35,965 nucleotides of DNA from NCBI RefSeq assembly GCF_029960785.1, contig NZ_JASBQE010000116.1:1-35965 (forward strand), in the 5' to 3' direction. How positions within the stretch are numbered: the first letter of the stretch is position 1; the number at the start of each line of letters is the position of its first letter. Shown here one piece after another: positions 1 through 35,965 of the stretch. This DNA comes from Polyangium sp. 15x6 (GTDB taxonomy: Bacteria; Myxococcota_A; Polyangia; Polyangiales; Polyangiaceae). The translations under genes and the position numbers were made by a program. Under the pieces are notes generated by a model, which saw only the letters and a program-made list of their open reading frames with translations, had not been told where the DNA came from and searched no databases.

Positions 1-10
1 TTTTCCCTGT

Positions 11-35
11 CGACAGCGCGCATCGCGCGCTGTCG
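11..35. repeat. Short perfect hairpin
   Basis: Ten-base arms (CGACAGCGCG / CGCGCTGTCG) surround a five-base loop. No T-run follows on either strand, so an intrinsic terminator is not supported. It sits just left of the larger hairpin repeat and may belong to it. Confidence 0.5.
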
Positions 36-40
36 CCCCG

Positions 41-119
41 CGTCCAGGGCTTGCCCTGGTCCGGGTCGAGGGGCGGAGAGCCCCTCGTGGGGTCCGGGGT
101 GAAACCCCGGCGCTACGCT
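41..119 (+). repeat. Dispersed three-hairpin repeat, copy 1
   Basis: Three hairpins lie in a row: CCAGGGC/GCCCTGG (44-59), CGAGGGG/CCCCTCG (67-87) and CCGGGG-TGAAA-CCCCGG (94-110), followed by the tail CGCTACGCT. Positions 56-119 recur inverted at 35901-35965 with few differences. The middle stem changes a G-C pair to C-G in the other copy, which preserves pairing. The element ends three bases after the stop codon of the minus-strand gene at 123-389, so that transcript would carry the folds in its 3' UTR. Its layout is that of a REP-like non-autonomous repeat. Confidence 0.8.
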
Positions 120-122
120 TCC

Positions 123-389
123 TCAGGCCTTCGCGAGGAACGACTTGACCTGCTCCTCGATCACCTTGCCGGGCACCACGAAGGGCTTATCCGTGATGTC
201 CACGGCGAACGACTGGCCCGTGATCGTGTAGACGCCCGTCACCTTGCCGGCCGGCGTCGGGACCGAGAAATCACCCTTCTTCTCGTCGCCGCCGAACTTG
301 CCGCCGGCCTTCTCGATCGCGCCCTTCGCCTTCGCGATGATGTCGACTGCGGCGCCGGGGAAATTGACCGAGAAACTGTGCTTTGCCAT
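123..389 (-). CDS. Small soluble hypothetical protein, 88 aa
   Basis: A compact 88-residue protein without signal peptide or membrane segment. It has an N-terminal amphipathic helix rich in Ala/Lys (about residues 10-30), a central run that reads as alternating strands with Gly turns, and a C-terminal helix ending in FLAKA. This helix-strand-helix layout recalls small SRPBCC-like or PHA-granule-region proteins, but no diagnostic motif is visible and the family is not assigned. The ATG is preceded by AGAGGGG at a nine-base distance, which supports the start. A hairpin repeat follows the stop at once. The gene is isolated, with about 130 bp of upstream space that could hold its promoter. Confidence 0.75.
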   Translation of the reverse strand: MAKHSFSVNFPGAAVDIIAKAKGAIEKAGGKFGGDEKKGDFSVPTPAGKVTGVYTITGQSFAVDITDKPFVVPGKVIEEQVKSFLAKA

Positions 390-520
390 GTCGTATACCC
401 CTCTGGTTGTGCGCCGCGCGGAGCGTTCTCTCCCTCACGGCTTTACGCGACCCTAATCCGTTCCCGTGACGAAATCCAGCCCGAACTCCCTTGCTTATCG
501 AAGTGCATCGATAAGATGGC

Positions 521-1651
521 TCAGGCTTGGGGCCGCGGCTGACTCCGCTTTTTCTCGGCCTCGAACGTCTCTTCGAGCTTCCCCTTGCCTTCATCCACGA
601 CCTCGCGCTCGTACCAGGGCCGCGTCGTGTGCTCCCGGAGATGATAGGCGAGCCACACACCGAAGAGCAGCGGCACCACGGCCCAGGCCAGCAGGTGGAT
701 GGTCAGGTGACCACCGATCGTCGTGTTCGACGCGAGCGGCCCCTCGACGAGCCGCACCGGCACGATCTGTCCCTCGTGCATCCAGGCGAAGTCCTCCGGC
801 TCCACCTCATCGTCGACCGAGATTCCGTCCCGCGGAGAGAGCCATACGCGGTAATGGTGCGTCACGGTGTCGTCGCTTTTCGTGACGTAATGGTCGAGCT
901 TGAAGATGGTGGCCGTCGTGTCCGTGCCCGCCCAGCGTCGCACGTGATAGCCGAGGAAGGCGACGTGGAACGAGATCGCGACGAGCAGGATCGTGCCCGC
1001 CCAGCGCGCGTGAAAGCGTGCGCGCTCGTGGAAACGCTCGCCGAGCGGCTGCGACGAGAGCAACATGCGTCCGCTGCGCGGCGGCCGGAGCACGTACCCC
1101 TCGCCCCCCGATCGATATCCCGCTGTCGGCTGCGCCTCCGGATCCGGCGCGCGCGAGAGCACGCCCGCGGCGTACACGCGCTCGCCGGGCGTGAGCTCGG
1201 CGTACCGCATGCGGCTCTTCAGATCGACGCGGACGAGCCCGTCCATCTCGTCCACGAGGAAGACGTCGTCCCGCGGCTCGATCCGCACGCGCTCGCCGGA
1301 CGCGAGGCGTAGATAGAATGGCGCGACGAAGACCCGCCGCTTCTTTTCGGTCCACTTGTGCGACCACACGCCGGAGCTCTCGGACTCCTCGCCGTCCTGA
1401 TCCACCTCGACGCGCACCGTGGTCTCCGACCCTTCGGCCCGCTCGACCTTGCCGAAGAGGACCGCCTCGCCGGCCACGAGCTGCTTGTCGCCGTCGAACG
1501 AGGCCTCGGCGGCCCGCGCCTCCGCGCGCTTGCGCGCCCGCGCGAGGAGCGCGGCGGCGCAGAGCGCGAGGAAGCCCAGCGTGCCCACCCCGTCCACGAG
1601 GAACGACGAGATCAGGGGGCCGAGGTGGTTCTCCGACATGAGATCCGACAT
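521..1651 (-). CDS. Membrane protein with three predicted TM segments, 376 aa
   Basis: The reading frame stays open far upstream across the opposite-strand aldehyde dehydrogenase gene, but the real start is the ATG at 1651 (MSDLM); a second ATG lies at 1639. Hydrophobic segments are at about residues 18-38, 217-236 and 316-338. Between the first two lies a soluble, strand-rich domain (about 60-200) with many charged residues. The order of a TM, a beta-rich domain and a later TM resembles GIDE/MUL1-like membrane proteins, but I see no decisive motif. The last 40 residues are charged and cytoplasm-like. It is divergent from the aldehyde dehydrogenase gene, with 168 bp between the starts. Function unknown. 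Confidence 0.75.
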
Positions 1652-1721
1652 GGCAGCGACTCTACCACCACACGCGCGGGCTGTACCGGGGCGTTCAGAG
1701 TCTCGCTGCGCCCCAAACCCC

Positions 1722-1750
1722 TTGACACCGGCCACCCCGGGGAGTTTGCT
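1722..1750 (+). promoter_or_regulatory. Candidate sigma-70-type promoter for the aldehyde dehydrogenase gene
   Basis: TTGACA at 1722-1727 matches the -35 consensus. A 17-base spacer leads to TTTGCT at 1745-1750, a weak -10. It would leave a leader of about 60-65 bases. The perfect -35 is the main support. Confidence 0.35.
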
Positions 1751-1819
1751 CCTCCCTCGCCTCCGAGGCGGCCCGCGGGGGGCACGTCGGGGGGCGAGAC
1801 ATTCGCGGAGGAAATCGCA

Positions 1820-3340
1820 ATGGTCTACGTGCCGCCCAACCAAGAAGGCTCCAAGGTCTCGTTCAAGTCCCGCTATGGGAATTACATCGGCGGCGAGTGG
1901 GTCGCCCCGGTGAAGGGGGAGCATTTCGAGGACATCTCCCCGGTGACCGGCCGTCCCTTCTGCGAGATTCCGCGCTCCTCCGCGGAGGACATCGACAAGG
2001 CGCTCGACGCCGCGCACGCCGCGCGCGCCGCCTGGGGTCGCACCTCGCCGACCGAGCGCGCGAACATCCTGAACAAGATCGCCGACCGCATGGAGCAGAA
2101 CCTCGAGAAGCTCGCGGTCGCCGAGACGTGGGACAACGGCAAACCCGTGCGCGAGACGCTCGCGGCCGACCTGCCGCTCGCCATCGACCATTTCCGCTAC
2201 TTCGCGGGCTGTATTCGTGGCTCGGAGGGCACGATCGGCCAGATCGACGATACCACCGTCGCCTACCATTTCCCCGAGCCGCTCGGCGTCGTCGGCCAGA
2301 TCATCCCCTGGAACTTCCCGCTGCTCATGGCCGCGTGGAAGCTCGCGCCCGCCCTCGCCGCCGGCAACTGCGTCGTCCTCAAGCCCGCCGAGCAAACGCC
2401 GGCCACGATCCTGCTCTGGGCCGAGCTCGTCGGCGACCTCCTGCCGCCGGGCGTCGTGAACATCGTGAACGGCTTCGGCTTCGAGGCCGGCAAGCCCCTC
2501 GCGTCGAGCCCGCGCATTGCGAAGATCGCGTTCACCGGCGAGACCACGACGGGCCGGCTCATCATGCAATATGCCTCGGAGAACCTGATCCCGGTCACGC
2601 TGGAGCTCGGCGGCAAGTCGCCGAACATCTTCTTCGACGATGTCTTCGCGCAGAACGACGATTTCGCCGACAAGGTGCTCGAGGGTTTTGCCATGTTCGC
2701 GCTGAACCAGGGCGAGGTCTGCACCTGCCCCTCGCGCGCGCTCGTGGGCGAGAAGATCTACCGCCAGTTCATCGAACGGGCCGTCGAGCGGACGAAGAAG
2801 ATCAAGCAGGGCAATCCCCTCGATCCGACGACGATGATCGGCGCGCAGGCGTCGAGTGATCAGCTCGAAAAGATCCTCTCGTACATCGACATCGGCAAGA
2901 AGGAGGGCGCGAAGCTCCTCCTCGGCGGCGAGCGCGTGCGCCTCGGCGGCGATCTCGACAATGGGTATTACGTCTCGCCGACGATCTTCGAGGGAACGAA
3001 CCGGATGCGTATCTTCCAGGAGGAGATCTTCGGGCCGGTCGTGAGCGTCACGTCGTTCAAGGACGAGGCCGAGGCGCTGTCGGTCGCGAACGACACGCTT
3101 TATGGTCTCGGCGCCGGCGTGTGGACGCGCGACATCAACACGGCGTATCGCATGGGCCGCGCGATCCAGGCGGGCCGCGTGTGGACGAACTGCTACCACC
3201 TCTATCCGGCGCACGCGGCGTTCGGCGGGTACAAGCAGTCGGGCATCGGGCGCGAGACGCACAAGATGATGCTCTCGCATTACCAGCAGACGAAGAACCT
3301 GCTCGTCAGCTACAGCCCGAAGGCGCTGGGGTTCTTCTGA
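1820..3340 (+). CDS. exaC: NAD-dependent aldehyde dehydrogenase, ExaC/AcoD type
   Basis: Oxidises acetaldehyde and similar short aldehydes to acids with NAD+ in the cytosol, a step in ethanol or acetoin use. The 506-residue length equals that of Pseudomonas ExaC, and the protein follows that family from the N-terminal GNYIGGE to the C-terminal LLVSY and GFF. Visible active-site parts are PWNFP (Asn165), FTGETTTG in the coenzyme site, general base Glu262 in LELGGKSP, and the nucleophile Cys301 in [11 protein letters not shown]. The ATG at 1820 has GGAGGAAA just upstream; the frame is open further 5' but without family similarity. Its stop codon overlaps the start of the DUF779 gene (TGATG), so the two are translationally coupled, as in many ExaC loci. 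Confidence 0.93.
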
Positions 3341-3735
3341 TGGAACCCACGGCCCCGCCGCGCGTCACGGCCACGGAGGCGGCGATCGCCCTCATCCGTC
3401 GGCTCGTCGTGCGCCACGGTCCGCTCATGTTCCACCAATCGGGGGGCTGCTGCGACGGCAGCGCCCCGATGTGTTACCCGCGTGGTGAGTTCAAGGTGGG
3501 AGAGCGGGACGTCCTGCTCGGCGAGATCGAGGGCTGCCCCGTGTACATCGGCGGCGCGCAGTTCGAGCTGTGGAAACACACCCAGCTCGTGATTGACGCC
3601 GTCCCGGGGCGCGGGGCCGGCTTCTCGATCGAGTCCCCCGAGGGCATGCGATTCCTCACGCGATCGAATGTCTTCGGCGGGGACGAGCTCTGCGCGCTCG
3701 ACGCCGCCGGCGTCAAGCGCGGCCCGCAAGGCTGA
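3340..3735 (+). CDS. DUF779 domain protein
   Basis: A 131-residue protein of the DUF779 family, which is regularly encoded beside ExaC-type aldehyde dehydrogenases or quinoprotein alcohol dehydrogenases. Its role is unknown; a helper or sensor function for the dehydrogenase is inferred from context only. The family hallmark is the Cys-rich stretch HQSGGCCDGSAPMC (about residues 30-44), which could bind a metal. Further conserved stretches are YIGGAQFELWKHTQ and the GxGxGFSIESPEGMRF core. The start ATG overlaps the dehydrogenase stop by one base. The 3' end overlaps the convergent methyltransferase gene by 23 bp. Confidence 0.9.
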   Translation: MEPTAPPRVTATEAAIALIRRLVVRHGPLMFHQSGGCCDGSAPMCYPRGEFKVGERDVLLGEIEGCPVYIGGAQFELWKHTQLVIDAVPGRGAGFSIESPEGMRFLTRSNVFGGDELCALDAAGVKRGPQG

Positions 3736-5533
3736 GCCTGGCATAACGCTCGAAGAGCGCCCGCAGCCGGTCCGCCTCCGTGCGGAACGGTTTTCCCCCC
3801 TCGAAAAGCCCCTCCACAGCCCTGTCGAGCCCATCGTGGGCCCGTGCGAGCTCCTCCGGCATCCCGCGTGGATCGTAAAGCTCGCCGAGGCTCTTCTCCG
3901 GGAATGCCTTTCTCGCATCGAGGACGGCGCGGGCCGCCTCCTCCACGCGGCGACGTCCCTCGACGTCCGGCGTGGGGAAGGGGAACGTGCAATACGTCAG
4001 GTGTGGCGCGATGCTGATGTCGCTCTTCATGCGCCCGGCCACGGCCCGCACCCAGGCCATGAACATGCTCGATTGCAGCATCCCGAAGATCCAGTCGTCC
4101 GCGCCCGGGAACGTGATCAATTTGTTGCCGGCGATGACGTCCGGATCGACGAACGCCGCGGGGATCACGCGACGGTTCTCGGACGAGACCTCGGGCAGCG
4201 CGAGGTACCGGACCGAGGGCTGCCGGATCTGCGTGAAGAGCCACGGTTCGTCCGCAAGATCCCGCACCGACGGCGTGCGCGAAGCGAGGCGCGCGCGACG
4301 CACGGCCTCGATACGCTTTTGCAGGACGGGGGACGCTGCGATCTCCTCGGGGCGCACGCCTTCGAGCCAGAGGCAATGGCGCCCCTCGCCCCAGAGAAAC
4401 TCGGACGCCTGCAGATATTGGCGCACGTACCGCCGGGCCACGGGATCGGCCATCACGGCGGCGTGATCCGCGGGCTCGACGACGAGGTGCCCGCCGTCGG
4501 TCGGCTGGCTGCCCTTCGTGCCCGCGGGATATCCGGGTTGGAGCGGGGTTTTTCGTTTTCGCGGCACGACGTCCGGCCCGTCGGCGAGATAGACGTTGAT
4601 GTTCTTCGCCGCCCGCTCCACGGGCTCGCCCCGCGGATCGGGATAATCGAAGATCCGGCGCGGCCCCGGTTTTCCGCGAGAGAATCCGATCACGGCCACG
4701 TGGACGTTTGCTTTTCCTTTCGCGTCGCTCGCCCAGTGGAACGTGCGGTGCGCGAAATCGATCCGATACCCGTACCGGCGGAGCAGCGGGCCGAGGCTCC
4801 GCGCCTGTTCGCCCTGCGTGAGCGAGTTCGTGGTGACGAACGCGAACCGGACGGGGTGGCTTTCGCCGTACGTCATCGCGCGGGCGATGAACGCCGCCGC
4901 ATAATCGAGCCTGCCGGCGTGGATCCCGCGCGTGTCGAGTTTTTCGAATGCGAGGCGCCGATCCTCCTGCTGCTCGGGGCTCATCCAGGCCATGCCCACG
5001 AACGGCGGGTTTCCGAAGACGAACGACGCCTGCTCGGCTGGTAAAACATCCTTCCAGTCGACCCGCAGCGCATTGCCGACCGTGATGCGCGGCGCGACGC
5101 CGCTCGGCCCCACGAATTCGCGCTCGCCGGCCTCGGCCTCACGCTCCAGCGCGATCTTCGCGGCATTCGCGGCGCGCTCGTCGATCTCGATCCCGCAAAA
5201 CTGGTCGAGCCGCACGCGGCGCGGCAGGACCGTGCCTCGGGCGCGCAGGCGAACGAGGGCCTCGAGCTCGAGCCTGCGTATTTCCCGGTAAGCCACCACG
5301 AGAAAATTCCCCGCGCCGCACGAGGGATCGAGGAAGCGAAGGCCGAGGAGCCGCTCGACGAACGCGCGGAGCGCGACGGCCGTGCCCGCCGCGGCGAGCG
5401 ACGCTTCGAGCGCGTCGAGAAAAAGCGGCCGGATCGTGCGGAGGATGAACGCCTCGTTCGTGTAATGCACGCCGAGCTGCCGGCGCTCAGCGGCGCTCTT
5501 CGTCTCCTCCACGCGCTCGGGCGCTCCGGTCAC
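3713..5533 (-). CDS. MmeI-type N6-adenine DNA methyltransferase without nuclease domain
   Basis: Transfers a methyl group from SAM to adenine in a specific DNA site. The 606 residues correspond to the methyltransferase and target-recognition part of type IIL (MmeI-like) enzymes. Seen are the entry motif RRQLGVHYTNE (18-27), SAM motif I LDPSCGAGNF (68-77) and catalytic motif IV GNPPF (174-178). The target-recognition and C-terminal parts follow, including LITFPGADDW and the IAPHLTYCTFPFP segment typical of the family. Full-length relatives are about 900 residues with a PD-ExK nuclease at the N-terminus. Here the frame begins with a GTG only some 20 residues before the methylase, and an in-frame stop lies 5' of it. 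It is either a solitary methyltransferase or a truncated one. No weak spot or frameshift is visible within it. Confidence 0.88.
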   Translation of the reverse strand: MTGAPERVEETKSAAERRQLGVHYTNEAFILRTIRPLFLDALEASLAAAGTAVALRAFVERLLGLRFLDPSCGAGNFLVVAYREIRRLELEALVRLRARGTVLPRRVRLDQFCGIEIDERAANAAKIALEREAEAGEREFVGPSGVAPRITVGNALRVDWKDVLPAEQASFVFGNPPFVGMAWMSPEQQEDRRLAFEKLDTRGIHAGRLDYAAAFIARAMTYGESHPVRFAFVTTNSLTQGEQARSLGPLLRRYGYRIDFAHRTFHWASDAKGKANVHVAVIGFSRGKPGPRRIFDYPDPRGEPVERAAKNINVYLADGPDVVPRKRKTPLQPGYPAGTKGSQPTDGGHLVVEPADHAAVMADPVARRYVRQYLQASEFLWGEGRHCLWLEGVRPEEIAASPVLQKRIEAVRRARLASRTPSVRDLADEPWLFTQIRQPSVRYLALPEVSSENRRVIPAAFVDPDVIAGNKLITFPGADDWIFGMLQSSMFMAWVRAVAGRMKSDISIAPHLTYCTFPFPTPDVEGRRRVEEAARAVLDARKAFPEKSLGELYDPRGMPEELARAHDGLDRAVEGLFEGGKPFRTEADRLRALFERYARLSLAGRA

Positions 5534-5645
5534 GGCCCCATGATGTTCGTGTCCTTCCGTGCGTCAAGACGCAGCGAGGGGAGGGGCCACACGGAAAAAA
5601 TCACTGGATCGCCAAGGCCGAATGGAAGGATGCTGCGCGCTGCTC

Positions 5646-6641
5646 ATGCGGCTCACGCGACTTCCCCTCCTGCTCCTCCTGTTCACCGCCGCCTGCGGGG
5701 CCTCGTCCGAGGCCACGAAAGAGCCGGCCACGCCCGCCTCCGGTTCGTCCGCGGGGAATGCCGACGAGGTCGCGGAGTCCGCCGGGACGAACGAAACCGA
5801 CCTCTCCTTCGGGTGGAAGGTGCCTTGCCGCGTGCCCGTCGAGCGCGTCTCGGAGAAGAAGGGCAAGAGCGCGAAGATGCGCTTCTTCGTCGCGGCCCGC
5901 CCCATGAAGGACGGCAAGATCGAGGTCCGCGTCGAGAACACCGAGTTCCTCGTGGTCAACGGCGAGGACGCCACCACGCCCGAGGCGCAGGAGAAGCTCG
6001 CCCCCGTGCTCCCGCTCCTCAGCATGCCCGTGCCCATGATCATTTCGCCCGAGGGCGAGTACCTCGAGGCCCGTGGGCTCGAACAGGTCATCGAGCGCAT
6101 GCTCGCCGCGCCGGCGATCGCCAACAACCCCAAGCTCTCGTCGTTCATGGCGCAGGCGCTCCGCTCGCCGCAGATGCAGGCGCAGCTCGCCTCGTCCGCG
6201 GGCGACTCCTGGAATGCCTGGGTCGGCGCGTGGATCGGGCTCTCGAATTCGCCGGGCGAGGTCGTCGAGGCCGACGACACGGTCCCCGCCGGGGCGGAGA
6301 CGATCCCCGTACGCATGCGCTTCGAGCACCACGGCAAAGCCCGAGGGGACGACGCGCTCGTCCGGGTGTCGATCACGCAGACCCTCCAGGGGGAACAAGC
6401 GGCCAAGGGCCTCGCCAGCCTCATCCGCGAGATCGCCGGGCCCCATTTCCCCAAAGACATGCCCATCGAAAATATCCGCCGCGTGACCCGCACCGAAGCG
6501 GAGACCGACCCGCGCACGCTAAAGCCGCGTCACGTGCGTTTCGAGCAGACCGTCGACATGTCCATGGGTGGAAAATCGCAGTCGACCCGTGAGTTCAAGG
6601 ACGACACGTTCGACTGGTCCCGCGCCGAGGGCTGCCGCTGA
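5646..6641 (+). CDS. Predicted lipoprotein, 331 aa, unknown function
   Basis: The N-terminus MRLTRLPLLLLLFTAAC is a lipoprotein signal with Cys17 as the likely lipidation site. A Ser/Thr/Ala/Glu-rich linker follows (about 20-50), then a soluble domain of about 270 residues without Cys except near the C-terminal end. The frame is open upstream, with ATGs at 5559 and 5622, but 5646 gives the shortest and cleanest signal peptide; GGAAGGA lies about 15 bases upstream, a long spacing. The C-terminal part repeats the theme of a strand-rich pairing domain (VDMSMGGKSQSTREF). No family recognised. It is divergent from the methyltransferase gene. Confidence 0.75.
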   Translation: MRLTRLPLLLLLFTAACGASSEATKEPATPASGSSAGNADEVAESAGTNETDLSFGWKVPCRVPVERVSEKKGKSAKMRFFVAARPMKDGKIEVRVENTEFLVVNGEDATTPEAQEKLAPVLPLLSMPVPMIISPEGEYLEARGLEQVIERMLAAPAIANNPKLSSFMAQALRSPQMQAQLASSAGDSWNAWVGAWIGLSNSPGEVVEADDTVPAGAETIPVRMRFEHHGKARGDDALVRVSITQTLQGEQAAKGLASLIREIAGPHFPKDMPIENIRRVTRTEAETDPRTLKPRHVRFEQTVDMSMGGKSQSTREFKDDTFDWSRAEGCR

Positions 6642-6679
6642 CCCCTGCCGTCCCACCGGTCGCCGTGATAAAACGCGGC

Positions 6680-7540
6680 ATGCGAAACGACGGGAAACTC
6701 TCCGCAATCCTCCTCACGGCCGCGTTTTGCGCTGCCGGGTGCACGGCCGAGGAACGACAGTTCTCGAACATCTGCGACACGGCGCTTCTCTGCGACGACT
6801 TCGAATCGGCCGCCGCGGGCGACAAACCCGGGGGCAAGTGGCGCACCGTCGAGGTGGGGGGTTCCGTCGTCCTCTCCTCGGAGAACGCCCGAAGCGGCTC
6901 GCGCGCCGTGAAGATCTCGGCGACCGCGACCAGCATGGGCAACGATTTCCGGACCGTGATGCTCGCGCTCGACGACACCTCGGTGCTCCCCCCGGAGGGC
7001 AACGTGCTTTATGGCCGGGCGATGATGTTCGTCGAATCCGTGCCCATGGAACCGGGGGGCATCGGGCTCGTGACGGGGCAGGGGCGCGTACCCGGACAGA
7101 CCTACAAGGCTTATTACCGTTATGGCGTGCACCACCCGATCCTCGACGAGGGGACGGGAGCGTTCCTCGGCAGCCAGCTCACGGCGTTCTATGACACGCC
7201 CGAGTATTACGAAGATCCGATGAGCGCCCCTCACACGGCGTGCTGGGCCCACTCGCACGAGGTGGCCATCCCCGTGGGGCGGTGGGCGTGCTTCGAATGG
7301 AAGTTCGACGGGCAAAACAACGCGATGCAGCTCTCCGTCGACGGGTATGGCGTGCCCGGCATCGCCGTGAAGGAGACCGGGGACGGCTGTACGAACCCGG
7401 ATACGCCGACGGCTCCCTGGGTCGCGCCGCTCTTCTCCGAGCTCTACCTGGGGTGGGAGTCCTATCTGCCGGACGAGGCGCGCGCGATCTGGATCGACGA
7501 CGTCGTCCTCGCCACGCAGCCGATCGGTTGTCCCGAATGA
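6680..7540 (+). CDS. Predicted lipoprotein with Cip1/lectin-like beta-sandwich, 286 aa
   Basis: A signal peptide ends in the lipobox AAGC (MRNDGKLSAILLTAAFCAAGC). The mature part begins with CDDFES and runs through VLSSENARSGSRAVKIS and YGRAMMFVES to a closing IWIDDVVLAT. This order is that of jelly-roll domains of Cip1-like or concanavalin-like proteins that often bind or cleave polysaccharide. Assignment is by pattern only and no catalytic residues are claimed. A second ATG at 6665 would add MIKRG and also give a usable signal. It ends three bases before a convergent lipoprotein gene and probably follows the preceding lipoprotein gene from the same promoter (38 bp gap). Confidence 0.7.
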   Translation: MRNDGKLSAILLTAAFCAAGCTAEERQFSNICDTALLCDDFESAAAGDKPGGKWRTVEVGGSVVLSSENARSGSRAVKISATATSMGNDFRTVMLALDDTSVLPPEGNVLYGRAMMFVESVPMEPGGIGLVTGQGRVPGQTYKAYYRYGVHHPILDEGTGAFLGSQLTAFYDTPEYYEDPMSAPHTACWAHSHEVAIPVGRWACFEWKFDGQNNAMQLSVDGYGVPGIAVKETGDGCTNPDTPTAPWVAPLFSELYLGWESYLPDEARAIWIDDVVLATQPIGCPE

Positions 7541-7543
7541 ACG

Positions 7544-7987
7544 TTACTTCTTGCCCTTGAACGTCCAGTCGTAGGAGATGACCGTCGCCTCGTTCTTCGT
7601 GGTGCCCGTGACTTCCATCGAGAGGGCGCCCGTGCCGTCGAAGTTCAGCGTCGCCGAGAGGGGGAGCTTGCCCTCCCAGTTCGCCACTTTGACGTCACAC
7701 GTGTTTTTCACGACGACGAGCGTCGGCGTCGACGCCTCGCCCTTCATCTCGCAGGCCGCGAATTTCACGACGTAGGCGCTCCCGTCCTTCGAGACCGTCA
7801 CGGTCGCGTCGGGCACCTTGCGCGGCGGCGACTCGTTCTTGGCGACGTCCGCCGTCTGCGGGACGGCGATCTTCACCGTTCCGGACTCCGTGGCCTCGCC
7901 TTTGTACGTGCCCGAATAATCCGTGCCACAGCCGGCCACGCCGAGGGCTCCCACCGCGAGAAGACCGAAGAGATATTGGTGTTTCAT
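7544..7987 (-). CDS. Predicted small lipoprotein, 147 aa
   Basis: The start is taken at the ATG at 7987, giving MKHQYLFGLLAVGALGVAGC with a classical VAGC lipobox; the frame is open ten codons further but that would bury the signal. The mature part is about 125 residues, rich in Thr/Val/Lys, with alternating strand pattern and two Cys (in FAACEMKG and KNTCDVKV) that could form a disulfide. The opening YSGTYKGEA and closing YDWTFKGKK are typical of small calycin- or lipocalin-like lipoproteins of myxobacteria, but no family is assigned. It converges with the upstream lipoprotein gene, leaving only three bases between stops. Confidence 0.75.
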   Translation of the reverse strand: MKHQYLFGLLAVGALGVAGCGTDYSGTYKGEATESGTVKIAVPQTADVAKNESPPRKVPDATVTVSKDGSAYVVKFAACEMKGEASTPTLVVVKNTCDVKVANWEGKLPLSATLNFDGTGALSMEVTGTTKNEATVISYDWTFKGKK

Positions 7988-8198
7988 CGTGCCTCGTTCG
8001 ATGCACCGAAGACCCAAGCACGGCGCGTGCCGGGCTCGCGCGTCGCCCTACATACACCAAACGGCCCGGGATTTCATCGGTCGATGGACGCCGCGGGTCG
8101 ACACGGCGCGCAAGGCGCGCGCGGAGGCGCAAGAGATGCGCCGTGGCCGTGCCCTTCGTCGTTGAGTCGGGCGCGCGCGATCTGGTAGGTACACGGGG

Positions 8199-9716
8199 GT
8201 GAGCTTCAAGGAATACGACGACCACGACGCCCTGGGCCTTGCCGCGCTCGTGAAGAAGGGGGAGGTGAGCCCCGCCGAGCTGCTCGAGGAGGCGATCACG
8301 CGCGCCGAACGCGTGAACGGGCGGCTCAACGCGATCGTGATCGGCATGCACGTCATCGCGCGCGAGCGGGCGCGCGGCGAGCTGCCCGACGGCCCCTTCC
8401 GCGGCGTGCCTTTCCTCATGAAGGACATGGCCTCCGCCTATGCCGGCGTGCCGCTCCAGGCCGCGAGCCGCCTCTATCGCGGCAACGTCCCTTCCCACCA
8501 CGCCGAGCTCACCGAGCGATTCCTGCGCGCCGGCCTCGTCGTGTTCGGCAAGACGAACTCCCCCGAGTTCGGCATCTTGCCGACGACCGAGCCCGAGCTT
8601 TATGGCCCCACGCACAACCCCTGGCGCCTCGGCTACTCGCCGGGCGGATCGAGCGGCGGCGCGGCGGCGGCCGTCGCGGCGGGCATCGTGCCCATGGCGC
8701 ACGGCGGCGACGGCGGCGGATCGATCCGTATCCCGGCCGCGTGTTGTGGCCTCTTCGGCTTCAAGCCCACGCGCGCGCGAACGCCGGTCGGCCCCGACGT
8801 GAGCGAGAGCTTTTACGGGTTCGCCACCGAGCACGTCCTTTCCCGCACCGTGCGCGACAGCGCGGCCGCGCTCGACGCGACGGCTGGGCCCGAGACGACC
8901 GCGATGTACCACGCGCCCGCGCCGTACCACGGTTTCTTGGACGCGCTCGGCGCGCCCCCCGAAAAACTCCGCATTGCCTTCACGACCGACCCGCTCCTGC
9001 ACGGCGCGGACCCCCACCCGGACAACCGGCGCGCCGTCGAGGAAACCGCAAAACTCCTCGAAAAGCTCGGGCATCACGTGGAGCCGGCGCGGCCGCGCTT
9101 CGACGCGCGCGAGTTCGCGAAGGGGTTTTTCCTGCATTTCAGTGCGCTCGTCGCCGCCGAGATCCGCGCGTCGGAGGCCTTCCTCGGTCGCCCGGCGCGG
9201 CGCGAGGACGTCGAGCGGACGACGTGGCTCTTGAACCTCGTCGGCCGGAGCACGGACGCGGGGACGTTCGTGTATTACCGGCGCAAGCTCTTCGAAGTGC
9301 AGCGCGCCGTGGCCGGGTTTTTCAAGGAATACGACGTCCTGCTCACGCCGACGATCGGCAGGCCGCCCGTGCCGCATGGGACGTTGCTCGCGAAGGGCCT
9401 GGAGGAGGGAATGCAAGAGCTCGTGGCGCGGCTCGATCGCCCGGAGCTCTTGCGGCTGCCGCGGCTGCTCGACATGGCCGTGGATCGCGCCTATGCATTC
9501 TCGCCGTTCACGCCGGTCTTCAACGTGACGGGCCAGCCTTCCGCGAGCGTGCCGCTCCACTGGAATGCGGAGGGTTTGCCCATCGGGACCATGCTCACGG
9601 CGCGCTTCGGAGAGGACGCGCGTCTCTTCCGGCTCTGCGCGCAGATCGAAGAGGTCCAATCCTTCCGCGCTCGTCGCCCGCCCGTCCACGCCTCCGCGTC
9701 GCCGGGGCTCTCGTGA
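8199..9716 (+). CDS. Amidase signature family hydrolase
   Basis: Hydrolyses a C-N amide bond; the substrate cannot be told from sequence. The 505-residue length is normal for the family. The catalytic Ser-cisSer-Lys triad is complete: Lys75 in PFLMKDM, the Gly/Ser-rich loop SPGGSSGG (147-154) with the cis-Ser, and nucleophile Ser175 in [12 protein letters not shown]. The signature continues into [10 protein letters not shown]. No signal peptide, so it is probably cytosolic. It begins with GTG at 8199. A spermidine-synthase-like membrane protein gene follows after 66 bp on the same strand. Similarity to aryl- or 6-aminohexanoate-type amidases is possible, but GatA is unlikely because there is no GatB/C nearby. 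Confidence 0.9.
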
Positions 9717-9782
9717 CGTGATTCCACGCCGAGGCTCCTCGAAGGCTCCCGTGCCCGCGGCGATTCGTGATAGACATCGCCG

Positions 9783-12116
9783 GTGCGAGTCACCCAACGG
9801 CAAGGTCTTTATGCGGGCGTGGCGATCATCTCGGCCGCGGGCATCGTCCTCCAGATCGCGCTGACGCGGCTCTACTCGGCCCTGCTCGGCCATCACCTCG
9901 CCTTCCTGGCCATTTCGCTCTCGCTCTTCGGCATCGGCCTCGGCGGCGTCCTTCTGTACGTCGTCCCCGCGCTGGCCCGCCCGACGCACCTCCTCGCGCG
10001 CCTCGGGCTTTTCTCCGGCCTCGCGGGCCTCGCCGCCGTCGTCGCCGTCGTGATGCTCCTGCATACCCGGCCGATCGAGACCATCGACCTCGCCGTCCTC
10101 GGGCGCCTCGCCGGGACGTACCTCGTGACGTCGATACCGTTCGTCTTCATCGGCATCGTGGTGGCCGCGGCGTTGCGCCACGCCGCGGCGGAGGTGAGCC
10201 GCCTCTACCTCGTCGATCTCGTGGGGGCCGCGGTGGGCGGCGCCGGATCCATTCTCGCGCTCCGGGCGGGCGGCCCGCGCGCGTGCCTCGTCGTCTGCGT
10301 GCTCTGCTCCCTCGCAGCGCTTTTTTTCGCGCTCGGCGCGCGGCAGGCGGAGGGGCCTTATGGTCCGCAACGGCCCGCGCAAATGCCCGTCATCGCCACG
10401 TTCGTCCTCGGCGCGTGCGTGCTCTTCGCGGCCGATCTGCGCGTGCCCTGGCTCGTGCTCGGCGAGCTGCGCTGGGTCGACATGAAGCAGGTCGAGTTCC
10501 AGCAATGGAACGAGATGGCCCTCATCACCGTCGACAAACCTCGTGATGGAATGGCCTGGATGCGGATGGACGCGAGCGCCGCCACGGCCATCCTCGCCCC
10601 GGACGAGACGCCGCCGCTCCACCCCGATGAAATGGCGTACGTCCTGCACCGGGATCAGGGCCCGGTGCTCGTCATCGGCGCCGGCGGCGGGCGCGACATC
10701 CGGGCCGCGCTCAAGGCGGGCCAGAAGGACGTATTCGCGGCCGAGATCAACCCCACCATCGTCAACGACGTGATGCGGGGGAAGTATCGTGATTTCAGCG
10801 GCGGCCTCTTCGACAAACCCGAGGTCCACGTCTCGGTCGCCGACGGCCGCAGCTTCGTGCGGCGCTCGCCGGTGCAGTTCCGCAACATCGTGATCTCGCT
10901 CGTGGATACCTGGGCCGCAGCCTCGGTCGGGGCGCTCGCGCTCTCGGAGAACAGCCTCTACACGGTCGAGGCGTTCCGGGATTTCATCGAGCGCCTCACC
11001 CCGGAGGGCACGCTCCTCGTCAATCGCTGGGACAACGAGTTCCCCCGCCTCCTCGCCCTCGGCGCGGCCGCCCTGCGCGAGAGCGGCGCGGCCGAACCGA
11101 AGGACCACCTCTTCGCCTGCGGCAAGGAGCGCTCGACCTCGCTCCTCGTCAAACGCACGCCGCTCACGCCCGAGGAGATCGCCTCGCTCCGCGCCCATTG
11201 CCAGTCGAACCACTTCTACGAGGTATTCGCCCCCGACGCACCCGGCAATGATTTGCGCCACCGCCTCGCCACCCTGTCCGACGCGAGGCAGGCATGGCCG
11301 GACGCGCGGACCGACCTCACCCCGCCCACGGACGACCGCCCCTTCTTTTTCTACACCGTGCCCGCGCGCTGCCTCGTTTCGGTGCTCGGCAGCCCGAGCG
11401 AGCGGCAATTGCAGCACGGGCTCCTCACGCTCGTGGGCCTGCTCGTCACGAGCGCCGTGATCGCGGCGCTTTTCCTCCTGGGCCCGCTCCTCGTTCGTCG
11501 TGTGGCCATTCTCCGGGCGCCCGATCGGGGCCAGAGGCTGCGCGCGCTCCTCTTTTTCCTCGGGCTCGGCGCGGGGTTCGTCTACGTCGAGGTCGCGCTC
11601 GTGCAGTATTTCGTGATGTACCTCGGGCACCCGATCTATGCGCTCTCGACGGTGCTCGTGGCGCTTTTGCTCTCGACGGGCCTCGGCAGCTTGCTCACCG
11701 CGCGGATCGGCGTGGAGCGCGCGCAACGAGCGGCGCGCGCGAGGGCGATTTTGCTCGCGGCGCTGCTCGTGATCTACGCGCTCCTGCTCGGCCGTGTCCT
11801 CGGCCTCGCCGTGAGCTTGCCATTCGGATTGCGTCTTGCCCTCACGCTGGCCCTTCTCGCGCCGCTCGGGTTGCTCCTCGGATCCCAGACGCCGCTCGGC
11901 GTGCGACTCATCGATGCGCGCGCGGCGGAGCTCCTGCCCTGGTGCTGGGGGCTCAATGGCGTGGCCAGCGTGGCGGCGACGGCGATGGGGACGCTCGTCG
12001 CAATGCACGCGGGGTTTCGGTGGTTGCTCGTCGCGGGGGCCGCGACGTATCTCGTGGCTGCGCTCGTGGTGCCGGCGAGATCGGAGGCGGGGGCGGAGGC
12101 CCCGCCCCTCTCCTGA
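9783..12116 (+). CDS. Polytopic membrane protein with spermidine-synthase-like methyltransferase-fold domain
   Basis: A 777-residue fusion. The first about 185 residues form several TM helices. A soluble Rossmann domain follows (about 205-520) with the nucleotide-binding motif VLVIGAGGGRDI and an acidic partner AAEINPTIV, as in spermidine synthases and SAM methyltransferases. A second TM block (about 545-770) closes the protein. Such SpeE-like membrane fusions are common in myxobacteria; their substrate is unknown and true polyamine synthesis is doubtful. The start is GTG at 9783. The last codons contain a GC-rich hairpin (12087-12105). Confidence 0.82.
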   Translation: MRVTQRQGLYAGVAIISAAGIVLQIALTRLYSALLGHHLAFLAISLSLFGIGLGGVLLYVVPALARPTHLLARLGLFSGLAGLAAVVAVVMLLHTRPIETIDLAVLGRLAGTYLVTSIPFVFIGIVVAAALRHAAAEVSRLYLVDLVGAAVGGAGSILALRAGGPRACLVVCVLCSLAALFFALGARQAEGPYGPQRPAQMPVIATFVLGACVLFAADLRVPWLVLGELRWVDMKQVEFQQWNEMALITVDKPRDGMAWMRMDASAATAILAPDETPPLHPDEMAYVLHRDQGPVLVIGAGGGRDIRAALKAGQKDVFAAEINPTIVNDVMRGKYRDFSGGLFDKPEVHVSVADGRSFVRRSPVQFRNIVISLVDTWAAASVGALALSENSLYTVEAFRDFIERLTPEGTLLVNRWDNEFPRLLALGAAALRESGAAEPKDHLFACGKERSTSLLVKRTPLTPEEIASLRAHCQSNHFYEVFAPDAPGNDLRHRLATLSDARQAWPDARTDLTPPTDDRPFFFYTVPARCLVSVLGSPSERQLQHGLLTLVGLLVTSAVIAALFLLGPLLVRRVAILRAPDRGQRLRALLFFLGLGAGFVYVEVALVQYFVMYLGHPIYALSTVLVALLLSTGLGSLLTARIGVERAQRAARARAILLAALLVIYALLLGRVLGLAVSLPFGLRLALTLALLAPLGLLLGSQTPLGVRLIDARAAELLPWCWGLNGVASVAATAMGTLVAMHAGFRWLLVAGAATYLVAALVVPARSEAGAEAPPLS
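12087..12105 (+). repeat. Small GC hairpin at a gene 3' end
   Basis: Arms GCGGGG/CCCCGC enclose the loop GCGGAGG. The GGAG-containing loop on GC-rich arms is shared with hairpins at 67-87, 14271-14305 and 35425-35447 (in one orientation or the other). It lies inside the last codons of the preceding gene and adds a Glu/Ala/Pro tail. Confidence 0.5.
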
Positions 12117-12155
12117 ACGACGACGCGAGCACGTTTCCTGTCCCTGCCCGACGGA

Positions 12156-13409
12156 TCAGTCGTCGCCGGGCGTGAAGAGGATGGGATACGAGACCGTGGT
12201 CTCCTTCGTCGCTGCGGGGAAAACGAAGTTCTGCGCGGCGTCACGCATGCAAGTCTCCGTCGACTGGAGCGCGGCCGACTCCGCGGTGGCCTTCATGCTC
12301 GCCATGTGCCCGTCGGTATCCACCTTGAAATCGAGCAAGATCCGGCCCGACGCCGCCGGGTTCGTCTGGAGGACCGCCTCGTAACAACCCCGGAACGCGC
12401 CGAAGTGGCTACGCACGACGGCCTGGATCTCCTCGGCTTCGAGCGACTCCGGCACCTCGACGCTCGTGGCCACGAGCGGGAGCTCGTCCATGCCGGCGAG
12501 CGTGGTCTCGACATTGTCGAGCTGGGCGAAGCGCGGGGCCGCGACGAGGAGCACGGGCGGCGCGCCCTCGCGCTGCTTCGCGGCCACGAGCCCCTTGCCT
12601 TTCGCGAGCCGCGCCTTGATCTCGGCCGTAGGCAGCGGCAGCTCCGCGTCGTACCGCGCGGGGATCTCGCCTCCTTCGAGATCGTAATAATAAACGACGA
12701 GCGAGCTGGCGAGCTCGGCGCGGGCGCGGACGATGCCGACCCACGACGTTTCGCGATTCGTGTTGCTGTCGACGTTGACCTCGCACGTCGGGCAAGTCTT
12801 CTCTTTTTCGGCGCGGATCGCGCCGCCCACGTTGAATGTGCCGATCCGATCACTCGAGAAATTGCGATCGCCGCCGAACGCGAGGACGCGCACGCGATAG
12901 CGGCCGCCCGCGTCGGGCGGGAAAAACTTCGCGAGGTGGGTCGCGAAGATCGAGACCGGAGGCTCGGCCGGGGTGAGGCGGCGCTTCGGCGTGTCCTCGC
13001 TGCCCGTGAGCAGCTTGCGGAGGCGTTTTTCGGCCTCGGCGGAAAGCGCCCATTCCCGGTCGCCCGCGTGCGCGGCGAGGAGGTTTTCGACGGCCGTGAT
13101 CGCGCCTTCCGCGTCGCCCGTCGCTTCGAGGGCGCGGCTGCGCACGAGCGCGGCTTCGTCGCGCTCGGTCGCCGTGGCGGCAGGATGCGCGAGCGCCAGA
13201 TCGATCTCGGCGAGCGCCTGCTTCGCGTCCTCGCCGCGGTCGAGCGCGCGCGCGACCCGCTCGATGCGCAGCGCGACGGACACCTCGCCCGACGGCGCCG
13301 CCTGAATGGCCGGCGCCTCGGTGCCTTCGGCGTTTTCACCCGCGCAACCGAGCACGAACATGGAAGCGAGGGATACCAGAACGAAACCACGGCCGAGTTT
13401 ATTGTTCAT
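12156..13409 (-). CDS. Lipoprotein with AgmX/PglI C-terminal domain
   Basis: A 417-residue outer-layer protein. The signal peptide ends in VLGC (Cys22). A helical, TPR-like segment of about 100 residues follows (RVARALDRGEDAKQAL and so on), then a central domain with a CPTC pair. The C-terminal 90 residues match the AgmX/PglI C-terminal domain, a myxobacterial module: FRGCYEAVLQTNPAASGRI, then LDFKVDTDGH and a final Cys followed by FVFPA. The domain is named for gliding-motility proteins, but its presence alone does not show a motility role. The start ATG at 13409 has a perfect AGGAGGT six bases upstream, which overrides the longer open frame. It lies 110 bp downstream of the response-regulator gene on the same strand and could be part of that transcript. 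Confidence 0.85.
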   Translation of the reverse strand: MNNKLGRGFVLVSLASMFVLGCAGENAEGTEAPAIQAAPSGEVSVALRIERVARALDRGEDAKQALAEIDLALAHPAATATERDEAALVRSRALEATGDAEGAITAVENLLAAHAGDREWALSAEAEKRLRKLLTGSEDTPKRRLTPAEPPVSIFATHLAKFFPPDAGGRYRVRVLAFGGDRNFSSDRIGTFNVGGAIRAEKEKTCPTCEVNVDSNTNRETSWVGIVRARAELASSLVVYYYDLEGGEIPARYDAELPLPTAEIKARLAKGKGLVAAKQREGAPPVLLVAAPRFAQLDNVETTLAGMDELPLVATSVEVPESLEAEEIQAVVRSHFGAFRGCYEAVLQTNPAASGRILLDFKVDTDGHMASMKATAESAALQSTETCMRDAAQNFVFPAATKETTVSYPILFTPGDD

Positions 13410-13519
13410 CGTCAGACCTCCTGCATGGCTGCCATCGCGGCGCCGTCTGGAGACCACTATGCGGCGCGTTCCTGTACGAAGTTTCTCTGCCATGTCACCG
13501 TTCGGTCACCGGGCGCGGG

Positions 13520-14248
13520 TCAGTCGCCTCCGGAGCTCGGCGCGCGGGTGAAGCGGTAGCCGGCGCCGCGCACGGTGACGAGGTGGCGGGGGTTCTTCGG
13601 GTCGTCCTCGATCTTGGCGCGGAGGCGGTTGATGAAGTTGTCGACGGTGCGATCCGTGCCGAAGTAGTCGGCGCCCCAGACCGCATCGAGGATACGCTGG
13701 CGCGGCAGGAGCGTGCCCTCGTGGCGCAGGAAGTAACGGAGGAGGCGCATTTCGAGCGCGGTCGTCTCGAGCGGCTGGCCGCCGCGGCTCAAGGTGTGGG
13801 CGCGGAAATCGGCGGTGATGTCGCCGATCTGGATGACCTCGGTCTCGGACTCGGCGCGCCTGCGCCGCCGGAGGGCCGCGTCGATGCGCGCGCAGAGCTC
13901 GGCCACGCCGAAGGGTTTTACGATGTAATCGTCGGCGCCGAGGCGCAGGCCCCGAACCTTGTCGGGCTCCTCGCTCTTGGCCGTGATCATGAGAATGGGG
14001 ACCTCGGGATCCACCTCGCGGAGGCGCTGGCAAACCTCGAAGCCGTTCATGCCGGGGAGCATCACGTCGAGCAGGACGAGGTCGGGTTTTCCCGCGAGCG
14101 CGGCTTCGAGGCCGTCCTTGCCGGTGCCCGCGACCTCGACGCGGAACCCCTCGGATCGCAGGGTTTTCGTCATGGCGAGGCGCAAGCCGAGGTCGTCCTC
14201 GACGAGGAGAATGGTCTCCTGCCGCCCCGCGGGGCTTTTCGTGCTCAT
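13520..14248 (-). CDS. OmpR-type response regulator
   Basis: A 242-residue DNA-binding regulator. The receiver domain (about 11-125) has the acidic pair in VEDD, phospho-acceptor Asp61 in LVLLDVMLPGMNG, Thr/Ala switch residues in MITAKS and Lys111 in IVKPFG. The C-terminal winged helix (about 145-238) shows LSRGGQPLETTALEMRLL, the TVDNFINRLRAKIE recognition region and VRGAGYRF. GGGAGGAAA lies just upstream of the ATG. Its start overlaps the stop of the kinase gene by four bases (ATGA), so the pair is translationally coupled. The nearest possible target is the AgmX-domain lipoprotein gene downstream; that is inference. Confidence 0.94.
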   Translation of the reverse strand: MSTKSPAGRQETILLVEDDLGLRLAMTKTLRSEGFRVEVAGTGKDGLEAALAGKPDLVLLDVMLPGMNGFEVCQRLREVDPEVPILMITAKSEEPDKVRGLRLGADDYIVKPFGVAELCARIDAALRRRRRAESETEVIQIGDITADFRAHTLSRGGQPLETTALEMRLLRYFLRHEGTLLPRQRILDAVWGADYFGTDRTVDNFINRLRAKIEDDPKNPRHLVTVRGAGYRFTRAPSSGGD

Positions 14249-16098
14249 GCTTTCCTCCCATTCAACGCTCGGGGGCTCCGCCCGGACGAGCCGGGCTTCG
14301 CCCCCGAACCCCCGGGAAATACCAAAACAAATGCCGCGCCGCGACCTGGCTCGCTCTCCACGCGCGCCGTCCCGCCGTGCGCGCGCATCACGTGCCGGAC
14401 CAGCGAGAGACCGAGGCCGCTGCCCTCGGTCTCCCGGCTCAGTTTGTCGTCGAGCCGCTCGAAGGGCTCGAAGATCCGCTTCTGATCACGCCGCGAAATC
14501 CCGGGGCCCCGGTCCTCGACGCGGATCGTGATGCTCTCGTCCGCGCATCGCACGACGACCCGATAGGGTGTGCCGTCGGGCGCGTATTTGCGCGCATTGT
14601 CGAGCAGGTTGTCGAGGGCGAGGCGGACGAGCCCCGGATCGACGTGCGCGGGGGCCGGCGTGTCAATGGCGCGCTCGATCGCGGGGACATCGGGGAATCG
14701 CTCCTCGAAGGCGAGGATGGCCTCGTCGGCGACGGCCGCGAGGTCGGCCTCGGCGCGCACCGCGGCGAGCCGGCCCTTGGCCATGCGGCCGAGCGAGAGC
14801 ATGCGCTCGACCGTGTCGCCGAGCCGCTTCGATTCGCGCGCGAGCGCCTCGAAGACCTCGTGTTGCTCCTCGGGCTCGACGCGACCGCTTTCGAGCAGCT
14901 CCGCGAGCATGCGGACGGAGGAGACCGGGGTGCGCAGCTCGTGCGAGACGGCGGAGACGAAATCGACCCGGAGCTCGCTCGTGCGCCGCGCCGCCCGCAT
15001 GCGCGCCCATAACAACGCGAGGAGGCCGAGCGAGACGACGACGGCGCCCCCGCCGATCGCGGCGAGGACGCGGCGGCTCCGCGCGGCGCGCCGGTCGATG
15101 GCCGTGCGATCGGCGGGGACGACGTGCATGGCGAGGCCGGGCGCGAGGAGGGTCGTGCCGCGGAGGTCGCCGAACGAGGCGACGGCCTGTGCGAATTGCG
15201 CGCGCTCGCCGGCGGGCATGGCGGGAAGACCCGCGTCGAGGGAGGCGGCGAGGGAATCTCCATGCACGACGAGGCCCGCGAGCCGGCCGTCGTCGAGGGC
15301 GCGGAGGACGAAGATGGCGCCCGGCGCGCGAAACCGGAGCATGCCGGCGCGATCGGGGCCGCCGCGCAAGGCCGCCGCGGCCTCCTCGCTGCGCAGAGCG
15401 TCGAGGATGCGGCCACGCGTGGACGGAGAACCCTTCAATGCGAGGAGCGCGCGGGCGCGCAAGGGCTCGCCGAGGGCCGTCGCCGTCATGATCTCCTCGC
15501 GCGCTGCCTCGCGCTCCCCGGCGGAGAGGGACGCCGCATGGCCCTCGATCCAGGAGACGAGGGCCGGGGCTTCGCTCTCCGACAGATGGGAGAGCGCGAC
15601 GACGGGATAGAGGAACCGCCCGCCGGCGCCGCGAACGTCTGGACAAACGGCGAGAAGCTCCTTGCGGGCGTTCGTCCGCGTGTCCTGGTTTTTCGTGGTG
15701 GTGAACGTGGCCGCGAGGGTGCTGCAATGGTCCGTCGAGGCCTTCGGGGGGGCGCTCGCGGGAGGCGCGGCCGGCAGGGCGAGGGCGCGGTCGCGATCGA
15801 GCAGCAAGGGCGCGGCGAAGGGCGGGGCGATGCCGGCGAGGGTCTGCTCGGCGTCGCGGAGCTCGGGGCCGAAGCGCGCGGCGGCGAGGGCCGCGTCGGC
15901 CTCCGCGAGGGCCTTCTCGACGCGGAGGCGGAGGCGCTCGGCGCTGAAGTCGAGCGCGCTCTGGGCCTCGCGCCGCTGCGCCGCTTCCTCGCCCTCCATC
16001 GCGCGCAGGCCGAGGATGCCCACCGCGATCGAAGGCAGGAGCGCGAGCGTCACGAAGAGGAGGAGATCCCTGAGGCGCGCGGCGCGTTCGGTCAGCAC
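14245..16098 (-). CDS. Membrane sensor histidine kinase
   Basis: A 617-residue kinase partnered with the following regulator. TM1 is at about residues 11-32 and TM2 at about 343-367. Between them lies a sensor domain of about 310 residues, rich in Ala and Leu, with no recognised fold. The cytoplasmic part has the H-box with His386 (FVSAVSHELRTP), the N-box LDNLLDNARKYAPDG (495-509), G1 VEDRGPGIS (527-535), the F-box IFEPFERL and G2 EGSGLGLSL (558-566). The start is GTG at 16098. The last about 20 residues (GSGAKPGSSGRS and on) are encoded by a hairpin repeat and are probably not part of the folded kinase. Confidence 0.93.
   Translation of the reverse strand: MLTERAARLRDLLLFVTLALLPSIAVGILGLRAMEGEEAAQRREAQSALDFSAERLRLRVEKALAEADAALAAARFGPELRDAEQTLAGIAPPFAAPLLLDRDRALALPAAPPASAPPKASTDHCSTLAATFTTTKNQDTRTNARKELLAVCPDVRGAGGRFLYPVVALSHLSESEAPALVSWIEGHAASLSAGEREAAREEIMTATALGEPLRARALLALKGSPSTRGRILDALRSEEAAAALRGGPDRAGMLRFRAPGAIFVLRALDDGRLAGLVVHGDSLAASLDAGLPAMPAGERAQFAQAVASFGDLRGTTLLAPGLAMHVVPADRTAIDRRAARSRRVLAAIGGGAVVVSLGLLALLWARMRAARRTSELRVDFVSAVSHELRTPVSSVRMLAELLESGRVEPEEQHEVFEALARESKRLGDTVERMLSLGRMAKGRLAAVRAEADLAAVADEAILAFEERFPDVPAIERAIDTPAPAHVDPGLVRLALDNLLDNARKYAPDGTPYRVVVRCADESITIRVEDRGPGISRRDQKRIFEPFERLDDKLSRETEGSGLGLSLVRHVMRAHGGTARVESEPGRGAAFVLVFPGGSGAKPGSSGRSPRALNGRKA
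14271..14305. repeat. GC hairpin repeat inside the kinase 3' end
   Basis: Nested arms GGGGGC/GCCCCC and CCCGG/CCGGG pair around short spacers. On the minus strand it contains the CGGAG core seen in other hairpins of this window. It encodes the C-terminal tail of the kinase and lies about 25 bp upstream of the regulator start codon, so it may also affect translation of the regulator. Confidence 0.5.
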
Positions 16099-16188
16099 GA
16101 GGGAGAGGTTCGCATGGAAATGTCACCGCCGTGTCACGGCGTGCGCGGCGTCGTCACGCGGCGGTCTTCGTGAGCGTGAGCGCCTTCT

Positions 16189-16833
16189 TCAGGTGCCGGC
16201 CCCGAAAATGGCCCGCCGCGCCGTGGGAAAATTCTCCCCCGCGGCGCCGCGGCGAGCCGCGACGGCCTCGGCGAGGAGGCCCTTCGTGACGAACGCCTCG
16301 ACGTCCGCGAGCGTGGCTCCCTCCGCGGGGGCGAACTTCAGGAAATACGGTTTGTCTCCTGTCCTCACGCCCGCCTCGGCGCGCTCGATCAGGTGGCGCA
16401 AGAGGGCGAGGGCGTCCGCGGGGAGGCCGCGCCCACCGATTTTCTCGAATGCTTCGGTCCAGTCGAGATCGGACGATCCGCGCAGTTTGTCGAAGGTCAA
16501 TTCGTAGGCGCCCGCGAGGTCCGGATCCCAGCCGACCGCGTCGATCGCGGCGTCGAGCACATATTGATCGGAGTCGCCCGACACATGCATGAGCTCGGCC
16601 TGGGCGAAGCGGAGCCGTCCCTTCAGGGCGGGGTCCGTCACGACCAGGGATACGGCGCGAAACGTGGATGCGTCGGCGCGCTCGATCGCGACCTCCTCGT
16701 TCACGGCCCGCGCGGCCCACGCGAGGAGCTCCGCGGGAAGATCGGGATTGTCGGAAAGCGCTGATCTGGCGGTTTCTTTTTCGTCGGCGTCGTCGTCGTT
16801 GCGGAGCCGATCGAGGAGAGATTGGGCGTCCAT
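16189..16833 (-). CDS. Hypothetical protein, 214 aa, helical
   Basis: The start is chosen at the ATG at 16833 (MDAQSLLDRLRNDDDADE), since the open frame further upstream has low-complexity composition and crosses the divergent gene. The product is acidic, helix-rich and soluble, with no Cys. A segment ALSDNPDLPAELLAWAAR recalls leucine-rich or HEAT-like repeat variants in which short helices follow each other, but no repeat register is clear. No catalytic motif seen. It is divergent from the roadblock-like gene with 88 bp between the starts, which suggests shared control. It lies upstream of the kinase gene on the same strand with a 90-bp gap. Confidence 0.65.
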   Translation of the reverse strand: MDAQSLLDRLRNDDDADEKETARSALSDNPDLPAELLAWAARAVNEEVAIERADASTFRAVSLVVTDPALKGRLRFAQAELMHVSGDSDQYVLDAAIDAVGWDPDLAGAYELTFDKLRGSSDLDWTEAFEKIGGRGLPADALALLRHLIERAEAGVRTGDKPYFLKFAPAEGATLADVEAFVTKGLLAEAVAARRGAAGENFPTARRAIFGAGT

Positions 16834-16921
16834 GGGTGCACGATACGCCGGACGGGGGAAGGGGGTCGAGAGCCTGCCTGGGTCTTGTGCCTCGGGCGGC
16901 AGGTCTGTAGGGTGTGCGACC

Positions 16922-17425
16922 ATGGACTCGGCCAACGAGATCCCCGCGTGGCTCAGGCTGCATCGCTGCCTCGTGTCCCTGCAGCACGACGTCGGGGCCA
17001 CGAACGCCATCATCTGCGACCTCTCGGGCAGTATCTTCTGTTGTGGTCTGTCGAGGCGACCGCAGGACGACATCGCCGGGCGGTCGCACGCCTCGCTCGG
17101 GGAAACGGAGGCCGAGCTCGCTCGCGAGCTCCCCGCGATCGGCGAGATGTTCGAGCGCGTGCTGCGCGCGCGCCCGCGCGGGAAGGACAAACCCGGCGCG
17201 CACTTCACGGTCGCGCTGGCCGACGAGGAGCCTTTCGCCTACGCGCAATCGTTCGCCGGGGTGTACGTATTGCTCCTCTGGTTCAGCGGGCCGTTCACGC
17301 CGTTCCCGGTGGCCGCGAAGCTCCGCGCCGCGCTGCCGGTGATCGAGTCACTGACGGTGATGCTGCCGCCGCCCGAAGGGCCGACGCGAGGGCAAGGAGC
17401 GATGTCGATGCGGACGAGGAGGTGA
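16922..17425 (+). CDS. Roadblock/LC7-like hypothetical protein, 167 aa
   Basis: Begins MDSANEIPAWLRLHRCLVSL. The order of an N-terminal helix, a strand with NAIICDLSGSIFCCG, a helix with ELPAIGEMFERVL, paired strands (FTVALADEEPFAYAQ and FAGVYVLLLWF) and a C-terminal helix RAALPVIESL is that of roadblock-type GTPase regulators such as MglB. The match is by pattern, not by a signature, so this is tentative. No signal or TM. A frameshifted remnant of the C-terminal segment occurs at 22772-22850, so the family has at least one dead paralogue here. It lies 41 bp upstream of the DUF3160 gene on the same strand. Confidence 0.65.
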   Translation: MDSANEIPAWLRLHRCLVSLQHDVGATNAIICDLSGSIFCCGLSRRPQDDIAGRSHASLGETEAELARELPAIGEMFERVLRARPRGKDKPGAHFTVALADEEPFAYAQSFAGVYVLLLWFSGPFTPFPVAAKLRAALPVIESLTVMLPPPEGPTRGQGAMSMRTRR

Positions 17426-17466
17426 GCGCCCTTCCATGACACCGAGGCTTCCGCTAGCCTCGGCGG

Positions 17467-20307
17467 ATGACCGCCCGCTCGCTCGTTCGGCTCACCGCGC
17501 TTTTCGCCCTCGCCGCGGCCCTCGGCGCCGCTTGCCACCGCGCGGGTGATCCGGCGCTCGATCGACCGGGAAAAAACACACCCCAAGCTGCGCTGACCGC
17601 AAGCTCCGCAAGTTCGGCATCCCAGGCGCCCGTGGCTTTGCCTGGTTCCCACCACTCGGCGGCCTTCCTGGCGCTCGGCAAGATGGAGACGGCGGAGGCT
17701 TGCGCGTTGCCGACGACGGTCCCGGCCATGAACGCGCGCCCCGGGGCCAAGGCCTTCGAGGTCGTCGAAGCCCATTGCACGGAGGACGCGTTTTGTGACC
17801 GCGTCGATGTCGCGCCGAAGGGGGCGGACGCGTGCTTCGTGAGCGACGACCATATCCGCGATCTGGAGAAAAAGGTCAGCGCGGCGGGTGGAGCCGCGGG
17901 GCGGAGTGATCCCTGGAACGGCGTGAAGAAGCCGAAGTTCCTCGATCGCATCGACGCGCACCTGCACCTCGACGACGCCGAGGAGGCATTGCTCCGGAAA
18001 AACGGGTTCGTGGTGCTCGATCGTCTCGCATACAGCGATTATGCGACCGCGTTTCACGACATCTTCCAGGAGGAGCTGCCGCTCTACGTCGGGCCCGATC
18101 CGATCCTGTTCGCCGCTTTCCGCGCGACCGACAACGTGCTCGGTCAAGCCGAACGAAAGCGGCTCGCGCCGGCGCTGAAGACGATGCTCGGAAAGCTGAA
18201 GAAAGGCCTCGCCGCGCCGAAGGGCGCCTATGACGAGGTGACGCGGAAGGATCTCGATCTCTACCTGGCCGTGGCGATCGAGCTCGTGCGAGAATACGAC
18301 GACAACGAGCCGTCCTCCCTGTTCGGCCAGAAGGACGCCGCGCTCGCGATCGTCGAGGCCATCACGAGAGCGGAGCTCGCGCCCATCTCCATCTTCGGCC
18401 GCGAGCGGATGATGGACTTCTCGCAGTTCACGCCGCGGGGGCATTACGCGGGCGGTGACGTGTATGCCTCGCTCCAGCCCTACTTCCGCGCCATCACGTG
18501 GCTCTCCCGGTTCGAATGGAACCTCGTCTCGCGCGGCTCACGCAGCTCGCACCCGGGCGAGTCGCCGGATCTGCGGGAGACGCCGCGCGAGGCGAGGGAC
18601 GCGCTCGCGCTCGCGGACCTCTTCCGTCGCTCGGGGGCGCTCGGCGAGCTCGCCGCATTCGAGGAGATCTACACGGCCTTCGGCGGGCGACGCGAGGACG
18701 TCGGGATGCCGGAGCTCCTGAAGCTCATGGACAAGCACGGGATCAAGGTGACGGACCCCGAGGCGCCCGAGAAGCTGAAGGTCGCGATCGGTACGGGATA
18801 CCGGCGCACGGCCCGCTTCCATTTCATGCCCCAGGGCGTGACGGATCTGCCCGTGATTTCGACGGTCATCGGCCCGCGCATCGCGCCCGACATCGCGCCG
18901 CTCGAGCGGCTGGTCCACGACGCCGTGCCCGATCGATTCGAGCTCGGCGCGGCCGATGTCGGGTACATGCTCGGCCACGATCGCGCGGCGGCGTATTTGA
19001 AGGAGGACCTCGCGAGATACCCGAGCTTGCAGGGCGCGCTCGACGCGGCGCGCGCCGAGGTCGCGAGCCGGACGAAGCAAAGCAAGGACGTACAAGGGAG
19101 CTTCTTCGGCGCGGTGCTCGCGCTCGCCGCGGAGCCGAAGGGAAGATTGCCCTCGTTCATGCAGCGGGACGCCTACGCGGATCTGCGGCTCTCCTCGGCG
19201 CTCGTGGGGTATGCCGAGCTCCGGCACATCTTCGTTTTGCTGGACGGGCAGGGGTACGATGCCTATGGATGCGCCATCCCGGACGCCTACGTCGAGCCGC
19301 TCGCGCCGTTTTACGCCGCATTGCTCGAGCATACCGAGCGCCTGCGCAAGGTCGCGGGCGGGGGCTTCGACGGGCTCTTGCGCGTGCTCCGCGTGCTCTC
19401 GACGATCACGAAGACGGAGCTCGCGCGCGGCGCGCCCACGGCGGCGCAGGCCACGTGGCTCGGCATGGTGGCCGAGTACATCCCCGAGGGTGGATACGCC
19501 GACAGCGGCGAGCCGCCGAAATGGACCGGCTGGTATTACGACATGTTCGAGGACCGCGAGGACGGCGCGGGCCGGTCGCCGGAGCTCGTCGCCGATTATT
19601 TCACGCTCACGAACGCGGGGAAGGTCGCGTATCTCGGCACGGAATCTCCGCGGCTCGGGGTCTTCGTGGTGGACACGGGCGGCGAGCCGCGTGCGATGGT
19701 CGGCCCCGTCGCGCGAGGCTACGAGCTCACGGGGCCCATCGCCGCGCGTCTCGACGACGAGGCCGCGAGGAAGAGCCCAGGCAAACGCGCGCCGTTCCGG
19801 GAGAGCTTCGCGGCAAAACCGTGGACCGAGCCGCCGCTCGGCCTCGGCGTGAATCTTTTCGAATGCACGCGCGAAGGCAAGCTGGAGGCGCGGCTCGTGC
19901 TCGCCGCGGATCGCCCTGTCGGTCCGGTGACGGTCGCCCTGCTCGACCACCACGCCGATCCCCTGGCGCCGTCGCTCACGCTGAATGTGGACGACGGGCT
20001 CGTGGTCTTCCCGTTCTTCTTTCCCGAGGTCGCGCATGGCGATGCGGATGCGGGGCACGTGTCGGCCATGTTCGGTCCCAGGGGAAAGAGGTATCGATCT
20101 CCGATCGAGGCGCTGTCCGTGCGTGCCGAGGACCTGACCCGCGCGGGGCTGGGGAAAGGCTCGTACGACTACTTCACGAGCCCGAGCGTGCTCTCGATGA
20201 GTGATGGCAGCGACGGATTCCGGCCCGTCGGGACGCTCCGATTCGTCATCGGAGGCGCCTGGGAAGCGCCCCAGCCGCCGGTGATCGAAGAGGTCCGCGA
20301 CGAATGA
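17467..20307 (+). CDS. DUF3160 domain secreted or lipoprotein, 946 aa
   Basis: A large exported protein. The N-terminal signal (LTALFALAAALGAAC) suggests lipidation at Cys23, though the lipobox is weak, followed by a Ser/Ala linker. From about residue 170 it follows the DUF3160 family of large helical proteins: KNGFVVLDR and YATAFHDIFQEELPLYVGPDPILFA are close to the family opening, with YRRTARFHFMPQG and a long helical middle part. The role of DUF3160 proteins is not established. The region around 750-830 (TEPPLGLGVNLFECTREGKLEARLVL) appears to be a separate C-terminal domain. It probably shares a transcript with the roadblock-like gene upstream. Confidence 0.88.
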   Translation: MTARSLVRLTALFALAAALGAACHRAGDPALDRPGKNTPQAALTASSASSASQAPVALPGSHHSAAFLALGKMETAEACALPTTVPAMNARPGAKAFEVVEAHCTEDAFCDRVDVAPKGADACFVSDDHIRDLEKKVSAAGGAAGRSDPWNGVKKPKFLDRIDAHLHLDDAEEALLRKNGFVVLDRLAYSDYATAFHDIFQEELPLYVGPDPILFAAFRATDNVLGQAERKRLAPALKTMLGKLKKGLAAPKGAYDEVTRKDLDLYLAVAIELVREYDDNEPSSLFGQKDAALAIVEAITRAELAPISIFGRERMMDFSQFTPRGHYAGGDVYASLQPYFRAITWLSRFEWNLVSRGSRSSHPGESPDLRETPREARDALALADLFRRSGALGELAAFEEIYTAFGGRREDVGMPELLKLMDKHGIKVTDPEAPEKLKVAIGTGYRRTARFHFMPQGVTDLPVISTVIGPRIAPDIAPLERLVHDAVPDRFELGAADVGYMLGHDRAAAYLKEDLARYPSLQGALDAARAEVASRTKQSKDVQGSFFGAVLALAAEPKGRLPSFMQRDAYADLRLSSALVGYAELRHIFVLLDGQGYDAYGCAIPDAYVEPLAPFYAALLEHTERLRKVAGGGFDGLLRVLRVLSTITKTELARGAPTAAQATWLGMVAEYIPEGGYADSGEPPKWTGWYYDMFEDREDGAGRSPELVADYFTLTNAGKVAYLGTESPRLGVFVVDTGGEPRAMVGPVARGYELTGPIAARLDDEAARKSPGKRAPFRESFAAKPWTEPPLGLGVNLFECTREGKLEARLVLAADRPVGPVTVALLDHHADPLAPSLTLNVDDGLVVFPFFFPEVAHGDADAGHVSAMFGPRGKRYRSPIEALSVRAEDLTRAGLGKGSYDYFTSPSVLSMSDGSDGFRPVGTLRFVIGGAWEAPQPPVIEEVRDE

Positions 20308-20422
20308 GCTCCTCTGGCCGCCTGCTCGATGTGCCGTTCCCGGTAGGAGGGTATCGGCGGGGGAGGGGGAAACGCAAGAGCTTGTGAGAGGGACGAACGG
20401 GGAGGGGCGGTCGGCGGGATGG
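20308..20422. other. Short gap without gene
   Basis: This gap separates the convergent DUF3160 gene and small hypothetical gene. I see no convincing terminator hairpin with a T-run. Confidence 0.5.
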
Positions 20423-20674
20423 TCAATCGAGCGGCGTCAACGCGCCACCGCGGGCACGTAGATCGAGCAGGGCGGGGACGGTCTTGCTCGCGAGCTCCGC
20501 GGCTTGCTCCGCGTCTGCGCCGTAGATCCGCTTCGTGCATGGCTCATCGAAGCCGGCGATGTCGACGACGGCGGCGTACATCTCTCCCTGCGGCTCGGGG
20601 GCGCCGATGGTCACCGTGATCGTTCGCGCGGCGCCGCCTTCCGGGGGAATCCATTGCAATTTCTGGGTTTGCAT
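20423..20674 (-). CDS. Small hypothetical protein, 83 aa
   Basis: An 83-residue soluble protein beginning MQTQKLQWIPPEGG. It reads as a small strand-rich domain (ITVTIGAPEPQGEMYAAVVDI) followed by a C-terminal helix (AEQAAELASKTVPALLDLRA). The arrangement of a beta-hairpin opening, a GxPxP turn and a closing helix is like DUF6968-type proteins, but I cannot confirm the family. The neighbouring fragment at 20741-20917 on the same strand ends 66 bp upstream. Confidence 0.65.
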   Translation of the reverse strand: MQTQKLQWIPPEGGAARTITVTIGAPEPQGEMYAAVVDIAGFDEPCTKRIYGADAEQAAELASKTVPALLDLRARGGALTPLD

Positions 20675-20740
20675 CGTCGGTCTTATTTCTTCCAGGATTG
20701 GAAGGAGTAGGGCTGCTTGGTATCACAGAGAAACCGCTGG

Positions 20741-20917
20741 TCACGACAGCACGAACCGCACGCGATACTTGCCACGCGGACGGCAGCCCACGACCAAGAC
20801 GGGCACGAAAACGGCGGTGACCAGGACGTGCCCCACTTCATCGCTCACCCTCGCCTTGCCGATGTCCGCGCCTTCCGGCAGCTCCAAGAGCCCGCGGAAT
20901 CGCGCTCTCTCGGGCAC
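20741..20917 (-). pseudogene. 5'-truncated gene fragment abutting a tandem repeat
   Basis: On the minus strand, the last 58 codons (GTG at 20917 to TGA at 20741) read as an ordinary globular tail: VPERARFRGLLELPEG, SDEVGHVLVTAVFVPVL and CRPRGKYRVRFVLS. Upstream the same frame stays open through both tandem arrays (as PAQDPAL and SGCVLRA repeats) to a TGA near 21237 without an ATG or plausible start. The likely reading is that the array replaced or disrupted the 5' part of a gene. A short genuine gene starting at the GTG is the alternative. No family recognised. Confidence 0.4.
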
Positions 20918-20931
20918 GTAGACGACGCCGC

Positions 20932-21099
20932 GGGCGGGGTCTTGTGCGGGAAGGGCGGGGTCTTGTGCGCCGAGGGCGGGGTCTTGTGCGCCGAGGGCGG
21001 GGTCTTGTGCGGGAAGGGCGGGGTCTTGTGCGCCGAGGGCGGGGTCTTGTGCGCCGAGGGCGGGGTCTTGTGCGCCGAGGGCGGGGTCTTGTGCGCCGT
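20932..21099. repeat. Tandem array A, 8 units of 21 bp
   Basis: Eight exactly abutting 21-bp units begin with GGGCGGGGTCTTGTGCG and end CCGA, GGAA or CCGT. Units 1 and 4 carry the GGGAA ending. There are no spacers between units, so it is a minisatellite and not a CRISPR. The period is a multiple of three, so several frames stay open and produce artificial repeat peptides. Confidence 0.92.
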
Positions 21100-21183
21100 G
21101 GGCACAGCCGCTTGCACGAAGGACACAGCCGCTCGCGCGAAGGACACAGCCGCTCGCACGAAGGACACAGCCGCTCGCACGAA
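21100..21183. repeat. Tandem array B, 4 units of 21 bp
   Basis: Four 21-bp units follow array A without a gap. The consensus begins GGACACAGCCGCTCGCACG and ends AA; the first unit starts GGGC like array A. The sequence differs from A but the period is identical. The array ends in a partial unit (GGACAGC). Confidence 0.9.
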
Positions 21184-21221
21184 GGACAGCAACGTGGCTC
21201 TGGACCGATGCCCCGAATGGG

Positions 21222-21251
21222 TTGACGTCTCTCCGGATTCACGTTTATCTG
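21222..21251 (+). promoter_or_regulatory. Candidate promoter for the Gly/Pro-rich lipoprotein gene
   Basis: TTGACG (21222-21227) and TATCTG (21246-21251) are 18 bases apart. If real, transcription would start near 21257, at or next to the ATG, giving an almost leaderless mRNA. The -10 match is weak, so this is only suggestive. Confidence 0.25.
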
Positions 21252-21256
21252 AGAGG

Positions 21257-21664
21257 ATGCAGCGCGTGAAACCGACCCAGCTCCCGCTCACGTCCCTCGT
21301 CATCCGCGCCGGGCAAGCCGCGGTGCTCACGGCGGCGCTCTTGCCGGGGTGCAGCGGTGATACGACGGGCGGAGGGGGCGACATCCCGCCTCAGGCTCCG
21401 TCGGGTCCGACGACGAGCTCGACGGGGCCGGGCGGGGGAGGGGGCGCTGGGGGTGAGGGCGGCGTCATTCCGCCCCAGCCGGGGCCGGGCGGGGGAGGGG
21501 GCGACGGCGGCGCGGGCGGGGCCATTCCGCCCCAACCCAATCCGGCCGGCGGCGTGGGCGGGGGAGGTGGGGACGGCGGCGCGGGCGGGGCCATCCCGCC
21601 TCAACCCAATCCGGCCGGCGGCGCGGGCGGCGCCATTTCGCCACAGCCCCCGCAGGCCAAATAA
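21257..21664 (+). CDS. Small Gly/Pro-rich repeat lipoprotein, 135 aa, candidate oxygenase substrate
   Basis: The N-terminus (VKPTQLPLTSLVIRAGQ, then AVLTAALLPGC) is a lipoprotein signal with lipobox LPGC. The mature about 105 residues are almost entirely Gly, Ala, Pro and Gln, with five copies of xI(P/S)PQ: DIPPQAP, VIPPQPGP, AIPPQPNP twice and AISPQPP. Gly-rich linkers separate them (GGGGGDGGAGGA occurs twice), and the DNA shows the matching direct repeat at about 21510-21627. There is no Cys beyond the lipidated one and no aromatic residue. Start: the ATG at 21257 has no properly spaced ribosome site; the GTG at 21266 has GAGAGG nine bases upstream and would give 132 residues. The JmjC-type gene starts 10 bp after the stop, so the two are almost certainly one operon. 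Its composition is that of a flexible surface or modified-peptide substrate. Confidence 0.75.
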   Translation: MQRVKPTQLPLTSLVIRAGQAAVLTAALLPGCSGDTTGGGGDIPPQAPSGPTTSSTGPGGGGGAGGEGGVIPPQPGPGGGGGDGGAGGAIPPQPNPAGGVGGGGGDGGAGGAIPPQPNPAGGAGGAISPQPPQAK

Positions 21665-21674
21665 GCCATCCCGG

Positions 21675-22742
21675 ATGGGCGGCATCTCTCGGTTCAGGAC
21701 GCGCGGCGTCGATTCTCCGCACGTAGCCGCGAGGTCTCGACGCGCCGCGACCAGGCTCTCTCCGGACGCGCTCGATTGGATCGTGCTGAACCTCGCGCGC
21801 GGCGTCATGCCCCGTGAGATTGTGGCGACGCTCTCCGGGGCAGGCCTTCCCGTGGCGGCGGTCAGGAACGCGCTCGACGAGATCGCGCATTCGCAGATCA
21901 CGCCGGCCTATGTGCGCGCGATCGACGAGCGCGCCCGCGCTCGCGAGATAGGTCGGCTCCCCGAGCTCGTCCGGCGAGATGCAGGCGCGGTCGTGGAGGT
22001 CTCGTGGTGCCCGCCCGCCGACGTGTTCCATCGCCAGCACTGGCTCGGCAATGCTCCTCTCGTCGTGCGAGGGTACGTGGAGCAATGGCCGCGGCCCCCG
22101 CGTTTTCGCTTCGAGGACCTCCGGCGACGGTTCGCCGACGTGGAGATCGAGGTCGCTCGCGGTCGAACCAAGCACGCGCGCCCGGATCTCGAATTCACGG
22201 AGCTACGGGCGAAGATGTCGTTCGGGGACTACCTCGACATCGTCACGAACGCGGTCGACGACGACGTCTACCTCGTCGCGCGCAATCGGGTCTTCGAGGA
22301 CACCGCGATCGGGGAATTGATCGAGGAATTCGAGCTGCCCCCCGATCTTTTTCCGCCGCCGCGCCGTGGCTCCGTCTCCTTTTGGCTCGGGCCGAAGGGC
22401 ACGCACACGAAGTTGCACCACGACGGGACCAACAACTTCTTTTGCCAGATCCTCGGCAAGAAGCGCGTCGCCTTGGTGCCGCCCAGCGTGGCGATGGTCG
22501 CGGACGCGGCCACGGGCTTTTACGCGTCGCATTCGAGCGACGAGGTTCGTCGCGTCCACCCGGAGCTCGTCCATGAAGTGGAGCTCGAGCCGGGCGATGC
22601 GCTTTTCATCCCGGTCGGCTGGTGGCATGAGGTATGGAGTTTGTCTCCGAGTCTCTCGCTCGCCGTCGTGGGCTTTCGATGGCCGGGCAGCTACGACTAC
22701 CGGCCGGGGCGCCCCTTGCGTCAGCGCGAATCGCTCGGTTGA
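21675..22742 (+). CDS. JmjC/cupin_8-type Fe(II)/2-oxoglutarate oxygenase, 355 aa
   Basis: Members of this family hydroxylate protein side chains (Asn, Asp, His, Lys, Arg) or small molecules using Fe(II), O2 and 2-oxoglutarate. The metal triad is complete: His248 and Asp250 in TKLHHDGTNNFF, and His318 in FIPVGWWHEVWS. Between them, CQILGKKRVALVPPS is the usual strand after the HxD motif and Lys262 or 263 may bind the cosubstrate. The N-terminal about 100 residues form a helical module (LSPDALDWIVLNLARGVMP, then EIVATLSGAGLP) found ahead of such oxygenases. Residues 107-240 begin the cupin part with the PLVVRGYVEQWP entry motif. No signal, so it is cytosolic and would act before export. It starts 10 bp after the repeat lipoprotein gene, which is the obvious candidate substrate. 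Confidence 0.87.
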   Translation: MGGISRFRTRGVDSPHVAARSRRAATRLSPDALDWIVLNLARGVMPREIVATLSGAGLPVAAVRNALDEIAHSQITPAYVRAIDERARAREIGRLPELVRRDAGAVVEVSWCPPADVFHRQHWLGNAPLVVRGYVEQWPRPPRFRFEDLRRRFADVEIEVARGRTKHARPDLEFTELRAKMSFGDYLDIVTNAVDDDVYLVARNRVFEDTAIGELIEEFELPPDLFPPPRRGSVSFWLGPKGTHTKLHHDGTNNFFCQILGKKRVALVPPSVAMVADAATGFYASHSSDEVRRVHPELVHEVELEPGDALFIPVGWWHEVWSLSPSLSLAVVGFRWPGSYDYRPGRPLRQRESLG

Positions 22743-23085
22743 GAGGGGCGAGTGCCCGGGCTCGAAGCCTCACGCCGTTCCCGGTAGCCCCGCGGGTCCG
22801 CGCTGCGCTGCCGGCGATCGCGGCGCTCTACGGTGATGGTGAGGCCAAAGCCCTCACCCCATGGACAGCCGAAAGTTATGTAGAACGTGCGGGGGGTGTT
22901 ACCATCCATTCAAATCGCGCGCGCGATCGAGCCAAAGGGTTCGACGCTCCGCGGCCTGCGAGCGTGTTCTCCGGACTTTACGTCGCGAGCGCGGTCACGG
23001 TTGCGTTGACGTGAATACCGCATCGCACAACGTCCTGTGGCGGCAGGCACCCGAGCACGGCAGCCAAAAATCAGGAGAACAACCG
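22743..23085. other. Intergenic region with a gene remnant
   Basis: These 343 bp separate the oxygenase and lectin genes. A frameshifted paralogous fragment lies at 22772-22850. The rest shows no coding signal. A TTGACG at about 23006-23011 has no good -10 partner. Confidence 0.55.
22772..22850 (+). pseudogene. Frameshifted remnant of the roadblock-like gene tail
   Basis: The DNA from 22772 follows 17297 onward in the gene at 16922-17425: ACGCCGTTCCCGGT is identical, then GTCCGCGCTGCGCTGCCGG against CTCCGCGCCGCGCTGCCGG. In protein this is TPFPVAPRVRAALPAIAAL against TPFPVAAKLRAALPVIESL. One inserted base then restores alignment of ACGGTGATG (TVM). No upstream part of the gene is present. It is therefore a dead fragment of a paralogue. 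Confidence 0.6.
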
Positions 23086-23496
23086 ATGAACCGTGGTTCA
23101 CTTTCCGTTGTCGGCATCGTTGTACTGATGTCCATTGCGTCGATCGCTGAGGCGCGGGATAGGCTGCAGCCTAATGAGCACCTCGCCAGAGGCGAATCCC
23201 TGACTTCCAGCAATGGTATTCACTCCTTCGTGTGCCAGGATGACGGGAACCTCGTCCTGTACATCCGGGGTGGAAGCCAAGCTCGATGGGCCTCGGGCAC
23301 GCACGGCCGAGCCATCACAGGCTGCTACATGCAAGGGGACGGCAATCTGGTACTTTATGCGCACAGTGGACAAGCCGTTTGGGCCACGGGGACGCATGGT
23401 CACCCGGGCGCCTACCTCATTGTTCAAGATGACGGGAATGTCGTCATCTATTCGCTGGAAGGGCGCGCGCTCTGGTCGACGAACACCTGGCTATGA
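23086..23496 (+). CDS. Secreted B-lectin (GNA-type, mannose-binding) domain protein
   Basis: A signal peptide (VVGIVVLMSIASIAEA) precedes a single beta-prism II domain of about 115 residues. All three QxDxNxVxY sugar-site motifs are visible: QDDGNLVLY, QGDGNLVLY and QDDGNVVIY, and each third ends in a W-(A/S)-(S/T) strand (RWASGTHG, VWATGTHG, LWSTNTW). Proteins of this fold bind mannose-containing glycans; bacterial relatives include lectin-like bacteriocins, but those are usually tandem domains. AGGAGAAC precedes the ATG at 23086. The coding sequence is visibly less GC-biased than neighbours, which hints at transfer. It lies 142 bp upstream of the restriction operon. Confidence 0.88.
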   Translation: MNRGSLSVVGIVVLMSIASIAEARDRLQPNEHLARGESLTSSNGIHSFVCQDDGNLVLYIRGGSQARWASGTHGRAITGCYMQGDGNLVLYAHSGQAVWATGTHGHPGAYLIVQDDGNVVIYSLEGRALWSTNTWL

Positions 23497-23638
23497 TTCA
23501 CGAGGAGCCGAGAGCGTGCAGGTCGACGTGCCGCTCGTCTTCTGGCGCGATCGGGCCCTCGCCGTTCCTTTTCGGTTCCATCCGCTCACGCCGTGATGTT
23601 CCATAGGCTTGCCTCTCTCCAGGCCTGGACACCTCGTG

Positions 23639-26600
23639 ATGCCTACAGCCTCCCCGAACTTCGCCTACCTCGCGCACCACGATCCGCTCCTGGCGATCCT
23701 CGGCACCCAGGCCGAGCGGTACTTCGCCGACGATCCCAACACCTGCCTCATCAAGCTTCGGCAGTTCGGGGAGCTGCTCGCGAAGCACGCGGCCGCGCGC
23801 CTCGGGCTCTACACGTCGCCGGCCGAGGACACTCAGGCGATCCTCATCAACCGGCTTCACGACCGCGGCGCGCTCGATGTCCGCACGAAGCAGCTCTTCC
23901 ACGATCTGCGCATCATCGGGAACAAGGCCGCGCACGAGGTCCAGGGCTCCCATCACGAGGCCCTGCATCAGCTCAAGATGGCTCGTGAGCTGGGCGTCTG
24001 GTTTCAGCGCGCGTTTGGGAACCATCGCAAGTTCGATCCCGGCCCGTTCGTTCCGCCTCCCGGGCCGAAGGACGACGCGGCGCTCGCGAAGGAGCTCGAG
24101 GCGCTGCGCGAGGAGCTCGCGAAGAGCAAGGTCGACGTCGAGGCCATGCGCGCGGCGGCCGAGGAGGAGGCACGAAAGCGGCTCACGGCGGAGCAGATCG
24201 CGCAGAAGGAGGCCGAGGATCGGGCCCTCTGGGAGGCGCTCGCCACCGAGGAGGCCGCGCGGCGCGCGAAGGACGTGGAGGCCGTCGCGAAGCAGAAGGC
24301 CGCGATCGAGGCCGAGCTGGCTGCGCTTCAGGCCAGGGCCGCCGCCGCCCCGGCCGAGACGACGAAGCTCCTCACGCGCGCGGCCGAGGCCTCGCGCGAT
24401 GTCTACCTCGACGAGGCCGCGACGCGTCGGCTCATCGACGAGCAGCTCCGCGCGGTCGGGTGGGAGGTCGACTCGGAGCGGCTGTCCTACAAGCGCGGCG
24501 CGCGGCCCGAGAAAGGGAAGAATCGCGCCATCGCCGAGTGGCCCACGGAGAATGGCCGGGCCGACTACGTGCTGTTCGTCGGCACCGCGGCCCTCGGCGT
24601 CGTCGAGGCGAAGCGGTTCCACAAGGACGTCGCCGGCAAGCTCGATCAGTCGGCGCGGTACAGCGTCGGCCTCCTAGCGAAGGACGGCGTGGAGTTCGCC
24701 GGGGGGCCGTGGGGGAAACTGAAGCACCGGGTGCCGTTTCTCTTCGCCACGAACGGCCGGCCCTACCTCGAACAGATCAAGGAAAAGAGCGGAATCTGGT
24801 TCCGCGACGCCCGCCGCGACCAGAATCCCAAGAAGCCGCTCCAGGGCTGGTATTCGCCCGAGGGCCTCGAGGCACTGACGAAGCAGGACGTCGACGCGGC
24901 CCACGACAAGCTCCGCAGCGAGCCGACCAGCTACCTCGGCCTGCGCGATTATCAGATCCGTGCGATCCAGGCCGTCGAGACCGCGATCGCGGCGGGAACC
25001 CCGAGCTGCCTCGTCGCCATGGCCACGGGAACCGGCAAGACGAAGACCGCGATCGGGCTCGTGTATCGGCTCATCAAGGCGAAGCGCTTCCGCCGCGTGC
25101 TTTTCCTGGTCGATCGAAGCGCGCTCGGCGAGCAGACGGGCGATGCGTTCAAGGAGACGCGGCTCGAGAACCTGCAGACGTTCCATCAGATCTTCGACAT
25201 GAAGGAGCTCGGGGACATCAAGCCCGAGGGCGACACGAAGCTTCACATCGCCACGGTGCAAAGCCTCGTGAAGCGGGTTCTCAACGCCACGGATCCCGCG
25301 GACGTCCCGCCGGTCGATCAATACGACTGCCTCGTCGTCGATGAATGCCATCGCGGCTACACGCTCGATCGGGAGCTCTCCGAGACGGAGCTCGGCTTTC
25401 GTGACTTCGAGGACTACATCTCGAAATACCGGCGCGTCCTCGACCACTTCGACGCGGTGAAGATCGGCCTCACGGCCACGCCCGCGCTGCATACGACGGA
25501 GATCTTCGGCGATCCCACGTTCCGTTACTCGTACCGCGAGGCCGTGATCGACGGGATGCTCGTCGACCACGAGCCGCCGATCCGCATCGTGACGGAGCTC
25601 GCGCAGAAGGGGATCCAGTGGGCCAAGGGCGAGGACGTCAAGGTCTACGATCCCGGCAAGGCGCAGCTCGACCTCATCCACCTCGCGGACGAGGTGAAGA
25701 TCGAAATCGAGGGCTTCAACCGCGCCGTCATCACGGAGAACTTCAACCGCGCCGTCTGCGAGGAGCTGGCGAACCACATCGACCCGATGGGCGACGCGAA
25801 GACGCTGGTCTTCGCGGTGAACGACGACCACGCGCAGCTCGTCGAGCGCCTGCTTCGTGAGGCCTTTACCGCGAAGTACGGCGCGATCGACAACGACGCG
25901 GTCAAGAAGATCACGGGCAGCAGCGACAAGCCGCTCCAGCGGATCCGCGAGTACAAGAACGAGCGGCTGCCGAACGTGGCGATCACGGTCGATCTGCTCA
26001 CGACGGGGATCGACGTGCCGCCGATCTCGAACCTCGTCTTTCTCCGGCGCGTGAAGAGTCGCATTCTTTACGAGCAGATGCTCGGCCGCGCGACGCGGCT
26101 ATGCCCGGAGATCGGGAAAACGGTCTTCCGCATCTTCGACGCCGTGGAGCTCTACGACGCGCTGGAGCAGTACACGGAGATGAAGCCCGTCGCCCCTTCG
26201 CCGACGGTCACCTTCGCGCAGCTCGTCGCGGAGCTCGGGCACGCGGATCCCGAGGCGCGAAGGCTCGCGCTCGATCAGCTCGTCGCCAAGCTCCGGCGCC
26301 GGGCGCCGGCCTTGAAGGGGGAAGACCTCTCCCGCTTCGAGGGCATCGCGTCGATGCCTCCGTCGTCCCTCGCCGCAATGCTTCGCAGGCAGAGCCCCGA
26401 GGAGGCTGCGGCGTGGTTCGGGCAGCATGGGTATCTCGTGCCGCTGCTCGATGGGCGGTTCGGCGAGGCGCGGCCGCTTCTCGTCTCCGACCATGCCGAT
26501 CAGGTCGTGGCGGTCGAGGTCGGGTATGGCAAGGGGACGCGCCCCGAGGACTATCTCGACAGTTTTTCCGCGTTCCTGCGGGAGAACATGAACAAGATAC

Positions 26601-27049
26601 CGGCGCTCGTGGTCGTCACGCAGCGCCCGCGGGACCTCACGCGCGCTGCGCTACGCGAACTCCTCCTCGCGCTCGACGCGAAGGGGTACACGGAAGCGGC
26701 CTTGCAAACGGCGTGGAGGCAGGCCTCGAACGCTGACTTTGCAGCGTCGATCATCGGCTACATCCGCAAGGCCGCGCTCGGAAATGCGCTCGTTCCGTAC
26801 GACGAGCGCGTCGCACGGGCGACGGCGAAGATCCTCGCGCGGCCGGGTTGGACCTCGATCCAGCGGCAATGGCTCCAGCGCATCGGGAAGCAGCTCGAGC
26901 GCGAGAGGGTCGTGGATCGCGACACGATCGACGAGAGCGAGGCGTTCAAGTCGAACGGCGGGTTCAAGCACCTCGACAAGGTGTTCGGTGGGAAGCTCGA
27001 TGCGATCCTCGGGGATCTGCGCGAGGAGGTCTGGAAGGACGCGGGGTGA
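23639..27049 (+). CDS. hsdR: Type I restriction enzyme R subunit (EcoEI type)
   Basis: The motor and nuclease subunit of a type I restriction complex; it cuts unmodified DNA after ATP-driven translocation. From the ATG at 23639 it has 1136 residues; the longer frame starts only at a TTG. Order: DUF4145-like helical domain (about 5-125, with TCLIKLRQFGE and GNKAAHE), Ala/Glu-rich coiled coil (about 145-245), HsdR_N nuclease with Asp309 in GRADYVLF and Glu323-x-Lys325 in VVEAKRF, SF2 helicase with Walker A MATGTGKTKT (461-470), DECH (568-571), LTATP (611-615) and LGRATRLCP, then an EcoEI-type C-terminal domain. All motifs are intact. It starts the operon with the EcsC-like, hsdM and hsdS genes. 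Confidence 0.95.
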   Translation: MPTASPNFAYLAHHDPLLAILGTQAERYFADDPNTCLIKLRQFGELLAKHAAARLGLYTSPAEDTQAILINRLHDRGALDVRTKQLFHDLRIIGNKAAHEVQGSHHEALHQLKMARELGVWFQRAFGNHRKFDPGPFVPPPGPKDDAALAKELEALREELAKSKVDVEAMRAAAEEEARKRLTAEQIAQKEAEDRALWEALATEEAARRAKDVEAVAKQKAAIEAELAALQARAAAAPAETTKLLTRAAEASRDVYLDEAATRRLIDEQLRAVGWEVDSERLSYKRGARPEKGKNRAIAEWPTENGRADYVLFVGTAALGVVEAKRFHKDVAGKLDQSARYSVGLLAKDGVEFAGGPWGKLKHRVPFLFATNGRPYLEQIKEKSGIWFRDARRDQNPKKPLQGWYSPEGLEALTKQDVDAAHDKLRSEPTSYLGLRDYQIRAIQAVETAIAAGTPSCLVAMATGTGKTKTAIGLVYRLIKAKRFRRVLFLVDRSALGEQTGDAFKETRLENLQTFHQIFDMKELGDIKPEGDTKLHIATVQSLVKRVLNATDPADVPPVDQYDCLVVDECHRGYTLDRELSETELGFRDFEDYISKYRRVLDHFDAVKIGLTATPALHTTEIFGDPTFRYSYREAVIDGMLVDHEPPIRIVTELAQKGIQWAKGEDVKVYDPGKAQLDLIHLADEVKIEIEGFNRAVITENFNRAVCEELANHIDPMGDAKTLVFAVNDDHAQLVERLLREAFTAKYGAIDNDAVKKITGSSDKPLQRIREYKNERLPNVAITVDLLTTGIDVPPISNLVFLRRVKSRILYEQMLGRATRLCPEIGKTVFRIFDAVELYDALEQYTEMKPVAPSPTVTFAQLVAELGHADPEARRLALDQLVAKLRRRAPALKGEDLSRFEGIASMPPSSLAAMLRRQSPEEAAAWFGQHGYLVPLLDGRFGEARPLLVSDHADQVVAVEVGYGKGTRPEDYLDSFSAFLRENMNKIPALVVVTQRPRDLTRAALRELLLALDAKGYTEAALQTAWRQASNADFAASIIGYIRKAALGNALVPYDERVARATAKILARPGWTSIQRQWLQRIGKQLERERVVDRDTIDESEAFKSNGGFKHLDKVFGGKLDAILGDLREEVWKDAG

Positions 27050-27064
27050 TGAGGGGAGGCGACA

Positions 27065-27721
27065 ATGGCTGACGACGACAAGTCAAATGACAGTCTGATT
27101 CGGAAAGCGTTCGATTGGGCAATGTCCGTCGATCGTGACGAAGAGTTGTTCTTCGTGAACGAGCTCGCGCGGAAATACCCCACAAGAAACAGGCGCGAGC
27201 TGGCGGACAAGATCATCGGCCGCGCGCGCTGGTGGGGCGTTGGGAGTGGAGTCGTTACGGGACTGCCGGCGAACCCTTGGGTCGCGGCTCCGGCAGCGAT
27301 TGGCGACGTAGGCGCGATGCTGCGTGCTGAGGTCGTCATGGCCGCGAGGATCGCGCTCCTCTTCGATCCACGGTACCTCGACGACGGGGAGCCGCCGTAC
27401 GAGCTGCTCGTACCCATCATGGGAAGTCGAGCTGCGTCCGAGTTCATGCGCGAGCTCGCCATTCGCGGTGGCATGGGCACGAGCCGCCAAGCCATCAAGA
27501 AAATCCTCACGAAGGAGACGCTGAAGCAATTCAAACGCATCATGCTCAAATACTTCGGCCTGAAGGTGACCCAGCGAGGCATCATCACGAAGACCCTGCC
27601 GATCGTCGGCGGTGTCATCGGAGGCACCTGGAATTACGCCGAGGTCAAGATCGTGGGCGACCGCGTCTACAGCTACTTCGAGGGCAAAGCCCTCGGCGAC
27701 GAAGGCAGCCCGACAGCCTAA
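27065..27721 (+). CDS. EcsC-family-like membrane-associated protein inside the restriction operon
   Basis: A 218-residue protein. Typical EcsC features are a Gly-rich hydrophobic stretch followed by an acidic residue (VVTGLPANPWVAAPAAIGDVGAML, about 63-86), RAEVVMAARIALLFDPRYL, and the closing TLPIVGGVIGGTWNYAEV (about 177-194). The hydrophobic parts are too Gly/Ala-rich and short for certain TM helices, so it is probably membrane-associated. The biochemical role of the family is unsettled. GGGGAGG lies five bases before the ATG and the gap to hsdR is only 15 bp, so it is translated with the operon. It is not a known restriction subunit; a role in defence, such as a membrane-acting effector, is inference from position. 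Family assignment is by pattern. Confidence 0.7.
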   Translation: MADDDKSNDSLIRKAFDWAMSVDRDEELFFVNELARKYPTRNRRELADKIIGRARWWGVGSGVVTGLPANPWVAAPAAIGDVGAMLRAEVVMAARIALLFDPRYLDDGEPPYELLVPIMGSRAASEFMRELAIRGGMGTSRQAIKKILTKETLKQFKRIMLKYFGLKVTQRGIITKTLPIVGGVIGGTWNYAEVKIVGDRVYSYFEGKALGDEGSPTA

Positions 27722-27824
27722 GAGCAGCGCTGCACACAAGGGCGTGAGACCGAGACGGGCCGTTCGCGTCCCCCTGGACCTCCGCCCCGGACTGGCGTAG
27801 TTCTTCCGCCCCAACTACCCCGCC

Positions 27825-29246
27825 ATGTCCACCACCGACATCGTCCAGAAGCTATGGAACCTCTGCCACGTCCTCCGAGACGATGGCATCACCTACCACC
27901 AGTACGTCACCGAGCTGACCTACCTTCTCTTTCTCAAGATGATGAAGGAGACGGACCAGGAGAAGCACCTGCCGAAGGGGTATCGGTGGGGTGATCTCGA
28001 GGCGAAGGACGGGGTCGAGCAGCTCAACTTTTATCGGGCGCTCCTCCTGCACCTCGGCACGGAGGGCTCGGGGCGGGTGCAGGCGATCTTCGCGAACGCG
28101 ACGACGTCGCTCAAGGTGCCGCGGAACCTGAAGAAGCTCGTGGATGCGATCGACGAGCTCGACTGGTATTCGGCGCGGACCGAGGGGCTCGGGGATCTTT
28201 ACGAGGGGTTGCTCGAAAAGAACGCGGCGGAGAAGAAGTCGGGGGCCGGGCAATACTTCACGCCGCGGCCGCTGATCGATTCGATGGTGCACCTCGTGCA
28301 GCCGCAGCCGGGGGAAAAGGTGCAGGACCCGGCGGCGGGGACGGCGGGCTTTTTGATCGCGGCCGACCGGTACATCAAGGGCAAGACGGACCAGCTCTTC
28401 ACGCTCGACGCGAAGGAGCAGGCGTTCCAGAAGAAGAAGGCGTTTTACGGCGTGGAGCTCGTGCCGGACGCGCATCGGCTCGCGCTGATGAACCTGATGC
28501 TCCACGACATCGAGGGCGAGCTTTCGCTCGGGGATACGCTCTCGTCGCTGGGGACGCAGCTCGAAAAGGCGGACGTGATCCTGACGAACCCGCCGTTCGG
28601 CACGAAGAAGGGCGGGGGGTTGCCGACGCGGGACGATTTTACGTATCCGACGTCGAACAAGCAGCTTGCGTTCTTGCAGCACATCTATCGGGGATTGAAG
28701 CCGGGCGGTCGGGCGGCGGTGGTGCTGCCGGACAACGTGCTTTTCGAAGAGAATACGGGGACGGAGATCCGGCGGGACCTGATGGAGAAGTGCGATCTGC
28801 ACACGATCCTGCGGCTGCCGACGGGGATCTTTTATGCGCAGGGGGTGAAGACGAACGTTCTGTTCTTCACGCGCGGGGCGACGGACAAGGGCCACACGAA
28901 GGCGGTGTGGGTGTTCGACATGCGGGCGAACATGCCTTCGTTCGGGAAGCGGACGCCGCTCATGCGGGAGCATTTTGGGGAGTTCGAGGCGGCGTTCGGG
29001 AAGGATCCGCTCGGGAAGAGCAAGCGGAAGGATCAGGGGGAAGCGGGGCGGTTCCGGAAGTTTTCGCGGGAGGAGATTCGGGGGCGGGGGGACAACCTCG
29101 ATATTGCGTGGCTCAAGGATGAGAGTGTTCGGGGGGCGGATGATTTGCCGGAGCCGGAGGAGATCGCGGACGAGATTTTGGAGAAGTTGCGGATCGCGGT
29201 GACGGAGATTGAGGGGCTGCGGGCGGAGCTGGAGGGCGGAACGTGA
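27825..29246 (+). CDS. hsdM: Type I modification methyltransferase, M subunit
   Basis: The N6-adenine methyltransferase subunit, which with HsdS protects the host site and is part of the restriction complex. 473 residues. The HsdM_N helical domain is at about 1-125. GQYFTPRPLID (142-152) leads into motif I DPAAGTAGFL (168-177), then GVELVPDAHRLA, and catalytic motif IV NPPF (255-258). A C-terminal coil (IAVTEIEGLRAELEGG) probably contacts HsdS. It starts at the ATG at 27825 without an obvious ribosome site after a 103-bp gap from the EcsC-like gene. The stop overlaps the hsdS start (GTGA). All catalytic parts are present. Confidence 0.95.
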   Translation: MSTTDIVQKLWNLCHVLRDDGITYHQYVTELTYLLFLKMMKETDQEKHLPKGYRWGDLEAKDGVEQLNFYRALLLHLGTEGSGRVQAIFANATTSLKVPRNLKKLVDAIDELDWYSARTEGLGDLYEGLLEKNAAEKKSGAGQYFTPRPLIDSMVHLVQPQPGEKVQDPAAGTAGFLIAADRYIKGKTDQLFTLDAKEQAFQKKKAFYGVELVPDAHRLALMNLMLHDIEGELSLGDTLSSLGTQLEKADVILTNPPFGTKKGGGLPTRDDFTYPTSNKQLAFLQHIYRGLKPGGRAAVVLPDNVLFEENTGTEIRRDLMEKCDLHTILRLPTGIFYAQGVKTNVLFFTRGATDKGHTKAVWVFDMRANMPSFGKRTPLMREHFGEFEAAFGKDPLGKSKRKDQGEAGRFRKFSREEIRGRGDNLDIAWLKDESVRGADDLPEPEEIADEILEKLRIAVTEIEGLRAELEGGT

Positions 29247-30781
29247 CCTGGCTGAATCTGCGGTTGAGCGACGCGTGCCAATTGGTTACGGACGGTACGC
29301 ACCACTCTCCACCCAACGGGCAATCCGGTCCGTTTCTTTACGTCACTGCCAAGAATATTCGGCCATGGGGATTGGACATTTCCGATATCACCTATGTGTC
29401 GGCTGATGTTCACCGCGAGATCTATGCCCGGTGCCCCGTTGAGCAAGGAGACGTGCTGTACATAAAGGATGGGGTTACGACAGGGCTTGCCGCAGTGAAT
29501 CACTTGGAGCGGCCTTTTTCCCTGCTCTCCAGCGTCGCCTTGCTAAAGCCGCGGCGGGATCTTCTCGACCCCCACTTCCTGAAGCATTGGCTCAACAGCC
29601 CCGAGACGGTTGCCTTGATGACCGGCAACATGAACGGGTCGGCGATTCGGCGGTTGGTACTTAAACAAATCCGGGAAGCAGAGATTCTTCTCCCTCCGTT
29701 GGTGCACCAACGCCTGATTGTCTCCAAAGTTGAATCCCTGACCGCCCGGAGCCGTCGCGCCAAGGAAGCCCTCGATGCCGTCCCCGCGCTCCTCGAACAG
29801 TTCCGCCAGTCCGTGCTCGCCGCCGCGTTCCGCGGGGATCTGACCGCCGCGTGGCGCGAGAAGAACCCCGACGTGGAGCCGGCCGAGGTGCTCCTCCAGC
29901 GCATCCGCACCGAGCGGCGGCGGCGGTGGGAGGAGGCGGAGCTCGCGAAGATGCGGGCGAAGGGGAAGGTGCCGGGGGATGATCGGTGGAAAGAGAAGTA
30001 CGAGGAGCCGGAGCCGGTCGATGCGAGTGAGCTGCCGGAGTTGCCGGAGGGGTGGGCGTGGGTGCGCTTGCCCGAATGTGGGAGCCTGGAACGCGGCCGC
30101 TCTCGACATCGTCCGCGGAACGATCCGGCTCTGTTTGGCGGTTCCTATCCGTTCATTCAAACAGGTGATGTGGCACAATCGGGTGGTACGATTAGCAAAT
30201 ACTCCCAGACGTATAATGAGACCGGTCTCACGCAAAGCAAATTGTTTCGTGCGGGGACTGTGTGTATAACGATTGCGGCGAACATTGCTAATTCGGGCGT
30301 GCTAAATATCGATGCGTGCTTTCCTGATAGCGTTGTTGGTGTGACCGTCGATCGGTCAATCGTGTCGCCGGAGTATCTGGAATTCTACGTTAGGCACGTT
30401 AGGGCAGACATCTCTGCGTTTGCCCCTGGGACCGCGCAAAAGAATATAAACCTTGAGATCCTTGGGGATGTGGCGATACCCATCCCACCGGCCTCGGAAC
30501 GTGTGGCAATCGAACGGAGGCTGCAAGAATTGTTCAGCTTGGCCGAGCGGCATCTGCTTACCGCTAAGCAGAGCTTGCTGGAATTGAACTCGTTGGATCG
30601 AGCCATCCTCTCCAAAGCCTTCCGCGGCGAACTCGTCCCCCAGGATCCCACCGACGAACCCGCCTCCGTCCTCCTCGAACGCCTCCGCACCGAGGCCGCA
30701 GAGCCGACCGGCAAGAAGCCCAAGGGCGGCAAGCGGCGCGGCGCCGAGGGGCGGAACGGCGGGGCGGCGAGCGTCGAGTAG
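29243..30781 (+). CDS. hsdS: Type I specificity subunit
   Basis: Determines the bipartite DNA target of the restriction and methyltransferase complex. 512 residues with the usual two halves: TRD1 (about 1-150), a helical spacer (about 155-200, AVPALLEQFRQSVLAAAFRG), TRD2 (about 270-430) and a second spacer (LLELNSLDRAILSKAFRGEL) that repeats the first. The pairs AAFRGDL/KAFRGEL and VLLQRIRTE/VLLERLRTE show the internal duplication. Both TRDs (DNA about 29260-29740 and 30080-30590) are visibly AT-richer than the spacers, as expected for TRDs exchanged between genomes. It begins with GTG overlapping the hsdM stop. The C-terminal tail is Lys/Gly-rich. Confidence 0.94.
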   Translation: MTWLNLRLSDACQLVTDGTHHSPPNGQSGPFLYVTAKNIRPWGLDISDITYVSADVHREIYARCPVEQGDVLYIKDGVTTGLAAVNHLERPFSLLSSVALLKPRRDLLDPHFLKHWLNSPETVALMTGNMNGSAIRRLVLKQIREAEILLPPLVHQRLIVSKVESLTARSRRAKEALDAVPALLEQFRQSVLAAAFRGDLTAAWREKNPDVEPAEVLLQRIRTERRRRWEEAELAKMRAKGKVPGDDRWKEKYEEPEPVDASELPELPEGWAWVRLPECGSLERGRSRHRPRNDPALFGGSYPFIQTGDVAQSGGTISKYSQTYNETGLTQSKLFRAGTVCITIAANIANSGVLNIDACFPDSVVGVTVDRSIVSPEYLEFYVRHVRADISAFAPGTAQKNINLEILGDVAIPIPPASERVAIERRLQELFSLAERHLLTAKQSLLELNSLDRAILSKAFRGELVPQDPTDEPASVLLERLRTEAAEPTGKKPKGGKRRGAEGRNGGAASVE

Positions 30782-30982
30782 GGAAGCTGCGTCCCTCCCT
30801 CCGCATGGCCAGGGCTTCGAGAGAGGTTTGCCTTGGCGGACCCCCGTCCTCAGCCTAGGTTTGTCCCCGGGTCTCCGAAGTGCGCGACTCCTCGCTGCGG
30901 GCGGCCCTCCGTTCGCGCGCGCCACGGAACGAGCCGCTCCTGAGGGCCGTCGAAGAGCAGCGCTGATGGCACCCGACCGACG
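30782..30982. other. Intergenic, no gene seen
   Basis: This 201-bp gap between the convergent hsdS and YCII genes shows no coding frame with normal codon use and no clear terminator. Confidence 0.5.
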
Positions 30983-31702
30983 TCAGGACAGCGCGCGGAT
31001 GTCCATCTCGATGTTGCCCATGGCGTCCGCGTAGCGGAGCGCCAGGTCCTTGGCGTCGTCCAGCGACGGCACATCGACGATGACGTACCCGCCGATCAGT
31101 TCCTTGGATTCGGCGAACGGCCCGTCGATCACCGTATGTTTGCCGCCGGCCGACACGATACGAGCGCCCTTCGCGCTCGGCTGCAATCCCTCGGTCGCGA
31201 GCAGCACGCCGGCCTGGCTCATCTCCTCGATGAGGCGACCCATTTTCGCCATCAGCTCCGGCGTGGGCGGCGCGCCGCGCTCCGCCGCGTCGTGGCAGTG
31301 GACCGCCATGTACCGCGTCGTCGTGAGTCCCTCCGGCTTCGGCGCCATGCCGAGGTCCCACTCCTCCGTCACGGGCCGGATGTCGATGTCGACGTCGCCG
31401 ATCATCTCTGCGAAGCGCGAAACCCAGCCGATCGCCTCGTCGAGCGACGCGAGGCGGAGGATCGCGAAGCCGGCGGGCACCGCCTTCGCCGCGCTGAACG
31501 GCCCTCGGGTGACGGTGCGCCGGCCGCCGGCGAACTGGAGCCGAACGCCCTGTGAGCTCGGGCGGAGCCCTTCGCCGTCGCGTAGCACCCCCGTCTTGAC
31601 CAAATCCCCCACCAACTGCCCCACACGCGCGATGAACTCGGGGCTCGGCATCGCGCCGGCTTCCGTTTGCGCGTCGGTCCTGTGCATGATCATGAAACGC
31701 AT
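30983..31702 (-). CDS. Tandem YCII-domain (DGPF) protein, 239 aa
   Basis: Two copies of the YCII/DGPF fold in one chain: residues about 1-115 (MRFMIMHRTD to DIDIRPV) and about 120-239 (RYMAVHCHD to EMDIRAL). Each contains the family turn: TRGPFSAAK in the first and DGPFAESKE in the second. The family has small dimeric proteins of unclear function; some are linked to extracytoplasmic sigma factors, but none is encoded nearby. The fusion mimics the usual dimer. The start is the ATG at 31702, which has AAGGAG at a good distance; the open frame also offers a GTG six bases upstream that is too close to that site. No signal or TM. Confidence 0.87.
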   Translation of the reverse strand: MRFMIMHRTDAQTEAGAMPSPEFIARVGQLVGDLVKTGVLRDGEGLRPSSQGVRLQFAGGRRTVTRGPFSAAKAVPAGFAILRLASLDEAIGWVSRFAEMIGDVDIDIRPVTEEWDLGMAPKPEGLTTTRYMAVHCHDAAERGAPPTPELMAKMGRLIEEMSQAGVLLATEGLQPSAKGARIVSAGGKHTVIDGPFAESKELIGGYVIVDVPSLDDAKDLALRYADAMGNIEMDIRALS

Positions 31703-31803
31703 GTCCACATTCTCCTTGGTACCCTACGGGGGTCGTCACCGGGAGGAACCCCGGCGCTCAGCAGGGCGACGAACGGGGGCGCGCCGGATCGACACGGGGG
31801 AGC

Positions 31804-32080
31804 ATTTTTTTTCTTCGCGTCGGGGTCAACCGAGAACGCTGTGCATGACGACTCCTGCGAGACCATGACGTCGTCGACGCACCCGTCGTCCTCGGGAGGC
31901 CCTCGCCAAAATCCTTGACGGTCACGTTCTCCCAGTTGGTGCTCGTATAGAACGGATCTGCCTGCCCGACGATCGACGCGGCATAACCAACCCGCCCGAC
32001 GCTTGTCGCTCCGGCGTCCCCAGGATGAGCATGCGCTGATCGGCCTTGTAGGTCGTTGCTCGCGGGGCTTCCTCCTCCGA
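31804..32080 (-). pseudogene. Degraded gene with two apparent frameshifts
   Basis: On the minus strand, directly after the GMC gene, three consecutive frames give protein-like text with normal GC bias: EEEAPRATTYKADQRMLILG (from 32080), then ATSVGRVGYAASIVGQADPF and TSTNWENVTVKDFGEG (to about 31890), then EDDGCVDDVMVSQESSCTAF and SVDPDAKKK (to about 31804). Joining them needs two shifts, near 32010 and 31890. The last part runs into eight consecutive A on the minus strand. No start codon or stop is obvious. The product is not recognised. Sequencing error is an alternative to decay. Confidence 0.4.
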
Positions 32081-32130
32081 AACGCCGCCGCCGAGGCAGC
32101 GGGGTCCTCGGGGCGCCGCTGGCCGATCGC

Positions 32131-33834
32131 CTACCCTTTGCCGAGCATCAGCCGCGCGCAGCGGTCTCCGATCATCATCGAGGCCGCGTTCGTATTGCCG
32201 GACACGATGGTCGGCATGATCGCCGCGCCCGCGACGCGCAGGCCGGTCACGCCACGCACGCGGAGCTCCGGGTCTACCACCGCGCTCGGATCGACGCCCA
32301 TCTTGCACGTGCCGACCGGGTGAAAATCGGCCTCGGAGTATTTGCGCAACGCCTCCCTGAGCTGATCGTCCGTGACCACGGTCGGCCCCGGCGTGTGCTC
32401 GGCGTCCTCGACCCAGGCCAGGAGCTCCGGGGCGTTGATGATCTGGCGGATCATCTTGTAGCCCTCGAGTTGCGTGGCCCAGTCCTCCGCTGTGCCCAGG
32501 AAATTCGGCTCGATGATTGGCGCCTCGCGAGGATCGGCCGAGCGCAGCTTGACCTGGCCACGGCTCGTGGGGTGAAGGTTGATGCAGCCGAGCGCGAGCG
32601 CCTCCGATGGATAGTCGCTCCAGCCGTAGCGCATATAATACGACTGGACCTCGAACCGAGGCGGACCGTTCACGGCACCGGGCGCTCCGTTCGTGAAAAT
32701 CGATACGTCCATGGTCGTGATGTGGCTCGGCGCGTTCGGCATCCTGAGCTTCTTGACGACCACCGAGATCAGGTGATCTTGCAGGTTCTGCCCGACGCCG
32801 GGCACGTCGGCGACGTGCTCGATCCCGTGCATTGCGAGCTCGTCGGCGCTCCCGATCCCAGAGAGCATGAGGAGCTGGGGCGTATTGACCGTGCCCGTGC
32901 AGAGCACGACTTCCCGCCTCGCCCGGACGGCGATCTCGGCGCCATTCACGTCGATGAGGACCTTGTCGACCTTCCGGTTTGCATCGAATGTGATGCGCTT
33001 GACGCGCGCCAGCGTCTTGATCGTCAGGTTGAGATTCGAGAGGAGCGGCTTTACGAACTTCGTGAACGCGTCCTGCCGAGCCCCCGTCTCTACGTCGACG
33101 TTGAGCTGCGTAAACGCGACCCCGTAGGGCGAGGCGCCGTTGTAATCCTGGTTCAGCGGATACCCCAACTTCATGACGGCATCGAGCACGCCCTTGGAGA
33201 GCTCATTTTTCGAGGTAAACTCCGCTGTCGGGACAATCGGGCCCATTGTGCCGTGGTAGGCGGGATCGCCGGCCAGGTAGGTCTCCAGCGTCATGAACGA
33301 CGGCAGCACGCTCTCATAGCCCCAGCCCGTGCACCCCTGGGCAGCCCAGCCATCGAAATCGTCTTCATGGCCGCGTACCCAGACCATTCCGTTGATCGAG
33401 CTCGATCCTCCGAGCACCTTGCCCGCGGAGTAGGACTGCGCCCTGTCCAAGAGCTCGGGCTGCGGTTCGGACTTATAACCCCAATCGACCCCGGAGTCCG
33501 GCCGAGTGAGCTTCCACGATTGAGTGAAATTGCGAATGTCCTCGCGATCGTTGCTGCCGCCTGCCTCGACGAGCAGCACCGTGACGCCCGGCTCCGAGAG
33601 CAGGCGCGCGACGAGCGGGCACCCGGCGGATCCGGCGCCGACGACGACGTAGTCATAGACCTCGGGGAGCGGCGAGATCGTCTCGTCCACGCTGCAACCG
33701 GCGAGAGAGCGCGCGCCGATCGCGTAGAGCGACGATGCACCGATGAATTTGAGGAGATCTCGACGCGAGAGGCCTGCGCGCTCGGCGAATGCGGGCAGGT
33801 CAGCACGCCAAGGAGCCCTTGAAGGTCGCTTCAT
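32131..33834 (-). CDS. Tat-exported GMC family oxidoreductase
   Basis: A flavin (FAD) enzyme that oxidises alcohols of unknown type. 567 residues. The N-terminus has a twin-arginine motif SRRDLLKF (23-30) and a hydrophobic run ending in LAGC (44-47), so it is probably exported folded and lipidated. FAD binding uses VVGAGSAGCPL (64-74); GKVLGGSSSINGMVWVRGH is the GMC signature 1 region. Signature 2 is TGTVNTPQLLMLSGIG. The catalytic pair is His in DFHPVGTCKMG and Asn in SGNTNAASMMIGD near the C-terminus. Family length and motifs are complete. Downstream on the same strand lies a degraded gene; upstream is a divergent PEGA gene with an inverted repeat between. Confidence 0.92.
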   Translation of the reverse strand: MKRPSRAPWRADLPAFAERAGLSRRDLLKFIGASSLYAIGARSLAGCSVDETISPLPEVYDYVVVGAGSAGCPLVARLLSEPGVTVLLVEAGGSNDREDIRNFTQSWKLTRPDSGVDWGYKSEPQPELLDRAQSYSAGKVLGGSSSINGMVWVRGHEDDFDGWAAQGCTGWGYESVLPSFMTLETYLAGDPAYHGTMGPIVPTAEFTSKNELSKGVLDAVMKLGYPLNQDYNGASPYGVAFTQLNVDVETGARQDAFTKFVKPLLSNLNLTIKTLARVKRITFDANRKVDKVLIDVNGAEIAVRARREVVLCTGTVNTPQLLMLSGIGSADELAMHGIEHVADVPGVGQNLQDHLISVVVKKLRMPNAPSHITTMDVSIFTNGAPGAVNGPPRFEVQSYYMRYGWSDYPSEALALGCINLHPTSRGQVKLRSADPREAPIIEPNFLGTAEDWATQLEGYKMIRQIINAPELLAWVEDAEHTPGPTVVTDDQLREALRKYSEADFHPVGTCKMGVDPSAVVDPELRVRGVTGLRVAGAAIMPTIVSGNTNAASMMIGDRCARLMLGKG

Positions 33835-33957
33835 CGCACCATTCTATCATCTTGCGAACCGGCTGGCACCGGGGCGCCCCATTGCACCGCGCGGTCCCGG
33901 TGCAGCCGTCCGGCACGGTCCGTCCATCTCGCGGCCCGCCTTCACCTGAAGACCGTT

Positions 33958-34013
33958 GCTCCGCGGACGAACCGGAGGTTTGCCCGCGAACATCAAAGGT
34001 TCGTCCGCGGAGC
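33958..34013. promoter_or_regulatory. Perfect 16-bp inverted repeat between divergent genes
   Basis: GCTCCGCGGACGAACC (33958-33973) pairs perfectly with GGTTCGTCCGCGGAGC (33998-34013) across a 24-base loop. It lies between the divergent GMC (start 33834) and PEGA (start 34060) genes, 46 bp before the PEGA start. It could be a paired operator, a leader hairpin or a REP-like element. No T-run follows, so a terminator is unlikely. Confidence 0.6.
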
Positions 34014-34059
34014 GGGTTTGTCTTGACCGGCCGGTGATCCAGGGGGTAGGCTCGCCTGC

Positions 34060-35064
34060 ATGAAACACCTACTCCTCGCAAGCACGGTCCTCCTCGCGAT
34101 TTCCGTCTCGTCATCGGCGCTGGCGGAACCCACGTCGGACGCCTCTCCGACCGATCCCCCCAAGATCCCCTATGCGACGCTCACGTCGGGCCGGGCCCTG
34201 TCGACGTGGTTCCCGGAGACCTTGACCCTGCTCCGGGAGGCCCAGGCGCTCGAAAAGGAGGGGAAGACCTCGGAGGCGCTCGATAAGTACAGAGACGCCT
34301 GGGAAATCGAGCCGTACACCAACACCTACGCCGAGCTGGGGCTCGCGGAGGCGCGGGCGGGAAACCTGCTCGCCTGCGCGAGGAACCTCCAGGTCGCTCT
34401 CCAGGCCTGGACCCCTCACTATCCCATGGTGCGCCCCGTCGAGCTGCTTCGTGAGGTCCTTACTTATTGCAAGAAGGACCTCGGGCAGATCGTCATCCGG
34501 ATCAACGTGCCCGACGTGCGCGTGACGATCGACGGGGAGGACGTCCGGGAGTGGCCCTATTTTTCCGAAATCTATGTCGAACCTGGGAAGCACCACATCA
34601 AGGCGGCGAAGCTCGGTTATTGGATGAATCAGACGACCGTGGAGGTCGGATCCCGTGAACGGAAGCCGCTCTCCATCGCCATGCAGCCTAAATATGAGAC
34701 CCATTTTATCGGCTTTAGCCGCCCCGTGAACTTCAGCGTCAACGCGAACCTGTCGACGACGGGGACGAAGGACGGTTCGCCTACGTGGCCGACGAAGCTC
34801 ATCATCGGGAGTGTGATCGGGATCGGGCTTGGCGTGGGGGGGCTCGTGACGGGTCTGGTGCAAGCGAGTTACGCGAAATCGGATGAGGCAGCCAAGCCGT
34901 GGATAGGCGTAGCGACCGCGAGCGGCGTGCTACTCGGGCTCGGAGTCATCGGGATGGGCATCGGCATCGCCAGTCGTCCGAGTCCCCCGGCCCCGAATGT
35001 CATCATCCAGCCCAGCGTGTCGAACGACGGTGCGGGCGTGCAGCTCACCGGCACGATCCCGTGA
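34060..35064 (+). CDS. TPR/PEGA-domain envelope protein, 334 aa
   Basis: A signal peptide (residues 1-22, cleavage after ALA) is followed by a helical TPR-like part (about 55-125, AQALEKEGKTSEALDKYRDA), where two TPR units fit. Then a PEGA-like beta domain (about 144-202: IVIRINVPDVRVTIDGEDV, with YVEPGKHHIKAAKLGYW carrying the PGKH variant of the PEGA turn). Two Gly-rich TM segments (about 247-270 and 283-307) and a short tail follow. This TPR-PEGA-TM layout is widespread in myxobacteria and its role is unknown; surface or scaffold binding is likely. A GGTAGG-like site precedes the ATG. A perfect inverted repeat lies 46 bp upstream. Confidence 0.85.
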   Translation: MKHLLLASTVLLAISVSSSALAEPTSDASPTDPPKIPYATLTSGRALSTWFPETLTLLREAQALEKEGKTSEALDKYRDAWEIEPYTNTYAELGLAEARAGNLLACARNLQVALQAWTPHYPMVRPVELLREVLTYCKKDLGQIVIRINVPDVRVTIDGEDVREWPYFSEIYVEPGKHHIKAAKLGYWMNQTTVEVGSRERKPLSIAMQPKYETHFIGFSRPVNFSVNANLSTTGTKDGSPTWPTKLIIGSVIGIGLGVGGLVTGLVQASYAKSDEAAKPWIGVATASGVLLGLGVIGMGIGIASRPSPPAPNVIIQPSVSNDGAGVQLTGTIP

Positions 35065-35189
35065 CCGCTTCTACTGCGGCTACGGAGTGACCGTACTGAT
35101 TCAATCATTTTGCCGGCGTAGATACGAAGCTGCTGCGCCACCGGCGACTCGAAGTCGTGCGCAGATCCGTGAGCTGTTTCGATATTCTT

Positions 35190-35285
35190 CTACATTGAAA
35201 TCATGGCATTGGCACGCTCGTCATCGGTTCGAGCATTGAAGAAGCTACGGATGAAAGGTCCCCCTTGCTCCACGATCGTTTGCAC
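35190..35285 (-). pseudogene. Possible C-terminal gene remnant or 31-aa peptide
   Basis: On the minus strand a frame bounded upstream by TAG reads VQTIVEQGGPFIRSFFNA then RTDDERANAMISM. The text is protein-like and lies in AT-richer DNA. There is no ribosome site before the possible GTG start at 35285. It is more likely a leftover of a lost gene than a real peptide. Confidence 0.25.
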
Positions 35286-35424
35286 CGCCTACACCGAGCA
35301 ACTCTTTTCTGCGTCTCCAGGTCCCCGGTTGCCAAGGCGGCTTCCAGGGCCGCTTCCTTACGCGACAGTTCCGGGAGAGCACGTCAGCTAGGTTCTCGAA
35401 CTTCGGTGGTGCCTTCAAGGATCC

Positions 35425-35447
35425 GGCTGGGGCTCCGACCCCCAGCC
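35425..35447. repeat. GC hairpin with CTCCG loop
   Basis: Eight-base arms GGCTGGGG/CCCCAGCC enclose CTCCGAC, which on the other strand carries the CGGAG core of the other hairpins here. No T-run follows. Confidence 0.55.
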
Positions 35448-35748
35448 CCTACCTGGTGAGCTTTGCCGTGCACACCGTGAGGCCACCTGGGAGAGCACCC
35501 CCGGCCCGTCCCCCGACGAACCCCCTTGACAGGGAGCCGTCAGCGTCACGGGCTCCCGTGAAGGCTCAGGAGGGTAGGGGATGGAGCCCAGGGAGGGCGC
35601 TAGAGGGCCCAGCCTCGGGAGGGGCCGTTCGTTTCCCACCTCTTGCCTGAGCGAGGCCCGAGAGGGCCTCTCGCCGGCTCGTGGTGGAGGGACGGTGGGC
35701 CCTACCGAGAGGGCCCGTAACCGATTGATTTTACGGAGGACTGGGCAG

Positions 35749-35822
35749 CGCGCCCGGCAGGACTCGAACCTGCGACCCGCGGCTTAGAAGGCCGCCGCTC
35801 TATCCAGCTGAGCTACGGGCGC
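35749..35822 (-). tRNA. tRNA-Arg (anticodon TCT)
   Basis: The minus strand folds as a full cloverleaf: acceptor GCGCCCG pairs with CGGGCGC, D arm GCTC...GAGC, anticodon stem GGCGGC/GCCGC with loop CTTCTAA (anticodon TCT at 35786-35788), five-base variable loop, and T arm GCAGG-TTCGAGT-CCTGC. It reads AGA codons, rare in this GC-rich DNA. The 3' CCA is not encoded. Confidence 0.96.
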
Positions 35823-35843
35823 TCGCTTTCGCGTTCGCACGCG

Positions 35844-35872
35844 AGCATAAACGGTCGCAGGTCATCTGACCA
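35844..35872 (-). promoter_or_regulatory. Candidate promoter of tRNA-Arg
   Basis: On the minus strand TGGTCA (35867-35872) and TATGCT (35844-35849) are 17 bases apart, each matching four of six consensus bases, with a leader of about 15 bases to the tRNA 5' end. Confidence 0.4.
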
Positions 35873-35900
35873 GACCGTTTCGAGCGGGTGTTCGCGGTGC

Positions 35901-35965
35901 AGCGTAGCGCCGGGGTTTCACCCCGGACCCCGACCAGGGGTTGTCCACCCCTGGACCCGGACCAG
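35901..35965 (-). repeat. Dispersed hairpin repeat, copy 2 (cut by window end)
   Basis: This is the inverted copy of positions 56-119. The tail and the CCGGGG-TTTCA-CCCCGG hairpin complement are identical. The middle hairpin here is CCAGGGG/CCCCTGG (35934-35954) in place of CGAGGGG/CCCCTCG: both strands of the stem changed together. One base is inserted after it. The element continues beyond the window. Confidence 0.85.

Follow-up and report, generated by a model that had tools for sequence, protein, structure and literature searches.

Several described systems come close to the gene pair reported here. In the available portions of PMC12707348 and PMC12257519, the JmjC/cupin enzymes BipG and PbsQ are shown to hydroxylate ornithine, a residue of the ribosomal precursor, in biphenomycin-type RiPPs. 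There, the JmjC/cupin-fold enzymes BipG, BpmG and PbsQ provide a tailoring step in a many-enzyme cluster with an MNIO, a B12 radical SAM enzyme, an arginase and a TldD protease. The DAG-RiPPs DybA and NedA, as described in the accessible part of PMC12636315, have lipobox precursors that are modified by an MNIO (DUF692) and then lipidated via the lipoprotein pathway, and NedA has repeated core motifs. According to the same part of that source, the MNIO subfamily recognises a C-terminal motif, and leader-independent pathways were deemed the likelier candidates for lipidation. Bufferins are modified peptides with a signal peptide as well; they are MNIO-modified and carry conserved Cys, and ~16% of Buf2 bufferins have lipoprotein signals (available part of PMC12452194).

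How does the locus studied here compare with these systems? The window, by which we mean the whole 35,965-nt stretch of Polyangium sp. 15x6 DNA that was analysed (contig NZ_JASBQE010000116.1; genome, 13.4 Mb), encodes a repeat lipoprotein and, directly behind it, a JmjC/Cupin_8 oxygenase. Unlike the biphenomycin enzymes, this oxygenase is the only conserved partner of its lipoprotein. No MNIO, B12 radical SAM enzyme or arginase was found among the sixteen window ORFs scanned against Pfam, which gave DUF3160, DUF6968, a weak B-lectin, Cupin_8/JmjC and type I restriction, the others having no family. The lipoprotein resembles the DAG-RiPP precursors in its lipobox Cys after the signal peptide (assigned by a sequence rule only) and NedA in its repeats. 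In the described DAG-RiPP cases, however, an MNIO acts with a C-terminal motif (PMC12636315, in part), whereas the Polyangium pair combines an adjoining Cupin_8/JmjC enzyme with a leader in the signal peptide n-region. In contrast to the bufferins, the window core is without Cys. Judged from sequence, the pair appears to work like these RiPP systems, but its enzyme family, the position of its leader and its core place it outside all of them.

Our searches of the open-licence literature turned up no paper that links a JmjC enzyme to a repeat lipoprotein or to an LTPxPxxPALVR-type leader. The initial annotation of this DNA knew of no described system with this architecture, a statement that is to be restricted to the combination, since a JmjC enzyme acting on a RiPP (BipG; PMC12707348) and MNIO RiPP-lipoprotein hybrids (PMC12636315) have each been described in the available parts of these sources. 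In the comparisons presented here, the pair recurs across the myxobacterial phylum, which suggests that it stands for a so far undescribed family of surface peptides that are modified by an oxygenase and anchored by a lipid.

Results and Discussion

The Repeat Lipoprotein and the Oxygenase

The two genes and their parts are located as follows.

21257..21664, + strand: repeat lipoprotein gene, 135 aa, proposed substrate/precursor (ORF and translation)
21272..21307, + strand: leader motif PTQLPLTSLVIR, residues 6-17, in the signal peptide n-region (leader alignments, profile search)
21350..21352, + strand: lipobox cysteine codon C32, predicted lipidation/cleavage site (sequence ...ALLPGC)
21383..21394, + strand: core motif 1, IPPQ
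21467..21478, + strand: core motif 2, IPPQ(PGP)
21524..21535, + strand: core motif 3, IPPQ(PNP)
21593..21604, + strand: core motif 4, IPPQ(PNP)
21635..21646, + strand: core motif 5, ISPQ(PP)
21675..22742, + strand: JmjC/Cupin_8 2-oxoglutarate oxygenase, 355 aa, proposed maturase (Pfam Cupin_8, 4e-31; JMJD5/FIH relatives)
21756..21983, + strand: N-terminal all-helical domain, residues ~28-103, subfamily mark and proposed substrate-binding part (subfamily alignment, model)
22416..22424, + strand: iron-site HxD, H248 and D250 (alignment)
22626..22628, + strand: second iron-site histidine, H318 (alignment)

These positions bear out what the initial annotation had read from the letters, namely a 135-aa lipoprotein with five xI(P/S)PQ motifs (IPPQ four times and ISPQ once), a gap of 10 bp to the oxygenase (stop ending at 21664, ATG at 21675) and an intact HxD...H triad (H248, D250, H318). 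The signal peptide of the lipoprotein ends in ...LLPG, directly ahead of C32, and the 104 residues from C32 onward include 41 Gly, 20 Pro, 11 Ala and 6 Gln. The lipoprotein DNA itself is made up of a 57/69-nt tandem repeat. The protein matched no Pfam or NCBIfam family at E<=0.01 and gave no match to TIGR03901 (MYXO-CTERM); likewise, no Pfam/NCBIfam family above cut-off was found for the proline-repeat, HPT and APNAT partners tested. Two abutting 21-bp tandem arrays lie just upstream of the lipoprotein gene (20926-21188). A 21-bp array is also present ahead of the pair in L032, but L033, L034 and the available part of L005 showed no such array.

The oxygenase passed the Pfam cut-offs for both Cupin_8 (109.3 bits; cut-off 27.4) and JmjC_2 (40.5 bits; cut-off 22), and, by sequence profile, its nearest solved structures are JMJD5, followed by JMJD7 and FIH. 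It shares sequence family and catalytic residues with the JMJD5/FIH protein hydroxylases and differs from them in its neighbour, as we know of no leader-bearing repeat substrate encoded alongside these enzymes. K263 is presumably the 2-oxoglutarate lysine, a role that we take over from its relatives. The catalytic H, D and K are kept in 82/82 aligned enzymes and the second H in 81/82; the exception is L137, in which a stop lies inside the frame and that part is missing. By family match and iron-site residues, the gene product is a JmjC/Cupin_8 oxygenase, and 2-oxoglutarate-dependent turnover is predicted.

The N-terminal part of the enzyme sets it apart. A model of residues 25-108 (pLDDT 79.3) gave a helical domain of ~75 residues. 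Profile matches to JMJD5/FIH structures start at position 90 or later and one JMJD7 chain matches from position 40, so that this domain is without a full match among solved structures by sequence. Fold comparison, which bears on whether the domain might be a winged-helix RRE of the kind that recognises leaders, yielded low similarities, chiefly to helix-turn-helix proteins that bind DNA (best Z 5.9 among 27 chains aligned), and a Foldseek search of the domain gave no match at E<=0.001. With the G100 enzyme as the query, 15 records of plasmid relatives were found, none matching 80% of the query. All of these matches begin at query residue 75 or later, and the domain is therefore seemingly absent there. 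The full-length oxygenase model reached a pLDDT of 46.5 from a shallow alignment (the window protein and three near-identical ones), and no result rests on it.

Elsewhere in the window, a 946-aa lipoprotein-like DUF3160 protein is encoded at 17467-20307, and a small DUF6968 protein (20423-20674, minus strand) lies between that gene and the pair. Behind the pair, 22861-23496 encodes a secreted-looking B-lectin-like protein, which stays below the Pfam cut-off for B_lectin and reaches 89 bits against a putidacin L1-like lectin bacteriocin model (cut-off 275). Type I restriction-modification genes follow at 23609-30781 (hsdR, 23609-27049; hsdM, 27825-29246; hsdS, 29243-30781).

Conservation of the Gene Pair

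The five-motif lipoprotein precedes the oxygenase in 5/5 Polyangium genomes having the oxygenase, and in a sixth, G089, leader/lipoprotein and oxygenase are both absent. Within the host family, some oxygenase match was found in 36/108 genomes, 19 of them strong (E < 1e-30) and the rest weak Cupin_8 relatives. A profile search of Polyangiia for the oxygenase subfamily, defined by JmjC plus the helical N-terminal domain, yielded at least 70 hits in 62/317 genomes at a limit of 218 bits, which was set after seeing a score gap from 219.9 to 160.4 bits. Because the best first-look candidates alone were scored per genome (six in this search, 25 in the leader search below), the genome counts are lower bounds.

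All 70 class loci were fetched. Nine lie at contig ends (<400 nt upstream) and 61 are evaluable, near-identical loci being kept among the 61. A small exported protein is encoded upstream of the oxygenase in 58 of these 61; 57 were assigned by the signal-peptide rule or by hand reading, and the last, L084, is cut by a contig end with lipobox and repeats still readable. The remaining loci are L047, which has a peptide array, and L048 and L121, which have no convincing partner. The lipoprotein of L103 is 282 nt away from its enzyme, and that of L125 stands 506 nt from the aligned part because the enzyme frame is broken. Outside the class, a search of the phylum (377 genomes) gave 18 further loci, 16 of them at >=200 bits. 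Of these 16, 15 could be evaluated, and a partner is encoded at every one of the 15 (14 by assignment, L141 by eye). No partner was found at the two weakest non-class loci, L146 and L147 (164 bits).

Is the pair part of something larger? Among ORFs of >=130 aa in the fetched flanks of 66 loci, compared after 20 near-duplicate loci had been dropped, no other neighbour was widely conserved. The largest shared groups comprised 5 and 4 loci, at scattered positions, and a larger conserved cluster around the pair was rejected on these counts.

For comparison, we took as controls the 20 highest-scoring generic Cupin_8 hits below the subfamily limit, one of which (L158) borders a contig end. Of the 19 others, 18 lack the N-terminal domain; among these 18, no partner with leader or repeats was seen, and the motif occurs at most once in any upstream frame. 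The nineteenth, L149, scores 46 bits for the N-terminal domain and is accompanied by a lipoprotein with the leader LTPTPVGPALVK, which marks it as a divergent subfamily member. This lipoprotein has an Asp/Ala-rich core without the motif and ends 149 nt before the aligned part of the enzyme. In L149, which is on the minus strand, the oxygenase stretch ahead of the JmjC part is shortened. These results indicate that a leader-bearing partner tracks the N-terminal domain and not Cupin_8 proteins generally. The domain is an imperfect predictor of a partner, being present in L048, L121 and the distant L146 despite no convincing partner; it is absent in L147. Further members like L149 may be hidden among lower-scoring Cupin_8 hits beyond the 20 controls.

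A Leader within the Signal Peptide

In alignments, the partners share the consensus LTPxPxxPALVR in the signal peptide n-region, followed by a hydrophobic stretch and the lipobox. PTQLPLTSLVIR is the window counterpart of this consensus (leader-profile E 6.2e-4). The hydrophobic stretch, which is conserved in any signal peptide, counts against the leader argument. When the 317 genomes were searched with a 31-position leader profile, at least 44 hits were obtained at E<=1e-3, in 41 genomes. With the best 25 candidates scored per genome, hits fell in 41/62 enzyme-positive genomes vs 0/255 others (Fisher p 3e-36, relatedness ignored). Among the enzyme-positive genomes outside the profile training set, 18/39 had a hit, some of these genomes being close relatives of training ones with near-identical leaders.

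Of the 44 leader hits, 41 share the strand of an enzyme and precede it by no more than ~1 kb, one of them (L179) with the enzyme cut by a contig end. Two others are at contig ends (L180, L181). The last is a stand-alone lipoprotein (L182, 1987-2328) with leader and PMPPP repeats and no adjoining enzyme; its genome has enzymes elsewhere, and it is plausible that this substrate is acted on in trans. The profile missed 21 of the 62 enzyme-positive genomes, and it did not report the Polyangiia leaders of the PTCGPCCHG clade (see below), whose likeness was judged by eye from an alignment. Taken by comparison, the arrangement is that by which a RiPP is recognised, a conserved leader ahead of a variable core, beside a putative modifying enzyme.

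Could the neighbourhood be accidental, or could repeats of high GC content pass for proline-rich ORFs? The DNA of myxobacteria is rich in GC and often contains spurious Pro/Arg/Gly frames. In addition, a mechanical signal-peptide rule was passed close upstream of 2/18 domain-less controls, L156 and L161, the former being preceded by a signal-peptide protein that has neither leader nor repeats, the latter by a fragment of a large enzyme-like ORF. On the other hand, the pair is also found, and the pattern persists, in the lower-GC genomes L136 and L138, no domain-less control has leader or repeats, and the leader search was empty in all 255 enzyme-negative genomes. An explanation by artefact or chance is extremely improbable, and we rejected it on these three grounds.

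A Recurring Core Motif between Variable Linkers

Beyond the leader, the partner linkers differ wholly, being Gly-rich in Polyangium, acidic in G099-G103 and Thr-rich or Asp/Ala-rich elsewhere. What recurs in most partners is the motif phi-x-P-[M/Q]-P-x-P. In 58 proline-group partners, xxP[MQ]xxP occurred 375 times vs 61.6 in shuffles, a count that keeps near-identical loci, and 53/58 partners were at or above the 95% shuffle level, with L139 at zero. The motif is absent from the partners of L135, L137, L139 and L149. In the five Polyangium orthologues, PQ is kept in 25/25 motifs.

Pro at positions 0 and +4 and M/Q between them are part of the pattern counted; outside it, Pro is strongly preferred at -1 (292/369) and +2 (317/369). 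The M/Q position holds Met in 295 cases and Gln in 74, and Asn at +3 is rare (17/369). Pro, Asn or Gln had originally been proposed as the target of the enzyme. In the repeats, Pro and the Met/Gln position recur, while Asn, as in PNP, is rare. The leading candidates for the modified residue are Pro or the residue at the Met/Gln position.

Enzyme Clades and Core Types

Does the enzyme follow the core? In a maximum-likelihood tree of 82 enzymes, core labels cluster, with 13 changes vs a shuffled mean of 21.3 and 0/200 shuffles as low; the labels were assigned by hand from the upstream ORFs, ten rows being unknown and L139 being put in the proline group without the exact motif. The tree and the alignment of 82 omit L115, L120, L124, L125 and L129 (short or broken) and L147, and include L146. 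Six enzymes beside PTCGPCCHG-type cores group in one clade (100/99) despite coming from hosts of two families in different classes, and the enzymes of four HPTxxxCxH cores and one APNAT core form another (100/100) in a single host family. Furthermore, six genomes with two readable loci each have two different cores (L108/L112, L095/L126, L107/L116, L140/L141, L117/L128 and L123/L127).

The PTCG(P/A)CCHG motif is seen in anchored or secreted-looking proteins of L126, L127, L128, L140, L144 and L145, with two copies in L144 and L145; so many Cys and His residues suggest that it binds metal or that these residues are themselves modified. The partners in L127 and L128 end in the MYXO-CTERM surface anchor known from other proteins (PMC11980579, in part), with 27.9 and 24.1 bits against TIGR03901 (cut-off 20), and that of L128 also passes the lipobox rule. 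Unlike them, the window protein uses a lipobox, and 2/9 partners scanned against NCBIfam match the anchor. The L140, L144 and L145 partners are larger secreted-looking proteins, those of L144 and L145 with a weak PDZ resemblance below the Pfam cut-off. A lipid anchor is thus common and not universal.

A further core type is found in G067 (L047, 3330-4511), where six tandem short ORFs of ~50 residues precede the enzyme. Their peptides read DDVNVKxxYxxCWxxAP...VPPL, with no evident signal peptide and no leader. No member of this peptide family was found elsewhere in 317 genomes, all six copies being in one array. The VPPL(P) of these peptides recalls IPPQ/IPPM.

The oxygenase might instead target another protein, ribosomal or surface, the repeat lipoprotein being a co-expressed partner, anchor or sensor. 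YcfD, a known bacterial JmjC enzyme, is reported to act on the ribosomal protein uL16. However, loss of the leader goes with loss of the enzyme, the clades of the enzyme follow the type of core, and the partner is variable in most respects except for leader and motif, which is the pattern of a precursor and argues against a mere partner. We consider another target improbable and prefer the lipoprotein as the substrate. The proposal that the two genes form an enzyme-substrate pair is strongly supported by comparison, as indicated by the neighbours found here vs those of Cupin_8 controls, by the co-presence and co-absence of leader and enzyme, and by the agreement of enzyme clades with core type. 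The test that had been set for it, namely whether oxygenase homologues mostly occur without such a neighbour, also came out in favour of the pair (partner in 58/61 class loci and in 15/15 outside).

Proposed Mechanism

By computation, the genes are paired, the partners share a leader and a recurring motif, the catalytic residues are conserved, and enzyme clade goes with core type. How might these regularities fit together? The sequences probably describe a minimal RiPP-like cassette, in which a leader-recognised lipoprotein precursor is oxidised in the cytosol, exported, lipidated and displayed on the surface. The signal peptide n-region would double as a leader (LTPxPxxPALVR-like) that is recognised by the JmjC enzyme, perhaps through its extra N-terminal helical domain, and that brings this enzyme to its substrate in the cytosol. 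With Fe(II) and 2-oxoglutarate, the oxygenase would then oxidise, most simply hydroxylate, side chains in each phi-x-P-[M/Q]-P-x-P repeat. Export of the modified precursor by Sec and lipidation at the lipobox Cys would follow, thereby removing the leader, and the end product would be a multi-site-modified surface lipopeptide. We infer in this way that the enzyme modifies the core and that it does so by hydroxylation, and the residue hit, the order of events, the surface location and the biological role are proposed on the same footing.

Could the reaction go beyond simple hydroxylation, to a cross-link, a desaturation or an oxidative rearrangement, as in RiPP-pathway oxygenases? The Cys/His cores beside two enzyme clades (PTCGPCCHG and HPTxxxCxH) suggest chemistry beyond Pro, and the reaction outcome is not fixed by active-site residues alone. 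On the other hand, several structure entries for JMJD5, the nearest relative with a solved structure, carry the label arginyl-hydroxylase, and FIH is an asparaginyl hydroxylase. BipG, a JmjC enzyme that acts on a RiPP, hydroxylates ornithine as well (PMC12707348, in part). Such a different reaction is rather unlikely in our judgement, and hydroxylation of the repeats is the preferred reading.

Biological Significance

The pair would extend the RiPP-like systems by a class that has a JmjC oxygenase as its defining enzyme and carries its leader inside the signal peptide of a lipoprotein. To our knowledge, many bacterial JmjC members are without a known substrate, and these pairs are directly testable JmjC enzyme-substrate sets. 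The enzyme clades with different core specificities would also be a ready set for learning what governs target choice. A wider reading, possible though doubtful at present, is that of phylum-wide repeat lipopeptides, modified by the oxygenase and displayed on the surface, with JmjC as the founding maturase. A single leader-guided enzyme family would have diversified to serve polyproline P-[M/Q]-P repeats, the PTCGPCCHG and HPTxxxCxH cores and an array of peptides that are not lipoproteins. The hosts belong to a phylum of social predators, in which surface lipoproteins take part in recognition and exchange. If Pro is the residue hit, a JmjC prolyl hydroxylase would give these bacteria a hydroxyproline-rich surface coat, a bacterial counterpart of plant extensins or animal collagen.
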